Shown here in pieces: positions 1-64,000 of a stretch of DNA of 64,000 nt (position 1 is its first letter; each line of letters opens with the position of its first letter). Under the pieces are notes generated by a model. It did no database searches, was not told the DNA's origin, and worked only from the letters and a program-made list of their open reading frames with translations. The position numbers and the translations under genes are program-made. The stretch comes from Thermoplasmatota archaeon. Its GTDB lineage: Archaea; Thermoplasmatota; E2; DHVEG-1. The stretch covers positions 1-64,000 of the forward strand of contig JALOTN010000002.1 in NCBI GenBank assembly GCA_025457885.1. The letters are read 5' to 3'.

Positions 1-1
1 G

Positions 2-3000
2 ACCCATGTCGTCACCAACACAATCACATCATATCATATATTAACAGTTTCTTTGCCAAAAACAGCCCCTGCTGGATATTATGATCTCTCGGTTTATCTC
101 TATAATTCAACCGGTGAAATTGATAATATTCTCGATAATAGTTATGATCAGGGTATTTACGCAGATGACTCTTACTATGTAAATAATATTCTCCTATCAC
201 CCTCCAATGATGCTCCCACGCAACCAACTACACCAAACGGACCAACAGATATCGACCCTTGGCTCCTTCATTTCTATTCAACTAGTTCAACGGATTTAAA
301 CGATGATCGTATTCGGTATCAATGGCAATGGACAGAAGGGAATAATGACAATTGGCAGTTAGTATCATGGTTGTCAGGAGCGACTGCTTGGGGGGCACAC
401 TCATGGCTTGGAGAAACTGGAAATATTCAAATCCGTGTGAGAGCACGGGATATCTGGAGTCACCCGGATTTTTGTAGCCTCTGGTCTGATCCGCTCTCCG
501 TCGGGATAGTAGAGGGTTGTTGGTTTAATGCGCCAACAGAGTCCCTCTGTGGAGAACCAGTTCAATTCACAGGGTACACTGCAGGAGGTACAGAGCCGTA
601 TACCTGGGAATGGAAATTTTCATCATCTCTCGGTTATGAAGAAAACAGCTCTATAACAAACCATACCTACAATGAGCCAGATTCCAACCCTGTTTCACTT
701 AAAGTAACTGATAACGAAAGAGCGGTCATGTATTACAATACGACAATTGAGATAAAGGACGTAATCTCAGATTATATATCAAATCAAACCTGTGTGAGAT
801 CTAATTCGGTGATATTATTTAATGATACTTCAATGGTATATCAGGATTATTATATCAAAAACTGGACATGGGACTTCGATGATGGAAATATCTCTTATGA
901 TCGTAATGTGACCCATGTGTATCAAAATGATGGTGAATACAATGTCACACTCACTGTTGTGGATAATGAAAATCATACAGACGTGTCTTATCAGATTATC
1001 CATGTTGATTCCACGCCACCGATGGTCCTTGCGGTTCGCAATGCGAAGAATACAGTGGCGCAGGGATTCAACATGACCATTAACGCTGAGTTTTTTGATA
1101 ATCAAAGTGACATCGACTCCATCAAAGTGAACATCTCATACCCGGATAACACGACAGGGAATTATTCAATGAATTTCACAGAGGCAGGGATCTACTCATT
1201 CATCTATGAATTCAAAGATACAGAACAGATGGGACAATACAATTACACGATCTGGGTTACAGATCATGCAGGTAACATGAACAACACTAACGGTTTTTCT
1301 TTTATGGTCGTCCCCCAACCACTCGTCAGTTTTGATACACCACCAACACCACCAAATCAGATCATCTGCAATCATAACTGGGTCTTGGTGAACGCGACAG
1401 TTCAAGATACTGAGAACACATCAGCATTCATCGACTGGAACCGCAGCCTTAAAGGATACTGGCCTATGGAATCCTACAACGACACCGGTGTAAACGATAA
1501 CTCTACCTACGAGAACTTCGGGATATTCCAAAACGGGATGGATACCAGTAATATCGTACCAGGGAAATACGGGGATGGGCTGGAGTTTGACGGCTCCGAT
1601 GATTACCTCGATCTTGGCACCAGTGACAGTCTGGATCTTGGCACTGGTGATTTCACGTTCATGGTCTGGGAGAAAAGCCATACCACCTTGTATGCGAAGA
1701 AAGCGATGATCCTGACTAATAATCCTGCAGCAGAAAGTTGGAAGGGTTACGGGTTCGGTGTCATGAACAACCCGTATCTTATTGTCTCACAATCTGCGGG
1801 TAGCAACGTAACATTACAGGGGACGACCGATGTCACGGATAATACCTGGCATCATATCGCATATGTACGGCATCAGGGAACCTGCTCTATTTATGTGGAT
1901 GGGGCGTCTGATGCAACAAGTGGATTAATGTCCGTGAACAACATCACGAATGCACAATCCACCATGATCGCCTATGACGGACACTATTCAAGCTGGTGCT
2001 ATTTTGATGGCGTTCTTGATGAACCGCAACTTTACAACCGCGCCTTATCCCGTGAGGAGATCAACGCCTCCTACAACAACGGAATCTACCTGTTATCTCA
2101 TAATTTCACCGATCTCTCAGATGGAACCTATACATATTCTGCGCATGCGATCGACACCACCGGAAACCAGAGCTCGACCGAAACAAGACAAATTCTCATT
2201 GACACCACACCCCCAACGAAAACAGATGTCCCTGCTTCGCCGCATACCGTCGGATTTGGGTATGACGTGACGATTAGCGCGGATGTCGTTGATGACGACA
2301 GCGGCATCGATTATGTGACCGTTGAGATCGTGCCACCGGGTGGGGGGAATTCCAGTAATTATTCGATGACCCTGGTCTCGAATGATACGTATCACTATGT
2401 GTTCAATGACACGTGGCGCGCAGGACAGTACAATTACACGGTCTGGGTGGTGGACAACGCGAATAACAGCAACAGCAGCGATGGTCATCATTTCCATGTT
2501 TCCGCAGATGCAACCATCAGCATCGCCACACTCCAAGACAGTTACAGCGGAAATCAATACATCAACATCACCGATCCACCAAACCCACCAGAGAACTATA
2601 CCATAATCGACCGAGGAATCACCTGGGATAAATACTACGATGCAACCACAGGACAGAACATTCTTGAGGTATCCTCTGGACCTATAAACTACCAAGAAGA
2701 CGAAACATGGATATCAATCAACAATACCATTAGTCAACTCACAGAAAACCATCCTGCATATGTCTATGGATACCGCAGTGGAAACAACCGTGGATTATAC
2801 GGAGCATATTTCAAATCAAATGCACAACAGGAATGGCCAATCGCATTTACCTACAACAAGTCAAATGATCCTACTATATTTGCAATCAGAACCAAACTGG
2901 TTGGAGTTGGATACGTCGATCCGCAGAGCGACTGGACATACCAATATCTCCAGAACGTTCAAAACAGTCAGGGACAAACCAATAACTATTCGATCACCTA

Positions 3001-3805
3001 CCTAGGTGTGTTCACCGGCACAGATGTCACCTGGAGTTACGGAAACACTGGATTGAAAGAAGAGATCACCCTAAGCAATGCAACAAAGACGGTGTTACAG
3101 AACCATCCACCATCGCAATACGGTTTGAATGATACCAGTTCATATCTAGTGTTCATCACCAAACTAGATTACCAGAACCTCAACCTCTACAATGATTCAG
3201 GGTTGCTGGATGGGAACGTTACGGTATCCAATGCTGGGATTGACTTAAAGGATGCCTTCGGACAGTTCAAATGTGCCCTTCCACTCGGAGAAGCGTATGA
3301 ATTAAACAATGAATCTGTACGTCAAAAACTAACATATCGAATTATACATCTCAATGGTGCCACCTATCTGCTCTCAGGATTAAAGGTCTCTGATCTGAAT
3401 GCGATGACATTCCCTGTGGTGGTTGATCCGACGCTGACGGTGTATTCAGTCACCAATGATGGATATATCTACAACTCCAATCCGGTCTATACAACGGCAC
3501 AATCCGCCTCATCAGGGACCGTGGACAGTTCCAGCATCTACATTACGATAGGACAGAAAAAATTAGCTCTTGGACCTACGTATTATATCTATCGAGGCTT
3601 TGTTCTTTTTAACACATCGGCTTTACCATCCAATGCGTACCTGGATAATGCGACACTTTCCATCTACAAGAAGACAAGAAGGATGATTATTCAACCACGG
3701 ATTTCGACATCACCATCCAGAATGGGCAACCAACCTATCCGCATAGTCCGCTGCAGTCCACCGATTATAATAAAAACTATTACTCGGGAAATGGTGGTAC
3801 ATTAG
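2..3805 (+). CDS. Giant secreted PKD/Ig/LamG surface protein, 5'-partial and frameshifted near its 3' end
   Basis: The reading frame is open from the left window edge, so the N-terminus lies outside. Order seen: beta-rich N-terminal part, two PKD-like domains (the second, around residues 255-340, carries WDFDDGN and YNVTLTV), an Ig-like domain, a LamG/concanavalin-like domain (about residues 480-700, starting KGYWPMES, with NTWHHIAYV and YVDG), a second Ig-like domain closely resembling the first (both contain GQYNYT.WV.D), then a long region ending in the first half of a DNRLRE-type carbohydrate-binding fold (FVLFNTSALPSNAYLDNATL). N-x-S/T sequons are dense, as in archaeal exported glycoproteins. 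The last roughly 45 residues are nonsense: after about 3670 the coding sense continues in another frame (next entry). Probably an adhesin or polymer-binding surface protein; the substrate is unknown. Confidence 0.85.
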   Translation, partial: THVVTNTITSYHILTVSLPKTAPAGYYDLSVYLYNSTGEIDNILDNSYDQGIYADDSYYVNNILLSPSNDAPTQPTTPNGPTDIDPWLLHFYSTSSTDLNDDRIRYQWQWTEGNNDNWQLVSWLSGATAWGAHSWLGETGNIQIRVRARDIWSHPDFCSLWSDPLSVGIVEGCWFNAPTESLCGEPVQFTGYTAGGTEPYTWEWKFSSSLGYEENSSITNHTYNEPDSNPVSLKVTDNERAVMYYNTTIEIKDVISDYISNQTCVRSNSVILFNDTSMVYQDYYIKNWTWDFDDGNISYDRNVTHVYQNDGEYNVTLTVVDNENHTDVSYQIIHVDSTPPMVLAVRNAKNTVAQGFNMTINAEFFDNQSDIDSIKVNISYPDNTTGNYSMNFTEAGIYSFIYEFKDTEQMGQYNYTIWVTDHAGNMNNTNGFSFMVVPQPLVSFDTPPTPPNQIICNHNWVLVNATVQDTENTSAFIDWNRSLKGYWPMESYNDTGVNDNSTYENFGIFQNGMDTSNIVPGKYGDGLEFDGSDDYLDLGTSDSLDLGTGDFTFMVWEKSHTTLYAKKAMILTNNPAAESWKGYGFGVMNNPYLIVSQSAGSNVTLQGTTDVTDNTWHHIAYVRHQGTCSIYVDGASDATSGLMSVNNITNAQSTMIAYDGHYSSWCYFDGVLDEPQLYNRALSREEINASYNNGIYLLSHNFTDLSDGTYTYSAHAIDTTGNQSSTETRQILIDTTPPTKTDVPASPHTVGFGYDVTISADVVDDDSGIDYVTVEIVPPGGGNSSNYSMTLVSNDTYHYVFNDTWRAGQYNYTVWVVDNANNSNSSDGHHFHVSADATISIATLQDSYSGNQYINITDPPNPPENYTIIDRGITWDKYYDATTGQNILEVSSGPINYQEDETWISINNTISQLTENHPAYVYGYRSGNNRGLYGAYFKSNAQQEWPIAFTYNKSNDPTIFAIRTKLVGVGYVDPQSDWTYQYLQNVQNSQGQTNNYSITYLGVFTGTDVTWSYGNTGLKEEITLSNATKTVLQNHPPSQYGLNDTSSYLVFITKLDYQNLNLYNDSGLLDGNVTVSNAGIDLKDAFGQFKCALPLGEAYELNNESVRQKLTYRIIHLNGATYLLSGLKVSDLNAMTFPVVVDPTLTVYSVTNDGYIYNSNPVYTTAQSASSGTVDSSSIYITIGQKKLALGPTYYIYRGFVLFNTSALPSNAYLDNATLSIYKKTRRMIIQPRISTSPSRMGNQPIRIVRCSPPIIIKTITREMVVH

Positions 3806-3843
3806 ATACCTCTCGTTTCACAAGTGGATATAATACTATATCA

Positions 3844-4323
3844 TTGAACAACCTGAGTTGGATTAACACGACAGGGATCACCAAACTCTGTCTGCGGAGC
3901 AGCAGGGATATCAGTGGAACCGCACCAACTGGAAATGAATACGTCAACGTGTATTCCAATGAATTCCTCGGGATGAATCCACCAAGGTTGGTGATCAACT
4001 ATCGAAATCAATCCAAGATTAAGAACACTGGATCAACGGACATCAAGGGATACCTGTCAATCCAGGTGCAGTTCTACAATTCAACACAAGGGAAATGGCT
4101 TGTGGATAACGACACCATCAATGAAACCACGACACGAACCATTACTAGCGCTAGCCAGATTGCTCTCGACGTCATCTTCAATGGGCACGTCCGAGCATCG
4201 GATCTGACCCATGGAACAGGAACGTATCGAGTGTACGCTGCGTTCAGTGATCCTGAGGGGAACATCCTGCGGACAGATGATGATGTGGATCTTGAGGCTT
4301 GGTGGCAGTTCAGCAAAACCTAG
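3844..4323 (+). CDS. C-terminal part of the same surface protein, displaced by a frameshift
   Basis: This frame is the natural continuation of the preceding protein. Read upward, it stays open and sensible back to about 3670 (DDYSTTDFDITIQNG), where it abuts the sense part of the other frame. Together the halves form one DNRLRE-type domain that closes with YVNVYSNEF and PPRLVINYR. The rest is a beta-rich tail ending AWWQFSKT with no C-terminal membrane anchor. The apparent TTG start at 3844 is probably not used. There is no ribosome binding site, and the gene is best read as one coding region with a one-base frame change in the A/G-rich run around 3668-3683. The cause could be mutation, assembly error or programmed shift. 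Confidence 0.75.
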   Translation: MNNLSWINTTGITKLCLRSSRDISGTAPTGNEYVNVYSNEFLGMNPPRLVINYRNQSKIKNTGSTDIKGYLSIQVQFYNSTQGKWLVDNDTINETTTRTITSASQIALDVIFNGHVRASDLTHGTGTYRVYAAFSDPEGNILRTDDDVDLEAWWQFSKT

Positions 4324-4411
4324 ATGAGACAATAGGATCTCGACATTCAAGGATTAGAAAATCAGGGTGATTGAGATATACTCCTGATTTTCCATTTATT
4401 TTTTTGGTGTG

Positions 4412-4846
4412 TTATTTTTCGAATATACTATATCGGGTGAACTCTGGGTATCGATGGTACACATAAAGGAGGAGTTCGGTTGGTGTGTAATGTCCAAAAC
4501 GTTGTGTGTATTCGATGAGTGTTTTTCGTTCTTTCAGGGTGAGTTGTTTTTCGATGATGTCTTGTGCGATTTTTTTTCCTTTTGTAGTCAGTTGATATTG
4601 GTAGCCGATGGCAGTGCCTTTTGCTCGTTGGGTGTGTTCTTCGATGATGTGTTCGTTGTGGAGGGTGGTCATGGTTGCGTTGATCTGGATGCTGAACGGC
4701 CCGTATTTATATCCAGTGAACGTAAAGAGACTGTTCTTATAAGCCTCGGTGTTGAGGAGGAAGAGGAGTTTCTGCAGGTAGGTCCGGCCCCATACTTTTT
4801 CAAGGAGGTAAATGACGGAGATAAGGATCTGTGTTCCTTTATCGAT
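4412..4846 (-). CDS. Panacea/YwgA-like (DUF4065-type) small protein with apparent ATC start
   Basis: About 144 residues. The pattern LQKLLFLLNTEAY, then YKYGPFS, then YQLTTKGKKIA resembles Panacea/SocA and YwgA-type proteins, which are often antitoxins or partners of regulators (family inference, not certain). The conserved N-terminal half lies upstream of the first ATG at 4672. Reading back, the frame meets a TGA at 4853-4855 that is part of the strong ribosome binding site GGAGGTGA, and the only start-like codon between is ATC at 4844-4846, six bases after GGTGA. The start overlaps the end of the upstream regulator by 8 bases, so the two are probably translationally coupled. Either ATC is used, or an ATG has mutated or been misread. 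Confidence 0.6.
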   Translation of the reverse strand: MDKGTQILISVIYLLEKVWGRTYLQKLLFLLNTEAYKNSLFTFTGYKYGPFSIQINATMTTLHNEHIIEEHTQRAKGTAIGYQYQLTTKGKKIAQDIIEKQLTLKERKTLIEYTQRFGHYTPTELLLYVYHRYPEFTRYSIFEK

Positions 4847-5528
4847 GGTGTTTCACCTCCTTTTCATAGTAATAATCGTATTTCTCCGGGTCATGGAGGA
4901 GGGAGCCGAATACTCTGAGGTTTCCTTCTTTATCGATCCGTTTGGTCAGTTCAATGATGCCTTTGGTTTCTTGTGTTTCTGTGGCGAAGAGGATGACATT
5001 GGTGTTCCCACTGATGATTTTCCCTAAGGGTTTAAAGGAGGAAAAGAACGTGGTTAATCGTTCATCCTCTTGATGGATGATGTATAGATGGCATTGTTTC
5101 TGATGGAGGATGTGTGATTCTGTGTGTATTTCGCTTTCTGATTTGAGGATCCGGGAGAGTATTTTTGGGTCTTTGTCATCGTAATCCGCGGTCTCATAGG
5201 ATTCCACGAGGAGTGCGATTTCTCCTTCGAGTTTAGCATGGTCTCCTTTGAGTTGTTCCAGGAGGGTCTTGGGGTGTATCGCCTTGTAATGTTGGGCGTT
5301 TGTTTCGTTATCGATGGGGAAGATGAGGTGTTCTTGGGTGAATGTCTCGACGATCTTGTAGGCGTTTGATCGGCAGATGTTGGTCCCAAGTTCGGAAAAG
5401 ATGGTTATCACATCTTTGACACTGACTGATTTCTTGCTGCATATTCTGATGAAGACTTCTGCTTCTTGTTTTGTGAGACCCTTGAGGCCTTGGAGGAGTG
5501 TGATGATGGTCGGGAGGTTCTCTTTCAC
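4839..5528 (-). CDS. TrmB-like winged-helix transcriptional regulator
   Basis: A 229-residue protein. The N-terminal winged helix (LTKQEAEVFIRI, then SRSNAYKIVE-type recognition helix, here CRSNAYKIVETF) matches the TrmB/sugar-specific regulator pattern. It is followed by a helical linker and an alpha/beta C-terminal half (NVILFATETQETKGIIEL) that may sense a ligand. It starts at GTG 5528 with GGTAGGA just upstream. It overlaps the downstream Panacea-like gene by 8 bases, so regulator and partner form a two-gene unit. The effector and targets cannot be told from sequence. Confidence 0.7.
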   Translation of the reverse strand: MKENLPTIITLLQGLKGLTKQEAEVFIRICSKKSVSVKDVITIFSELGTNICRSNAYKIVETFTQEHLIFPIDNETNAQHYKAIHPKTLLEQLKGDHAKLEGEIALLVESYETADYDDKDPKILSRILKSESEIHTESHILHQKQCHLYIIHQEDERLTTFFSSFKPLGKIISGNTNVILFATETQETKGIIELTKRIDKEGNLRVFGSLLHDPEKYDYYYEKEVKHHR

Positions 5529-5700
5529 GGGTATCCTACCAGTATCTCATGGTTCATTAATTTTTGTTTTCCTGTATAGACTACAGTTTCTGTGGTAGAC
5601 TACGTTTTCTGCCTGAGAATCTGTTTTCTTTTTTCATTTCACTCGATTACTTATCGCCATCATCGTTATTGAAAAATTGTAAATAATGGAGGTCTGAAAA

Positions 5701-7068
5701 ATGAACCAAAAAGTTATGTTGGGCAGTATTTTGTGTCTACTGCTGATGCTGGTGAGCACACAAACCGTGTTTCTGAACATCGTAAAATCCGACCCGCAAA
5801 TCCATCAAGGGGAAGCCTTCGTAGGGGATCTCTGGGTCAGTGAATTGAACGTCTCTTCAGTGTTGGAAGAGGTTGCTTTTGTTGGTATCGGTCATGCGAA
5901 TGCATCCGATGATTATGTGGCTTGGGAAACCGGTGAAGGCGATATTGTGGCGAATTGGACTGTACAGATCGAGGAACGATCACATCCGGATTACAATGTG
6001 ATGTTCAGTCTGATCGCATATAATATCGATGATAATAACTCAGAGATGGATACCGCGTATTGTGTCGAGGATTATGAGGCGAACACCGGATATAATGATA
6101 GCGGGTATCTTCGTCTCCATGTTGAGTTCGATAATGATTTTCTAAAAGTTAACACGGAGGCGACGTTGGTGTGTTATCTGAATGCCGCAGTGAAAATCAA
6201 TAATACTGAGGAAGCAGTGAATTTCACGACCTGGGGCCAGGATCGATGTATCATTGGTGTTGTTTTTGACTCGGGGTCATCGTTTGAGCCGTATTCTCAT
6301 TTCCGAGAAGAAGGGAATGATAATTTCCCGAATATCTGGTCCTGGTTACCTGGATGGAATGAGAGCAGCAGGTTTGATGATGAGCAGGATATGTTGGAGA
6401 ATCAGACGTTTTTCTATGTCAGTGGAAGTGAGCAGTCTGAAGAAGGTGATTGGCATCTTGGGGAATTTGATATAACAATGGGCCCTGGACTTCTTTATGA
6501 CGCTGATTTCAGTTATTATACTCAAAACTATCCTATACAATTTGATGACGGAGAACAAGTGGTTAATCCATACATATCATTGAACTATGATTATCATCAA
6601 GGCGCACCACAAAAATCAGTGAATAGATTTATCCTAATTCATGAAGGGATAGGATCATTAATTAATCGTACCAACGGAGGATCAGGTAGATATGCTCAAG
6701 ACTATATGGGTACAAGTTTTCTACTTCATGATTATGACGATCGGAACTCTGATGATTACATCATATTTGTCGGAAGGGCGTGGAGTAATGGTCTCTTACG
6801 ATCTTTGTCAAATCCTTTGTTATGTTCCGTTGAAATTGAAAGTGGAACAGGAGATCTACAATCATCAATGTACTCCAATGAAGGTTATTATTGGATGGAA
6901 AATTGTGGATACTTTAACACAACATACAGTCTTGATATAGATAGTTCGACAAATTTTGGGATAACAACCATCGATTGCGATATTTCAAATGTTCTACTTG
7001 ATAATGAACAATACGTCTATACCTATGCAGCTGATATAGGTGATACCCAGATAGCACTAACCTGTTGA
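5701..7068 (+). CDS. Secreted acidic protein of unknown function
   Basis: A 455-residue protein with an N-terminal signal/anchor segment (GSILCLLLMLVSTQTVFL) and a strongly acidic, aromatic-rich, sequon-rich exterior part without other membrane segments. The start is set by GGAGGT 10 bases before ATG. I recognise no domain. A Cys-containing YVAWETGEGD-to-NWTV stretch near residues 75-95 and a beta-rich composition suggest an all-beta exported fold. It stands alone between the TrmB-like regulator (divergent) and the insertion element. Confidence 0.75.
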   Translation: MNQKVMLGSILCLLLMLVSTQTVFLNIVKSDPQIHQGEAFVGDLWVSELNVSSVLEEVAFVGIGHANASDDYVAWETGEGDIVANWTVQIEERSHPDYNVMFSLIAYNIDDNNSEMDTAYCVEDYEANTGYNDSGYLRLHVEFDNDFLKVNTEATLVCYLNAAVKINNTEEAVNFTTWGQDRCIIGVVFDSGSSFEPYSHFREEGNDNFPNIWSWLPGWNESSRFDDEQDMLENQTFFYVSGSEQSEEGDWHLGEFDITMGPGLLYDADFSYYTQNYPIQFDDGEQVVNPYISLNYDYHQGAPQKSVNRFILIHEGIGSLINRTNGGSGRYAQDYMGTSFLLHDYDDRNSDDYIIFVGRAWSNGLLRSLSNPLLCSVEIESGTGDLQSSMYSNEGYYWMENCGYFNTTYSLDIDSSTNFGITTIDCDISNVLLDNEQYVYTYAADIGDTQIALTC

Positions 7069-7169
7069 CGAAAGAAAAAAAGATGATGTTATCATATACC
7101 ATCCACTCTCTTCTATGATAATTCTGTCATGGAAGAGCTTCTTTCTCTTTTTTTTTCTCATGACACAAT

Positions 7170-7184
7170 TTCATCGTGTTGCGA
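7170..7184. repeat. IS1111-type subterminal inverted repeat, 3' side of transposase
   Basis: ATTTCATCGTGTTGC is the inverse of the copy upstream of the transposase, with 14 of 15 bases paired and the inner 11 perfect. Confidence 0.7.
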
Positions 7185-7210
7185 TTCTTTTCCTACAGTA
7201 TCTTTTTTAA

Positions 7211-7370
7211 GATGGTGAGTATCGGTATGACGACACTCTTCTATTCGGGTACAGGTTCTTCGTCGAGGGAGAATTTGCCCATTATGGTGAGTCATTAGCT
7301 GCCCACTCTTTTTTTCAAAGGGTACAGTGATAGCCCATGAGAGGAAAGGGCAGCCGACATTCACCATCTT
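7211..7370 (-). ncRNA. Candidate bridge RNA of the IS1111-type element
   Basis: The non-coding stretch between the transposase stop and the subterminal repeat is closed by a perfect 10-base long-range inverted repeat, AAGATGGTGA (7211-7220) with TCACCATCTT (7361-7370). Inside are smaller hairpins, such as GCCC/GGGC, and a repeated CTGTACCC. Known for the family: IS110/IS1111 recombinases use a structured bridge RNA with target- and donor-binding loops. Inferred here from position and folding potential only; the loops were not matched to the element ends. Confidence 0.5.
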
Positions 7371-7386
7371 ATACATATGATAAGCC

Positions 7387-8406
7387 TCAGCAACTTCGTG
7401 GGTTGTATGGTTTCTTTGTCGTTAGCACCTTGTAGATGATGTCGGTCATGCTGGATGCGACAGCGACATGGGCGATGCCAGCGTTGTTCTTCTGTTTCTT
7501 TTTCTTCTGGTAGTATCTGCCTAGTTTGGTGTTTGTTCTTCCAGCAGCGTTCGCTGCTTGTATCAGTGCCCAGCGGAGATGTTTTCTGCTACTGGTCTTG
7601 GGTATATGGCCTTTGGATTTTTTATCAGCGGATTCTTGAAATGCTGGGACGACGCCAGCGTACCTGCGGAGTTTCCGGTTGGATGAAAAGCGGGTGATAG
7701 GGTGGATATGTGCGATGACGTAGCAGGAGAGGACTGGTCCGAATCCGGTGATACTTTGGATCAGTTGATATTCGTTTTTCCAGTGTTTCAGGGTGTAGCC
7801 GCTGATTTCTTGATCGAGATGTTCTGCTTGTTTCTCAAGGTAGATAAAGTGGTCGTATTCATAGCGTAACTCCAGGCTGACGTCGCCTGATCCAATGTAT
7901 TGGAGTAGTTGGTGTCTCCATTTTTTACTGAACGCCTCTTGATCTGGCATGATGATGCCGTTTCTGTCCAGGAATGCTTGTATTCGATTGTTGCATCGTG
8001 TTTTTTCTTCCATGAGGGTATGTCTTACTTGGAGAAGGCTTCGGAGGCGTTGGATCTTCTCATCGGGTATGTAGGAGCAAGGGAATGTGCCTAGTCGGAG
8101 CATTTCGGAGAGTCGTTGTGCATCCAGTTTGTCGTTCTTGGTGATGAGCTGGCGGAGTTGTATGGTGTTGGCGACTTTGATTTGGTATCCTTTTTTGAGG
8201 AAGTTCTGGTAGAGGGTGTAGTAGCTGGTGCAGGATTCTAGTCCTATGATCGCGGATGCCAGGTATGGTTTTAGTCGTGGTTCCAGTTCAGAATAGAGGG
8301 TAGCGGTCTCAGCCTCTGTTAGGATATTTCCTAACTGATTTCGTACGCAGTATGAGGTTTTTTGTTTATGGACATCTAGTCCGATAAAATATTTTGTGTT
8401 TTTCAT
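7387..8406 (-). CDS. IS110/IS1111 family DEDD transposase (recombinase)
   Basis: A 339-residue protein. The N-terminal RuvC-like DEDD domain shows D in FIGLDVHK, E in IGLES and D-x-x-D in NDKLDAQ. The C-terminal Transposase_20 domain shows SITGFGPVL, then RKLRRYAGVVP and the Ser-containing KTSSRKHLRWAL motif. The length is normal and the frame intact. The ATG at 8406 is chosen over the longer frame because AGGAG lies 8 bases upstream. It catalyses RNA-guided excision and insertion, with the adjacent non-coding stretch as likely guide. Confidence 0.93.
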   Translation of the reverse strand: MKNTKYFIGLDVHKQKTSYCVRNQLGNILTEAETATLYSELEPRLKPYLASAIIGLESCTSYYTLYQNFLKKGYQIKVANTIQLRQLITKNDKLDAQRLSEMLRLGTFPCSYIPDEKIQRLRSLLQVRHTLMEEKTRCNNRIQAFLDRNGIIMPDQEAFSKKWRHQLLQYIGSGDVSLELRYEYDHFIYLEKQAEHLDQEISGYTLKHWKNEYQLIQSITGFGPVLSCYVIAHIHPITRFSSNRKLRRYAGVVPAFQESADKKSKGHIPKTSSRKHLRWALIQAANAAGRTNTKLGRYYQKKKKQKNNAGIAHVAVASSMTDIIYKVLTTKKPYNPRSC

Positions 8407-8430
8407 GTTGCATCTCCTTTGTTTGGATAT

Positions 8431-8445
8431 GCAACACGATGTAAT
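8431..8445. repeat. IS1111-type subterminal inverted repeat, 5' side of transposase
   Basis: GCAACACGATGTAAT pairs with the copy at 7170-7184. It lies about 25 bases upstream of the transposase start codon. Confidence 0.7.
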
Positions 8446-8677
8446 CAAGAATTATCATGCCATCTTTTTTTTGTTTTTTTGTTTTAACTGCTGTTCTATG
8501 GTTTTTCCCAATCATTTTAAATACGAACAGATAGCCTTCGATGTTTTTAAATCCGTCCAGGGCTATTTTTGCTTTTATAAAACCTGCTTTAGTCCGCGAT
8601 TTGCTTCTCAATCAATACCTTCACAATCACCAACAAACAAAAATACATATCTAGGAGCAACTATTTCCAGCTGTCCC

Positions 8678-9424
8678 ATGGCCAACAATCACAAACCAGA
8701 TTTTTCCAATGTCTATGAAGACACTATCCGAGCGGAATCATATGCAACACTCACCTTTGATAAAACCTATTACCTTGCATACCGGGACCTACCACGAATC
8801 ATCTCACAATACGTCTCTGGGAAAAACGCCCTGGATTTCGGCTGCGGCACCGGACGGTCCACCCGATTCCTCAAAAATCTCGGATTCACCACCACCGGTA
8901 TCGACATCTCGGAGGAGATGATTAGCATCGCCCAAAGACTCGACCCAACAGGAACATACTATCGAATCGATGATGGAGACTTCAGCGTCCTATCCAAATC
9001 ATCCTTTGATCTTATCCTGTCCGCCTTCACCTTCGATAACATCCCCAGCATGGAACATAAAATCAGTCTTCTCAAAGGACTCTCCATTCTGCTTCACTCA
9101 AAAGGAACCATCATTAATCTTGTCTCCTCACCAGAGATCTACACCCATGAATGGGCGTCTTTTACCACCAAAGACTTCCATGAGAACACGTATGCAAAAA
9201 CTGGGGATATCGTCCGCATCATCACCACCGACATCCCAGACAAACGCCCCTGCGACGATATCTTCATAACAGAGGAAGACTACACCACCGTCTATAACAG
9301 CGCCTCCCTTCAAATCCTTACGAAACACAAACCACTCGCCACAGGAAAAGAACCCTACCAATGGGTGAACGAAACACACCTAGCACCCTGGACTATCTAC
9401 GTACTCAAGAAAAAAACCACATAG
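8678..9424 (+). CDS. Class I SAM-dependent methyltransferase
   Basis: About 248 residues. Motif I is ALDFGCGTGRSTRFL, followed by TTGIDISEEMI (motif II acid) and a LILSAFTFDNI post-II segment, so the SAM-binding fold is complete. The substrate is unknown. The ATG at 8678 starts the homologous part. The frame is open further upstream towards the insertion element, but that stretch is low-complexity and not protein-like. No good ribosome binding site precedes the ATG; TATA-like TTTTATAA at about 8572 is the nearest promoter candidate. Confidence 0.8.
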   Translation: MANNHKPDFSNVYEDTIRAESYATLTFDKTYYLAYRDLPRIISQYVSGKNALDFGCGTGRSTRFLKNLGFTTTGIDISEEMISIAQRLDPTGTYYRIDDGDFSVLSKSSFDLILSAFTFDNIPSMEHKISLLKGLSILLHSKGTIINLVSSPEIYTHEWASFTTKDFHENTYAKTGDIVRIITTDIPDKRPCDDIFITEEDYTTVYNSASLQILTKHKPLATGKEPYQWVNETHLAPWTIYVLKKKTT

Positions 9425-9426
9425 GT

Positions 9427-10290
9427 CTATCCCAACCCATATGCCGATTCCAGCAGCTCCGTCAACCGCCCAATAAACCGCACTAAGGGACTCCCATCGA
9501 CAATCGCATGATCCACTGTGACTGTTATATGCAGATATTCCCGGATTTGAATCGTATCATCCACGACCCCTGGTTTTTTCGTAATACCTCCCACGATAAC
9601 CAGGGTCGCAAGCGGGCCACCCATCCCGATCGCCCAGCCAGGGAAACTCCCTTTCATCCCAATCGCGGTCACACCGACCGTACCAAAATGCTTCTTCTTC
9701 GACAACCCACGCAACCGTAACACCCGGACACCAATCTTTTTCAACCACACCGGTGCAGTCAACGCCCACCGTTCGAACCCTGTCAGATCCTCGCCAAGCA
9801 CCTCCGTGGAAGCATCAATCTCCTGATGCTGCCTCTGACGGATCTCCGCGGTGATCTGTGCAACAGACTTCTCATTTGCCTTACGGATGATATACGCAAG
9901 CGGACGCTGCTCCCCACCGACACTCCGCTCAATAGGAATCGGGATGTCCACATCCTCAAATGAAACTATCCTCCGGCGACCTAACCTGTATGCATTCACC
10001 GCTTTATGCTCCACTACTGCCTGACTGACACACTTCACAATCCATCCTGTAAAGGAAATATCCTGCTTCCCCTTCAACGATGCAATTATCGATCGTGCCT
10101 TAGTCACATCAACCTCCAATAACGCATGAATCGTCAACCGCCGTTTTCCCTCTGTTGAAACAATAGTGATATCCTGACGTGCCTTCGAAAAATCCGAAAC
10201 CGAATACTTCCCGACTCTATCCATAGGATCACACCATCGATACCACAGAGATTCAAATACTTTTTCGCAGCAACTCTTATAATCTCTCAT
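9427..10290 (-). CDS. Stand-alone CATASE-fold acyltransferase (2-oxoacid dehydrogenase E2 catalytic domain-like)
   Basis: The protein corresponds to the catalytic domain of dihydrolipoyl acyltransferases, with the C-terminal signature VDHAIVDGSP, the H-x-x-x-D-G active-site pattern. There is no lipoyl domain and no peripheral-subunit-binding domain, so it is not a normal E2. GTVGVTAIGM and the preceding basic linker fit the family core. The true start may be ATG 10224, where the sequence MDRVGKYSVSDF begins in family style. The longer start at 10290 leaves only 15 bases to the divergent gene. The acyl acceptor is unknown. Confidence 0.75.
   Translation of the reverse strand: MRDYKSCCEKVFESLWYRWCDPMDRVGKYSVSDFSKARQDITIVSTEGKRRLTIHALLEVDVTKARSIIASLKGKQDISFTGWIVKCVSQAVVEHKAVNAYRLGRRRIVSFEDVDIPIPIERSVGGEQRPLAYIIRKANEKSVAQITAEIRQRQHQEIDASTEVLGEDLTGFERWALTAPVWLKKIGVRVLRLRGLSKKKHFGTVGVTAIGMKGSFPGWAIGMGGPLATLVIVGGITKKPGVVDDTIQIREYLHITVTVDHAIVDGSPLVRFIGRLTELLESAYGLG
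10275..10284 (+). promoter_or_regulatory. TATA box for the Sfm1-like gene
   Basis: CTTATAAT lies about 27 bases before the GTG start, implying a nearly leaderless transcript. Confidence 0.5.
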
Positions 10291-10305
10291 CACCCTACCG
10301 CATCT

Positions 10306-10878
10306 GTGAAACAACAAAAACCACTCCTTATCATCGAACACTGCGAACCAACTCTTTCCGAATGGTTACTTCTTGAATACAAACATACTGCAAAACTTTG
10401 GAAAAACAACCTCCTCTTCACACGCGTCACTGATGCAAAAACCAAAAAAATCCTACAAAAACTCGGTGCAGTCAAAAAAGAAAAAGCAAAAGACCTCTAC
10501 AACGGGAAACAATGTATAGTTTTGGATCCGCAGGCAAAAAAACAACTCACACCCCCTGATTGTGCAAAAGCAGACGCACTCATAATTGGTGGTTTACTTG
10601 GATATGAGAAACCTCAGGGAAGGACAAAGACGCTCATCAGCGCCGCCTCAGGATTCCAGACCCGACACCTTGGACCCTTGCAGCTCTCCATCGACGGGGC
10701 TTCTTTCGTCATCAAAGCAATCAGCCTTGGTCTACCACTCAAGGATATCGAAATAGCAAAAGAAATAGAAATCATCCATGACCCGGTACACTCCACCATC
10801 CTGCCCTTTGGATACCCCATCGTCGAAAACAAACCAGTCATCACCCCAGGCTTAGTAAAATACCTCTCGAAGCTTTAA
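10306..10878 (+). CDS. Sfm1/PF04252-type SPOUT methyltransferase
   Basis: A 190-residue protein beginning PLLIIEHCEPTLSEWLLLEY, the typical opening of the DUF431 family, with GGLLGYEKPQGRTK and a C-terminal FGYPIVENKPVITPG. The family has a SPOUT knot. The yeast member Sfm1 methylates an arginine of ribosomal protein Rps3, and archaeal members are usually annotated as RNA or protein methyltransferases. It starts at GTG, with a TATA box about 27 bases upstream and no ribosome binding site. Confidence 0.85.
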   Translation: MKQQKPLLIIEHCEPTLSEWLLLEYKHTAKLWKNNLLFTRVTDAKTKKILQKLGAVKKEKAKDLYNGKQCIVLDPQAKKQLTPPDCAKADALIIGGLLGYEKPQGRTKTLISAASGFQTRHLGPLQLSIDGASFVIKAISLGLPLKDIEIAKEIEIIHDPVHSTILPFGYPIVENKPVITPGLVKYLSKL

Positions 10879-10927
10879 CCAGCGTTATCGAATATTTTTT
10901 GACTGTCTTTTTCTTTGTATTTACTAC

Positions 10928-10941
10928 AATATTTAAATAAT
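10928..10941 (+). promoter_or_regulatory. TATA box of the amino-acid ABC transporter operon
   Basis: An A/T-rich box, ATATTTAAATAATA, lies about 45-58 bases before the first ATG of the four-gene operon, with GTGAGG as the ribosome binding site. Confidence 0.5.
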
Positions 10942-10985
10942 ACCCATCTCATTATCTTCTAAGAACTTAGGGTGAGGCCAAAATT

Positions 10986-11765
10986 ATGGAAAAGAAAAAC
11001 AAGATATTGTCAATAACCCTGGTACTGGCGATGTTGATTGGAACCGTTGCTTTATCAGGATGCACGCAAGAGGACGAAAACAAAATCATCATTGGAACAT
11101 CAGCGGATTTCCCACCATTTGAGTTCAAAGCAGCCAATCAAACCATCGTCGGGTTTGATATTGATTTAATCAAGAAGATCTTGACAGATCAGGGATACAC
11201 CGTTGAAGTACAAGACATTGGATTTGATTCACTGATACCCTCCTTACAGACTGATAAAATCGATGTCATCGCCGCGGCCATGACCATCACCGATGAACGA
11301 CTCCTAGAAGTTGATTTCAGCAACCCGTACTATGACGCCAATCAAGCAGTCCTTGTCAAGGTGGATTCTGGTGTCAATATCACAAAAATACAGGATTTGA
11401 AAAACTACACCATCGGAGCACAAACCGGTACAACAGGATGGGCTTGGGTAAATGATACACTCGTTGCCACTGGGAACCTCTCTGAGGATAAATTCAGAAG
11501 CTATGAACTGTATACCGATGCAGTCGCTGACCTTATCATCGGACCTTCCCGTGTTGGTGCAGTCGTCATTGATTCACCAGTTGCACAAGCTTTCGCAAAA
11601 AGTGGGGACGTACGGATCGTCCTGAACATCACCACCAACGAAAACTACGGGTTTGCCGTCAAGAAAGGCAACACCGAACTACTCGCCAAGATCAACACGG
11701 GACTTGCTGGAGTCAAAGCAACAGCATACTGGGAAGATCTCATTGAAAAATATTTCACCACGTAA
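10986..11765 (+). CDS. Polar amino-acid ABC transporter substrate-binding lipoprotein
   Basis: A 259-residue family-3 solute-binding protein. A signal peptide ends in the lipobox VALSGC (Cys26 lipidated). The mature protein opens IIIGTSADFPPFEF and continues VGFDIDLIKKI and DVIAAAMTITDERL, classic for amino-acid binders. It is tethered outside the cell and delivers its ligand to the two permeases downstream. First gene of the operon. Which amino acid is bound cannot be told. Confidence 0.93.
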   Translation: MEKKNKILSITLVLAMLIGTVALSGCTQEDENKIIIGTSADFPPFEFKAANQTIVGFDIDLIKKILTDQGYTVEVQDIGFDSLIPSLQTDKIDVIAAAMTITDERLLEVDFSNPYYDANQAVLVKVDSGVNITKIQDLKNYTIGAQTGTTGWAWVNDTLVATGNLSEDKFRSYELYTDAVADLIIGPSRVGAVVIDSPVAQAFAKSGDVRIVLNITTNENYGFAVKKGNTELLAKINTGLAGVKATAYWEDLIEKYFTT

Positions 11766-11785
11766 GGTGGAGATGGAGTGATCCA

Positions 11786-12460
11786 TTGGCGCTTGAAACG
11801 CTGATAGAATCACTCCCCTCACTCTTTGATGGACTTGGTGTTACCCTTCTTCTCACCGCTTTTAGCATCATCCTGGGGACGATTTTGGGGATCCTGCTTG
11901 CCACGGGACGCTCCTATGCCTCAAAACCAATAGCCTATCTGATTTTACTCTATGAGAAGGTTCTCCGAGGCATTCCGCTCCTTGTATTGTTATTTCTCAT
12001 TTATTTCGGACTCCCGCAGGTTGGAATCAATCTAGATGCGTTCACCGCCGCGGTCATCGGCCTTGGGCTTCGCAGCGCTGCGTATCAAGCACAGATCTAC
12101 CGGGGGGCGATCAATTCTATCCCTGAAGGACAAATCCATGCCGCCTATTCACTTGGGATGAACAAACTTAAAGCGATTCGTCATGTCATCATGCCTCAGA
12201 TGCTCCGTCTCTCCATCCCTGGATGGTCCAATGAATTCACCATACTCCTGAAAGACACCTCCATCTGCTTTGGAATAGGAGTCATTGAGCTGATGAGACA
12301 GGGACGCTACATCCAAGTCCGCGACCCTGGCCTGGTCCTCGTTGTTTACTTGCTCATCGCCCTTATGTTCTTTATCTTAGTGTTTTCCGCGAATAAAACC
12401 CTCCGATATGTGGAGAAGAAATATCAAATGGCTGGATACCAGACGGAGGCGCATCGATGA
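11786..12460 (+). CDS. Amino-acid ABC transporter permease (HisM/GlnP family), first copy
   Basis: A 224-residue protein with about five membrane segments and the EAA loop (AAYSLGMNKLKAIRHVIMPQML), which docks to the ATPase. It starts at TTG with GGAG upstream, 20 bases after the binding-protein gene. Its sequence is paralogous to the last gene of the operon, so the importer probably works as a permease heterodimer. Confidence 0.92.
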   Translation: MALETLIESLPSLFDGLGVTLLLTAFSIILGTILGILLATGRSYASKPIAYLILLYEKVLRGIPLLVLLFLIYFGLPQVGINLDAFTAAVIGLGLRSAAYQAQIYRGAINSIPEGQIHAAYSLGMNKLKAIRHVIMPQMLRLSIPGWSNEFTILLKDTSICFGIGVIELMRQGRYIQVRDPGLVLVVYLLIALMFFILVFSANKTLRYVEKKYQMAGYQTEAHR

Positions 12461-12479
12461 AACAACCGAGGGAATCTCT

Positions 12480-13232
12480 ATGACCATGTTAGAGGTAAAA
12501 GACATCTATAAATCCTACGGAGACGTCCATATCCTTAATGGCGTCTCCTTTACCATGAAGAAAGATGAAACAAAGGTTATTATCGGACCAAGCGGGACAG
12601 GAAAAAGCACGCTGCTTCGATGTATCAACCAACTCAGTCCACCTGACAAGGGGCAAGTGTGGTTAAACGGGGAGGAGATCACTAATCCGAAATCCAACAT
12701 CAACAAGTTGCGGGAGAAAATCGGTTTTGTGTTCCAGGACTTCAATTTGTTTAACCATCTCACCGCCCTCCGGAACGTCAGCATCGGACTGGAGAAAGTA
12801 AAAAAGATAGAAAAAGAAGCGGCATACAAACGCGCCATGGAGGAACTCACTCGAGTGGGTCTTGCTGCACAAGCCGCTCAGTATCCCGCTCAACTCTCCG
12901 GTGGACAGAAACAAAGGGTAGGGATTGCACGAGCACTCGCAATGGACCCGGATCTCATATTATTTGACGAGCCAACCTCTGCGTTGGACCCTGAGCTAAT
13001 AGGAGATGTTCTTGATGTCATGAAATCCCTCTGCGGGAAGGTCGCCATGCTCGTCGTCACCCATGAAATGGGATTTGCTCGGAACGTCGCTGATGAGATC
13101 ATCTTCATGGAGGGAGGCGTCATCGTGGAACAAGGATCACCCAAGGAGATGTTCACCAACGCCAAAATGGCACGAACCAGAGAGTTCCTTGGTAGGATTG
13201 GGGCTCTCTACGGTGATGAGGAAGGAGGCTAG
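12480..13232 (+). CDS. Amino-acid ABC transporter ATP-binding protein
   Basis: About 250 residues with Walker A GPSGTGKST, Q-loop FQDFNLF, signature LSGGQKQR, Walker B LILFDEP and H-loop VTHEM, all intact. The GlnQ/HisP subtype follows from context and sequence. ATG 12480 is chosen because GAGGGA lies just upstream; the frame extends further up but overlaps the permease. It powers import through both permeases. Confidence 0.94.
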   Translation: MTMLEVKDIYKSYGDVHILNGVSFTMKKDETKVIIGPSGTGKSTLLRCINQLSPPDKGQVWLNGEEITNPKSNINKLREKIGFVFQDFNLFNHLTALRNVSIGLEKVKKIEKEAAYKRAMEELTRVGLAAQAAQYPAQLSGGQKQRVGIARALAMDPDLILFDEPTSALDPELIGDVLDVMKSLCGKVAMLVVTHEMGFARNVADEIIFMEGGVIVEQGSPKEMFTNAKMARTREFLGRIGALYGDEEGG

Positions 13233-13928
13233 ATGGCAGCTGATTTTGGTCAGTTCTTCCTCAATTCACTCCCAAATCTTCTGAGTGGATTGGGATATAC
13301 CCTTCTTTTGACCTTTATCTCTATAGCTGTCGGCTTCTGCCTAGGAATTGTGCTTGCGTTAGGTCGAGTCTATGGGACTAAAGTGGTCAATGGTTTCTGT
13401 GTCGGGTACATCGAACTGATCCGAGGCACCCCTCTTCTCGTCCAACTGTTCATCATCTACTTTGGTCTTCCCACGATTGGTATCATCTTCACTCCTCTTC
13501 AGGCCGCCCTTATCGGTTTGGCTCTTAACAGTGGGGCGTACCAGGCGGAATACCTCCGAGGCTCTATACAATCCGTGGAATCTGGTCAAATGAACGCAGC
13601 CCGTTCCCTGGGGATGAACAAACTTCAATCCATCAGACATGTGATCCTCCCCCAGGCGTTACGGATCTCGATTCCCGCCTGGTCAAACGAATTCATCTAC
13701 CTGCTGCAATATTCCTCTATTGCTTATATCATTCAGGTCACAGAGTTGACCGCGGAAGGAAAATTCATCGCGGCACATACGTTCCGCTATCTTGAGGTCT
13801 TTGCGATGATCGCGGTCATTTATCTTATATTGACGATTGTATCGACTGAGATAATCGATCGGATCGCAAAACGACTCAGCATCCCTGGAATTGGTGCTGC
13901 CACACGTATCAGCCTCAGAGATATGTAG
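13233..13928 (+). CDS. Amino-acid ABC transporter permease (HisM/GlnP family), second copy
   Basis: A 231-residue paralogue of the first permease, with the EAA loop AARSLGMNKLQSIRHVILPQAL. Its ATG immediately follows the stop codon of the ATPase gene, with GGAGG in the ATPase 3' end. It completes the binding protein, permease, ATPase, permease operon. Confidence 0.92.
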   Translation: MAADFGQFFLNSLPNLLSGLGYTLLLTFISIAVGFCLGIVLALGRVYGTKVVNGFCVGYIELIRGTPLLVQLFIIYFGLPTIGIIFTPLQAALIGLALNSGAYQAEYLRGSIQSVESGQMNAARSLGMNKLQSIRHVILPQALRISIPAWSNEFIYLLQYSSIAYIIQVTELTAEGKFIAAHTFRYLEVFAMIAVIYLILTIVSTEIIDRIAKRLSIPGIGAATRISLRDM

Positions 13929-13977
13929 CCTCTGTCTAAATGATTAAAAAAAAAAAATACAAAAGTCTGTTGAGAGA

Positions 13978-14955
13978 TCAATCTATCATATCTTGTAAAC
14001 TTTTTTTAGCTCGTGTCTCTGTGAGGGATAAAACAAAACCAAGGAATGCTAAAAAGATATCTGTGATGCAAAAACCGACGAGGGACAGCACAAGGATTTG
14101 TTCCGCGGTGACCATAAAAAGAGTCGTAAAAATCATGATCGCAGTAAATTCGCGTGTCCCAAGACCACCAAAGGTGATCGGAATGAAACCTGCGACGTTT
14201 GCGATGGGAAATAGAATAATAAATGAAAGATAGGGGATATCAAGGTGTAATCCTTGTGCGATGAGGTATTCCTGTGAAAACACGATTACCCAGGTGATGA
14301 TCCCGAGGAAGTAAGGGATGATGACGGCTTTGAACCGGGGGAAATCGCGATAAAAGGTACCTACAAATGCATGCAGATGCGGTTTGACCTTCTTTGGGAT
14401 GATATAGGTAATGATGACCCGGAAGAATTTTTCTCCTCGATGCTTTTTTGAGAAATACAGCACCGCAAGACAGAACCCTACCATCCACACAATGGTGATC
14501 GGCAGTAACTCAGGGATAGTCCCAACCACGAGGAACGCCCCGATGATGATCATCCCATAGATGGAGAACGAATGGACAAAAGTATCAATGAGCGTGTTGA
14601 TGAAAAGCTTGCCGAACGGTTCCCGTGTTCTTTCTTTCATATAAGGGATCCGCATCAATTGTCCCATGTATCCCGGTGAGAAGCTGCCGTAAAGAATCCC
14701 TATGAGATAGAACTTCAGAGAATCGAAATACCCTAAGCGTATTTTTTGTTCCTTAAGGATCAGCTGCCATTCCACCATCCGTATGATCAAGAGTGGGATG
14801 GTGAGGAGCATCGCATAGACGATATAGATCGGGTCGATAGAAAGAAACGCGTTGATGATCTTCTGCGGGTCCAACGAATAGATGAGGTACGCCAGGATAA
14901 CAAGTCCAATGAAGGGAAGAACAAGTTTGAGTTTCCCTATGATATTCTGAACCAT
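13978..14955 (-). CDS. UPF0104/AglD-like integral membrane protein
   Basis: About 325 residues with 8 or so membrane helices and the family motif FGGLGTREF near residue 265. The family (lysylphosphatidylglycerol synthase transmembrane domain) includes flippase-like domains often linked to lipid-linked glycan steps, so a lipid or glycan role is possible but unproven. The ATG at 14955 is preferred; an in-frame TTG lies 7 codons upstream. A TATA-like CCATAAAAG lies about 30 bases before the ATG, suggesting a short leader. Confidence 0.8.
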   Translation of the reverse strand: MVQNIIGKLKLVLPFIGLVILAYLIYSLDPQKIINAFLSIDPIYIVYAMLLTIPLLIIRMVEWQLILKEQKIRLGYFDSLKFYLIGILYGSFSPGYMGQLMRIPYMKERTREPFGKLFINTLIDTFVHSFSIYGMIIIGAFLVVGTIPELLPITIVWMVGFCLAVLYFSKKHRGEKFFRVIITYIIPKKVKPHLHAFVGTFYRDFPRFKAVIIPYFLGIITWVIVFSQEYLIAQGLHLDIPYLSFIILFPIANVAGFIPITFGGLGTREFTAIMIFTTLFMVTAEQILVLSLVGFCITDIFLAFLGFVLSLTETRAKKSLQDMID

Positions 14956-15012
14956 GACACACTGGTGAATGAACAAGGTACTTTTATGGTTTGTTCAAAG
15001 GAAAGAAATGTT

Positions 15013-17217
15013 TTAGCCTGGAGCAATCCTTAGGACGAACGGACCAAACACAAATCCAGTACCGTTCCAGTCCTCTGCGTATTTTACACTGGTTTGAATG
15101 GTAATTTTGCCTAGACCAAAAATAGTGTTGTCTGGCTGAACAGTTAGGGTGTCTCCGATACCAAGAGATGCAATCGAATCAACTGAGGTGATGTTGATGC
15201 GTCCAAATATCCCTCCAACAACAACGATGCTCCAGGGGATATTCGTGACCGGGACTTCTCCATTGTTCTCTATTGAGACCTGGACGATTCCTTTTCCCCC
15301 ACGCACATCACTGATGTGTAATTGTGGTTTCACTCCCGAGGCGTTTTGGAAGCTGACTGCGGGATCCCCAAACAAGTTTGTTTCGTAGTAAACCCAGCGC
15401 ATACAGGACCGTTGGATCATGAACAGGTTGTCTTCTTTGGAGTCATGGTTCGCTCGACCCATCTCACGGATGTTCTCCCCGAACACCGCGTCCCAGAACT
15501 GTCGATGGTAACGTTGGGAGTCCCCATCAGTGCTATACGACCAGAAGAAACCGTACCGGGCGTTCCAAATCCCGGCAAAAGCGCCCTGGGTGTTTTTCAC
15601 AGTGAAATACTCAGCAATACAATCGGTTCCCTCAGGGTTGTCAAACCCACCAGACATGCAACCTTGGGAGTACACGAAACAGAAGTTATGCTCGTTGGTA
15701 AGGGTGGTGACATCACTATTGTACATACGCATGTTATAATCATAGTACGCATGCCCATCATGGTTAATGAGATGAACACCATTGTTGATCCGGCTGATGA
15801 GTTCCTGTTTTGGCCACCCGGTGCCCCAAGGATTCGAAGGGTCGAACCCCGGGTAAAGTTCATCATAGAGACGATCGATGTTATAGAGACTTGCAGGAAT
15901 ACCAACGGTTGTAAAACCGTTTTCGCTAGATCCATTGATCAGTTGATTTAAGGTCGTCCCACCAAAGGAGGCGATCCCGTAATCTCCGAGGTATTCCCCA
16001 GCGAAGGTTGCGTCCCCCAGATAGGTGTCTCCAGAAGGTAATGAAAGATATTCCACATTCTTTTGAACAAAATTCTGCACCTCTTGCAGGTTGTCTGCAC
16101 AAGCACGACCGACGTAGACGTCTGCGATTAGGTCCACATCGGTACCATTCTCTCCATCATGGGGTTCCCCCCAGTACTCGTCGCCATCCGAGTTGAATGG
16201 TCCATCAAGACAAGCGTAGTACAGGTCCGCGGGCATCAGGGTGTTGTAGGGGGTGACATTCTCGTCCATCCCTTCGACATAGAGCATCTTGGCTGGGATG
16301 CTTTCCGTATCACCACCTAAAAGGACGTAGCTGATCCCCATGGTCGTATAGGCATTCTGGATGTATGACCGGATAGCTTCCGGGCTGCTTCCCCCAACAT
16401 CAGTCAGTGTCCGAATAATAGTTTGTTTGCCTGTCAGGTTATGTTGGTCTGCTAATGGTTGGAAGCCTGCTTTGAACGCATCGGTGGTCAGAATCAAAAG
16501 ATCATATTGATCTGAGACGATTGGTGCATGGAACGGCTGTTGATACGTGATCTCTACAGAAGGATTTTGTATTTTTAAGAGAAGCTCGGATTGGTCAATA
16601 GGTGAATTCCGAAACATAAGACTCTCAGAATGTTTCTGCGAAAGACTAACAGTTACCGTAAGAGTAGGATAATAAAACAGGTCACCGGTTCGTGGGATAT
16701 ATTGAACGGGGAATAAAACAAGGACTACAATGGAGTAACCCCGGTATTGATACACCCCGACCTCGTGGAACAGACTTCCGGGGAACTCCTCGGATGATTG
16801 ATAAATACTCTGATCTGGTTCTGTTTCTACTTCAGGTGCATCAGGGATAAGTGGGATTGGAACACCGCAGGGTGTAATGGTCAATCCTGAACCAACCAGG
16901 GACCGTTCGCCTGTAATCATGATGGAGTCCACCATGGTATCCGCAGGAAGTAACAAATATGCTCCTTTTGTCGGTAGTAAAGGTTCCCCCGGGTCACCCG
17001 AACAAGGAGCATCCTGGATGGTTACCTGGTCGTAGATAACATCATCAATGGTTACTTGTGTAATCACTGGTTTAGAAAATGAATAGGTCATAGAAATCGA
17101 ATCAGCAGCTTGGGCGAATATCACTGGATTTGCACCAGAAGCTACTAAGATGATTACAAGAGCTGTGATACCAAAAGCATTGATTCTTCCCCCGACGATG
17201 CGATCAATATGGATCAT
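15013..17217 (-). CDS. Secreted gingipain-type C25 cysteine peptidase
   Basis: A 734-residue protein with an N-terminal signal peptide, a propeptide-like region (about residues 40-220), and a caspase-fold catalytic domain: YDLLILTTDAF opening strand, VLLGGD, catalytic His in HLINHDGHA (about residue 489) and catalytic Cys in YSQGCMSGGFD (about residue 521), followed by LFGDPAVSF. A C-terminal Ig-like domain follows. All active-site residues are present. It cleaves proteins outside the cell, probably after Arg or Lys as known for the family. Single gene; spacing to neighbours is small. Confidence 0.92.
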   Translation of the reverse strand: MIHIDRIVGGRINAFGITALVIILVASGANPVIFAQAADSISMTYSFSKPVITQVTIDDVIYDQVTIQDAPCSGDPGEPLLPTKGAYLLLPADTMVDSIMITGERSLVGSGLTITPCGVPIPLIPDAPEVETEPDQSIYQSSEEFPGSLFHEVGVYQYRGYSIVVLVLFPVQYIPRTGDLFYYPTLTVTVSLSQKHSESLMFRNSPIDQSELLLKIQNPSVEITYQQPFHAPIVSDQYDLLILTTDAFKAGFQPLADQHNLTGKQTIIRTLTDVGGSSPEAIRSYIQNAYTTMGISYVLLGGDTESIPAKMLYVEGMDENVTPYNTLMPADLYYACLDGPFNSDGDEYWGEPHDGENGTDVDLIADVYVGRACADNLQEVQNFVQKNVEYLSLPSGDTYLGDATFAGEYLGDYGIASFGGTTLNQLINGSSENGFTTVGIPASLYNIDRLYDELYPGFDPSNPWGTGWPKQELISRINNGVHLINHDGHAYYDYNMRMYNSDVTTLTNEHNFCFVYSQGCMSGGFDNPEGTDCIAEYFTVKNTQGAFAGIWNARYGFFWSYSTDGDSQRYHRQFWDAVFGENIREMGRANHDSKEDNLFMIQRSCMRWVYYETNLFGDPAVSFQNASGVKPQLHISDVRGGKGIVQVSIENNGEVPVTNIPWSIVVVGGIFGRINITSVDSIASLGIGDTLTVQPDNTIFGLGKITIQTSVKYAEDWNGTGFVFGPFVLRIAPG

Positions 17218-17262
17218 GATGTCCCTCTCTACCTTGTTTTATTCTCTTTATGATTTATATAC

Positions 17263-17781
17263 TTATCCTTCCTGGTTTTTTCCTTGTAACTCTTTTAAGA
17301 TGATCTCTGCGGTCCATCGGGCAGCATTTCCGGCAACACTTGTGCATTTATCCACATGGGCACCTGCTTTCTCAAATGCTTCATACTGTTGTTTATCCAA
17401 TAGAACGTAACTGCGTCCGAAGATCTTCTTCTGCACATCGCAACAGAGCGGGGATCCGTATTCCTGACTGAATCGATCATACAGTTTTTTGGTATATTTG
17501 AACACTAATCGTTTCTTCTGGCCTTCGGTGAACTCCTGGTATGTTCGACCAACGAGTGCACTTATCGCCATCATCCCTCCTGCGAGTGCCCCGCAGGTTC
17601 CTTGAGCTGATAGCGAGGTTCCTCCGGTTAATCCCTGTGATGCCTGGAACACTGTATCATCCCCCACTCCAATGGTCTCTTTTAATGCTGCAAGGACACA
17701 TTGGGGGCAACTACCTAAACGTGATTCGTAGTGGTATGCGCGATTGTAGACGTCGTCTAATAACTCCTTTTGAGATGTCAT
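17263..17781 (-). CDS. C_GCAxxG_C_C family protein
   Basis: A 172-residue soluble protein with SCPQCVLAAL, then GTCGALAGG and CCDVQKKIFG, the cysteine pattern of the C_GCAxxG_C_C family. These cysteines probably bind a metal or cluster or do redox chemistry; no member function is firmly known to me. A further Cys lies near the C-terminus. Stand-alone gene downstream of the divergent cupin. Confidence 0.8.
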   Translation of the reverse strand: MTSQKELLDDVYNRAYHYESRLGSCPQCVLAALKETIGVGDDTVFQASQGLTGGTSLSAQGTCGALAGGMMAISALVGRTYQEFTEGQKKRLVFKYTKKLYDRFSQEYGSPLCCDVQKKIFGRSYVLLDKQQYEAFEKAGAHVDKCTSVAGNAARWTAEIILKELQGKNQEG

Positions 17782-17883
17782 GTGAACCGAATACAGGAAC
17801 TAGGATATTAGGACTTGCCCTCCTTCTTATTTCAAATAGAGGAAATGTTTATTAGTTCCTACCTTCTACGAAAGCTGATTTCT

Positions 17884-18231
17884 ATGGATGAGGACGTTGT
17901 TTTTATTAAAAGTGATGAAGAGAAGAGTGTGACGAAGAAACCAGGCCGGCTCTATCGACTTATGGTTAAATCCCATAAGATGGAGGCCATCATCGCTGAA
18001 ATCGACCCGCACAACGAATCAAAACTCTTTCAACATGACGGGGAAGAAATGCACCTTGTCCTGGAGGGGGAAATGGACTACACCGTTGGCGAGAAAACCT
18101 ATAAACTCTCCGTTGGGGACATCCTGTGGCATAAGTCAATGCTGGTGCATCAGGCGAAAAACAATCATTCGAAAAAAGTCGTCTATATGACCGTTGGGAC
18201 GCCACCAAGCTTCATGTCAAGCATGGTCTAA
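17884..18231 (+). CDS. Small cupin-domain protein
   Basis: About 115 residues with a single conserved beta-barrel: HDGEEMHLVLEGEMDY (metal-ligand motif 1) and DILWHKSMLVHQAKN (motif 2). The ATG at 17884 gives MDEDVVFIKSD; the frame is open for 23 further codons upstream but these are not protein-like. It may bind a small ligand or metal. Its 3' end overlaps the convergent birA by 15 bases. Confidence 0.8.
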   Translation: MDEDVVFIKSDEEKSVTKKPGRLYRLMVKSHKMEAIIAEIDPHNESKLFQHDGEEMHLVLEGEMDYTVGEKTYKLSVGDILWHKSMLVHQAKNNHSKKVVYMTVGTPPSFMSSMV

Positions 18232-19020
18232 CTCATCAACATACAGACAGTCACCACTCAGAATCCTCTTCTTCTCACCCTTTGAGGTTCTCAGAAGAAG
18301 AAACCCTGAGGAGTCGACATCATATGCTGTCCCTTCAAGATCCCCGGTCATGGTGTTCACCCGGATCTTCTTCCCAAGGGTATCTGAATATGATTTCCAT
18401 TCCTCCACAAGTTCGTTGAATCGCTGCTTCTTAAAATGTCTGTAGCTCTGTTCAAAAGCACTGATAAATGACTTAAGGAACTCATGAAAATCTATGGGTT
18501 GTTTCAGTTCATGCTCCAAGGATGTGGATTTTGTTTGTATGGCAGCAGACAAATCAGTAGGATCCACAGCAAGGTTGATTCCAATCCCAACGACGACATA
18601 CTCAATCCTCTGCCCTTGTCCTTCTGATTCAAGCAGGATGCCTGCGATCTTTTTGCCATGTACTCGTACATCGTTTGGCCATTTAATGGTCGCAAACACT
18701 CCATATCCTCTCATGGTTTTTACTGTCGCAAGAGCTGCGATGAAGGATAAAAGTGAGGATTTATCTGGTGGAACGTTTGGTCGAAGGATCAACGACAGAT
18801 ACAACCCACCCTTGGGTGATTCCCAAACACGTTCGAAACGACCCCTGCCCTGCAGTTGGGTCCGAGCAATGACGACCGATCCTTCGGCTGCGCCAGTCTT
18901 CGCAAGGTCTCGTGCGGTCGCATTCGTGGAATTCACGGTATCGAAAACATAGGCTTTTTTCACAAAATCAAGGGTATGTAACAACGAAGTAGTTTTTTTT
19001 ACGAACACGGATTCGTTCAT
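18217..19020 (-). CDS. birA: Biotin--protein ligase
   Basis: A 267-residue class I ligase without an N-terminal DNA-binding domain. Catalytic motif QGRGR at residues 57-61 (biotinyl-AMP binding), KWPNDV near residue 113, KIAGILLE and VVVGIGINL, then a small C-terminal SH3-like domain. It activates biotin with ATP and transfers it to the lysine of PycB. It lies just downstream of pycA on the same strand, so substrate and enzyme are encoded together. Confidence 0.93.
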   Translation of the reverse strand: MNESVFVKKTTSLLHTLDFVKKAYVFDTVNSTNATARDLAKTGAAEGSVVIARTQLQGRGRFERVWESPKGGLYLSLILRPNVPPDKSSLLSFIAALATVKTMRGYGVFATIKWPNDVRVHGKKIAGILLESEGQGQRIEYVVVGIGINLAVDPTDLSAAIQTKSTSLEHELKQPIDFHEFLKSFISAFEQSYRHFKKQRFNELVEEWKSYSDTLGKKIRVNTMTGDLEGTAYDVDSSGFLLLRTSKGEKKRILSGDCLYVDELDHA

Positions 19021-19037
19021 GATTCTGAACTGTTCAT

Positions 19038-20498
19038 CTATTTCGGTGGTAACCCGCTATTCGAAGCGATGATCACTGCTTGGACTGCTGCCATTGCTGC
19101 GGCTGTCTTCGGACCAGATGATTGTGCTTTGGTCTCCTGGACGTATTTCACCACTTGATCCAGAATATTATAGCGTGGGATAAAACTGGTGTCATAGACG
19201 CCAGAGCGCCATTGCTGGTTGTTCATGACCACCTGATGGAAGGGGATATTATGTCTCACACCACTGATCTGGAACTCCCATAATGCACGTTTCATCCGTT
19301 CGATCGCTCGTGGCCGGTCCTCTGCCCAAACGATGAGCTTTGCGATCATTGAATCATAGAACGGTGGAATCGTAAAACCAGGGTACACCCCGGAATCCAC
19401 ACGGATCCCTGGGCCACTGGGTTCTGCGTATCGGATGATCTTCGCGGGAGCTGGCATGAAATTGTTCAACGGGTCTTCAGCGTTGATTCTGCATTCGATG
19501 GAATGACCCCGTGGATGGATATCCTTCTGATCATATTCAAGTTCTAAGCCTGATGCTACGCGGAGCTGTTCTCGTGCGAGATCTACACCTGTGGTGATTT
19601 CGGTGATGGGGTGTTCCACTTGCAACCGGGTGTTCATCTCAAGGAAGTAATACTTCCCGTCCTTGAACATGAACTCACAGGTCCCTGCATTGTAGTATCC
19701 CGCGGTTTTTGCCGCAAGAACTGCCTGTGCACCGATTTCCTTTCGCAGCTCAGGGGTTAATGCGCGGGATGGTGTTTCTTCGATGAGTTTCTGATGACGT
19801 CGCTGCACGCTGCATTCCCGCTCATAGCAATGGATGATATGACCTTTCTTATCCCCGATAACCTGGAATTCAATATGTCGGGGGTTCTCGATGAATTTCT
19901 CAATGAAGACAGAATCATCACCAAAGGAGTTCTTCGCCAGCTGTCGGACCGTGGAAAGGGCTTTTTCCATCTGTTGCTCGTCATTGACCTGTACAATCCC
20001 GATTCCACCACCACCCGCTGATGCCTTTAGCATCACTGGGTAGCCGACCTCATGGGCGATATCCTTGGCTCGTTCATGGTCCGCTATAGCCTCAGTAACA
20101 CCAGGGACGACCTTGACGCCCGCCTGGATCATGGATTTCTTCGAATCAATTTTTGATCCCATCAGCTTCATCGCTGAGACTGGTGGACCGATGAACTCGA
20201 TGTTGTTCTTCAGACACATCTCCGCGAACTCCGCGTTTTCTGCCATGAACCCATAGCCTGGATGGATCCCCTCTGCACCGGATTTCAATGCCGCATCGAT
20301 AATCTTTTGTTTATTCAGATAACTTTGACTCGCAGGACCAGGCCCGATGTTGTATTTCTCATCAGCGTATTTCACGAACAACGCATGCTGATCGGCATCA
20401 GAGTACACCGCGACCGTGGCGATTCCGAATTCTTTGCAGGCTCGCATGATACGGATCGCTATTTCACCTCGGTTCGCAATTAGGACCTTATTAAGCAT
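19038..20498 (-). CDS. pycA: Pyruvate carboxylase subunit A (biotin carboxylase)
   Basis: About 486 residues: NKVLIANRGEIAIRI N-terminus, HPGYGFMAEN, ATP-grasp loop KASAGGGGIGI, RECSVQRRHQK, LEMNTRLQVEHPITE. It carboxylates protein-bound biotin with ATP and bicarbonate. Start at ATG 20498 with GGTGAT upstream rather than the TTG two codons earlier. It lies 18 bases after pycB. Acetyl-CoA carboxylase use is less likely because the partner is the oxaloacetate-type transferase. Confidence 0.94.
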   Translation of the reverse strand: MLNKVLIANRGEIAIRIMRACKEFGIATVAVYSDADQHALFVKYADEKYNIGPGPASQSYLNKQKIIDAALKSGAEGIHPGYGFMAENAEFAEMCLKNNIEFIGPPVSAMKLMGSKIDSKKSMIQAGVKVVPGVTEAIADHERAKDIAHEVGYPVMLKASAGGGGIGIVQVNDEQQMEKALSTVRQLAKNSFGDDSVFIEKFIENPRHIEFQVIGDKKGHIIHCYERECSVQRRHQKLIEETPSRALTPELRKEIGAQAVLAAKTAGYYNAGTCEFMFKDGKYYFLEMNTRLQVEHPITEITTGVDLAREQLRVASGLELEYDQKDIHPRGHSIECRINAEDPLNNFMPAPAKIIRYAEPSGPGIRVDSGVYPGFTIPPFYDSMIAKLIVWAEDRPRAIERMKRALWEFQISGVRHNIPFHQVVMNNQQWRSGVYDTSFIPRYNILDQVVKYVQETKAQSSGPKTAAAMAAVQAVIIASNSGLPPK

Positions 20499-20515
20499 CT
20501 TCAATCACCATTTTT

Positions 20516-22336
20516 TTAGAGGATCTGCATGAGAAGATCACCGCTGCTGACCGGTGCGCCTTCTTTACAGTAGATTTCCTTGACTTCCCCTTCTTTTTCA
20601 CATTTTATCTCTTGTTCCATCTTCATGGCTTCAATCGTAGCAATCACGTCCCCTATCTTGACTTTGTCACCTTTCTTGACCTTGATCTTCAGAATGGTGC
20701 CTTGCATGCTTGATTTGATGCCGCCTTCGACATCCTTTGGTTTCTCTGGTGCTGCACCACCGGCTCCTGCAACAAGGAACCCGCCTTGGGGGATGACTTT
20801 TACTTCGAAGGGTTCTCCGTCGACCTCCACCTGGAACTCTGTGGGGATCTGTACGGGTCCTCCGCGTTTCTCGGGCGGTTGCGTTTCTAACCAGAGTTGT
20901 TTGACCTCAGGGAACGATTGTTTCACCATCGCTCGGGTGAGTGCATGATCGATAGGCAAGGGGAGCGCATCGGAGGTGAACTCCGCGACCGCCTGGCCTC
21001 TTAGGAACTTCAAGCCAACCTGAGGATACAGGATATAGGTCATGACGTCCTCTTCCTTCTTAATTAACGATCCGCCATCAATCTCCATCAACTCCTTTTT
21101 CTTCTTATCCCAGAGTGGTTCTAGCAGATCAGAGGGTCGACAGTCAATGACCTCTTCTTTCCATTTCGGTCCAAGTACTTTTTTCATGATATCCAGGTGA
21201 ATCTCCGCTGGTGGTTTGCCGTACATCCCACGACAGTAATCCTTCGTCTCCTTAGGAACCACTTTGTAGCGGCCGTGCAGCACGTTCATGACTGCTTGCA
21301 CCCCGACCACCTGACTTGTCGGTGTCACAAGCGGTGGATACCCAAGCTCTTCTCGTACACGAGCGGTCTCATCAAGGATCTGTCGGTATTTATCACGAGC
21401 TCCTTGTTCCTCCAGTTGGAAGATCAGGTTGGATAGCATCCCACCAGGGACCTGATGCAGGGTGACACTGGGGTCCACCTTCAAGGCATCAAATCGATGG
21501 AGATGACGATACTTCTCCCATATCTTCAGGAAATACGTGCGGCATTCAATGAGTAACTCTAAATTATAGTTCGTGTCCCATTCAGTCCCCTGGAACGCAG
21601 CGACCACACTTTCGGTGGCTGGTGCAGCAGTCCCTCCAGAAATCGGGGAGAGAGACGTGTCCAGGATGTCTGCTCCTGCTTCAACAGCCCTTTGATACGC
21701 CATCCCAGTCATCCCACTCGTGTAATGCGAGTGAAGATCCATCGGCAGGTTCACCCCTGCTTCTTTGGTGCCTTTGATGATATCATACGCACGTTTCGGG
21801 GAGATCATCCCTGCCATGTCCTTGATACAGACCGAGTCCGCACCCATCTTCTTTAACTCAATGAACTTATCAACAAAGTAATCAACGGTGTGAATCGGGG
21901 ATATCGTGTAGCTCAGACACGCCTGGACATGACCACCATTCTCTTTAACCGCCTGCATTGGAACTTTCATGTTCCGAAGGTCGTTAAGGGCATCAAAGAT
22001 ACGGAAATAATCACAGCCGTTCTTCTTCGCCATATAAATGAACTTGTTCACCACATCATCAGGGAAATTCCAATACGCGACTATGTTCATCGCCCGCTCC
22101 AACATCTGAAGTGGGGTGTTCGGCATTGCTTTTTTCAGTTTGTTTAATCGATCCCAGGGGTCCTGATTCAGGTATCTGATGCAGACGTCATAGGTCGCAC
22201 CACCCCAAACCTCGAGGGAGAAAAAACCGACCTCATCAAGCTTCTCTGCTATGGGAAGCATATCTTCTGTTCGCATACGTGTGGCTAGTAATGATTGATG
22301 TCCATCTCGTAAAATCATTTCATGTAGTTGTACCAT
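20516..22336 (-). CDS. pycB: Pyruvate carboxylase subunit B (carboxyltransferase plus biotinyl domain)
   Basis: About 606 residues. The N-terminal TIM-barrel transferase has ILRDGHQSLLATRMRTEDM, SLEVWGGATYD and DLHSHYTSGM; a conserved carboxylase domain and a C-terminal biotinyl domain follow, with EAMKM (Lys near residue 572). It makes oxaloacetate from pyruvate. A sodium-pump decarboxylase alpha subunit is the alternative, but there is no beta or gamma subunit here and the neighbour is biotin carboxylase. ATG 22336 is chosen because GGAGGG lies 9 bases upstream. Confidence 0.93.
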   Translation of the reverse strand: MVQLHEMILRDGHQSLLATRMRTEDMLPIAEKLDEVGFFSLEVWGGATYDVCIRYLNQDPWDRLNKLKKAMPNTPLQMLERAMNIVAYWNFPDDVVNKFIYMAKKNGCDYFRIFDALNDLRNMKVPMQAVKENGGHVQACLSYTISPIHTVDYFVDKFIELKKMGADSVCIKDMAGMISPKRAYDIIKGTKEAGVNLPMDLHSHYTSGMTGMAYQRAVEAGADILDTSLSPISGGTAAPATESVVAAFQGTEWDTNYNLELLIECRTYFLKIWEKYRHLHRFDALKVDPSVTLHQVPGGMLSNLIFQLEEQGARDKYRQILDETARVREELGYPPLVTPTSQVVGVQAVMNVLHGRYKVVPKETKDYCRGMYGKPPAEIHLDIMKKVLGPKWKEEVIDCRPSDLLEPLWDKKKKELMEIDGGSLIKKEEDVMTYILYPQVGLKFLRGQAVAEFTSDALPLPIDHALTRAMVKQSFPEVKQLWLETQPPEKRGGPVQIPTEFQVEVDGEPFEVKVIPQGGFLVAGAGGAAPEKPKDVEGGIKSSMQGTILKIKVKKGDKVKIGDVIATIEAMKMEQEIKCEKEGEVKEIYCKEGAPVSSGDLLMQIL

Positions 22337-22568
22337 AGAGTATATCCCTCCATTTCCCAACATTTTTTTTATGTGTTGAGTGGATGGTTTAAACGAGGAA
22401 GGGTATTCTGTGAGCCTACTTAAGAATATCGGGGAAAAATGTTGTGTGTCCCCCTCTGATATTTATAAATAATCTCGGGTGTTTGGTTCGGTATATAACA
22501 AATGAATTTTACAGTAATCTATTTCAATATGATTTCCTATGTAACCCAAATTCCTGCGGGGGTAACCT

Positions 22569-24620
22569 ATGAAACACCAGATTTTCCTCATCCTTATAGG
22601 TGTGTTCCTCCTTTTTTCTCCCTCTATCCCTCATACATTAGGGGTTCCGGCGGGGAGTATTTCTGAAGGAAACATCGCACTTGAGTATCGAAACGTCACT
22701 GTTTACGCACCAGCGGTCTCAGAGCTTGGGACTGGGTATATGGGTGTAATTTCAACCATCACTGTCACGATCCAGGGTAATGGGAGCGGCCGGGTGTTTG
22801 TCGATACCCTGCCTTTGACCGATGTCGATATGCAGGGTTCTGCTCGTCTGGCAGTGAAAGTCGCTACCGCTTTAGTCAATTCTGATACACGCCCGCATCT
22901 TGATCCGCTAACCTGTGATTATTTCTTTGTCGTTCGGACAACCTCACCGATGATCGGTGGGCCATCCGCAGGGGCGATCATGACTGTTGCGGTCATCTCT
23001 CTATTGGAGAATTGGACGCTTGATAACACGACCGTGATGACCGGGATGATCAACCCTGATGGTAGTATCGGCCCCATCGGAGGAATCCCCTATAAGATTG
23101 ACGCCGCTCATAACGTAGGAGCGACCCGGTTCTTAATCCCCAAGGGACAGATGACGTACACCGAGATGGTCACCGAGTATCAAGAGATCAATGGGATCAT
23201 CTGGCAGAACACCTATCCGGTCACCCGGAATGTGAGTGAGTACGCCCAAACGAATTACGGCATGGAGGTCTTCGAAGTCGAGGATATCAATGACGCTTTG
23301 CTCTATTTCACTGGTTGGAATTTCCCTGTTGCGGAATCCCCTGATAAGATCACCACAGAAGATTACATCAGCGCGATGAAGCCATTGGCGACCAGCCTGC
23401 TTGATGAATGTCGCATCTCCTATGAAAACGCCAGTGAGTTGTTCAACACAACGACGATACCAAACCGATACCCGAACTATTATCGGAATCAAGTGACTGA
23501 TTTTCTGAACACCGCGTCTGATCGTCTCAGTGAATCAATCCATTGGTACGACGCGGAGGTGTACTACACCAGTACCAGTAAATCCTTCCAATCCCTCATC
23601 GACAGTCATTTTGTTTCCTTCATCTGTGAATATTTTTCCACAGAGGACCAGGAAGCCTTGGTTCAGCGTCTCATAAACCAAACCACGGAGAGGTATCATC
23701 GGAGTAACACCCTTGCAAAGAACGCATCCATCCAGGGAATGGTGACTTTACAGTGTGTGGGTGCCGCACAACAACGGATCACTGAGGCCGCCTCGTATCT
23801 TTCTGAGGCTAACACAAGCTTTCAAAACGCAGATTATTTCACCTCCCTTTATAACATCGCGTTTGCCCAGGAGCGTATTGAAAGCGTCCAATGGTGGTTG
23901 AACATCTCCACCCCGTTTCATGACACCGGGGCGGTGAATGAAACAATGATTTCGAGCCTGGCAGAGGAATACCTGGATGATGCACAGCAATCAATCACCT
24001 ACGCACAGATTATTGTTAGTGAGATAGGACAAACATCTCAATACCTCACCGATGCTCAAAGCCTTCTTGAGACTGCACGCAGCGAACAAGAAAACGGGTA
24101 TTCCGCTGCTGCGTTGTTTGGATCATTCGAAGCTTTGGTGAAAGCCAACCTGGCCTTAGAGCTCGTTGATGGCGTCACCACAGATAAATTAGAACGCGCC
24201 CGGGGGCAGGCCAGCGTGAGCATCACTGAAAGCAGAAGCATTGGCATCGAACCACTTCTTGCAGTCAGCTACTATGAATACGGACAGAGCCTTGCTAATG
24301 AATCCTCTCTTGATAACGCGATCGTGTACTACAAATATGCTGATTTAATCGCTGGCGCACTACGGTTCACGACACCCTACGGGGTCCAATCCTCCCGCTA
24401 CGTGGGAGTCCCTGATAAAAACCCGGTTGTCGTCTGGGATTTCGGACCTACACGGTACCTTGGTTTTTTCATCCTCTTCGCCGTGATCGGAGGATTAGCC
24501 GGTCTTGGGATAGGGATCCTGCTTGCGGGAGTAATTAACCCAAGGAACCCAAAACAATCAGTCTTCCAGAAGGAAACCAATCCTCAGAGCATTGAGGATT
24601 ATTACAAAAAACAAAAATAA
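22569..24620 (+). CDS. Secreted, membrane-anchored Lon-like (S16) serine protease
   Basis: A 683-residue protein with signal peptide, an S16 proteolytic domain near the N-terminus (catalytic Ser in GGPSAGA, near residue 138; Lys in IPYKIDAAHN, near 178), a long helical, repeat-like middle region (about residues 240-600) and one C-terminal membrane helix (FILFAVIGGLAGLGIGILL) with a short cytoplasmic tail. No AAA domain. The catalytic part should therefore lie outside the membrane, unlike true Lon. Confidence 0.85.
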   Translation: MKHQIFLILIGVFLLFSPSIPHTLGVPAGSISEGNIALEYRNVTVYAPAVSELGTGYMGVISTITVTIQGNGSGRVFVDTLPLTDVDMQGSARLAVKVATALVNSDTRPHLDPLTCDYFFVVRTTSPMIGGPSAGAIMTVAVISLLENWTLDNTTVMTGMINPDGSIGPIGGIPYKIDAAHNVGATRFLIPKGQMTYTEMVTEYQEINGIIWQNTYPVTRNVSEYAQTNYGMEVFEVEDINDALLYFTGWNFPVAESPDKITTEDYISAMKPLATSLLDECRISYENASELFNTTTIPNRYPNYYRNQVTDFLNTASDRLSESIHWYDAEVYYTSTSKSFQSLIDSHFVSFICEYFSTEDQEALVQRLINQTTERYHRSNTLAKNASIQGMVTLQCVGAAQQRITEAASYLSEANTSFQNADYFTSLYNIAFAQERIESVQWWLNISTPFHDTGAVNETMISSLAEEYLDDAQQSITYAQIIVSEIGQTSQYLTDAQSLLETARSEQENGYSAAALFGSFEALVKANLALELVDGVTTDKLERARGQASVSITESRSIGIEPLLAVSYYEYGQSLANESSLDNAIVYYKYADLIAGALRFTTPYGVQSSRYVGVPDKNPVVVWDFGPTRYLGFFILFAVIGGLAGLGIGILLAGVINPRNPKQSVFQKETNPQSIEDYYKKQK

Positions 24621-24643
24621 GGCATCCTCATATACATCGGTCT

Positions 24644-25693
24644 ATGGATATCTCTGGAGAGCTCGTTGACGATTACATCCTCATCCGAAAACCAAGTGAT
24701 GTGGGCAGGTTGTATAATAAAAGCCATATCGGCACCCCACTGCCATCGAATCAACTTCGACTCAATCTTTTAGAGGGCGTGTTTTTACTTGATGAAGGAA
24801 AGATGATCCTTCATCATCAGAAAAAACAGGTCTCGTTTCCCGCTTTACTCAAACAAGCGGTTCAAAGGATCCCTGAGTTTGAAACAAAGTACCTCGTCTA
24901 CCGGGACCTCCGCAGTCGAGGCCATGCGATTCTGCAGGTCGATGATATCCCTCATATCTCCTTTCGAAAGTTCACACAGAGAAACGAGGAGAGACCTTGC
25001 ATCATTGCTGCTTTTTCCGAACGAGACATCCTTGACATCAGACAAATACAGCAACTCATCCAGCAATCCACCAAGAAACATACTGCATTATGGTTCGCGT
25101 TAGTCGACGAGGAAGGTGACCTAACCTACTATGATGTCTCTCCTATCAAGCTTTCTGGGGAGATACCAGAGCATAAATATCCGAAAGGAACCGCGGTTCT
25201 TCTCAAAAATCGCCTGATCGTGTTTGACAAAAAACTCGCGGGTCTCCTCCTGCAAAAAGAGTTCTACGGAAAACCCTTTGGGGAGACTTTACAACTGTCG
25301 TTTGTGGAAGCATTGTATCTTCATGAACGAAACATCCTTGAGATTCAAACCACTGAGGGGAAAATTCTTACCTGGGAGCAAAGTAGCCATCTAATGCTGA
25401 AACACCAACCTGATATCCTGCAGCGTCTCCAGGTGTTTACCGATCTGAAAAAACGTGGATTGTTAGTGAAGACAGGTTTTAAATTCGGCGCTCATTTCCG
25501 GGCGTATTCCAAACATCCAGAGGCGACCCATGCAGAGTTCCTTATTCATGTCATCGAAAAAGACTTCACCAGCGTCTGGGCGGAAACCAGCCGCGCGGTA
25601 CGCCTTGCTCACTCTGTGAACAAAGAGTTCATTTTCGCTTGCATCACGGGGACCACGGTTGATTACATCAGACTTGGGCGACTCCGTCCATGA
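24644..25693 (+). CDS. endA: tRNA-splicing endonuclease EndA, fused two-repeat type
   Basis: A 349-residue protein with two tandem endonuclease repeats. The C-terminal repeat keeps the catalytic triad pattern: Tyr in FGAHFRAYSK, His in THAEFLIHV and Lys in SVNKEFIFA. The N-terminal repeat (RLNLLEGVFLLDE, then YRDLRSRGHAI) lacks them. The length is that of the fused alpha-prime dimer form. It cuts bulge-helix-bulge introns such as the one in the tRNA-Leu at 57438-57555. It starts 23 bases after the S16 protease gene. Confidence 0.93.
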   Translation: MDISGELVDDYILIRKPSDVGRLYNKSHIGTPLPSNQLRLNLLEGVFLLDEGKMILHHQKKQVSFPALLKQAVQRIPEFETKYLVYRDLRSRGHAILQVDDIPHISFRKFTQRNEERPCIIAAFSERDILDIRQIQQLIQQSTKKHTALWFALVDEEGDLTYYDVSPIKLSGEIPEHKYPKGTAVLLKNRLIVFDKKLAGLLLQKEFYGKPFGETLQLSFVEALYLHERNILEIQTTEGKILTWEQSSHLMLKHQPDILQRLQVFTDLKKRGLLVKTGFKFGAHFRAYSKHPEATHAEFLIHVIEKDFTSVWAETSRAVRLAHSVNKEFIFACITGTTVDYIRLGRLRP

Positions 25694-25760
25694 CTTTTCA
25701 TAATGTATTTATACTTCGTCAGCTATTCGCCCAATTCCTTATGTGAGGGAGGAGTTTTGT

Positions 25761-26399
25761 ATGCTTCAGATCCGGTGGCATGGTCATTCCTGCTTCGAAA
25801 TAACCAATAATGTCACAATCGTGACTGACCCACATGATGGACGATCGATTGGGATCCCTGCCCCGACTGTCACCGCGGACATCGTGTTAGTTTCCCATAA
25901 CCATTATGACCATAATAGTGTGAAAACCGTCCAAAAAGACACCTCAAAGATTATCTCCGATGAACGGAAACGAACCATTGGGGATATTCAAATCATGGGT
26001 ATTCCCGCGTACCATGACACCGCTCGTGGGGAACGACGAGGAAACATGATTCTTTATAAATTCATTTCAGATGATGTCACCTTTTGCCATCTCGGTGACC
26101 TAGGTCATGAGCTTGATGAAAAAACAATACAGCAAATCGGCAAAATCGACATCCTCTTCATCCCAGTAGGTGGAAACTACACCATCGATGCAGAACAAGC
26201 ATGGCGTATTGTCCACGCATTAAAACCAAAGATAACCATCCCGATGCATTATCGCATCGAAGGCTTATCTATCCCTGTCGCAGGAGTCGATGCGTTTTTA
26301 GAGAAAAACAAATACAAGGTCTTGAAAGTCGGTAACGAAATCGACATTGAAAAAGACGAGTTACCCAAAGAACCAGAAGTCTGGGTGTTCACGTTATAG
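25761..26399 (+). CDS. UPF0173-type metallo-beta-lactamase-fold hydrolase
   Basis: About 212 residues with IRWHGHSCFEI, the metal motif SHNHYDHNS (H-x-H-x-D-H), HLGDLGHEL and PMHYRIEG. UlaG/UPF0173-like; substrate unknown. ATG 25761 is chosen because GGGAGGAG lies upstream inside the longer frame. A TATA-like TGTATTTATACT lies about 50 bases before. Its last 11 bases overlap the convergent dehydrogenase gene. Confidence 0.88.
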   Translation: MLQIRWHGHSCFEITNNVTIVTDPHDGRSIGIPAPTVTADIVLVSHNHYDHNSVKTVQKDTSKIISDERKRTIGDIQIMGIPAYHDTARGERRGNMILYKFISDDVTFCHLGDLGHELDEKTIQQIGKIDILFIPVGGNYTIDAEQAWRIVHALKPKITIPMHYRIEGLSIPVAGVDAFLEKNKYKVLKVGNEIDIEKDELPKEPEVWVFTL

Positions 26400-27369
26400 T
26401 CTTCTTCTTAAAAACTTCCTTATTGATACAGTTGGGTGGAACACCACCTTTTAGTCCGATGATCATGTTCTCAGCAGCCATAAGCGCCATTTTCGTGCGT
26501 GTCTCAATGGTCCCAGACCCCGTATGAGGCTGCAGGACAACATTATCCAACCCTTTAAGTCCCTCGCTGAGGTGTGGTTCTTCCTCATACACATCTAGAC
26601 CTGCGCCAAAAATCCACTGTTCTGACAACGCTTTGACCAATGCTTTCTCATGGATGATGGGACCACGAGCTGTGTTGATGAGGACTGCGGTGTTCTTCAT
26701 CAGACGAAGCTCTTTTTCATCAATCAAATGAAACGTCTCCCTCGTCAAAGGAACATGAACTGAGATGAAATCTGATTCTTTCAATAATGTCTGTAGAGGA
26801 ACTCGTCGTGCCCCAAGCTGCTGTTCTAACTCTCTGTTTGGTTGCTCATCGGTATACAGAACGTTCATGTTGAATCCTTTGCTCTTCAGAGCAAACGCGG
26901 TTCCAATCCGTCCTGTCCCGATCACACCAAGGGTCTTCTGGGAGACATCCTGCCCCAGCATGAGCATCGGAGCCCAGCCTTTGAACTGTCCTGATCTTGT
27001 GAACTTATCTGCTTCGACGATCCGTCGGCTGACCGAGAATAACAACGCCCAGGCTAGCTCCGCGGTCGTCTCCGTGAGCACCCCAGGGGTGTTACTCACC
27101 GGGATTCCTCGTTTGGTCGCGGCAGCAACATCGATATTATCATACCCCACGGCATAGGAAGCAATCATCTTGAGTTTCGGCTCAGCAGTGATCACATCTT
27201 TATCGATAGGATCGGTTAACAGACACAACAGACCATCCTTGCCTTTCAAGGCTCTGATGATTTCGTCTTTGCTCAGAACACGGTCAGAGGTATTGATATC
27301 AACAATGAATTCCTTTGTCAGCATATCAAGACCTGGTTGAGGGATCATTCGTGTCACAAAAATCTTCAT
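26389..27369 (-). CDS. D-2-hydroxyacid dehydrogenase (glyoxylate reductase-like)
   Basis: A 326-residue protein with NAD-binding GVIGTGRIGTAFA, catalytic Arg in NTARGP, Glu in DVYEEEP and His in LQPHTGSGT. It reduces 2-oxoacids such as glyoxylate or hydroxypyruvate; the exact substrate is not resolvable. ATG at the end of a normal N-terminus, MKIFVTRMIPQPG. Single gene. Confidence 0.93.
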   Translation of the reverse strand: MKIFVTRMIPQPGLDMLTKEFIVDINTSDRVLSKDEIIRALKGKDGLLCLLTDPIDKDVITAEPKLKMIASYAVGYDNIDVAAATKRGIPVSNTPGVLTETTAELAWALLFSVSRRIVEADKFTRSGQFKGWAPMLMLGQDVSQKTLGVIGTGRIGTAFALKSKGFNMNVLYTDEQPNRELEQQLGARRVPLQTLLKESDFISVHVPLTRETFHLIDEKELRLMKNTAVLINTARGPIIHEKALVKALSEQWIFGAGLDVYEEEPHLSEGLKGLDNVVLQPHTGSGTIETRTKMALMAAENMIIGLKGGVPPNCINKEVFKKKTIT

Positions 27370-27473
27370 AGGACCTCACACTGCTCCATTCCTGATACAA
27401 GGCGTGTTATTTAGAGGTTTCCAAAGAAAAAGAGTACTCATGAGAACATAAAAAAAAAGATGAAGTGGGGTAC

Positions 27474-29366
27474 TTACTGTGTTTTTTGTTTCACCAACTC
27501 ATCATAGGAGTAGAAGATGAGGTTTCCCTCTGCATTGAGGTCTGCTTCTCGGTTGAACACCCATTGTTTGGTTGTTTTTATCACCGGTTGCGCATAGATT
27601 CTGACTTCTCTTCGATCAGGGTTTATCGTATGATCGTTACTACGATAGACAGACCAATTCACTTTGATTGGGTCGATTGGTGAAAAAGCTCCGATGATGT
27701 TTTCGAATTGTTCGGTGAGGTTCGCATCATAGGTATAATTGGTGACCCTGAATTCACTTCGTATTAGTGTTTCCCCGGTCCCTGCCTCATAGAACGGTTC
27801 TTCGATAAGGTTGGAGTTATACTGGAAATATCCGACGAACATCATTCCCCAGTCGTCCTGATCGTATGGTGGGCCGTTCGTCCCATGAGATAAGTCAAAT
27901 AACTTTGGGTTGTTTGCATACAGATAGTTCAACACGCTATGATATTGACCCCATGTTGATTTATAGCCTTTATTGGGTAAAATAAAAACCCCGTAGCTGG
28001 TGTTGTCAATTCCAGCAAAATTACAGTTATCGGCATCGATACTGCAGCTATGTGCCATCTCATGTAAGATGAGCTGTCCGAGTCCGACGATTCTGCCTCG
28101 TTTTGTGGGGACTTTTCCGGACAGAACATAATCAAATACCAACTTTATAGGATGAAAACCCGTGGGTGTGGATAATACCGTTGTATCATAAATATTGTTC
28201 TTCGAAGGATGCTGGAATCCGCCCCCATGGGAGAGCACTAGATAACGGAAGATCCCTTTCCGCTCCTCAGGGAAATAATTGTTATAGAATTGCAATACCA
28301 TCCCGGAGTCTTGGGATAATTTTTCGATATGAGGGAGTTCTTGTCCGCCACCGTTTGGAGGGCTGTTTGGCCATCCATCATCCATTAACAGTTTAATGTT
28401 ATTCTCTGCGAATCGTTCGATAAGACCTTGCTTTGTTTCTTCATAGAAATAATGGGGTGGGTCGTTAAAACCACCGCTGCCCATGTAATCGACTTCATAA
28501 TAGATGTTTTGAATGAAGGGATTAGCAAACCATTTTTCCATTTTATATTCTTCAAGGTTATCAATACCGTCAAGTTCAGGGTCGAGGTTGTTATGATCGT
28601 CCCATGTAAAAGGATCATATCCCCATTTCCATTCCCAGGTGGTTGGGATCCCATCACTATCAGGATCAAGCTTGGAATCGTCCACGGTTGGGTCTGTCCC
28701 GAGGATGTTTACCTCGGTCCAATAGGGGATGAAATCACTGTCGTAGTCGATTTGATAGACGTTAAACCAAATCTCAAATGTCTCCCCTAGATAATACCCA
28801 TAACCATCATAATCCATGTAGGAATCCTGCCCTGACCAGCGTCCTGTTTTAAAATCATAGATAACGGAGACTGTGTCTGCCTCGACATATTGTGATTTCC
28901 TGCCAAGCAACCCAGCGCTTTTTTTCTCCATGATGGTTAAACTGATGGTCGAGGTTTCTTGTTCCTCTGGGACATCCTTCATGATTTTGTTTTCCTCAAA
29001 CATGGTGTCCCAGGTCGTGAAAAACACCTCAGTGGTCCTCCCATGTTGGGTGACATCCTTACTGATGTATTCTAATCCATCCATGTTACTGACAAAATAA
29101 AATTTAGGTTTGTTTTCCCAGGAGTTCCCCAGTTTAAGGAGTTTGTCAATAAGCCCGCGATGTCGCATCCGTAAAATCTCAAGAACCACCCCTTGATTTT
29201 CCAAAGGGCTAATCTGGTCATCAAGCGTGAAGATCAATTGCTGAACAGGGGTTTCTTTTTCTGTTAAGTAGTACTCGAAATAGACATAAGTTCCAGAAAC
29301 AAGTAAACAAGCAACAACAAGTAGCGAGACCCCTATCATAATTCTCTGTTTTCGTTTAATGTACAT
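27474..29366 (-). CDS. Secreted HExxH zinc metalloprotease with calcium-binding repeats
   Basis: A 630-residue protein with an N-terminal membrane anchor/signal, two thrombospondin-3-like acidic repeats (LDPDSDGIPTTWEW and LDPELDGIDNLEEY, about residues 235-280), then a catalytic region with ILHEMAHSCSID (HEMAH near residue 455). GGAGG lies 9 bases before the ATG, and a TATA-like TTTATATAA about 60 bases upstream. It probably digests external protein with zinc, stabilised by calcium. I do not place it in a named peptidase family. Confidence 0.78.
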   Translation of the reverse strand: MYIKRKQRIMIGVSLLVVACLLVSGTYVYFEYYLTEKETPVQQLIFTLDDQISPLENQGVVLEILRMRHRGLIDKLLKLGNSWENKPKFYFVSNMDGLEYISKDVTQHGRTTEVFFTTWDTMFEENKIMKDVPEEQETSTISLTIMEKKSAGLLGRKSQYVEADTVSVIYDFKTGRWSGQDSYMDYDGYGYYLGETFEIWFNVYQIDYDSDFIPYWTEVNILGTDPTVDDSKLDPDSDGIPTTWEWKWGYDPFTWDDHNNLDPELDGIDNLEEYKMEKWFANPFIQNIYYEVDYMGSGGFNDPPHYFYEETKQGLIERFAENNIKLLMDDGWPNSPPNGGGQELPHIEKLSQDSGMVLQFYNNYFPEERKGIFRYLVLSHGGGFQHPSKNNIYDTTVLSTPTGFHPIKLVFDYVLSGKVPTKRGRIVGLGQLILHEMAHSCSIDADNCNFAGIDNTSYGVFILPNKGYKSTWGQYHSVLNYLYANNPKLFDLSHGTNGPPYDQDDWGMMFVGYFQYNSNLIEEPFYEAGTGETLIRSEFRVTNYTYDANLTEQFENIIGAFSPIDPIKVNWSVYRSNDHTINPDRREVRIYAQPVIKTTKQWVFNREADLNAEGNLIFYSYDELVKQKTQ

Positions 29367-29499
29367 GATGGTTTGCCTCCGGTAAGGAGAAATATCGTAT
29401 TGGTATTAATAATATAGGTTACAATTTATATAAACTTATTGGTATTGAAAAGAGGGAAGACTCATCCTATTAGATAGGCTCGTTTTCCGAGGTGGTTTT

Positions 29500-30408
29500 T
29501 TACTTGATAGAATAAAATGAGGTTAGTAACTCAACGAGTATTCGATTCAAGGAAACATCGATGTTTTTCCCTAGCCCTTTTCTCATCAATGCTCCATTAA
29601 TAGAGTCAATCTCTGTTCTTTTTCCCTGTTGGATGCTTTGGAGCATCGAGGAGGAGTTCAAAGCGGTCTCCTGAATGACTTCTTTTGTTCGTGAAATCAT
29701 CTCCTTAGGGGAGACCTGGATACCTTCGTGAGATGCGATGATACTTGATTCAGTACATATCGCTTCAACAATCTTCTCCAACACCGGGTTTTCTAGGAGA
29801 TATCCATTCTGACAACCAAAAAAAGCGGTGAGAGGATTGATACTTGAATTAATGATGGCCTTTCTCCAGATTTCTCCTGTGATATCGGTACTCATCTGAG
29901 TGTGGAGTCCTGCCTGGTTAAAGACACAGATGAGGTTCTGTAGTCTTTCAGAGGGCGCTCCATCAAGTTCCCCTAGTAGCGTTGTGCCTATCCCTGTGTG
30001 AGTGACCACCCCTGGTTCTTCGAATAATACCCCCTGGGTCGTCACCCCTGCGATGAGGTGTTTTTGCCCAATGACTTCTTTGATTTTCTCGATATTGTCA
30101 AGTCCATTTTGAAGTGAGACTACCATCGTATGATCCCTAACCATATGGCGAAGGTGATGGCATGCTGCTTCAGTATCATAGGATTTCACGGTAAGAAGAA
30201 CAACCTCAGGGGTGATGGAGAGATCCTGTGGATTTTCGATTGCTGATATTTGTATGAGCTTCTGTGTTTTTCCCTTGATACGCAAGCCTTTTTGCTGGAT
30301 ACGTTGGATGTGACAATGTCGTCCAACAAGGACGACGGTATTGTTTTTCGCCAGCAACCCACCAAACAGGGAGCCAATCGCTCCTGCTCCGAACACAACG
30401 ATATTCAT
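29500..30408 (-). CDS. panE: 2-dehydropantoate 2-reductase (ketopantoate reductase)
   Basis: About 302 residues: MNIVVFGAGAIGSLFGGLL Rossmann start, LLTVKSYDTEAA, VSLQNGLDN and the C-terminal KAIINSSINPLTAFF. It makes pantoate with NAD(P)H for coenzyme A synthesis. ATG 30408 overlaps the TGA of the upstream ThiI-like gene (ATGA), so the two are translationally coupled. A longer in-frame start lies eight codons upstream but is unlikely. Confidence 0.92.
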   Translation of the reverse strand: MNIVVFGAGAIGSLFGGLLAKNNTVVLVGRHCHIQRIQQKGLRIKGKTQKLIQISAIENPQDLSITPEVVLLTVKSYDTEAACHHLRHMVRDHTMVVSLQNGLDNIEKIKEVIGQKHLIAGVTTQGVLFEEPGVVTHTGIGTTLLGELDGAPSERLQNLICVFNQAGLHTQMSTDITGEIWRKAIINSSINPLTAFFGCQNGYLLENPVLEKIVEAICTESSIIASHEGIQVSPKEMISRTKEVIQETALNSSSMLQSIQQGKRTEIDSINGALMRKGLGKNIDVSLNRILVELLTSFYSIK

Positions 30409-31316
30409 AGGGGTATTCCTCTCTGCTTGCATTGTTGCTCGATTTCTTTTTTCGTCAGAGAAATCAACGGAGACAGGATGGGAACCATACTATGTTTTTT
30501 CAGAATCACTAGCTCAGAGATATTTTCAGAGAGGTCCTCAAACGCATGGTCTGTGGCGATCGCATCACATTTTTTTTCAGAGGCAATCTCTGACACCCGT
30601 TGGGGGATCATGGTTGGTGTGGTATCAAGAGGAACAATCTCTGAGTCAGCGTACCATGTTGAAAGAAACAACTGGATTGTCTCTTCAGTAGATTGATGTT
30701 GTGTGGCGAGTACAACGTTACATCCTCGGCGCATCAAATACCATGCGGCAAGGAGTGATGTGGGATTTTTTATCAGAACAAGAATCGTCCCTTGGGTCCC
30801 CAGAGGGAGTCCCCCAGCTCCTTTTTGCTTCTCTGTGAAAAGAAATGCTTTGTGGTCTCGTATCTCGATAAAGAGTTCGAAGTCTGGTTTGTTCAGATCC
30901 ACCCTTGCATGGGTTGCTTGAACGATTTCATTGCCTATGTATATAGCGACCTCTTGGCTGGTAAACGAATGGGTTCCCACTCGTGTCACCCGGATGGCAA
31001 AACTTTTTCCCTGATGTAAGGTGTGCTGTGTCAGCTGTCGAGCCACCCGTGATATCTCCTGAAGGTGTGCGGTGGTCTGAGTCGCTGGGCTGAAGGAGAC
31101 AATCCCAAATATCCGTGGTACGATAGTCATGCTTTTCGGCACTTCTGGTGTCATCAGATAGATCCTGCCGCGTTCGGTTCGTACCTCAACAGGGACGTTT
31201 TCTTTTTTAAACGCGTTTTTTAAGTTCCGCACCAATGTTGTCTCAAAGTATTTCCGGACATAGGGACTTTTTAGCGATAGCTCCCCGTATCGAAGGATGA
31301 CTACCTGGTCATTCAT
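30405..31316 (-). CDS. ThiI-like THUMP protein with degenerate PP-loop
   Basis: About 303 residues. The N-terminal ferredoxin-like and THUMP domains (VILRYGELSLKSPYVRKYFE; PDFELFIEIRDHKAFLF) match tRNA 4-thiouridine synthetase ThiI, and the junction PLGTQGTILVLI is conserved. The expected PP-loop SGGIDS is replaced by KNPTSL, so ATP pyrophosphatase activity is unlikely. The C-terminal part is short. It may bind tRNA without thiolating it. Coupled to panE by an ATGA overlap. Confidence 0.8.
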   Translation of the reverse strand: MNDQVVILRYGELSLKSPYVRKYFETTLVRNLKNAFKKENVPVEVRTERGRIYLMTPEVPKSMTIVPRIFGIVSFSPATQTTAHLQEISRVARQLTQHTLHQGKSFAIRVTRVGTHSFTSQEVAIYIGNEIVQATHARVDLNKPDFELFIEIRDHKAFLFTEKQKGAGGLPLGTQGTILVLIKNPTSLLAAWYLMRRGCNVVLATQHQSTEETIQLFLSTWYADSEIVPLDTTPTMIPQRVSEIASEKKCDAIATDHAFEDLSENISELVILKKHSMVPILSPLISLTKKEIEQQCKQRGIPL

Positions 31317-31354
31317 CACTTTTCAGCATCGAACCATGCTACATTAATCTTTCA

Positions 31355-32536
31355 GTGACGAAACATTTTAGAAATGTTGGTACGATATCCGGTCAGATGA
31401 TTCCTTTTATCGTGGGACGCAGAAATCTCATCAAGGGTTTCTACTCGCCACCTCTGAGAAAAACCATTCTTTCGAAACTTCGGATAGGTCGGTCTTTTTA
31501 TCTGCTGTTGGTGTTCATACCCATCAGTATATTTTTGTATATGTTCACCAAGGAAGACTCTGTGATTTTCATCACATCGGTCCTTGGAATCGTCCCTCTC
31601 GCACGGATTATGGGGTACACCACGAAAGAAATCTCCTTGCAGACCAACCCGACCGTGAGTGGTTTATTCTCGGCAACCTTCGGTAACGCAATTGAGTTGA
31701 TCATCGCGGTCCTTGCGTTAAACGCTGGTTTGATACAGGTCGTCCAAGCTTCCATCATCGGCAGCATCATCGGCAATATCCTCCTCCTGGTGGGGCTTAG
31801 TATTTTTGCTGGTGGTCTTCGGTTTAAAAATCAACGGTTCAACAACCAAACCATCGCGGTTTCTTCTACCATGCTTATCATCGTCGTCGCTGGCCTGGCT
31901 ATCCCTAGTGTCTATGACATCTTGATTCCGCACAGTCCGCAGATATCGGTTCTTAGCAGTGCGGTCGCGGTGGTCATGGCGTTTATCTATCTTGCTGGAT
32001 TGGTTTTTTCTCTTCGAACCCATAAGGATTTGTTTGATGCGAGTGATGAGATAAAAGCAACTCAGGAACGACCGACGATGAGTCGCCGTCTTGCAGCATT
32101 GATTCTCCTATTCACCATTGTCGTGGTCACCTTTGAATCTCAGATTCTTGTCGGGACCATTGAACATGCTGCTGAAGCTATTGGTTTATCGCAGATGTTT
32201 ATCGGACTGGTGGTGATAGCAATCATCACCAATATCGCAGAGATATCGACCGCTATCCATTTCTCCTTGAGGAATAAACTGGATGTCTCTATTGAGATTG
32301 GCTTAAGCAGCGCGATACAGATAGCGTTGTTCGTCATCCCTATCCTGATGCTGTTCAGTCAGGTGTTCAACTACGGTTTTACGCTGGTCTTCACCCCTTT
32401 TGAGATCCTCGCGGTGATCCTCGCGGTGTTAATCGTGAACTATCTCTCCGGGGACGGACGATGCAACTGGTTAGAAGGAGCACAGCTGATCGCTGTTTAT
32501 GCCATCATCGCTATTGCGTTCTTCTTCGTCCTATAA
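31355..32536 (+). CDS. CAX-family calcium/proton antiporter
   Basis: A 393-residue protein with about 11 membrane helices and both alpha-repeat signatures: TFGNAIELIIAVLAL in the first half and ITNIAEISTAIHFSL in the second. An acidic-poor linker around residue 225 (FDASDEIKATQERP) separates the halves. It exports calcium in exchange for protons. GTG start; an ATG 14 codons in is possible. Divergent from the ThiI-like gene. Confidence 0.9.
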   Translation: MTKHFRNVGTISGQMIPFIVGRRNLIKGFYSPPLRKTILSKLRIGRSFYLLLVFIPISIFLYMFTKEDSVIFITSVLGIVPLARIMGYTTKEISLQTNPTVSGLFSATFGNAIELIIAVLALNAGLIQVVQASIIGSIIGNILLLVGLSIFAGGLRFKNQRFNNQTIAVSSTMLIIVVAGLAIPSVYDILIPHSPQISVLSSAVAVVMAFIYLAGLVFSLRTHKDLFDASDEIKATQERPTMSRRLAALILLFTIVVVTFESQILVGTIEHAAEAIGLSQMFIGLVVIAIITNIAEISTAIHFSLRNKLDVSIEIGLSSAIQIALFVIPILMLFSQVFNYGFTLVFTPFEILAVILAVLIVNYLSGDGRCNWLEGAQLIAVYAIIAIAFFFVL

Positions 32537-32545
32537 AAAAATAGG

Positions 32546-33337
32546 TTACCATTCTTCTTGGAATGTCTGTTCAACGGTTTGGAGCACCATGGCTGAAGAA
32601 AACGAAATATTCAGTGGTGTAAGAGAGATTTTTCCTTCACTTAATGCTTTTAAATCAGTTCTCTCCCCCATGTTTTTGAATTGGATTGGTGGGGTGCGAT
32701 GTACGAATCTTCTCCCTTTTTTATGAAACAACCTGCCGTATCGCGTGGTAAACAAAGTGGTGATCACCAGAGGTGTATCAACCGTTGCCTCAAAGGGGAT
32801 GTTCAATGAAAAACAATCGACATCATAGAAGGATTTCCGCAGGAGGATTTCTGTGACTTTTGCAGATATTTTCGCTGCGTTTTCAAAATAATGATTGTTC
32901 CGTGTCGTGTAAAAATCTGTTTTTCTCTCACGATATTCTATGGGGATGGAAAGAGAAATCGCAAGGGATCGTACTCCATCGATGGTTCCTTCGATTGCTG
33001 CACCAATGGTCCCAGAGCTTAACGTCCGGGCTGTGCCAATGTTCAACCCAATGTTGATCCCTGAGATGACCATCTGGGGTCGGACTGGGATAAGATCATA
33101 TAACCCGATTTGTACACAATCCGCTGGTGTCCCGTTGAGCAGATGCATCTCAATACCATCATAGATGACCTTCTTTACCTTGAGCTCCTTTTTTGTCGTA
33201 ATCGCTTTCCCAATCCAGCTACGCCCCCGGTCTGGGACGACCGCGGAGACTCTAGAATGCTTTGATAGCTCACGGACCAAGGTGACGAAACCAACGGATT
33301 TGTAGCCATCATCATTTGTTACGAGGAGGTCGGTCAT
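32546..33337 (-). CDS. surE: 5'/3'-nucleotidase SurE
   Basis: About 263 residues. LLVTNDDGYKSVGF holds the metal-binding N-D-D; VVPDRGRSWIG, NGTPADCVQIGL and VISGINIGLNIG are the other SurE signatures. It is a metal-dependent nucleoside monophosphate phosphatase. ATG 33337 is preferred to the TTG two codons upstream. Confidence 0.93.
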   Translation of the reverse strand: MTDLLVTNDDGYKSVGFVTLVRELSKHSRVSAVVPDRGRSWIGKAITTKKELKVKKVIYDGIEMHLLNGTPADCVQIGLYDLIPVRPQMVISGINIGLNIGTARTLSSGTIGAAIEGTIDGVRSLAISLSIPIEYRERKTDFYTTRNNHYFENAAKISAKVTEILLRKSFYDVDCFSLNIPFEATVDTPLVITTLFTTRYGRLFHKKGRRFVHRTPPIQFKNMGERTDLKALSEGKISLTPLNISFSSAMVLQTVEQTFQEEW

Positions 33338-33399
33338 CGGCAACCGAAAAAAGCAGCTGCTTAATGAACCTTTCCGGGACGACTGTTTCTAGTTGTATA

Positions 33400-33407
33400 T
33401 TTATATA
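33400..33407 (+). promoter_or_regulatory. TATA box for the YgiQ-type gene
   Basis: TTTATATA is placed so that transcription would begin near 33430. This would favour ATG 33433 (MITKTEKN) over ATG 33418 as a leaderless start. Confidence 0.45.
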
Positions 33408-33417
33408 GACCGAGAGT

Positions 33418-35025
33418 ATGGTTGACCAAGCCATGATTACAAAAACAGAAAAAAACCTGGATGTCATCCTCATCAGCGGAGAGTATTATGATGATCACCC
33501 GCTCTCCCCGGTTGGTGTGATTGCAAAGGTCCTTGATGCGAAAGGATACCGGGTGGGCGTCATCGAAAAACCAGAGACGACCGAGCAGTTCACCAGGTTA
33601 GGAGCCCCTCGTCTGTGCTTTGGGGTCAGCTCAGGGTCCATCGACAGCATGGTCCATAATTATACGCCTTTGAAGCGGAAACGCATTGAGGATGAGCATA
33701 GTGATGTGACAAGAATACCGGACCGTGCTGTAATTTATTATTGTAATAAATTAAAGCAATCCTTCAAGAACAGTGTTATCGTCATCGGCGGCATTGAATC
33801 ATCCTTGCGACGGTTCGCTCATTACGATTACTGGGATAATAACATACGTCGCAGTATCTTGCTTGATTCTCGGGCGAACATCCTGGTCTATGGGAATGGG
33901 GAAAAACAGATTCTGGAGATCGCAGAACGACTCAAACAAAGCAAGGATCTTGATAGAATCCAGGGGACCTGTGTGCTGCGAAAGGAATTAGACGACACCA
34001 TCGAAGTCCTCCCTTCCTTTCAAGAAGTAACCAAGGATAAACAGAAGTTCTGCGAGATGCAACTACGATTCTCCAATGAGAAAAACCTTGCCCAGGAATA
34101 CGTCAACAGTTACGTGATCCAATATCAATACCCGAAGTATACGACAAAGGACCTTGATTGGATCTACTCCTTACACTACACCAGGAAGCTTCATCCTAAA
34201 TCCTTATTGAAGATGGGACGGTTCTCTGTCGTTCTTCACCGTGGATGCATCGGAGCATGCAATTTCTGTTCACTGTCTTTACACCAAGGCAGTCGCATCA
34301 TCTCACGGTCTGAGACAAACATCCTTGAAGAAATCAGACGCCTGACGACCTATCCAGGGTTCAAAGGATACATCGATGATCTGGTCGGACCCTCCTCGAA
34401 CATGTATGCCATGGTCTGCACCTCACCACAGATATCACCATCGTGCTCAAAGGAATGTCTGCAGTGCCCTATACTTGATAAAACCCATCAACGCCTTATT
34501 TCGTTGTTACGGAAGGCACGACAGATCCCTGGTGTCAAAAAAATCTTCATCCGTAGCGGCATCCGCTATGATCTTGCATTGGAAAGCAGGGAGTACATCA
34601 AGGAGATCTCTGATCATCATATCAGCGGTTGTCTGAAGATAGCACCAGAGCATTTCTCAAATAAAATCGTCCAGCTGATGGGGAAGGACAACAAACGTTT
34701 CGATGAGTTCCTCTCCTATTTTACGGCGATCAACCAACGAAACAAACAAGGACTGCGGTATTATTTTATGATTGGTCATCCGGGGGATACCCTTAGTGAA
34801 GTCATCTATCTGCATGACATCATCAAAAAAAGACATCTGGAGAACATCGAGCAGTTCCAGCTGTTCACCCCGACTCCGATGACGATGTCCACCTGCATGT
34901 ACTGGACCGGGTTGAACCCATTCACCGGTCAGAAAATCCCTGTAGTCTATGATTATCATACGAAGAAACGACTTAAACGGATCATGCTGAGTCTACCATA
35001 TCAGAAATCGACAGAGGACGACTGA
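33418..35025 (+). CDS. YgiQ-type radical SAM protein
   Basis: A 535-residue protein with an N-terminal B12-binding-like region (LISGEYYDDHPLSPVGVIAKVL) and a radical SAM core with RGCIGACNFCSLSLHQG (C-x3-C-x2-C for the 4Fe-4S cluster). Further cysteines in SCSKECLQCPI near residue 345 may bind a second cluster. Family function is unknown. The start may be ATG 33433. Confidence 0.9.
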   Translation: MVDQAMITKTEKNLDVILISGEYYDDHPLSPVGVIAKVLDAKGYRVGVIEKPETTEQFTRLGAPRLCFGVSSGSIDSMVHNYTPLKRKRIEDEHSDVTRIPDRAVIYYCNKLKQSFKNSVIVIGGIESSLRRFAHYDYWDNNIRRSILLDSRANILVYGNGEKQILEIAERLKQSKDLDRIQGTCVLRKELDDTIEVLPSFQEVTKDKQKFCEMQLRFSNEKNLAQEYVNSYVIQYQYPKYTTKDLDWIYSLHYTRKLHPKSLLKMGRFSVVLHRGCIGACNFCSLSLHQGSRIISRSETNILEEIRRLTTYPGFKGYIDDLVGPSSNMYAMVCTSPQISPSCSKECLQCPILDKTHQRLISLLRKARQIPGVKKIFIRSGIRYDLALESREYIKEISDHHISGCLKIAPEHFSNKIVQLMGKDNKRFDEFLSYFTAINQRNKQGLRYYFMIGHPGDTLSEVIYLHDIIKKRHLENIEQFQLFTPTPMTMSTCMYWTGLNPFTGQKIPVVYDYHTKKRLKRIMLSLPYQKSTEDD

Positions 35026-35124
35026 TTTTTTTAAAAAATATTTTTATCTTTCCTATTGTATGATATTGAACATCTGTTACCCGTTTTTTTATATAAAGAT
35101 ATGTTTTTAAAGAAGGAATTGTTA

Positions 35125-35146
35125 CAAAATTTCAGAGTGGAGGTAA
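35125..35146 (+). repeat. Duplicated leader sequence, copy 1
   Basis: A 22-base leader (CAAAATTTCAGAGTGGAGG plus TAA) with the GGAGGT ribosome binding site recurs 565 bases downstream with one change. It precedes the Lrp-type regulator. Confidence 0.7.
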
Positions 35147-35151
35147 GTTTA

Positions 35152-35679
35152 TTGGCTTTAATTTCAAATGAACAGCTTCAAGAAGATGAAATGAAAATAC
35201 TTTCAGAACTTCAGAATAATTCAAAAGAAAGTATTGATATAATTGCTAAACGCATTGGTTTCTCCAGACAAAAGGTATGGAGAATCATAAAACAATTAGA
35301 AGCAAAAAAAATGATTTGGGGATATACCGCTGTTATTGACGAACAAAAAATAGGACAGAAGTATTTTATATACATGGCAAAAAGAACTTCGAAAAAGGTC
35401 AATGAAGATATCATAGATGAAATCGTTTCAAGAAAATTTGAGAAAATAGTTAATGAATTGGGGATTATGATTGAAAGCAGTTATTTTATTCATGGTGAAT
35501 ACGACTGGGTAATAACATTTTATGCTAATGATATTAAGATGGCGAAAAAGTTAGCAGAGAAATTCTCTGAAATTCACCCTGGTTACATTGAAAAAGCAAC
35601 GATTATGCAAAGTTTGATGTTTATCAAAAAACAATTTATGTTAAATCCAGAAAAAACGAAGATTAAAGATGTATTATAA
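35152..35679 (+). CDS. Lrp/AsnC-type transcriptional regulator
   Basis: About 175 residues: N-terminal helix-turn-helix (EDEMKILSELQNNSKESID, then SRQKVWRIIKQLEAKKMI) and a C-terminal RAM-like effector domain (YFIHGEYDWVITFYA). TTG 35152 is chosen because GGAGGT lies 7 bases upstream; the longer frame is not protein-like. AT-rich compared with the flanking ygiQ gene. It probably controls itself and the next gene, which carries the same leader sequence. Confidence 0.78.
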   Translation: MALISNEQLQEDEMKILSELQNNSKESIDIIAKRIGFSRQKVWRIIKQLEAKKMIWGYTAVIDEQKIGQKYFIYMAKRTSKKVNEDIIDEIVSRKFEKIVNELGIMIESSYFIHGEYDWVITFYANDIKMAKKLAEKFSEIHPGYIEKATIMQSLMFIKKQFMLNPEKTKIKDVL

Positions 35680-35689
35680 GAAATAGTTT

Positions 35690-35711
35690 CAAAATCTCAG
35701 AGTGGAGGTAA
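35690..35711 (+). repeat. Duplicated leader sequence, copy 2
   Basis: Second copy of the 22-base leader (one mismatch), holding the ribosome binding site of the zinc-ribbon nuclease gene. Confidence 0.7.
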
Positions 35712-35723
35712 AGGTAGTGAGTT

Positions 35724-36572
35724 ATGGTACGATATTGTTCTGAATGCGGGAAGGCAGGAGGTTTTTTTGATTTCGATATAAAGAACAGATCTCTTCCGCT
35801 CAGCAAGGATAGGATTTTGTGTCTGAATTGTTATAATATTGTCTTTCCTAAGGAGAATGCTGAATATACAAAAATAATGGGATGGAAAAGTAGAATCCTC
35901 CGGTCATTTTATGAAGGTACAATAAAACAAATCTGCCATGAACAGGGTATCAGTACGATGGAGAAACGATGGACCACCGCAGTTAGTAGGAAAGGAACAA
36001 GATATCAACGTCAATATAACTATTATTTCACATATGAGGAATTAGTCGCTACCTTGATGAAATACGTTAATCTTCAAAAAATATTGGATTTCGCTAAAAT
36101 GAAAGGTGTCCCTGTCCATGATGTTGAACTTGAAATTGACCAATATTATTCAAAAAAGAATCATATAGAAAAACCTACCGTGACCCCTCAAATTAACAAT
36201 GGGGTGTTTAATCAAATATTGGAGAAGATCGATCAGTTCAAACCACTTCTCCCTTTCTACCCTAATGAACTATCTTATCAACTTGATCTTGGCAGATATC
36301 TCCTTCAATACTTCCCCTCAATAAAGTTGGAACAACAACGTAGCTCCGCACGACCAGACATTGTAATCAATGATATCGCCATTGAAATCAAAGGACCAAC
36401 ATACGAAGATGGATTACGATCTATAGCAGATAAATGTCTTCGGTATCCACTCTATTTCGAGAAAGGCCTTATCATCGTATTATTTGATGTGAAGGTGACA
36501 AGTCGATATATTGATGATTGGCGAAAGGGATTACAAAATAAATTCCCTCATGTTGTCATTAGATGCAAATAA
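35724..36572 (+). CDS. Zinc-ribbon protein with C-terminal PD-(D/E)XK nuclease-like domain
   Basis: A 282-residue protein. N-terminal zinc ribbon with Cys5, Cys8, Cys33 and Cys36; a helical middle segment (about 50-150); and a C-terminal restriction-endonuclease-like core with ARPDIVIND (Asp213) and IAIEIKG (Glu221, Lys223), followed by YPLYFEKGLIIVLFDV. I do not recognise a named family. It could be a DNA repair, mobile-element or defence nuclease. It shares its leader with the Lrp regulator and sits in an AT-rich block. Confidence 0.7.
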   Translation: MVRYCSECGKAGGFFDFDIKNRSLPLSKDRILCLNCYNIVFPKENAEYTKIMGWKSRILRSFYEGTIKQICHEQGISTMEKRWTTAVSRKGTRYQRQYNYYFTYEELVATLMKYVNLQKILDFAKMKGVPVHDVELEIDQYYSKKNHIEKPTVTPQINNGVFNQILEKIDQFKPLLPFYPNELSYQLDLGRYLLQYFPSIKLEQQRSSARPDIVINDIAIEIKGPTYEDGLRSIADKCLRYPLYFEKGLIIVLFDVKVTSRYIDDWRKGLQNKFPHVVIRCK

Positions 36573-36643
36573 GAACAAAACTGGTCAATTGTTCTCCCTT
36601 CGACAAATAGAGATGAAGTTGTTAATTGAAGATGGTCTCTGAT

Positions 36644-36874
36644 ATGAATGATAAAAACATTAACCACAGTCAAGATGAACGAATGAGATTACTTTTAGAC
36701 ATCGTACAAAGACTTTTTTATGATTCAGAAGAAAACAGCGTTAAAATCGCAGATATTATTAGAGAAACAGGAATTCATGGGATGGAAGAAAAAGAAACAG
36801 AGGAAACCTTAGAGCAATTAAGGAGATATGGACTGATCAATAGACTACCGAATGGAAAGTACACTTTGTGTTAG
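36644..36874 (+). CDS. Small winged-helix protein
   Basis: About 76 residues forming one winged-helix domain (LLLDIVQRLFYDSEENSVK, then EETLEQLRRYGLINR and LPNGKYTL as the wing). The shape resembles the C-terminal winged helix of MCM helicases, but no ATPase is nearby. ATG 36644 is chosen without a clear ribosome binding site; an in-frame TTG lies six codons upstream. Probably a DNA-binding partner of the preceding nuclease, from position only. Confidence 0.6.
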   Translation: MNDKNINHSQDERMRLLLDIVQRLFYDSEENSVKIADIIRETGIHGMEEKETEETLEQLRRYGLINRLPNGKYTLC

Positions 36875-36982
36875 AATAGGTGTTAGGTGGCTCCATTTGA
36901 TTTTGAATAATATACAGAATGTTTTTTACTCATCTATGGGTTAATATACAACCCATGTGATGTCGAGGTGAGGTGTAAATCC

Positions 36983-37153
36983 ATGGATCAAAAACAGGTG
37001 TTGGAGCGTTGGTTACGACAATTAAAGAGAAACGAGATCAGCCCTGATGCGGTTGGTCTGGGTCCTGATAAAGAGAAAGCCTTGGCGTTCATCCGACAGG
37101 AACTTCAAAAGATAGAAGCGATGGAGAAGAAACAGTCTCCATCTTTGAAATAA
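36983..37153 (+). CDS. Small helical protein of unknown function
   Basis: 56 residues, charged and helical (MDQKQVLERWLRQLKRNE). GAGGTGAGGTG lies just upstream of the ATG. No family recognised. It converges with the ABC permease gene. Confidence 0.55.
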   Translation: MDQKQVLERWLRQLKRNEISPDAVGLGPDKEKALAFIRQELQKIEAMEKKQSPSLK

Positions 37154-37158
37154 AGATT

Positions 37159-38469
37159 TTATTCCCATCGAAGGGCTTCGACCGGGTCCATCTTTGCTGC
37201 TTTACGTGCAGGAAGCACTCCGGCTGTGACACCGATGAGGATTCCTACGATGGTTGCGATAAGGAACCATTCTGGTGCATAATCTAGCTGAATGGAGCCC
37301 GTGCTAAAGGCTCCTCCGAGGTTTTGGATGCTTTTATTCAGCAGGTCGACGACAAACCAACTTCCTGTCGCCCCAAGGATACATCCCGTGATTCCTCCTA
37401 AGAGGCCTATCACGGTGGATTGATACAAGAACAGCTGAAGGATGTCTCGTCGTTTCGCTCCGATGGCCATCATCGTGCCTATCTCCCGGGTCCGTTCTGT
37501 CACGGTTGCGAACATGATGTTTGCAATACCGACTCCTCCGATGAGAAGGGAGATGAGTGCGATTGCGGTGATGTAGGTTCTGATGACGTTCATGATTTTA
37601 TCGACACGGTCAAGGATGTACTGCTGAGTGATGACAACAAAGTCAGTGTTATCGTCTTTGTATTGGCTTGCATCAGACCCTGCTCCCTCGAGGTAGTTCA
37701 GGATCTGGTCTTGAGCTTCTTGGACTGTTTGAGTGTCTTTTGCTTCTGCAAGCAGGATGGTAAATGCAGTCACCCGTTTTAATATCGAACCGGCATTGGA
37801 TCCGAAATAACTTGAATAATAGGGTTTTGCTGGGCAGATGATCCCTGGTGTTGACAGGGTGTTGAACATGCTAAAGCTTGAGCTTTGTTTAAGGATGCCA
37901 ACGATTTTTGCATCAAGGGTTTTTCCATCGACCCGTCGTAGATAAATGGTATCACCAATCTTCAATGGCTTATCTGCACCGAAGATTTCTGAAACAGTCT
38001 TGCTGATGACAATTTCATTTTTTCCTTCTCGAAACATGGTTCCTTCTTCAAGCTCCATGTTCAGGATTTCTAGGATTGACTCGGTGCTTGCATACATTGT
38101 CTCCCCTGGTCGGGAATCCCAGTTGAGGAATCCGTTCCGTTTGAGGATTTTAGTGACAGGGACAATACCGATAGGTGCAACGGTTTTTACTGCGGAGAGA
38201 CGCTGGATGTTTTCGACGTCATCGGTGGTGAAGACGACGGATTTTATCTGGAGCTGCGGCACGTCTCCTCCTTTTCCTATCCCGATGACCATGCCGGTTG
38301 GATTAAAAAGGTTCCATTGTTCGGCAATGAAGGTGCTAACGGAGTTTCCGGCGGTAGTGACCATGATGACGGATGCGACCCCGATGATGACGCCGATGAG
38401 GGTGAGGAACGTCCGGATCTTATAGGATTTCATGGTGTCTAACGCCATGGCAAAGATGTCCTGTATCAT
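37159..38469 (-). CDS. MacB/FtsX-type ABC transporter permease
   Basis: A 436-residue protein with an N-terminal membrane helix (TFLTLIGVIIGVASVIMV), a large MacB-PCD extracytoplasmic domain and three C-terminal helices of the FtsX family (ISLLIGGVGIANIM, then GLLGGITGCILG). It ends in ARKAAKMDPVEALRWE, the normal family ending. Its start overlaps the ATPase stop by 4 bases (ATGA). Probably exports or extracts a lipid, peptide or lipoprotein. Confidence 0.92.
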   Translation of the reverse strand: MIQDIFAMALDTMKSYKIRTFLTLIGVIIGVASVIMVTTAGNSVSTFIAEQWNLFNPTGMVIGIGKGGDVPQLQIKSVVFTTDDVENIQRLSAVKTVAPIGIVPVTKILKRNGFLNWDSRPGETMYASTESILEILNMELEEGTMFREGKNEIVISKTVSEIFGADKPLKIGDTIYLRRVDGKTLDAKIVGILKQSSSFSMFNTLSTPGIICPAKPYYSSYFGSNAGSILKRVTAFTILLAEAKDTQTVQEAQDQILNYLEGAGSDASQYKDDNTDFVVITQQYILDRVDKIMNVIRTYITAIALISLLIGGVGIANIMFATVTERTREIGTMMAIGAKRRDILQLFLYQSTVIGLLGGITGCILGATGSWFVVDLLNKSIQNLGGAFSTGSIQLDYAPEWFLIATIVGILIGVTAGVLPARKAAKMDPVEALRWE

Positions 38470-39146
38470 GTTTCCTCGGTCACCTCCCCATCAAGCATGT
38501 TGACAACACGGTTGGCGAATCGTTTCAGAGCGATTGCATGGGTGACGAGTAGGATGGTTTTTCCCTCTCGGTTCAGGGACACGAGCAGTTCCATGATCTG
38601 CTCACCGGTCTTTGTGTCCAGGTTCCCGGTTGGCTCATCTGCTAAGATGATGGCGGGATTGTTGACGAGCGCTCGAGCAATCGCAATCCGTTGTTGTTGT
38701 CCGCCGGAGAGCTCTGAGGGTCGATGGGTCGCCCAGTTCGTCAATCCAACCTTTGCGAGCAGTTCGGAGGCACGATGTTCTCGGTCTGCTTTTAAGCCAC
38801 CAAGAAACACCATGGGTAATGACACGTTTTTTAAGGCGGTCATGGAGGGCATGAGGTTGAATTTTTGGAAGATAAAACCGATTTTTCTGCCACGGATGAT
38901 TGCGAGTTGGTTGTCGTTGACGGTGGAGATGTTCTCCCCGTCGATGATGATGGTCCCTGAGGTTGGTCGGTCGAGGCATCCGATGATGTTCATCAGGGTG
39001 CTCTTTCCTGATCCGGAGGGTCCCATGATGGCGACGAAATCACCTTTCCGGATTCTGAGATCGACATTGTTTAATGCTTTAAAGTCCGTCTTTCCAGTCT
39101 TGTAGATTTTTGTAAGCGAATCGATATCGATGACATATTCAGCCAT
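38466..39146 (-). CDS. MacB/LolD-type ABC transporter ATPase
   Basis: A 226-residue protein with Walker A GPSGSGKST, signature LSGGQQQR, Walker B ILADEPTGNLD and H-loop VTHAI. It is the partner of the overlapping permease. It follows a short divergent-free stretch holding a small possible gene on the same strand. Confidence 0.93.
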   Translation of the reverse strand: MAEYVIDIDSLTKIYKTGKTDFKALNNVDLRIRKGDFVAIMGPSGSGKSTLMNIIGCLDRPTSGTIIIDGENISTVNDNQLAIIRGRKIGFIFQKFNLMPSMTALKNVSLPMVFLGGLKADREHRASELLAKVGLTNWATHRPSELSGGQQQRIAIARALVNNPAIILADEPTGNLDTKTGEQIMELLVSLNREGKTILLVTHAIALKRFANRVVNMLDGEVTEET

Positions 39147-39185
39147 TCGTAGTTCCTCGGAGAACCCGGAATTTTATGGAGGAGG

Positions 39186-39305
39186 TTATTTGTGAATTTG
39201 ACTTTGGACAAGGAAATGTATTCGGTGTGCCACTACAAAGGATTTGGCGATGAATTCTATTTCAGCTGCTTCTTCAGGGCTTGAGATTTGACCGACGATG
39301 AACAT
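39186..39305 (-). CDS. Possible small protein upstream of the ABC exporter
   Basis: 39 residues (MFIVGQISSPEEAAEIEFIA start, helical). It is too short for routine gene finding, but GAGGAG lies 8 bases before the ATG, and TTTAAATA lies about 40 bases upstream as a TATA box. A second ATG two codons earlier is too close to the ribosome binding site. It may be a short co-transcribed gene of the ABC operon. No family recognised. Confidence 0.4.
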   Translation of the reverse strand: MFIVGQISSPEEAAEIEFIAKSFVVAHRIHFLVQSQIHK

Positions 39306-39479
39306 AGTCATTACTCCTCGTTTGCTGTTTTCTCTGTTTTATTTAAAGCCTCTTGTTGTACAATTCTTACCCGGCGTCTTTACAGTTCTCTCCTGAAAAA
39401 CTTTTCGGTAACGGTTTTCTCTTTGTACGATGACCCGTATTAGTCGTTTTAATATGTTTTTTTGACTTATATTGTTACG

Positions 39480-39492
39480 AAAACATTTAAAT
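39480..39492 (+). promoter_or_regulatory. BRE and TATA box of the small membrane protein gene
   Basis: CGAAAA followed by CATTTAAATG places transcription near 39513, leaving a short leader with GGAGG before the ATG. Confidence 0.55.
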
Positions 39493-39530
39493 GCTCGTGC
39501 TGTATAACAAAAGATTGGAGGACCATAAAA

Positions 39531-39845
39531 ATGAGAAAAATCGTTATTGCCGGTAGCTTGTTGGCTGTATCGCTCTTGTTTTTACTGCCAGCAGTAGCCG
39601 CAGAGCAGGCGAAAGTAGCGCAATCCGCAAGAACTCCTTATCTGGTCAATGCTGAGATTACTTATCTGGAGGCACTTGAAAAGAAATATAAAGATACACC
39701 CTCTCCGCAGGTAATTTTCCTGACCTTGGCAATTTTGTTATTGAAGCTCTTGCGATGGGGAGTTGTCATTATCGGTGGGATCATTCTCCTGTCGATTCTG
39801 GGTATCTTTAAGAAACCGAATAACAACACGAGTGCTATCCTATAA
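39531..39845 (+). CDS. Small exported membrane protein
   Basis: 104 residues: a cleavable-looking signal peptide (MRKIVIAGSLLAVSLLFLLP, then AVAAEQA), a short exterior part, and one C-terminal membrane helix (LLRWGVVIIGGIILLSILGI) with a brief cytoplasmic tail. GGAGG lies 9 bases before the ATG. No family recognised. A T-rich run at 39909-39918 may terminate it. Confidence 0.7.
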   Translation: MRKIVIAGSLLAVSLLFLLPAVAAEQAKVAQSARTPYLVNAEITYLEALEKKYKDTPSPQVIFLTLAILLLKLLRWGVVIIGGIILLSILGIFKKPNNNTSAIL

Positions 39846-40097
39846 TCGTCTGTTCGGTTTTCATCTCCTTTCGAATATTGCGTTATTTAGAAATCTGGAG
39901 AGTGGTTCCTTTTTTTTCTTCTTTGGTTTTCTGTCTTGTTGGCTATCCGTTGATGAATAGTTTCAGTGACCCTTTAGAAAACCTTGAATAGGGGGGAGTA
40001 ATTGTCGGAAGACCGACCGGGGAAGTCTTTGGTCGTTTGCACAACATAAGATATATATGTTTGTATATATAGACACTCTTTTCAAAGGGGGTTTCCA

Positions 40098-42911
40098 GTG
40101 AAAAACATCATCATCAAAGGAGCACGAGAACACAACCTGAAAAACATCACCGTAGAGCTCCCCAGAGACAAACTCATTGTCATCACCGGCATCTCCGGCT
40201 CAGGAAAATCCACCCTCGCGTTCGACACCCTCTACGCAGAAGGACAACGCCGCTACGTCGAATCCCTCTCCGCCTACGCACGACAATTCCTGGGACTCAT
40301 GAACAAACCCGACGTCGACAGCATCGAAGGACTCTCACCAGCCATCTCCATCGAACAAAAAACCACCAGCAAAAACCCACGCAGCACCGTAGGGACCATC
40401 ACAGAGATCTACGACTACCTCCGACTCCTTTTTGCCCGCATCGGCACACCCTACTGCCCTATCCATAACCAGAAAATCGAATCACAATCCCCCCAGAAAA
40501 TCTCAAACAGAATCGCAACCGAACATAAAGGAACCATCACGATTCTTGCACCCATCATCCGACAGAAAAAAGGAACCTACGAACAACTCTTCAAAGACCT
40601 CAACAAAGAAGGATACACCCGGGTCCGCGTCAACAAAACCATCCACCGGACCGACGAGAAAATCCCATTGGAACGATACAAGAAACATGACATCGACATC
40701 GTCATCGACCGAGTGGAAACCACCGATTCTAGCCGACTCTCTGAAGCCTGCGAACACGCATTACAAAAAGCAGATGGACTCCTCATCATCTTAGACTCCC
40801 ACAGCAAAGAACAAACGTATTCCTCCACCATGGCCTGCCCCATCTGCGGCATGGTCTTTGAAGAGCTCCAACCACGCATGTTCTCCTTCAACAGCCCCTT
40901 TGGCGCCTGTGAAACCTGCCATGGTTTAGGAATCAAAATGGAGTTCGACCCAGACCTCATCATCCCAGACAAAAACCTCAGCATCGCCGATGGCGCCATC
41001 GCCCTTTACAAAACCATCCGGGACGGCTGGCGCAACAACTACCTTGGAGCTGTTGCAAAACATTACGACTTTGACATCTTCACCCCCATCAAAGACCTCG
41101 ACAAACGACAATACGATGCGATCATGTATGGCTCCACCGAGCCTATCCGATTCAACTTCATCATGAAAAACGGGGATGCCACCTACGCTCACACCGGGTA
41201 CTGGGAAGGACTCATCCCCCAATCCGAACGACTCTACAAACAAACTGAGTCTGAGTACCGCAGGCAAGACATGGAACGCTTCATGCGCATCAGCCCCTGC
41301 ACCACCTGTCAAGGCAAACGACTCAAACACAAAATCCTCTCTGTTAAAATCACCCAGAAATCCATCATCGACATCACCGATTTGTCCGTCAAACAATCCC
41401 TACAGTTCTTCGAAAACCTCAAACTCACAAAAAAACAAGAAGAGATCGCCCACCTCATCCTCAAAGAAATTGTCGCCCGTTTAAAGTTCCTGGACAACGT
41501 CGGCCTGAACTACCTGACACTCTCCCGCAACGCGGGGACCCTGTCCGGTGGGGAAGCCCAACGCATACGTCTCGCGACACAGATCGGCTCCAATCTCATG
41601 GGTGTCCTCTACATCCTTGATGAACCCTCTGTCGGTCTCCACCAACGAGATAACAAAAAACTCATCCAGACCCTGCAACGTCTCCGTGACCTGGGCAACA
41701 CTCTCATCGTCGTGGAACATGATGAAGAGACCATCCGAAACGCGGATTACGTCATCGACATGGGACCAGGTGCGGGAATCCATGGAGGAAAGATCCTTGC
41801 CCAAGGCACACCTCGGCAAATCGAACGCAACCCACGCTCCCTTACAGGCCAGTATCTCTCCGGGAAACTAGAAATCACCATGCCACAGACCCGACGAAGA
41901 ACCAATCAACACATCCACGTCAAAGGATGCAAAGAAAACAACCTTAAAAACATCACCGTCGACATTCCCGTCGGAGTCCTCACTGTCATCACCGGTGTCT
42001 CCGGCAGCGGGAAATCCACCCTTATCTATGAGATCCTCTACAAAGGCCTCATGCGCAAACTCCATGAGTCACGCGACCCACCAGGAAAACACGACGACAT
42101 CACCTTCGACACAGAGATTGATAAAGTCATCGTCATCGACCAAAGCCCCATCGGGAAAACCCCCCGCAGCAACCCCGCCACCTACACCAAAGTCTTCGAT
42201 GAGATACGACGTATCTTTACCATGACCCCGGAAGCAAAACTCCGCGGGTACCAAGCAGGACGCTTCTCCTTCAACGTCCCCGGAGGACGCTGCGAAACCT
42301 GTCAAGGAGACGGACTTATCAAAATCGAGATGAACTTCCTCCCTGACATCTACGTCGAATGCGAAGAATGCAAAGGAAAACGCTACAACAAAGAAACCCT
42401 CGAGGTACTCTACAAAGGAAAATCCATCTCAGACGTTCTAGCCATGAGTGTTGAGGAAGCATCAGAACTGTTCGCAAACATCCCTTATATCAAAAAGAAA
42501 CTCGACACCCTCTCACGCGTTGGGCTAAGCTACATTAAACTTGGCCAAAGCTCCACCACCCTCTCCGGTGGGGAAGCACAACGCATCAAACTTACTCGGG
42601 AACTTTCCAAAAAAAGCACCGGAAAAACACTCTATCTCCTTGACGAACCCACCACCGGTCTGCATTTCCATGACGTCAAAAAACTCATCGACGTCCTCAA
42701 CAGCCTCGTCACCAAAGGAAACACCATCGTCGTCATCGAACATAATATGGAGGTCATCAAATGCGCAGACCATCTCATCGACCTTGGTCCGGAAGGTGGT
42801 GACCTTGGAGGAAGAATCGTTGCTCATGGAACACCAGAAGAGGTCGCGAACAACCTGGAAAGTTACACCGGGCAAATCCTCCGACCTTTGCTCCGTAGGA
42901 AGAAACAATGA
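40098..42911 (+). CDS. uvrA: Excinuclease ABC subunit A
   Basis: A 937-residue protein of normal length with two ABC modules: Walker [10 protein letters not shown] and GVSGSGKST, signatures [12 protein letters not shown] and [12 protein letters not shown]. Both zinc modules are present (CPICG with CETCHG; CETCQG with CEECKG). With UvrB it finds bulky DNA lesions. GTG start after AAAGGGGG. First gene of uvrA-uvrC-uvrB; TATA-like GATATATATG lies about 50 bases upstream. Confidence 0.96.
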
Positions 42912-44473
42912 TTGATGTAACACGCATACCATCAAACCCTGGCTGCTATCTCTTCCGAAACAACCAACAAAAAATCATCTACATCGGCAAAGCAAAAAAC
43001 ATCAGAAAACGCGTGAAAACCTATTTTCAGAAAAAAGACCAAGACCCAAAGACACGCAGCCTCATCACCGCGATTGACGCTGTCGAGTTTTTTATCACCG
43101 ACACCGAAGTCGAAGCATTCATCCTAGAAAACACCCTGATAAAGAAACATCAGCCGAAATACAATATCAACCTGAAGGATGCAAAAACCTATGCATACAT
43201 CGAACTGACCACTGAACGATATCCTCGGTTGCTCATCGCACGACAAAAACAAGAAAAAGGAATGTATTTTGGTCCCTTCGTTTCCGCAGTGGAACGAGAC
43301 CATGTTCTCCAATTCCTCAACAGAACCTTCGCCCTACGCACCTGTCGAAAACTCCCGAAAAAAGCCTGCCTCCGATATCATCTGCAGCTCTGTACAGCTC
43401 CCTGCATCGCAGCGATCACCCCTGAGGAATACGACAAAAGAATTCGAAACATCCGACTCATCCTTTCCGGGAAATCCCGTGAGCTTCTTAAAAAACTACG
43501 TCAGGAGATGACCAAAAAATCCCAGGCTAAAGACTATGAGGCTGCCTTGGTCCTCCGGAATCAGACCACTGCGATACAACACCTCCAGGAACATCAGAAG
43601 ATGCAACAACGCTTCACCTACGACCAGGATATCATCAACTACCAACTCAAAGATGGCGTTGTCTATCTCATGCTCTTCAACGTCTACAAAGGGACGCTGT
43701 CGACAAAAAACGAGTATGTCTTTGACTGCATCCCTGATTTCTTCGATGAGTTCCTCGTGCAATACTACTCGGAGAACCACATCCCCTCTGAGGTCATCGT
43801 CCCTCAGAAGCCGTCGGAGTCTCTTGCGTTATTTCTCAGCCAGAAACGGAAGAAAAAAGTACGTATCATCGTCCCAAAAAAAGGCACGAAGAAACAACTC
43901 CTTCAACTTGTGGAAAAGAACATTGAGCTTACCTTCTTTGGGGATGTCTCGAAAATGCAGGCGCTGCAGCACCAGTTAAACCTGCAGGAACCACCCGTGG
44001 TCATCGAATGCTTCGATATCTCTCATCTCTCAGGGACATCCATGGTCGGTTCCCTGGTCCAATTCCGAAATGGAAGACCTGACAAGACGAACTACCGGAG
44101 ATTCCGCATCCGTACTGTGGAAGGCATCGATGATGCCGCGGCGATAGCGGAGGTCGTCCGACGACGCTACCAACGATTACTCGATGAACACGCCCCATTC
44201 CCTCAGCTCATCGTCATTGATGGAGGTCTTGGACAGCTCAACAGCGCGATCCAAGAACTAGACCGTATCGGTTTGAAAATCCCGATTCTGTCCATCGCAA
44301 AACAGTTCGAGGAGCTCTATCTCCCTGGTCGACCCCAACCACTCCAGCTTGAGAAAAAAGATAAAGCGCTCCTGTTTATCCGAGAGGTCCGTGATGAAGC
44401 ACACCGATTCGCCATCGCATACAACCGTCTCTTACGGAAGAAAGAGGTGAGAGCATCCCCCAATTCACTTTAA
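42908..44473 (+). CDS. uvrC: Excinuclease ABC subunit C, lacking the C-terminal HhH domain
   Basis: A 521-residue protein. GIY-YIG nuclease domain ([20 protein letters not shown]), UVR motif near residue 200, and the RNase H-like nuclease ([28 protein letters not shown]). It stops just after the RNase H part, where most UvrC proteins continue with a tandem helix-hairpin-helix. It makes both incisions around the lesion. ATGA overlap with uvrA. Confidence 0.94.
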
Positions 44474-46386
44474 AGACTGATTTAATCCCAAGAGGATCAC
44501 AACCAGAGGCGATCGCCTCGATAGTGAATGGCATCCAGAAGAAGTATTCCACTCAAACACTGCTGGGGGTGACGGGATCTGGGAAAACATTTTCTATGGC
44601 TTATATCATCCAGCAGATCCAACGACCCGCGATTGTGATTGCTCATAACAAGACCCTGGCTGCCCAGCTCTATAGCGAGTTCAAGGAGTTCTTCCCGGAT
44701 AACCGTGTCGAGTACTTCGTCTCTTATTATGATTATTATCAACCGGAGTCATACCTGCCTCAGAGAGACCTTTATATCGAAAAAGACGCGGATATCAACC
44801 CGAAACTTGAGCAGATGCGATTAGCCGCGACCGCGTCGTTATCCTCCCGTCGGGATGTCATCATCGTCGCCTCGGTGTCCTGCATCTACAACGTCGGTAA
44901 CCCCCTGGATTATCAACGGTTAGGTTTTGAGATCCGAGTAGGTCAACGACTCCCACGCAATGGCCTGCTCCGCCGCCTGCTTGATATCCAATATGAACGC
45001 AACGATACAGAACTGATGCCAGGTCGTTTCCGAGTGAAAGGTGACACCATCGACCTCATCTTAGGGTATTATCCGAACATCTACCGCATCGAAATGTACG
45101 GGGAGAAGATCGAATCAATAAAGGAACTGCAGAAGAACACAGGGGAGACAGTCGATGTCCTGAAATATCTGTTTATATTCCCTGCGAAGCATTTCGTGAT
45201 ACCTGAGGGCAGTCAGAAACGTGCGATTGAATCCATAAAACAGGAGCTTGAGGAGCGGCTTCCTCAGCTGTCGCTTCTTGAGGCACATCGGCTGAAACAA
45301 CGGACTCTCTACGATCTTGAGATGATCCAGGAGACCGGGTTTTGTAAAGGGATTGAGAATTACTCTCGTCATCTGGATGGTCGGAAACCTGGGGAGAAAC
45401 CCTACTGTCTCCTTGATTATTTTCCCTCGGATTTTGTGATGTTCATCGATGAGAGCCATCGGACGATCCCACAGATCCATGGGATGTACCATGGGGAATT
45501 CTCCCGGAAGCAGACCTTGATTGATTACGGGTTCCGGCTGCCGAGTGCCATGGATAACCGCCCCTTGACATTTGAGGAATTCGAACAGTACATGCATACC
45601 GTGGTATTTGTCTCCGCCACCCCCGGAGCCTATGAGCTGGGAAAATCACAGCAGGTGGTCGAGCAGATCATCCGCCCCACCGGATTGGTCGATCCACCCG
45701 TGGAGGTCCGAAAAATAGACGGACAAATCACTGATTTGATTGGTGAGATTCAAACAACCGTGGAACGAGGCGATCGGATTCTTGTCAACACATTAACGAA
45801 GAAACTTGCTGAGGAGCTTTCTGAGTTTCTTGCGGAGAAGGGAATTAAGACACGGTATCTGCACTCGGAGATTGATACCCTTGAGCGGTCGGAGATTATC
45901 CGGGAGCTTCGACTGAAGAAGTTTGATGTGCTTGTCGGCATCAACCTGCTCCGTGAGGGAATTGACATCCCTGAGGTTGGGTTCATCGGGATCCTGGATG
46001 CGGATAAGGAAGGGTTCTTGCGCGATGAACGCAGCCTGATTCAGATCATCGGTCGGGCTGCCCGGAATGTGAACTCAAAGGTGGTGTTGTACGCGGATGT
46101 GCTGACTGATTCGATTCAGAGGGCGTTAGCGGAAACCAACAGACGACGCACCGTCCAAATAGAGTATAATACGCAGCATGGGATTACCCCCACGACCATC
46201 ATTAAACCTATTAAAGAAAAGGTCGTGGAGATCACAGATACGAAGCATATCCCGCGTAAAGAGCTTCCCGCGATCATTGTCAATCTTGAATCGGAGATGA
46301 AGAAAGCAGCGGACGACCTTGATTTTGAGAAAGCGATAGCACTACGTGATCGGATAATGAAACTCCGACAGTCAATGATGCTTTGA
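44455..46386 (+). CDS. uvrB: Excinuclease ABC subunit B with apparent ATC start
   Basis: About 643 residues: Walker A GVTGSGKT, the beta-hairpin YYDYYQPESYLP, helicase motifs (FIDESH, IIGRAARN) and a C-terminal UVR domain. The conserved N-terminus [17 protein letters not shown] lies upstream of the first canonical start (GTG 44524), and no ATG, GTG or TTG exists between it and the preceding stop. ATC at 44455 follows GAGGTGA at proper spacing and gives a normal N-terminus MPQFTL. It overlaps uvrC by 19 bases. Confidence 0.9.
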   Translation: MPQFTLKTDLIPRGSQPEAIASIVNGIQKKYSTQTLLGVTGSGKTFSMAYIIQQIQRPAIVIAHNKTLAAQLYSEFKEFFPDNRVEYFVSYYDYYQPESYLPQRDLYIEKDADINPKLEQMRLAATASLSSRRDVIIVASVSCIYNVGNPLDYQRLGFEIRVGQRLPRNGLLRRLLDIQYERNDTELMPGRFRVKGDTIDLILGYYPNIYRIEMYGEKIESIKELQKNTGETVDVLKYLFIFPAKHFVIPEGSQKRAIESIKQELEERLPQLSLLEAHRLKQRTLYDLEMIQETGFCKGIENYSRHLDGRKPGEKPYCLLDYFPSDFVMFIDESHRTIPQIHGMYHGEFSRKQTLIDYGFRLPSAMDNRPLTFEEFEQYMHTVVFVSATPGAYELGKSQQVVEQIIRPTGLVDPPVEVRKIDGQITDLIGEIQTTVERGDRILVNTLTKKLAEELSEFLAEKGIKTRYLHSEIDTLERSEIIRELRLKKFDVLVGINLLREGIDIPEVGFIGILDADKEGFLRDERSLIQIIGRAARNVNSKVVLYADVLTDSIQRALAETNRRRTVQIEYNTQHGITPTTIIKPIKEKVVEITDTKHIPRKELPAIIVNLESEMKKAADDLDFEKAIALRDRIMKLRQSMML

Positions 46387-46391
46387 TCCCT

Positions 46392-47237
46392 CTATGCTAT
46401 TGTTTCTTCCTTCAGGATAGTTCCTTTAATGCCGACGACAATGGATTTAAGCGGTATTTTGCGTGTCGCCTGTGTCTTTGCTTGTTGCGCTAATGCCAAC
46501 AGTCCCCGACAGCAAGGGACCTCCATGGTCATTACCGTGAGCGATTTGATTTGTGCATCGTTGATGAGACTTGTGAGTTTTTCAAGATAGGAGTCTAGGT
46601 TTGAATCCAGTTTTGGGCAAGCGATCGCGAGGTGATGTCCTTGGAGATGGTCTTTGTGAAAATCCCCTAGGGCGTATGCGACACAATCAGCGACCAACAG
46701 TACATCACCACCTTGGAAATATGATGCGGTTGGTGAAACCAGGTGTAACTGAACCGGCCATTGTCCGAGATGTGAGTGACGAATACATGACTCTGTTTTC
46801 TTCTCTTTTGTTTCTCTGCTGAAATCCATGGTTTTGGCGCCAGGGCATCCACAGGCATGATGGGAGGATTCATGCTCTTTTTTGAAGGGGACACTGATGT
46901 TTTGTTCCTTGAGGAATGCTAAAGCCTGGTTGAGGTAGGTGGTCTCCCCATGGTCTTTAAGATGATTCAGGTGGGCTAGGATGGTGTTCTCCCCTGCTTT
47001 GATAATGTTTTCCATGACTTTTTTCTCCTCATATGGTGCTGCGTCACGTTCCTCGGTGGTGATCGCATCTTGTGGGCAATGTCCAATGCAAGCACCTAGA
47101 CCGTCGCAGAAAATATCACTGATGAGTCGTGCTTTTCCGTCGATTACCTGTATTGCTCCTTCGGGGCAGTTGGGGATGCATGCTGCGCAACCGTTGCAGA
47201 GGTCTTCATTGATTTTTATGATTTTTCGTGTCGTCAT
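46392..47237 (-). CDS. Ferredoxin-domain protein of anaerobes, function unknown
   Basis: About 281 residues. N-terminal two-cluster ferredoxin (CNGCAACIPNCPEG and CDGLGACIGHCPQD), then a Cys/His-rich linker (HHACGCPGA) and a C-terminal domain with VADCVAYALG and VPCCRGL. Homologues in anaerobic archaea and bacteria have this arrangement, but I know no proven function. Start at ATG 47237. Divergent from the HxlR regulator, which probably controls it. Confidence 0.82.
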   Translation of the reverse strand: MTTRKIIKINEDLCNGCAACIPNCPEGAIQVIDGKARLISDIFCDGLGACIGHCPQDAITTEERDAAPYEEKKVMENIIKAGENTILAHLNHLKDHGETTYLNQALAFLKEQNISVPFKKEHESSHHACGCPGAKTMDFSRETKEKKTESCIRHSHLGQWPVQLHLVSPTASYFQGGDVLLVADCVAYALGDFHKDHLQGHHLAIACPKLDSNLDSYLEKLTSLINDAQIKSLTVMTMEVPCCRGLLALAQQAKTQATRKIPLKSIVVGIKGTILKEETIA

Positions 47238-47247
47238 TATCATCACT

Positions 47248-47319
47248 TAGTATATTTTTTATACCAAGTATATAATAGATACAAAGGTATTTATAGGTGA
47301 CAGTATCTAAAAGGATACC
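47248..47319. promoter_or_regulatory. Divergent promoter with three GTAT/ATAC operators
   Basis: Three inverted repeats lie between the divergent genes: GTATA-n5-TATAC at 47250-47264, GTAT-n7-ATAC at 47268-47282, and GTATC-n6-GATAC at 47303-47318, the last touching the regulator start codon. GTATTTATAG (47288-47297) is the regulator TATA box, giving a leaderless transcript. Likely binding sites for HxlR itself. Confidence 0.55.
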
Positions 47320-47676
47320 ATGCAACAGACCTGCACAATCTATCAAACTGTCGATTTCATCTCGAAGAAATGGACGTTACTCATTCTTCTCGAACTGTAT
47401 AAAACCAAAGGGACGAAACGATACTCGCAACTCAAATCCAGCCTCCTAGACATCACCCCGAAGATCCTCTCCAGCAGACTCCGAGAACTAGAAAAACACG
47501 GACTTATTACAAAAACCATTATCACCGATGAATTCCCCATCAAATGCGAATATGCCCTTACAGAAAGCGGGAAGGATTTCATCCGAATCATCAAGAATAT
47601 CAAAAAATGGTCGCTACAATGGAAACAGAAGAATGAAGAATGCCTACAGCACGACTGTAAATATTGTACATTGTAA
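47320..47676 (+). CDS. HxlR-family winged-helix regulator
   Basis: 118 residues: SKKWTLLILLELY, LSSRLRELEKHGLI and YALTESGKDF are the HxlR/MarR-like signatures. Cys5 near the N-terminus and three cysteines at the end (CLQHDCKYCTL) could sense redox state or metal. It is expected to repress itself and the divergent ferredoxin gene. Confidence 0.88.
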   Translation: MQQTCTIYQTVDFISKKWTLLILLELYKTKGTKRYSQLKSSLLDITPKILSSRLRELEKHGLITKTIITDEFPIKCEYALTESGKDFIRIIKNIKKWSLQWKQKNEECLQHDCKYCTL

Positions 47677-47692
47677 TCAATCTAAAAGGTGA

Positions 47693-48832
47693 TTGCCCCT
47701 GGCCATCCATGAGATAGAAGCAAAAACCATCCTTCGAAAACACAAGAAAATCGACTCCTGGTTTCTCTCACGATACGGGATGAACATTTATCGAGGCTGC
47801 AGCCATAACTGCGTCTATTGTGACGGTCGCTCAGAGGGATACTACGTTGATGGGGATTTTGGCACGGATGTCACAGTGAAGATCAACGCGGTAGACGTTC
47901 TGCGTAGAGAACTCGATCCACAGAGAAAACGGACCCCTCTCCTCCCCGGGTATATACTGCTAGGAGGTGGCGTCGGCGACAGCTACCAACCTGTAGAAGA
48001 GAAATATAAAATTACACGCAAGACACTTGCGTTTCTCGCGGAAAAAAAACTACCAGTCCATGTTCTGACAAAATCAACACTTGTGAAACGAGACATTGAT
48101 TTGCTCCGAACAATCAATGAGACAAGCAGAGTAATTATCAGTATGAGCTTTTCCTCGACGAATACAATCATCAGCAAGATTTTCGAACCAGGAGTACCCT
48201 TACCACAGGAACGTCTTGAGACCCTTGCGTTCTTCAAAGATGAAGGATTTCACTGTGGCATGTTCCTTATGCCTGTCATCCCTTTTATTACCGATACAAG
48301 AGAAATCCTCCATGATACGATACACGATGCAAAGAAAACCGGGGTGGATTTCATTATCTGCGGTGGAATGACGCTGAAGGATGGAAAACAAAAAGATTAT
48401 TTTTTCAATTGTCTTCAGAAACACTATCCAGATCTTTTCCTTGAGTATAAAATGATCTACAAACAGAGCACTTGGGGAGAACCGACCACGGAGTATACCA
48501 CACAACTCTATCAGACATTTCATGCATTGATGAATTTGTATAAGATTCCCAAACGTATCCCCCCGGAGCTATTCAAAGATATCGTCACGGAAAACGACCG
48601 GGTTATCATAATTTTAGAGCACCTCGATTATCTTTATAAGATGGACGGAAAAAAATCCCCTTTTGGTTTTGCTGCATATTCAATATCTCAATTGCACGTT
48701 CCTCTCTCATCTATGCGGTATCAGCTTCGACAGATCAAAGGTGTTGGTGCAACAACAGAAAAAATCATCCAGGAAATTCTCAACACGGGATCCTCAAAAT
48801 ATTACGAACGCTTATTAAAAGGCGATGAATAA
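47693..48832 (+). CDS. SPL-family radical SAM protein with C-terminal helix-hairpin-helix
   Basis: A 379-residue protein. The N-terminus IHEIEAKTILRKHKKIDSWF and YRGCSHNCVYCDGR (C-x3-C-x2-C) mark the spore-photoproduct-lyase-like family; GDSYQPVEEKYKITR is also conserved. The C-terminal LRQIKGVGATTEKIIQEIL is a DNA-binding HhH. It lies close to uvrABC, so DNA repair is possible. The TTG at 47693 directly abuts GGTGA; CTG 47699 would have better spacing. A shorter paralogue lies at 61670. Confidence 0.85.
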   Translation: MPLAIHEIEAKTILRKHKKIDSWFLSRYGMNIYRGCSHNCVYCDGRSEGYYVDGDFGTDVTVKINAVDVLRRELDPQRKRTPLLPGYILLGGGVGDSYQPVEEKYKITRKTLAFLAEKKLPVHVLTKSTLVKRDIDLLRTINETSRVIISMSFSSTNTIISKIFEPGVPLPQERLETLAFFKDEGFHCGMFLMPVIPFITDTREILHDTIHDAKKTGVDFIICGGMTLKDGKQKDYFFNCLQKHYPDLFLEYKMIYKQSTWGEPTTEYTTQLYQTFHALMNLYKIPKRIPPELFKDIVTENDRVIIILEHLDYLYKMDGKKSPFGFAAYSISQLHVPLSSMRYQLRQIKGVGATTEKIIQEILNTGSSKYYERLLKGDE

Positions 48833-48950
48833 GGTGATGGAGTGGAGTTCCCCACCCATATCATCTATGCATTTGTGCTAACGATTATCACTAGTCATTC
48901 GACCAGTATTGGCGGTCTATTTGTCTATTTTTCCGCTCACCAAAGATGAT

Positions 48951-49145
48951 TTATCTTTCCTTTTCCCTGGTTTTCTCTGCCAGGGTGATGATTTCTGTAT
49001 CTTTTGTTGAACCTTTACCTCTGCCGGTGCCTCGAATAGGGCAACTTACCGGCATCTCTGTATTTTTCATTGGGATGGTGCCGATGACCGCTAGTCTTTT
49101 CCTTTTATGAACAAATGAAACAATATCTTTTCCAGGGATGTTCAG
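48951..49145 (-). CDS. Possible small basic protein downstream of the ion channel gene
   Basis: The frame encodes about 64 residues, basic and protein-like (PGKDIVSFVHKRKRLAVIGT, ending TLAEKTREKER). There is no canonical start: CTG 49145 overlaps the channel gene stop as CTGA, and ATC 49139 follows. No separate ribosome binding site. It may be a coupled small gene or a remnant. Confidence 0.35.
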   Translation of the reverse strand: MNIPGKDIVSFVHKRKRLAVIGTIPMKNTEMPVSCPIRGTGRGKGSTKDTEIITLAEKTREKER

Positions 49146-50083
49146 AGGAAATACAGGATTCCGAAAATCAAGAATGGCAAGATGATGGTGATTAAACCAC
49201 CGGTTCTATTCACCAGTTTTGTGTAATCGACTTCCTTCCAGTATTCATCGTCGATGTAAATAAGCGTGGTTGCAAACAGCGAGGCGGCGAGGAAGGCATA
49301 GACCGCGATCATGATTTTGTCAATCAGGATCAATGATGGGAGTGGAGGCAGCGATGAGGTCTGACTCAGATGGAACATCACCGCGGAGATCAGCATACTA
49401 GTGCCAAGGCCAAGACGATGAGTGATTTTATCTGCTTTAAAGAAAAAGGAAAGTCCAGAGACAATGCAGAAGATTATCGGTGGAAGGAGGAGTTTTGCGG
49501 CAGTAAGCCCCGCGTCTCGTTCCAGTTTTATGGTATACGTTAGCTGTGAGTAATCCTCCCCCCAGGGATATTCATGGGTGGAGGCGTTCATGGATAAGGA
49601 TTGTATTTTCCATCCTGCGATACGGAATTGGTCATCGATCCCTTGGACGTCTGTCATTGGTACATAAGTGATGATGGTGTTGTTGAAGGTGGAGTCTTCA
49701 ATGATGATCTTGAGGTCTTGTGTGTCAAAGGGGTAGCTGTGGAAATCAGGGGTGATGAACAAGGTTGCTTGGACACGGTACCAGACTTCTGAGGAGGTGT
49801 TGGTTCGTTGGTCATAGATTTTTTCCTTTGAGGTCGCCCGACCGTTCATGAACTCAAAACCAACAGGTGAAATCGTAGGATTCTCCCATTGGAACATGAG
49901 GTAAAAATCCAGGACATAGGTTCCTTTTGTGAACTCGAAGTTCCCTATAGAAATCACATAAATCCCAACATTGACGCTCGTGTCTTGTGACATCGGTTCC
50001 TCAGCGGCTGCAAATGTTGTTGATGTGAGAGCTGCTCCGAAAACTATAAGGAGCAATACAGCGGAAATCTTTGTTGAATACAT
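49142..50083 (-). CDS. Pentameric ligand-gated ion channel homologue
   Basis: About 313 residues from ATG 50083, with signal peptide, a beta-sandwich ligand-binding domain carrying FHSYPFDTQDLKI (Pro-loop without flanking cysteines, as in prokaryotic members), and four membrane helices: M1 LLPPIIFCIVSGLSFFF, M2 LGTSMLISAVMFHLSQ, M3 and M4. Ligand and ion are unknown. An alternative start, TTG 50179, follows a strong GGAGGGG but would put 32 residues before the signal peptide. Confidence 0.85.
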   Translation of the reverse strand: MYSTKISAVLLLIVFGAALTSTTFAAAEEPMSQDTSVNVGIYVISIGNFEFTKGTYVLDFYLMFQWENPTISPVGFEFMNGRATSKEKIYDQRTNTSSEVWYRVQATLFITPDFHSYPFDTQDLKIIIEDSTFNNTIITYVPMTDVQGIDDQFRIAGWKIQSLSMNASTHEYPWGEDYSQLTYTIKLERDAGLTAAKLLLPPIIFCIVSGLSFFFKADKITHRLGLGTSMLISAVMFHLSQTSSLPPLPSLILIDKIMIAVYAFLAASLFATTLIYIDDEYWKEVDYTKLVNRTGGLITIILPFLIFGILYFL

Positions 50084-50270
50084 GAGCAGGCAGAAAGGAA
50101 TTTCTTTTAAAAAATTTTCTAGAAAAAACCCTCTTAATTCAAAAGACATACTATTGAATTTTTCGTCAAAAAGAAACAAAACAACCCCTCCTTCTTAAAA
50201 CCTTTAGGAATCATAAGGAAATTCTGTTAAAGAACCATGACATACTTATATGTACGAAAAGGTTCTCATA

Positions 50271-51200
50271 ATGCAGAATATCTCAGAAATACTCCAATCG
50301 GAATTCAACAAAATCAACGCCAAATTCAAAACCATCACCATCACCCATCTCCCCGAACTGCACACAGAACTCCTCACCTGGCTTCATGACGGACTTATCT
50401 CTAAAAAATTTTATGAACAAAACTATGGCCAATTCATCTTCCATCCGCCCTCAACACTCCCCGATGCAAGCTCGGTAGTCATCATCGGCATTCCACAAAA
50501 AGTCACCCGCATTGAGTTCTTTTACAACAACATCCGATATGAGACCGTCATCCCACCAACCTATCGTTTCTCCCAGATTCGAGCGACCTGCAAGGAGATT
50601 CTCACCACGGTTCTTGGGTCGAAAGGTTACGCTGTGGAACGGGCGATCCTTCCCATGAAACTGCTCGCGGTGAAAAGTGGATTAGGAAAATATGGTCGGA
50701 ACAACATCTGTTACGTGGACGGCTTAGGAAGCTACACCCGCTTAGAAACGTTTTACACCAACTATTCCTTCCCCACCGATAACTGGGGGGAAAAACAACT
50801 CATGAAAGCATGCACCTCCTGCACCCTTTGTCGACAGGCATGCCCCACCCACTGTATCCCAGACGATCGCATCCTCATCCATGCAGATCAATGCCTGACG
50901 TATTTCAACGAGAACCTTGAAGAGTTCCCTGCATCGGTTCCACCAGATTCTCATAACGCACTAATTGGATGTATGTACTGCCAGACGGTCTGCCCGCAAA
51001 ATAAAAAACATTTCACCTATGAACCAGTAACTATCACGTTTACCGAAGAGGAAACAACCTGTCTTTTAGAAAATCTTCCTCGAGAAAACCTCCCTGAAAA
51101 TCTTATAAAAAAATTAAAAAATCTTGATTTGTTCGAAGATTACCTCGAGCTACCACGGAACCTTCGCGTCCTCCTCAATAAGCAACATAATTCATCATGA
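50271..51200 (+). CDS. QueG-like double-cluster ferredoxin protein
   Basis: About 309 residues. LAVKSGLGKYGRNNICYV and two 4Fe-4S motifs (CTSCTLCRQACP; GCMYCQTVCPQNK) match epoxyqueuosine reductase QueG, a cobalamin-dependent enzyme of tRNA queuosine synthesis. Archaeal tRNA uses archaeosine, so the role may differ. ATG 50271 fits a leaderless transcript from the TATA-like CTTATATG near 50245. Confidence 0.82.
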   Translation: MQNISEILQSEFNKINAKFKTITITHLPELHTELLTWLHDGLISKKFYEQNYGQFIFHPPSTLPDASSVVIIGIPQKVTRIEFFYNNIRYETVIPPTYRFSQIRATCKEILTTVLGSKGYAVERAILPMKLLAVKSGLGKYGRNNICYVDGLGSYTRLETFYTNYSFPTDNWGEKQLMKACTSCTLCRQACPTHCIPDDRILIHADQCLTYFNENLEEFPASVPPDSHNALIGCMYCQTVCPQNKKHFTYEPVTITFTEEETTCLLENLPRENLPENLIKKLKNLDLFEDYLELPRNLRVLLNKQHNSS

Positions 51201-51219
51201 AGAAGGCCTTTCGTACTTT

Positions 51220-51870
51220 CTATAGATTCGCTGCCCATATTTTGAGGAAATGTGATGATTCTGCTCGAAGCGTTTTTCTCGTGGTTTTCCGTTGTCTCTT
51301 GACAAAAGCAATCACTGGTTCCTTATGTTCGACTTGAGGGAAAAACTGATTAAAAGCTCGAATCGCATGCTCCGCGATCACCTGTTTACACTCCGCGCTG
51401 AGATGTGGTGTTGTCGCAAGCGTCTCCACCCTCAGAAGCTTCTCAACGATTGGTGTGGTCAGATATGGTTTAGCTTTGGCAATCTTCCCAGAGTTCCCGA
51501 CCACGTTAGCAACCGTCACCATATAGGGATCATCAAGGAGACGGTAGTACTCCTCAAACATCGCATCGAACTTTTTTTCTTGATCCACTCTGGTGAGATT
51601 CGCAATTGTGATAATCGCATTCCAGGTTAAAATCCGATGCTTACTGGTGAGAAGATGTCGAAAGAAATCCATCTGCGGGTACAGGAGTTCTGGCTTTTCC
51701 TCACTAAGGTCCATAAGGACCTTTGCACAACCATACCGGACCGCGGGTTTTGGTGATGAAACACCTGTGAGAAGCACCGGGATTAACTCCTTTTGTTTCT
51801 TGACCATGGTTAGCAGCTGTTCCTTTGAAAGAGATTTAGTAGCGAGTTTTTGGAGCACATCAGAATCCAT
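51220..51870 (-). CDS. HEAT-repeat-like helical protein
   Basis: About 216 residues of paired helices (VRYGCAKVLMDLSEEKPELL; ILTWNAIITIANLTRVD; ECKQVIAEHAIRAFNQFF) in the HEAT/ARM style, with a basic C-terminus. A binding scaffold; partner unknown. ATG 51870 with GGTGTGA just upstream. Confidence 0.7.
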   Translation of the reverse strand: MDSDVLQKLATKSLSKEQLLTMVKKQKELIPVLLTGVSSPKPAVRYGCAKVLMDLSEEKPELLYPQMDFFRHLLTSKHRILTWNAIITIANLTRVDQEKKFDAMFEEYYRLLDDPYMVTVANVVGNSGKIAKAKPYLTTPIVEKLLRVETLATTPHLSAECKQVIAEHAIRAFNQFFPQVEHKEPVIAFVKRQRKTTRKTLRAESSHFLKIWAANL

Positions 51871-52020
51871 TCTCACACCAGGCATGTGTTGTATCCCGGG
51901 TGGCTTTTAAAACAGTTTTGGTATCTGTAGTTCCTCAACATTCTTCTTGAGATATTCTTTCATAAACGATATAAATTCCATACACACTTCTGCCTTTCTC
52001 GTCAAAAAAGAGGGAATCGA

Positions 52021-52767
52021 ATGGATTCAATGGAATATTTCTATGAAATTTTTCAAAGTATGCCCCGAGGCGGACCTGGTGATTCACACTCCACTCAAAA
52101 AGCGTTTGAATATCTCACAAACCTCCCAGCTGCACCAAGGATTCTTGACATCGGCTGCGGGCATGGGATGCAGACCATTGAACTAGCAAAACTGACCAAG
52201 GGAACGATTTTAGCATTGGATTCACACCAACCGTTTTTAGACATCCTTATGAAAAACGCACATACGGAAGGCGTCGAAAAACAGATTCACCCAATGAACC
52301 ATTCCATGATGGAGATGGATTTTAAAAACAATTCCTTTGATGTGATCTGGTCAGAGGGAGCCTTGTATATCATGGGATTCCAGAATGGTCTTCGGAAATG
52401 CCACGAGCTGCTTAAGACACAGGGGTATCTTGCGGTCACTGAGGCAGTGTTATTTACTACTCCCCTCCCAGCAGCATTGCAGCAGTTCTGGGATGAGATG
52501 TACCCCGTCATACAGGACGTCCCCGGGAACATCGCTCTCATCCAGAATGAAGGATTTCGGTTGCTTGGTCATTTTCCCTTACCAAAATCATCCTGGACTG
52601 ATGCGTATTATGTTCCGATGCAAAACAGCATCAACCACCTCAAGAAGAACTATCAGGATACTCCAGCTGCCCTGCAGGTGTTCGCTGAATTTGAAAAGGA
52701 AATCAAGATGTACGAGCAGTACTCGGATTATTACGGGTATGAGTTCTTCATCATGCAGAAACAATAA
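52021..52767 (+). CDS. Class I SAM-dependent methyltransferase
   Basis: A 248-residue protein with ILDIGCGHGMQTIEL (motif I), LALDSHQPFL, and SFDVIWSEGALYIMGF. It resembles small-molecule methyltransferases of the UbiE/arsenite type but without the arsenite cysteines. Substrate unknown. ATG 52021 overlaps no neighbour; the ribosome binding site is weak (GAGGGAATCGA). Confidence 0.82.
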   Translation: MDSMEYFYEIFQSMPRGGPGDSHSTQKAFEYLTNLPAAPRILDIGCGHGMQTIELAKLTKGTILALDSHQPFLDILMKNAHTEGVEKQIHPMNHSMMEMDFKNNSFDVIWSEGALYIMGFQNGLRKCHELLKTQGYLAVTEAVLFTTPLPAALQQFWDEMYPVIQDVPGNIALIQNEGFRLLGHFPLPKSSWTDAYYVPMQNSINHLKKNYQDTPAALQVFAEFEKEIKMYEQYSDYYGYEFFIMQKQ

Positions 52768-52887
52768 ATATTATCATGTTAAAAAAAGAACGTGGCTAAG
52801 GATAGTTATATCTCCTTTTCCAATTTGAAAAATTCAAATAAAATCATGCAGAGAATGAGATGTGAATCCGTGCTTAATATTCAATAA

Positions 52888-54114
52888 TTATTTCTGAATA
52901 CTATTTTTCCACATGATGTAAAAGAAATAAAGAGCGATAATTTCAACCGCGATAGTGATAATAATTAAGAGAGGGATAGAAAAATCATACAACAATCCAA
53001 CCATCACACTGCCTCCGAATACTGCTAACCCATAAAATGTACTAAAAATCCCATAACCTGTTCCTCTCTTTTTTAAAGGGGTTATATCGGCAATTGCTGA
53101 CTTCATAATCGTCTCATGTGTCCCCATCACCATCCCCCAAATAATTACACTGATGATGATAAACTCATAATTCATTGAAAAAGCCAACAACGGAATAAAC
53201 ATCGTCAACAGTGGAATGACCAGTAACAGAAAGAGACCTGCATTATCATTCTTCCATTTGTTTTTCAACGAGTCATACGTTTTTCCAATCACTAGAGCCA
53301 TTCCTGCATCAATACCCATAGCAATTGCATACAGAAGAGGTATATATGCATCAGAAAAAATACCCTGAACCTTGAGATGATACCCAATTAATGCGAAGTT
53401 GACAAAACCAAACGTTGTTACAAAACTAAATAATGTATATAACCAAAAAACTTTGGAAAAACGCTCCTGTTCTTTTTTCATCACAACCGTTTTTTCCAAT
53501 ACCTCAGGATTCTTCTTGACAAATACATATGCGAAGATAAGAACAATTATCAGAAGAACAAACGGGACCCATAAGAAACTATATCCCGTCTGATACTCAG
53601 ATAATGCTTTCCCTGAAGTACCTACCACAAAGAAGAAGATCGTAAAAATAAGAGGACCGATTATTGCACCAATCTGATCTAACACCTCGGCGATGGCAAA
53701 ACCCATCCCCGTGCCAACCTGTTTCGTCGCTTGAGACAGAATCGTATCTTTTGCTGGAGTACGCAGTGCTTTTCCCATCCGTTCAGAGATAATGAATAAC
53801 GCAGCAAGTTGCCATATACCTGCTAACGAAAGTAAAGGAATCGTAAAGAGCAAACCATATCCAAGGATGGTGAAAAACCAATACGCTTTCATCTTGTCAG
53901 AATAATATCCTGAGAGAAGGCGAATGCCATACCCTAAAAATTCACCAACCCCTGCGACAAATCCAATGATCGCAGCGTTTGCACCAAGTATCCCTAAATA
54001 AGGGCCATTCACACCTCTTGCTCCCTCGTAGATGATATCACCTAGTAAACTTACGAGACCAAATAAGAAGATGAGCTGCAGAGCCTTTGTTTTAGTAAGA
54101 GTTAGGTGTTTCAC
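52888..54114 (-). CDS. MFS transporter
   Basis: A 408-residue protein with 12 predicted membrane helices. The loop after helix 2 has GYYSDKMKAYW, the MFS loop pattern, and ISERMGKALRTPAKD the matching cytoplasmic segment. GTHETIMKSAIAD in the second half fits drug or nutrient transporters of unassigned specificity. Last gene before the tRNA-fragment island. Confidence 0.88.
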   Translation of the reverse strand: MKHLTLTKTKALQLIFLFGLVSLLGDIIYEGARGVNGPYLGILGANAAIIGFVAGVGEFLGYGIRLLSGYYSDKMKAYWFFTILGYGLLFTIPLLSLAGIWQLAALFIISERMGKALRTPAKDTILSQATKQVGTGMGFAIAEVLDQIGAIIGPLIFTIFFFVVGTSGKALSEYQTGYSFLWVPFVLLIIVLIFAYVFVKKNPEVLEKTVVMKKEQERFSKVFWLYTLFSFVTTFGFVNFALIGYHLKVQGIFSDAYIPLLYAIAMGIDAGMALVIGKTYDSLKNKWKNDNAGLFLLLVIPLLTMFIPLLAFSMNYEFIIISVIIWGMVMGTHETIMKSAIADITPLKKRGTGYGIFSTFYGLAVFGGSVMVGLLYDFSIPLLIIITIAVEIIALYFFYIMWKNSIQK

Positions 54115-54170
54115 GAATTGTTGTAATTTTTTGTTTATTTATAGATGTTCTTATACGTTCAAAATGTGAT

Positions 54171-54206
54171 TGCCGGGGAAGGGATTTGAACTCATGATTA
54201 CCGGCA
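54171..54206 (-). repeat. Degenerate tRNA 3'-end copy (outermost att-like site)
   Basis: On the minus strand it contains GTTCAAATCCCTTCCCC, the T-arm and acceptor end of the tRNA-Leu at 57438. It is the most distant of four copies, and its ends TGCCGG/CCGGCA are self-complementary. Confidence 0.6.
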
Positions 54207-54234
54207 TGATATTGGTTGACAGATGGCTTTTCTC

Positions 54235-54432
54235 TTATTCATCTTCGAAAATAAACAAGTCATCAATGGTTGTCTGCAAGGCTTTGGCAATGTCATGTGC
54301 CAATTTAAGAGAGGGATTGTAGTTTCCTTTTTCGATGAAAAGAATGGTTTCTCGTCGGACTCCTATCTTTTTTGCAAGGTCTTCTTGAGTAAGGTCATAG
54401 CGTGCTCTGAGTTCTTTAATGCGTGTTTTCAT
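54235..54432 (-). CDS. XRE-family helix-turn-helix regulator
   Basis: 65 residues, a single Cro/C1-type domain ([44 protein letters not shown]). Family members are usually paired with a DUF2178-like membrane protein, as here. GGAAGTGA before the ATG lies inside the upstream gene's stop; the gap is 2 bases. Probably binds the palindrome at 54920-54943. Confidence 0.88.
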
Positions 54433-54434
54433 GC

Positions 54435-54839
54435 TCACTTCCCTTTCCAATAGAGGTACAAGTACGATACGATAAATACGAATGCTGAGACAAGTACCAC
54501 AATTGCGGAAACATCCCCACCGTCAATTTCATATCCGGAGGAGACGTCGAAGAATAGCGGGGCAAAAACAGCACTCCAGATTGCTGCAATAAATCCGTAA
54601 TATCCTGCTTTATGGCTCATGGATATTGTTCGTTCATCTTTTCCTGGTAATCCTTTTTGTACATTTCTTATTTTGTCCCATATGACGTACATCGCTAAAC
54701 CAACAAGTATTAATGCTATACCAACGAGTACGATTTGATTAAATTCGATTTCACCTGTGCCCGTTAGATAAAAAAAGAGGGTTAACAGCACTCCAGCAAC
54801 AACTACGGTAGATACAATTATTTCTTTTTTTCCTTTCAT
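54435..54839 (-). CDS. DUF2178-like four-helix membrane protein
   Basis: 134 residues with about four membrane helices and the conserved cytoplasmic loop [20 protein letters not shown]. It pairs with the XRE regulator downstream in a typical archaeal two-gene unit. GAGGTGA precedes the ATG. Function unknown; perhaps the regulator's signal partner. Confidence 0.75.
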
Positions 54840-54919
54840 ATTTTTTCACCTCTGATGTTTAGATATTAGTGATAACTTTTTATGTGTTATCTCTAACTCT
54901 TTATTTCTTATTTCTAACA

Positions 54920-54943
54920 TTATGTTATATATATGTAACATAA
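54920..54943. promoter_or_regulatory. Palindromic operator overlapping the TATA box of the XRE unit
   Basis: TTATGTTA-n8-TAACATAA is a perfect 8+8 inverted repeat whose centre is the TATA-like ATATATAT. It lies about 85 bases upstream of the membrane protein start. A likely autoregulatory site. Confidence 0.5.
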
Positions 54944-55050
54944 ACTATTTAAATTTTCCTTTAAAAAAATTAGACAAATTCCTCATAAAAACTTATATTA
55001 TCGTCTTTTTGTACAAATATGAAAAAAATATCCAAAATAAATTAAAAGAA

Positions 55051-55071
55051 TGTAGGGGGCGGGATTTGAAC
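55051..55071 (-). repeat. Degenerate tRNA-Leu 3'-end copy
   Basis: Matches the tRNA-Leu 3' end at 18 of 21 bases, in the same orientation. It lies 50 bases from the next copy. Confidence 0.6.
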
Positions 55072-55121
55072 ACCAAAATACATGTAAAATGAAACCGTTA
55101 CTCCTGTTAGAGCCAAATAAA

Positions 55122-55143
55122 TGCAGGGGAAAGAATTTGAACC
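55122..55143 (-). repeat. Degenerate tRNA-Leu 3'-end copy
   Basis: Matches the tRNA-Leu 3' end at 20 of 22 bases, same orientation. Confidence 0.7.
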
Positions 55144-55214
55144 AAAATATCAATAAAAAGTTTTAACAGATGGTTGTTTTTTCTATTTAAATGCATACTC
55201 TAAAAAATTTAACT

Positions 55215-55622
55215 TTACTTCATCATTTGTTTAGCAAACTTTTTCGCTTCGGTAAAGTCTTGTTCATTTGGTCTTCCGCGGTTAAAAAGCATAAATTTCC
55301 CTCTGCAGAAGAATTTACCCTTAATACTTGCTTCCTTAGCATTCAGTGCTTTTTCCATTTCTTGAACTTCTAATCCTTTACCTGAACCTGAAGTTCCAAA
55401 TAAAGCAACATTTCTTGACTTGAAAATATTATTCTCAATAAATTCCATCATTATTTTTCCAGGTTGATTTCCATACTTTCCAGACCCTAATAGAATTAAA
55501 CCATCAGGATTCAATTTCGCAGTATTAACATCCTCTGCTTTCACACCTAATTCAGAGGCAATTGCTTCTGCTACTTTTTTTGTATTTCCTGTTTGAGTAA
55601 AATAAATTACTTGAAATTTCAT
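55215..55622 (-). CDS. Flavodoxin-like protein
   Basis: About 135 residues: VIYFTQTGNTKKVAEAIASE is the FMN phosphate loop, with GLILLGSGKYGNQPGKIMMEF and NVALFGTSGSGKGLE later. Cys appears in a CRGKF segment. ATG 55622 starts the fold; the frame is open upstream but not protein-like. Likely an electron carrier. AT-rich and inside the tRNA-Leu island. Confidence 0.82.
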   Translation of the reverse strand: MKFQVIYFTQTGNTKKVAEAIASELGVKAEDVNTAKLNPDGLILLGSGKYGNQPGKIMMEFIENNIFKSRNVALFGTSGSGKGLEVQEMEKALNAKEASIKGKFFCRGKFMLFNRGRPNEQDFTEAKKFAKQMMK

Positions 55623-55703
55623 ATTGATGATTAAATATTGAATACTTTTAAATTTTTCGTTAAAAAATATTGGTGAATAAATTTGAACATCCAACTTAAG
55701 AAA

Positions 55704-56141
55704 TCATTGGATTTTCAAGACCAGCTCCTCAAGTTTTTTTTCATATCCTGATTCAAGAGGTCCTTTCATTGTCATAACCCTAAGTTTTAATCCATCAGAT
55801 AGTTTGGATATTTTCTTTTTACTAAGAATTTCGTCCATCTGTTCAAGACCTTTATCTTGACTGGAGGCTGGATTAAGGCATGTATTGACGAGGAGATACT
55901 GTGCAGATGAGTTTTTTATCTCTATTTTTTCTAAAAATTTCCTCATCGATCGAACGATTTTTCCAAACGCATTCGGCGCACTAAAAATATAAAGGTCTGA
56001 TTCAGGAATTAATTGAGGTTTAATATCATGAATTGACAAAAGTTGCACAGAATATCTCTTGTTCTTTAAAATAGTATCCAAGTAAGTCATCGCTTCTTTT
56101 CCATTCCCATATTTAGACTCATAAATAATGCTGATATTCAT
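55704..56141 (-). CDS. Flavodoxin-domain protein
   Basis: About 145 residues with SIIYESKYGNGKEAMTYLDT as FMN loop, SDLYIFSAPNAFGKI, and LLVNTCLNP. A second, diverged flavodoxin next to the first, on the same strand. GGAG lies upstream of the ATG. Redox role inferred. Confidence 0.75.
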   Translation of the reverse strand: MNISIIYESKYGNGKEAMTYLDTILKNKRYSVQLLSIHDIKPQLIPESDLYIFSAPNAFGKIVRSMRKFLEKIEIKNSSAQYLLVNTCLNPASSQDKGLEQMDEILSKKKISKLSDGLKLRVMTMKGPLESGYEKKLEELVLKIQ

Positions 56142-56264
56142 TTTTATTCTCCTAGTACCCAAATCTTTTTTTCATTATTTAATACATCTTTTTATCTAAC
56201 TTTTCCAAAACACCAATATTTTTAAGGAAATATCTGTTTTAAAATTTTTATCAAAGGTAAAAAC

Positions 56265-56630
56265 ATAACAATTGATTATTCTTCATTATCTGGAACACTT
56301 CTTTCTGCAAGCATTACCCTTTGGCTTATATCAACTATCTACTCTTATGGTATAAAGGATGAATTTTTAAATATCATCAGCGATAAAAATAAAGATAAAA
56401 AAAGCCCACCAACATTAAAGGTGGCTAAAGATTTTTTTCTTGTTGCTGAGGATAGATTTTTAGCATATAACATTTTAGTTTTTATTACAATTATTTTTTG
56501 TTTAGTAAGTATGTTTTTTCCACATATTTTAATTGTATCAATTACAATTATAATTTTTATTGAGATAATTACTACAATATTCATATTTACAATATTTTTA
56601 ATCAAAATTAGATTTAGAAAAAACGAATAA
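56265..56630 (+). CDS. Three-helix membrane protein without canonical start codon
   Basis: The frame reads sensibly from an apparent ATA 56265 or ATT 56271 (just after AAAGGT): TM1 LSGTLLSASITLWLISTIYS, a charged loop (SDKNKDKKSPP), then two more helices ending IKIRFRKNE. The first canonical codon is GTG 56421, which would remove TM1. Either a non-canonical start, or a gene that lost its beginning. Inside the AT-rich island. Confidence 0.4.
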   Translation: MTIDYSSLSGTLLSASITLWLISTIYSYGIKDEFLNIISDKNKDKKSPPTLKVAKDFFLVAEDRFLAYNILVFITIIFCLVSMFFPHILIVSITIIIFIEIITTIFIFTIFLIKIRFRKNE

Positions 56631-56636
56631 AAATTA

Positions 56637-56659
56637 TGCAGGGGAAGGGATTTGAACCC
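56637..56659 (-). repeat. Perfect 23-base copy of the tRNA-Leu 3' end (att-like site)
   Basis: Identical to bases 57438-57460, same strand, and followed by the same TAATTTTT. An integration at the tRNA leaves exactly such a copy. Confidence 0.85.
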
Positions 56660-56754
56660 ACGTTTACCAGTTAAATTCTAAGCAGGGGATAATAATAACT
56701 CCTGTAAAACCCTTCTTTTTCATTGATTTTCCTCAGGGCATTATTTCGACAATT

Positions 56755-57369
56755 TCAGACGGTTTCTTTCAAAACTGTATTGATTTTAAATTGATATGGT
56801 AAAATATTGTCGATAAAACAAAAAAATCCAATTTGAACATCTAGTGCAAGTGACATATTATCTTCAGCAACAAATAGTAAGTGGTGGAATCCTTTTTCAT
56901 AATAATATAATTCGTAATAACGAATAGAGATAGGTCCCCAGAATTCAGGATAAAGTGTATCATAATACACTCCATCAGAATACACATCTAACTTAGATGG
57001 CAGGTCAGGATACATTGCTGATAACTGAATAGTTATATTTAGAAAAGGACAAATACCAATTCCACCACCAATGAACATTGCGGTTGTATTCGAGAATGGT
57101 TTATTCTTCCAATCTCTTAAAAGTTTAAAATGACCGTAAGGTATTTTATTTATTAAATTATTGATAAAAGGGGAGACATAATAGTATAATCCTTGGCTTG
57201 GAAAGTCTAATTTAAATATTGTAGAAACATCTGATTTCCTTTGTGTAGCGACTTCAACAAGATCATTCTCTTGGGATGCGGTGACAACACTCTGGTTGAT
57301 GCTTAGTGCCACTGCTAAACCAACGAATAAAAGAATAATTCCAACCGCCAACCATTTCCTTTTCACCAT
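56755..57369 (-). CDS. Secreted protein of unknown function
   Basis: About 204 residues with an N-terminal signal/anchor WLAVGIILLFVGLAVAL typical of this lineage, then a beta-rich, aromatic exterior part. GGAGG-AAAGG precedes the ATG at 57369. It lies between the tRNA-Leu and the nearest att-like copy, so it was probably brought in by integration. No family recognised. Confidence 0.7.
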   Translation of the reverse strand: MVKRKWLAVGIILLFVGLAVALSINQSVVTASQENDLVEVATQRKSDVSTIFKLDFPSQGLYYYVSPFINNLINKIPYGHFKLLRDWKNKPFSNTTAMFIGGGIGICPFLNITIQLSAMYPDLPSKLDVYSDGVYYDTLYPEFWGPISIRYYELYYYEKGFHHLLFVAEDNMSLALDVQIGFFCFIDNILPYQFKINTVLKETV

Positions 57370-57437
57370 TTTCCTTTCCTCCATAGAAAAATAAACAATC
57401 CCTGGTTATTTAAATTTTCTTCCAGGGGAAAAATTAG

Positions 57438-57555
57438 TGCAGGGGAAGGGATTTGAACCCTCGGACTCCTGCGAGACAGGATGTCTCATCACACGAACCT
57501 TTCTTGTGTTTTGATCTTAAGTCCTGCGCCGTTGGCCATGCTTGGCTACCCCTGC
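57438..57555 (-). tRNA. tRNA-Leu (UAA) with 33-base intron
   Basis: 5' exon 57516-57555, intron 57483-57515, 3' exon 57438-57482, 85-base mature tRNA with long variable arm. Acceptor stem GCAGGGG/CCCCTGC closes; anticodon loop CTTAAGA. The intron follows base 37, the canonical site. The placement could shift by 3 bases because ATC occurs at both junctions. It is the probable target of the integrations to its left. Confidence 0.93.
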
Positions 57556-57578
57556 AGACTCTCATTGATAGAACGAAA

Positions 57579-57650
57579 TGCGGACGCCGGGATTCGAACC
57601 CGGGCAAGAGGCTTGGAGGGCCTCAATCATAACCACTAGATCACATCCGC
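57579..57650 (-). tRNA. tRNA-Gly (UCC)
   Basis: 72 bases. Acceptor GCGGATG pairs CGTCCGC; anticodon stem GAGGC/GCCTC; loop CCTCCAA; T-arm CCGGG-TTCGAAT-CCCGG. Position 33 is C rather than the nearly universal U. 23 bases upstream of the tRNA-Leu. Confidence 0.93.
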
Positions 57651-57787
57651 ATTCACTTACCAGGTTTCATCCTGGCAACGTCTGATGTGAGGTAGACATA
57701 AACTTACTATTCATAATCTTTTTTATCAACCACCCTCCCTGTTGAGCACCTCATCATCACTAAAAAAATCAATCCAAGAAAAACAGG

Positions 57788-57798
57788 AGAAGATTTAA
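57788..57798 (+). promoter_or_regulatory. TATA box of the small YEGW protein gene
   Basis: AGATTTAAATC is about 40 bases before the ATG, followed by GGAGGTG as ribosome binding site. Confidence 0.45.
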
Positions 57799-57837
57799 AT
57801 CAACCAAAAAGATACAAAAAGCAATAGGAGGTGTGAT

Positions 57838-58023
57838 ATGGTATACATATACGAAGGATGGACCTTATATACACGCAGCGTTAACCTGAAAGGTGGACGA
57901 AAACAAACCATCTACTTCTTCAGCAAACGCTCACCAAAAAGCGGAACACCCTGCGATTTACCAAACGGATACACCGTTGGCGTCAATAAAAGAACCAGTC
58001 TTCCTTACCTTAAAAAGAAGTAA
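57838..58023 (+). CDS. Conserved small archaeal protein (YEGWTLY type)
   Basis: 61 residues, basic: YEGWTLYTRSVNLKGGRKQT, IYFFSKRSPKSG, GYTVGVNKRTSLPYLKKK. Similar short proteins occur in many archaea, but I know no proven function. GGAGGTG 5 bases before the ATG. Stand-alone gene next to the tRNAs. Confidence 0.8.
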   Translation: MVYIYEGWTLYTRSVNLKGGRKQTIYFFSKRSPKSGTPCDLPNGYTVGVNKRTSLPYLKKK

Positions 58024-58106
58024 CACTCTTGGTTCATCTTTTTTTTCTTCTTTTTTTTGTTCAACCTGCAGAAAACTTTATAAGAGCCTCGTCTGTTCAA
58101 TAACCC

Positions 58107-58307
58107 GTGAGCCGAATGGGAGAAGAACCGATCGACCCTGAAGATGTCAGTTGTATGAAACTGAAAATGAATCAGCCTATCAGTTCCAATGAGGAGCTTA
58201 TGCTGTTCATGCATCGGTTCAACCTCGACTGGGAGACCGTGCAAACCATGCCTGCATTCGAGGAGCACTGCAAGGAATTGTTCCGGCGAGAAAAACACAA
58301 CAAATAA
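58107..58307 (+). CDS. Small acidic protein of unknown function
   Basis: 66 residues, helical and charged, with MNQPISSNEELMLFMHRFNL. The TATA-like CTTTATAA at 58076 places transcription near 58105, so GTG 58107 fits a leaderless start; ATG 58116 is the alternative. No family recognised. Confidence 0.6.
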   Translation: MSRMGEEPIDPEDVSCMKLKMNQPISSNEELMLFMHRFNLDWETVQTMPAFEEHCKELFRREKHNK

Positions 58308-58392
58308 TGACCTCCTATAGTTTTTTTTCTATTTCTATCTTATGACGAAATACATATAAAACAGAGGTCGATGTCGCTGCTGAGGGAGTTTC

Positions 58393-59616
58393 ATGGTAAA
58401 CTTCGATGAGTTCTACTCAGATAGAGCAGGAAAGATGCGGAAATCTGAAATCCGTGAGTTGCTCAAAGTCACCCAGGACCCGGAGATCATCTCGTTTGCT
58501 GGGGGATTACCTAATCCGCTCTCATTTCCGATTTCTGATTTGAAAATCATTGTTCAAAACGTTCTTAATAATCATGGCAAGGTCGCCTTACAATATGGGG
58601 CCACCCAAGGGATCAACGAACTCCGGGAGATCATCTCAGAACGGTCCCATAAGGAAGGGATGACCGTGGGAGCATCCCCAGAAAACCTCATGATTACCAG
58701 CGGGTCTCAACAGGCTCTTGATGCGGTCGGGAAGATTTTCCTTAACCCTGGTGACGTCGCGTTAGTCGGATTACCCTCGTACCTTGGTGGGATTAATGCG
58801 TTCCGCAGTTATGAGGCAAACCTTGTTGGTGTTCCCTTGGACAAAGATGGAATCCAAATGGATCTTCTTGAGGAAAAAATTAAAGAGCTTATCAAACAAG
58901 ACCAACCCGTGAAGTTCATCTATACCATTCCGACGTTTCAAAACCCTGCGGGGACTGTGCTGCCTGAGTCCCGACGCAAGAAGATGATTGAGATTGCCCA
59001 TGAATACAACCTGCTTATCATCGAGGATGACCCTTACAGCAAACTCCGGTACGATTCCGCTGCCCTGAAACCCATCAAAGCATTCGATGATGAGGGCAGA
59101 GTCATTTACATGTCTACGTTTTCAAAGATCCTTGCACCAGGTTTACGACTCGCCTGGATCATCGCATCAGAGGAAGTCATGAGGAAACTTGCGTTATGCA
59201 AACAAGCCCAGGACCTCTGTTCCGCACCTTTTTCCCAATATATCGCGTATGAGTATATGAAAAGTGGTTCCATGGATCTGCATATCATGAAGATCTGCGA
59301 GATGTACAAACCAAAACGAAACATCATGATGGACTCCATGAAACTCTACTTCCCTGACGGGTATATCTGCAACCGACCCAAAGGTGGAATGTTTGCCTGG
59401 GTCACCCTCCCAGAGCAAATTGACACTGAGGCAATGTTCCTTGATGCGTTCAAAGAAAAAGTAGCCTACGTCCATGGGAAAGCCTTCTGTGTCGACGGTG
59501 GCGGTAGTAGCTCTATGCGACTGAACTTCTCTTATTCCACCAATGAACAACTCGATGAAGGAATGAAACGGCTGGGGACTGTTATCGAACGAAAAATGAA
59601 GGTGCTATGTCGGTAG
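58393..59616 (+). CDS. PLP-dependent aminotransferase, class I/II (aminoadipate/MocR-like)
   Basis: A 407-residue protein: SFAGGLPNPLSFP, ITSGSQQALDAVGK, TIPTFQNPAGT, IIEDDPYS, and the PLP lysine in STFSKILAPGLRLAW (near residue 243). It transfers amino groups from amino acids, likely in amino-acid breakdown. Its 3' end overlaps the lipoprotein gene by 10 bases. Confidence 0.92.
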   Translation: MVNFDEFYSDRAGKMRKSEIRELLKVTQDPEIISFAGGLPNPLSFPISDLKIIVQNVLNNHGKVALQYGATQGINELREIISERSHKEGMTVGASPENLMITSGSQQALDAVGKIFLNPGDVALVGLPSYLGGINAFRSYEANLVGVPLDKDGIQMDLLEEKIKELIKQDQPVKFIYTIPTFQNPAGTVLPESRRKKMIEIAHEYNLLIIEDDPYSKLRYDSAALKPIKAFDDEGRVIYMSTFSKILAPGLRLAWIIASEEVMRKLALCKQAQDLCSAPFSQYIAYEYMKSGSMDLHIMKICEMYKPKRNIMMDSMKLYFPDGYICNRPKGGMFAWVTLPEQIDTEAMFLDAFKEKVAYVHGKAFCVDGGGSSSMRLNFSYSTNEQLDEGMKRLGTVIERKMKVLCR

Positions 59617-61166
59617 CAAAACCACTCCTTCTTACCCTGCTTCTTCTCACCAGTATTTTTTCCGGTTGTACACTTCTACGACAGACACAATTTACCTTAC
59701 TTTCTCACACCGTCGATGATGACCAAGGATTCCCCTGCATGGGACTACAGTTCAACACGTCCGATACGGTCGACCTGAAACTCATCAGCCCTTCAAACAC
59801 CATCTTGTTCCAAGAAACCTATTATGCGGGCATTCATACTGAAAACATGTATTTTTCCGCCTATCGTACGACTATCATACCAGGCACCTACCGGATCACC
59901 GCTGTTGATTCCTCTCAGAAAACCGTTTATGAAAACGATATGACTTATGAAGGTGAAAACCTCTCCTTACATGCCCTTACCATTGATGGATGGACAAAGA
60001 AATCAGGCTCCCCGATCGTCGCATTACATCTGAGTCTTCGAAACACCGGGGACCTCCCAGCATACCCCTCCCAGTTGATGGTGACACAAGGAACAACCAC
60101 CCAAGAGGTGCTTCTTCCCCCTACAGTGGTTCTTCCCGCCGCCACAGAACAAATCACCTGTTTTGTTCCCCTGCTTGAAGCCTCCGCAGAGTCAAACCAG
60201 TTTGATCTCCTCGTCTATGACAACAGTGGGTCTCTCCGTCTCCAATCCAATCAGACGGTGGTGAAGCGAAATCAAATCACATCCTGGGAGTACACCTGGT
60301 ATTACTCAGGTTCACATACCCTGAAGATCCCACAAGTAGACTGGTTCGCGGAGTATTACCAAAAACAAGAGCGATTCGATTTGACTGATTATGCAGCCTA
60401 TGTCTTTGATCCCTACGATGACCAGTACATCGATTTCCTCATTGATCAAATCCTTGAATTACGCGACGTACGGACCGATGCAGAGAAAATAAATTTCGTT
60501 GCCTCCTTTGTCCAAAGCATCGAGTATAAAAACGATGACCCGGACAACGAAACCTACGAATACCCCCGATACCCTCTCGAGACCTTACATGACAAACAAG
60601 GAGACTGTGAAGATAAAGCGATCCTCACCGCGGCACTGCTTGAAAGCCTTGGGTATAACGTCTCCCTGCTTCGTCTCCCCAAGCATATGGCTGTTGGAGT
60701 CCATCTCACAGAACCCTTACCCTACTCGTATTATATTGATCAATATTATTTTCTGGAGACTACCACCATGCATATGACTGTTGGGAAAATACCAGAGGAA
60801 TACAACGGATTGACCAATGTCACGGTCTATCCACTCACCTCTCGTCCCCTCCTTCTTCATCGTTGGAAAAACGCGACCAGATATACCATTAGTACTGGAG
60901 ATGATTACGTTAAATTAGAGATGATCATAGAGAACCTAGGGACAGAAACTGCTTCCAACATCGAGATAAAAGCAGCCTTCTATGAGGATCAAAACCAAAT
61001 GTACAACCAGGAGACTATGCGTGTTGCTCCTATTGATGCTGGGCAAAAACGCCTCGTAGCACTTTCTATTGATGTCCCTGCCGGAGTGTCAACCCAGCTA
61101 AAATCACAGGTCTATCTCGATGGTGTGATGGTTAATCAGCGAGAATCAACATCACGTTTCCCATAA
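59607..61166 (+). CDS. Transglutaminase-like lipoprotein
   Basis: A 519-residue protein. Signal peptide ending IFSGC (lipobox, Cys20), an Ig-like region (about 25-215), then a transglutaminase/peptidase fold: Cys in KQGDCEDKAILTA (near residue 335), His in LPKHMAVGVHL and Glu in YYFLETTTM. A C-terminal Ig-like domain follows. Exported and lipid-anchored; probably a peptidase or cross-linker. Overlap with the aminotransferase gene suggests one operon. Confidence 0.82.
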   Translation: MSVAKPLLLTLLLLTSIFSGCTLLRQTQFTLLSHTVDDDQGFPCMGLQFNTSDTVDLKLISPSNTILFQETYYAGIHTENMYFSAYRTTIIPGTYRITAVDSSQKTVYENDMTYEGENLSLHALTIDGWTKKSGSPIVALHLSLRNTGDLPAYPSQLMVTQGTTTQEVLLPPTVVLPAATEQITCFVPLLEASAESNQFDLLVYDNSGSLRLQSNQTVVKRNQITSWEYTWYYSGSHTLKIPQVDWFAEYYQKQERFDLTDYAAYVFDPYDDQYIDFLIDQILELRDVRTDAEKINFVASFVQSIEYKNDDPDNETYEYPRYPLETLHDKQGDCEDKAILTAALLESLGYNVSLLRLPKHMAVGVHLTEPLPYSYYIDQYYFLETTTMHMTVGKIPEEYNGLTNVTVYPLTSRPLLLHRWKNATRYTISTGDDYVKLEMIIENLGTETASNIEIKAAFYEDQNQMYNQETMRVAPIDAGQKRLVALSIDVPAGVSTQLKSQVYLDGVMVNQRESTSRFP

Positions 61167-61183
61167 AAAAACAGGGGACAAAG

Positions 61184-61190
61184 TTTATAA
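61184..61190 (+). promoter_or_regulatory. TATA box of rnpB
   Basis: TTTATAA lies about 30 bases before the RNA start, with CAAAG as BRE. Confidence 0.6.
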
Positions 61191-61215
61191 CCCTGAGTAA
61201 ATACATGCTTTTTTT

Positions 61216-61519
61216 GCTGGGCGTAGGTGGACGGCTGACGGTGACCATCTGGTTGCTGAGGAAAGTCCTCTCTCACTCTGAATCAGGATTCTGTGCAAGC
61301 AGATAAGGCGAGAGTCTTAGCAGAGGAACAGAAACGACACAGCCCTTGGATTATGCGATGATTCACCTGGTGATGAGGTCTCCTTGGGATATGATGAAAC
61401 GGCCAATCTGCTCCTGGAGCAAGCCCAAACATCGGGATCAGTTATTCAGACTGCTCGAAGGTAGGGCGCATTAGACAAATGCCGTTAGAACAGAAAGAGG
61501 CTTACGGCCTACACCCAGC
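61216..61519 (+). ncRNA. rnpB: Archaeal RNase P RNA
   Basis: About 304 bases. The ends close as helix P1 (GCTGGG-CGTAGG with CCTACACCCAGC). Conserved regions are in order: GAGGAAAGTCC, GAAACGGCC with GCCCAAACATCGGGA, and near the end AGACAAATGCCG and ACAGAAAGAGGCTTAC. It is the catalytic RNA that trims tRNA 5' leaders. A T-run at 61561-61571 may terminate it. Confidence 0.93.
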
Positions 61520-61560
61520 AACTCAACAGGAGAAAAATAAGGATTTGTTAAGCCCTAAGT

Positions 61561-61571
61561 TTTTTTTTTGC
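61561..61571 (+). terminator. T-run after rnpB
   Basis: Ten or more T residues 40 bases past the P1 helix, a typical archaeal stop signal. Confidence 0.5.
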
Positions 61572-61669
61572 CGTTAGATTAGTGTTCAAAATCCCTCCCC
61601 CTTCATAATTACTTATTATTTTATATTTAACAGTGATTTCCTTGTATTAAAACAAATTAGAGTGAAGAA

Positions 61670-62554
61670 ATGAAAAAAACAGATGATGTAATCTATGAAC
61701 ATAATCAGGTTGAGAATATTCTTCATCGTGTGAATGTATGGTTTTTACCTTTTCGATGGGGGATTAACACATATCGTGGATGTGAACACAATTGCATCTA
61801 CTGTAATGCAAGATACACCCATGAGTATCTTGGACTACCAACTGGTGAGTTTTCCTATAAAATAATAGTTAAAGATAATGCATCAGAGATACTTGACAAA
61901 GAACTTTCAAAAGAAAAATGGAATAATAAATGGACGGTTAATCTATCAACTGTTACTGACCCGTATCAACCAGCAGAACGCCAATTCAAAATAACAAGAG
62001 ATGTCTTAAAGGTGTTTCTCAAGCATCATAACGCACTTCTGGTTACAACTAAATCGGATTTGATTATTAGAGATTTAGATATTCTTTCAGAGATAGCACA
62101 AACAGGTTTTCTTAATGTCGTCCTTACTATTCCTATGTTAGATGAAGAGTTAAGAAAAAAGATGGAACCTAAGGCACCAAGTATTCAAAAACGGGTTGAA
62201 GTTTTGAATAAGATTCATAGTGCTGGTATTACAGTTGGTGTTACTGCTATTCCACTTTTTCCTCATATTTCAGATGGTGAAACTGATCTGGAGAAACTCA
62301 TTAAAACCTTGGCTGAGAATGGCGCTGATTATGTGATTATTGATACACTTAATTTTCGTGAAGAGGCAAGAAATAGAATCATGCCTTTTATCAAAGAGCA
62401 GTATCCGACGTTGGTTTCAAATTATGAAGAACTGTATAAAACAAATTACTGTGACAAGGAATATGCAAAACAGGTTAGGAAATATGCGAATAAACTTGTT
62501 AAGAAATATAACGTAGATAAATACGATAAAATGTTTTCGTATCATAAAAGTTAA
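61670..62554 (+). CDS. SPL-family radical SAM protein, short form
   Basis: A 294-residue protein with INTYRGCEHNCIYCNARYTHEY (C-x3-C-x2-C) shortened here to its key cysteines, TVTDPYQPAERQFKITR and VTTKSDLIIRD. It lacks the C-terminal HhH of the paralogue at 47693. AT-rich relative to its neighbours and placed between rnpB and its 3'-end copies, so possibly acquired. Confidence 0.88.
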   Translation: MKKTDDVIYEHNQVENILHRVNVWFLPFRWGINTYRGCEHNCIYCNARYTHEYLGLPTGEFSYKIIVKDNASEILDKELSKEKWNNKWTVNLSTVTDPYQPAERQFKITRDVLKVFLKHHNALLVTTKSDLIIRDLDILSEIAQTGFLNVVLTIPMLDEELRKKMEPKAPSIQKRVEVLNKIHSAGITVGVTAIPLFPHISDGETDLEKLIKTLAENGADYVIIDTLNFREEARNRIMPFIKEQYPTLVSNYEELYKTNYCDKEYAKQVRKYANKLVKKYNVDKYDKMFSYHKS

Positions 62555-62600
62555 TCTTTTAGTTAAACATGAGAAACCATTATTTTTTGCCGGTAATTTT

Positions 62601-62629
62601 ACTGGTAATCATGGATTCAAATCCCTTCC
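62601..62629 (+). repeat. Inverted-orientation tRNA 3'-end-like copy
   Basis: ACTGGTAATCATGG then ATTCAAATCCCTTCC. It resembles the minus-strand copies at 54171 and 56637, including the non-tRNA CTGGTAA/CCGGTAA prefix, but lies on the plus strand. Confidence 0.55.
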
Positions 62630-62677
62630 TATACACTAAAATTATTTAAGTATGGGCATTTAGGAATTAACACATAT

Positions 62678-62691
62678 GCCTACACCCAGCA
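62678..62691 (+). repeat. Exact 14-base copy of the rnpB 3' end
   Basis: GCCTACACCCAGCA is identical to the last bases of the rnpB closing helix, same strand, about 1.2 kb downstream. Confidence 0.7.
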
Positions 62692-62700
62692 TAAAATATT

Positions 62701-62868
62701 TTAGTTTTTTTTATAAATATTTTTTCTATGATCTATGAAAAGAATTGAAATCCTTTTTGTCTTTTCATCGATATCAGCTATAACCAGATAATCACCGGCT
62801 CTTAGTTTATATTCATCTCTCGCTGTTAATCGTTCAAAATAATGAAATGGATTTTCTTTTGTTGCATC
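62701..62868 (-). pseudogene. Truncated RelE-type toxin
   Basis: The frame encodes NPFHYFERL, then YKLRAGDYLVIADIDE and ILFIDHRKNIYK, the C-terminal two-thirds of a RelE/ParE toxin including the conserved R-x-G-D-Y segment. The N-terminus is missing: the frame breaks at the second rnpB-like copy. No antitoxin is visible. A toxin gene cut by a recombination event. Confidence 0.75.
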
Positions 62869-62895
62869 GAGGCGTAGGGCTTACACGCAGCAATT
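62869..62895 (+). repeat. Degenerate copy of the rnpB 3' end
   Basis: GAGGCGTAGGGCTTACACG then CAGCAAT. It matches the rnpB 3' end (GAGGCTTACGGCC-TACACC-CAGCAAC) at most positions and borders the broken relE. Confidence 0.6.
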
Positions 62896-63099
62896 AAAAC
62901 TAATTTTTTCGTAATATATTCACATCGTCTTAAGATAGGCTACCCTTATTACTAAAATTTTATCCCCAGCCATCTCAAACAAAACAGAAGCATTTTTCCA
63001 AACATTCTGTTACCATCAAAAAATCTTGTAATCAACTGATGAAAAAAGGATATAAAGCTCCATCAAATCATAAACAATGAAACCGGAAGAAGGATTCTT
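62896..63099. other. Non-coding gap before the VOC gene
   Basis: I see nothing coding here. The 63050 region has a TATA-like ATATAAAG for the next gene. Confidence 0.4.
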
Positions 63100-63513
63100 A
63101 TGATAAAACAAACCAAACCTAAGAGGGATCCCGTTGTTCATTTTGAAATGCCCTATGAAAACAAAAAACGTCTCATACGATTTTACTCAGAGGCGTTTGG
63201 CTGGCAGATGCAAGATCTCGGAGATGAAATGGGACAGTACGTGACTGCAGCGACAACAGAGATTGACGAGAACCGGATGATCCAACGACCAGGAGTCATC
63301 AACGGTGGATTCTACCCAAAAACACGTGATGGGCCACTCTGTCCATCGGTTGTGATAGCGGTGGAGAACCTCACAGATGCGATGCAGAAAGTTACCACCG
63401 CTGGTGGTATGCTCGTTGGTCCCCCGATGGAGATCCCCGGCATCGGACGATATGTCTCGTTTACAGACAGCGAAGGAAACCGTGTTGGTCTTCTGCAACC
63501 AAAACCGATGTAA
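63100..63513 (+). CDS. VOC-family (glyoxalase-fold) protein
   Basis: 137 residues: VVHFEMPYENKKRLIRFYSE opening, then FGWQMQDLG, GGMLVGPPMEIPGIGRYV and SFTDSEGNRVGLLQP, the usual closing strand. Likely metal-binding, possibly an isomerase or dioxygenase-like domain; substrate unknown. AGAAGGA precedes the ATG. Confidence 0.88.
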   Translation: MIKQTKPKRDPVVHFEMPYENKKRLIRFYSEAFGWQMQDLGDEMGQYVTAATTEIDENRMIQRPGVINGGFYPKTRDGPLCPSVVIAVENLTDAMQKVTTAGGMLVGPPMEIPGIGRYVSFTDSEGNRVGLLQPKPM

Positions 63514-63564
63514 AAACAAACAAATAAAAAAAACTTTCAATGTACCAATCTGTTTTTCCTTGTT

Positions 63565-64000
63565 CTATATCTTTGAAAATTTCTTGTTTTTCCTCGCAGA
63601 AAGAACAAGGTCTTTTACATCAAGAGGAATATGTGAATCCTGCCAACTCCTCTCAGCATCGATAGATTTCCCCGCATGTTTCACCGCTTTTAATGCGTAG
63701 TACGCTGGGCCAAGTGAATGATCCGCCATATGTGCAGTTGCTACAGCGTGACCCACTGCACGAGCTACAGCAATCACTATCAGATCTGATGATTCACGAG
63801 CCACTGTATGAGCAGCCACCGCTGCTTTGCGTGCATCACCAACAGAGGCATTTCCTTTCATCCAAGCGTCAGCGACTCGTAATGCATAAGGGAGTCTCTC
63901 ATCGATATGCTCTCCAAGAAGAGGCAACAAATGCTCTGCACAGTCACAAGCCCATTGCATGAGTTGAAGATGTTGATCCTTCTTTAATAAACCGCCTCGG
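63565..64000 (-). CDS. Imm-5-like (putative immunity) protein, 5'-partial
   Basis: The visible part is helical and Ala-rich: MQWACDCAEHLLPLL, ERLPYALRVADAWMKG, ARKAAVAAHTVAR, VGHAVATAHMADHSLGPAYY, matching the putative immunity protein (Imm-5-like) pattern. The frame is open to the right edge (GGLLKKDQHLQLM upstream), so the N-terminus is outside. The name comes from toxin-immunity studies; a real immunity role here is unproven. Confidence 0.7.
   Translation of the reverse strand, partial: RGGLLKKDQHLQLMQWACDCAEHLLPLLGEHIDERLPYALRVADAWMKGNASVGDARKAAVAAHTVARESSDLIVIAVARAVGHAVATAHMADHSLGPAYYALKAVKHAGKSIDAERSWQDSHIPLDVKDLVLSARKNKKFSKI

What the first reader, a model, noticed from the sequence alone, without database searches (positions are those of the whole stretch)
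7170..8445. Archaeal IS1111-type element with a well-bounded bridge RNA candidate
A 15-base subterminal repeat, a short 5' flank and a 160-base 3' segment closed by a perfect 10-base helix (7211-7220 with 7361-7370) match the expected IS1111 layout. Archaeal bridge RNAs are little described, so this is a good test case.
Basis: partly seen in the sequence, partly recalled or inferred. Interest (0 to 1): 0.65.

Follow-up and report, generated by a model that had tools for sequence, protein, structure and literature searches.

The report
Archaeal RNA-guided IS targeting gene ends
This is a real archaeal jumping gene of the IS1111 kind whose own guide RNA appears to steer it into the T-rich stop signals just behind genes, which makes archaeal bridge-RNA targeting directly testable; the machinery is of a known kind, but the target class looks unusual.

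Summary
The element is real: an IS110/IS1111 transposase (7387-8406, minus strand) followed by a bridge-RNA-like structured RNA (7205-7372, minus strand). A second copy, split over two contig ends, and about 20 independent 5' and 26 independent 3' junctions in Thermoplasmatota relatives place the element at 7109-8462. Ten RNAs share a two-domain fold with compensatory changes in inner stems (0/500 shuffles as good). The long closing helix is invariant, so covariation says nothing for it. The donor loop carries ATAGAAGA, identical to the element's 3' end up to the GA core, and ACCAT, complementary to its 5' end. The target loop carries an A7GA guide and a variable guide. The variable guide matches the bases right of the core at its own sites and not at those of another lineage (p=0.0005 and 8e-5 against gene-end controls; swapped guides not significant). 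Sites are polypurine tracts: 23 of 24 scorable ones lie behind the stop codon of an opposite-strand gene (median 22 nt), i.e. in its presumed T-tract terminator. Known machinery; new archaeal lineage, apparently unreported target class.

The parts
7109..8462 (-). Whole element with one copy of the GA core; 1354 bp. Core copies at 7109-7110 and 8463-8464
   Evidence: Second own-genome copy and about 20 five-prime / 26 three-prime junctions in relatives diverge at these points
7387..8406 (-). IS110-family DEDD transposase, 339 aa
   Evidence: PF01548 E=1.2e-17 and PF02371 E=5.4e-18; NF033542 IS110 family RNA-guided transposase 208 bits, cutoff 140; D/E/D/D and Ser align with IS621 8wt6
7205..7372 (-). 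Bridge RNA (seekRNA) candidate, structured core
   Evidence: Conserved fold with compensatory changes, z=-4.5; covariance model R1 recovers full-length RNAs only in this element family, plus degraded relics
7339..7347 (-). Target-loop guide 1 (TTTCCTCTC), complementary to core plus right half of target
   Evidence: Cognate match at the element's own two sites: p=0.0005 for the first 3 positions, 0.0025 for 5, 0.05 for 7, against gene-end background; foreign guide not enriched
7306..7315 (-). Target-loop guide 2 (AAAAAAAGAG), same letters as the left half of target plus core
   Evidence: Left junctions are A-runs followed by GA in all copies but one; A-rich, so weak evidence by itself
7236..7244 (-). 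Donor-loop guide (ATAGAAGAG), same letters as the element's 3' end ATAGAAGA
   Evidence: 8-nt exact match, in register with the core, invariant in all RNAs
7283..7289 (-). Donor-loop guide (CACCATA), complementary to element 5' end (A)TGG[T/C]
   Evidence: Invariant 4-5 nt complementarity; short
7115..7125 (.). True sub-terminal inverted repeat, 3' end of element
   Evidence: I14; conserved at the outer edge in all copies
8448..8458 (.). True sub-terminal inverted repeat, 5' end of element
   Evidence: I14
7168..7182 (.).
   Evidence: I2; core CAACACG conserved
8431..8445 (.). Inner inverted repeat, 5' copy; also pairs with the start-codon region (8403-8417/8425-8439)
   Evidence: I2 and I8
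7126..7164 (.). Right-end hairpin GTCATG...CATGAC with a T-tract on the host gene's strand
   Evidence: Arms change together among relatives: GTCATG/CATGAC, ATCCTG/CAGGAT, CTATGAAC/GTTCATA
8465..8472 (+). Left half of the target: T8 tract, A8 in transposase orientation
   Evidence: Every 5' junction carries such a tract
7099..7108 (+). Right half of the target (CCATCCACTC; GAGTGGATGG in transposase orientation), 40 nt behind the stop codon of gene 5701-7068

Best explanation
An IS1111-group insertion sequence of Thermoplasmatota archaea. Its transposase uses a bridge RNA made from the region downstream of its gene. The RNA's donor domain reads the joined ends of the excised element (AGAATTATCAT-AGAA-GA-TGGY-ATGATAATTCT); its target domain reads a polypurine tract A(5+)-GA-R(n), where R is set by a variable guide. 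Exchange at the GA core puts the element, in one orientation, into the T-tract behind a gene, its presumed transcription terminator. Shown from sequence: element bounds, repeats, RNA fold, donor match, lineage-specific target match, gene-end location. Inferred: RNA expression, circular intermediate, recombination chemistry, terminator function.
For: Transposase family and catalytic residues. Non-coding region downstream of the gene, true 11-bp sub-terminal repeats. RNA: 98.8% of cells paired, 7 pairs with two-sided changes, covariation score 0.168 against 0.077 shuffled, 0/500, and 0.03-0.07 when slid. Donor guide ATAGAAGA identical to the 3' end in register. Target guide: first base after the core agrees with the guide in 9/9 lineages (one of eight sites in G169 differs); across-lineage permutation p=0.027. 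Cognate guides against gene-end A5GA background: p=0.0005 (window lineage, 2 sites) and 8e-5 (G169, 8 sites); swapped guides p=0.83 and 0.28. Location: 23 of 24 scorable sites have a convergent gene whose stop codon is 3-151 nt away, median 22. A motif built from the insertion sites, scanned over 382 kb of the same genome with no location used, puts 38 of its top 50 hits behind convergent genes (all within 100 nt), 12 inside ORFs and 0 ahead of a co-oriented gene.
Against: No RNA-seq, no circle, no clean empty site. The target is low-complexity, so A-run matches prove little; wobble-tolerant permutation across lineages is only p=0.09, and over the full 7 positions the window lineage reaches only p=0.05. 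The outer helix never varies. The 5' strand of that helix could also pair with the donor-guide segment. The window copy has SA where the relatives displayed have SG, so it may be weak or dead.
Confidence: 0.83

Rival explanations
1. The element is an IS1111 member with an ordinary bridge RNA, but the gene-end location is survivorship: it inserts at many A-tracts and only insertions behind genes persist.
For: Genomes are about 87% coding by ORF caller, so insertions into genes would be lost.
Against: Selection against gene disruption does not explain why almost no site is ahead of a co-oriented gene (1 of 24). The site motif itself falls behind convergent genes in sequence without insertions (38 vs 0 in the own genome). 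In G169 the skew is weaker (21 behind, 7 ahead in the top 50), so survivorship may add to it there.
Confidence: 0.12
2. Target choice is made by the protein (A-tract DNA shape) and the RNA is a structural or regulatory RNA.
For: Left half of all targets is the same A-run, which a protein could read.
Against: The right half differs between lineages in step with the RNA loop; homologues are shown to be RNA-guided (PMC11208160, PMC11187229).
Confidence: 0.06
3. The conserved outer sequences (ATGATAATTCT / AGAATTATCAT) belong to a repeated genomic palindrome that is the target, and the element ends at the reader's 15-bp repeat.
For: Solo right ends occur in relatives; the right end forms a hairpin.
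Against: The 5' end motif occurs almost only next to this element; in the 64-kb window the 3' motif occurs once; the right-end hairpin differs between lineages while the outer 11 bp stay, and the donor loop matches the outer end.
Confidence: 0.04

Closest known systems
IS1111 group of the IS110 family (ISEc11, ISPa11, ISKpn4, IS4321 and others; Siddiquee et al. 2024, PMC11187229)
   Same: DEDD transposase of about 340 aa, sub-terminal inverted repeats, long non-coding region downstream of the gene, structured RNA with the top-strand match 5' of the bottom-strand match
   Different: Archaeal lineage with at most about 31-32% transposase identity among the best hits in the plasmid collection (haloarchaeal); additional inner inverted repeat and right-end hairpin; target is a T-tract behind genes rather than a defined repeat such as attC or a Tn21 end
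IS621 bridge RNA system (Durrant et al. 2024, PMC11208160; PDB 8wt6)
   Same: Two guide domains, each with two guides for the two strands, short shared core; catalytic D/E/D/D and Ser align
   Different: RNA downstream, not upstream, of the gene; long sub-terminal repeats; donor domain in a multiloop; core GA rather than CT (the CT is from my own knowledge)
ISHvo10 and other archaeal IS110/IS1111 elements named in PMC11187229
   Same: Archaeal hosts, related transposases
   Different: ISHvo10 is reported to have long non-coding regions on both sides; here only downstream

Membership tests
IS110 family | DEDD_Tnp_IS110 plus Transposase_20 domains | tested here: met
   (NF033542 above cutoff)
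IS110 family | Conserved catalytic D/E/D/D and Ser | tested here: met
IS1111 group | Sub-terminal inverted repeats of 7-17 bp | tested here: met
   11 bp, 7115-7125/8448-8458, a few bases inside the junctions
IS1111 group | Longer non-coding region downstream of the transposase gene | tested here: met
   278 nt downstream against 56 nt upstream, from junctions
IS1111 group | Transposase 330-350 aa | tested here: met
   339 aa
IS1111 group | GL-P----S(T)G motif in the C-terminal domain | tested here: inconclusive
   Window GVVPAFQESA (SA); L025, L031, L026, L039 GVVP[AT]FHESG; L027 and L037 not shown by the script
IS1111 group | Specific target, conserved between copies | tested here: met
IS1111 group | Transposase clusters with IS1111 rather than IS110 transposases in a tree | not tested
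Bridge RNA / seekRNA | Structured RNA from the non-coding region, with conserved fold | tested here: met
Bridge RNA / seekRNA | One loop matches donor ends, another the target, on both strands | tested here: met
   left target guide is low-complexity
Bridge RNA / seekRNA | RNA is transcribed and binds the transposase | not testable with these tools
   Needs RNA-seq or co-purification
Bridge RNA / seekRNA | Match to a curated RNA family (supporting, not defining) | tested here: inconclusive
   No Rfam 15 match up to E=1; I know of no Rfam IS1111 bridge RNA family, so this does not count against membership

The most novel reading that the evidence does not exclude
A bridge-RNA element whose guides are tuned to a functional class of sites, the T-tract terminators at archaeal gene ends, and which carries a replacement T-tract in its right end on the host gene's strand, so that insertion in the fixed orientation restores termination. 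This would make it a dispersal strategy into harmless sites rather than a match to one repeat.
Probability: 0.4. Interest if true: 0.75.

Novelty: new member of a known kind. Interest (0 to 1): 0.56.

Why it matters
It gives a well-bounded archaeal bridge RNA with natural guide variants and many insertion sites, so guide-target rules can be tested outside bacteria. It also suggests that RNA guidance can be used to seek a degenerate, functionally safe class of sites. A polypurine-reading natural guide pair could be of interest as a recombinase tool.

Tried and rejected
Rfam scan gave nothing. Viral contigs gave no relative; phages only distant ones. Own genome has no other intact copy. Empty-site search for the window copy failed: in the two closest matches examined the methyltransferase gene has a different upstream neighbour. 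The same attempt from L026 was swamped by a repeated gene family. RNAalifold's alternative fold, pairing the 5' strand with the donor-guide segment, is not excluded by covariation because both partners are nearly invariant; I prefer the long-range helix by the layout of known bridge RNAs. A first guess that the outer repeats were a host palindrome was dropped. A5GA alone does not predict gene ends (4 of 53 in the window); the longer tract does. A working-note figure of 27/28 sites was a miscount; one search gives 23 of 24. Distant RNA hits in G044 and G060 are decayed or truncated relics.

Full report
OBSERVATION. The 15-nt inverted repeat is at 7168-7182/8431-8445 (93%), and the helix is 7208-7218/7361-7371 within an 18-nt arm pair. 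The reading frame 7387-8406 (minus) encodes a 339-aa IS110-family transposase: PF01548 and PF02371, NF033542 at 208 bits with a cutoff of 140, IS621 structure 8wt6 at E=2.5e-10.

BOUNDS. The genome holds a second copy, split over contig ends C11 (5' end) and C18 (3' end), identical over the shared stretch and in different surroundings. Relatives with 70-95% identical proteins occur in Thermoplasmatota genomes. Printed side by side, about 20 independent 5' junctions read A-run-GA|TGG[C/T]ATGATAATTCTTGA (one, L029, has AA for GA), and 26 three-prime junctions read AATTATCATAGAAGA|purine-rich, with few exceptions. Everything outside differs between copies. The element therefore runs 7109-8462, its core is GA, and its true sub-terminal repeats are the 11-bp ATGATAATTCT/AGAATTATCAT at 7115-7125/8448-8458.

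RNA. Ten complete downstream regions align at 82% mean identity. For the structure named (outer helix, target stem-loop, donor multiloop with inner hairpin), 98.8% of cells pair and 7 pairs have two-sided changes; 0 of 500 shuffles reach this, and sliding destroys it. The 10 sequences are related, so shuffles overstate significance; the slid control keeps relatedness, though it favours a structure drawn from these same sequences. The window RNA folds 4.5 sd below shuffles. A covariance model from these sequences found, in 80 genomes of the class, 11 full RNAs, all from this element family, and three degraded or truncated ones.

DONOR AND TARGET GUIDES. The invariant donor-loop segment ATAGAAGA equals the last 8 bases of the element including the core, and ACCAT is complementary to ATGG[T/C] at the other end. 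The target loop has GAAAAAAAGAG on one side, equal to the left target plus core, and a variable pyrimidine-rich segment on the other. The order (top-strand match first, then bottom-strand match) is that reported for IS1111 seekRNAs (PMC11187229). The variable segment predicts the bases right of the core: first base right in all nine lineages (one of eight G169 sites differs); across-lineage permutation p=0.027 (wobble-tolerant 0.09). With gene-end A5GA tracts of the same genome as background, the window guide fits its two sites (p=0.0005 over 3 positions, 0.0025 over 5, 0.05 over 7), and the G169 guide its eight sites (p=8e-5 over 3 and over 5, 0.001 over 7); swapped guides show no significant fit.

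WHERE IT INSERTS. Of 25 three-prime flanks long enough to score, 24 have an ORF, and in 23 it runs against the transposase with its stop codon 3-151 nt from the junction, median 22. The flank on the other side is mixed. A weight matrix from the junctions, scanned over 382 kb of the same genome, puts 38 of the top 50 hits behind convergent genes, all within 100 nt, 12 in ORFs and none ahead of a co-oriented gene; in 382 kb of the AT-richer G169 the figures are 21, 21 and 7. A5GA alone has no such preference. T-tracts behind genes are the form of archaeal terminators (U-tract; PMC8716108), so the simplest account is that the guide reads terminator tracts. No terminator was measured here. The element's right end also carries T-runs on the host gene's strand: 11 of 15 copies have a run of 6 or more, 4.0 expected after shuffling. 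This makes terminator replacement possible, not shown.

MECHANISM. By homology with IS621 and ISEc11: excision to a circle with donor site AGAATTATCAT-AGAA-GA-TGGY-ATGATAATTCT, recognition of donor and target by the two RNA loops, strand exchange at GA, fixed orientation. Bounds, repeats, fold and matches are shown from sequence; circle, RNA expression and chemistry are inferred. The window copy has SA in place of SG in the C-terminal motif (SG in L025, L031, L026 and L039; L027 and L037 were not displayed by the script). SG is reported as required in Piv, so this copy may be impaired; the middle of the second copy is not assembled.

VERDICT. It is a new archaeal lineage of a known system, with an RNA-encoded preference for gene-end T-tracts that I did not find described in the held literature; that library lacks most subscription papers and preprints.

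Noticed in passing
L114, L127, L128, L129, L130, L138, L144: Solo right ends of the element (mostly CTTCCATGAC-GAATTATCATAGAAGA) without any left end, several breaking in the A-rich hairpin loop; perhaps deletions between the target A-tract and that loop.
   Followed up: partly
window 8403-8439: Leader hairpin conserved in relatives: GTGTTGCAT pairs with ATGCAACAT over the start codon, with the ribosome-binding site in the loop; possible translational control of the transposase.
   Followed up: no
L163 / L029 (G085:C28): A copy whose 3' end breaks off inside the A-rich hairpin loop into a G-rich sequence near the contig end; either a deletion or a nested insertion into a target-like tract.
   Followed up: no
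L060, L074, L076-L082, L116-L123 (G169): One genome carries about nine nearly identical left ends and eight right ends, mostly at contig ends: a recent burst of a lineage whose guide reads AAAAAA tracts.
   Followed up: yes
L037 (G114:C77), positions 2792-2820: Tandem 14-bp duplication of the right end (AATTATCATAGAAG twice), which might mark insertion into a tract left by an earlier copy.
   Followed up: no
L159 (G044:C10): Decayed relic with the RNA still recognisable at 53.6 bits although no intact transposase was found beside it.
   Followed up: partly
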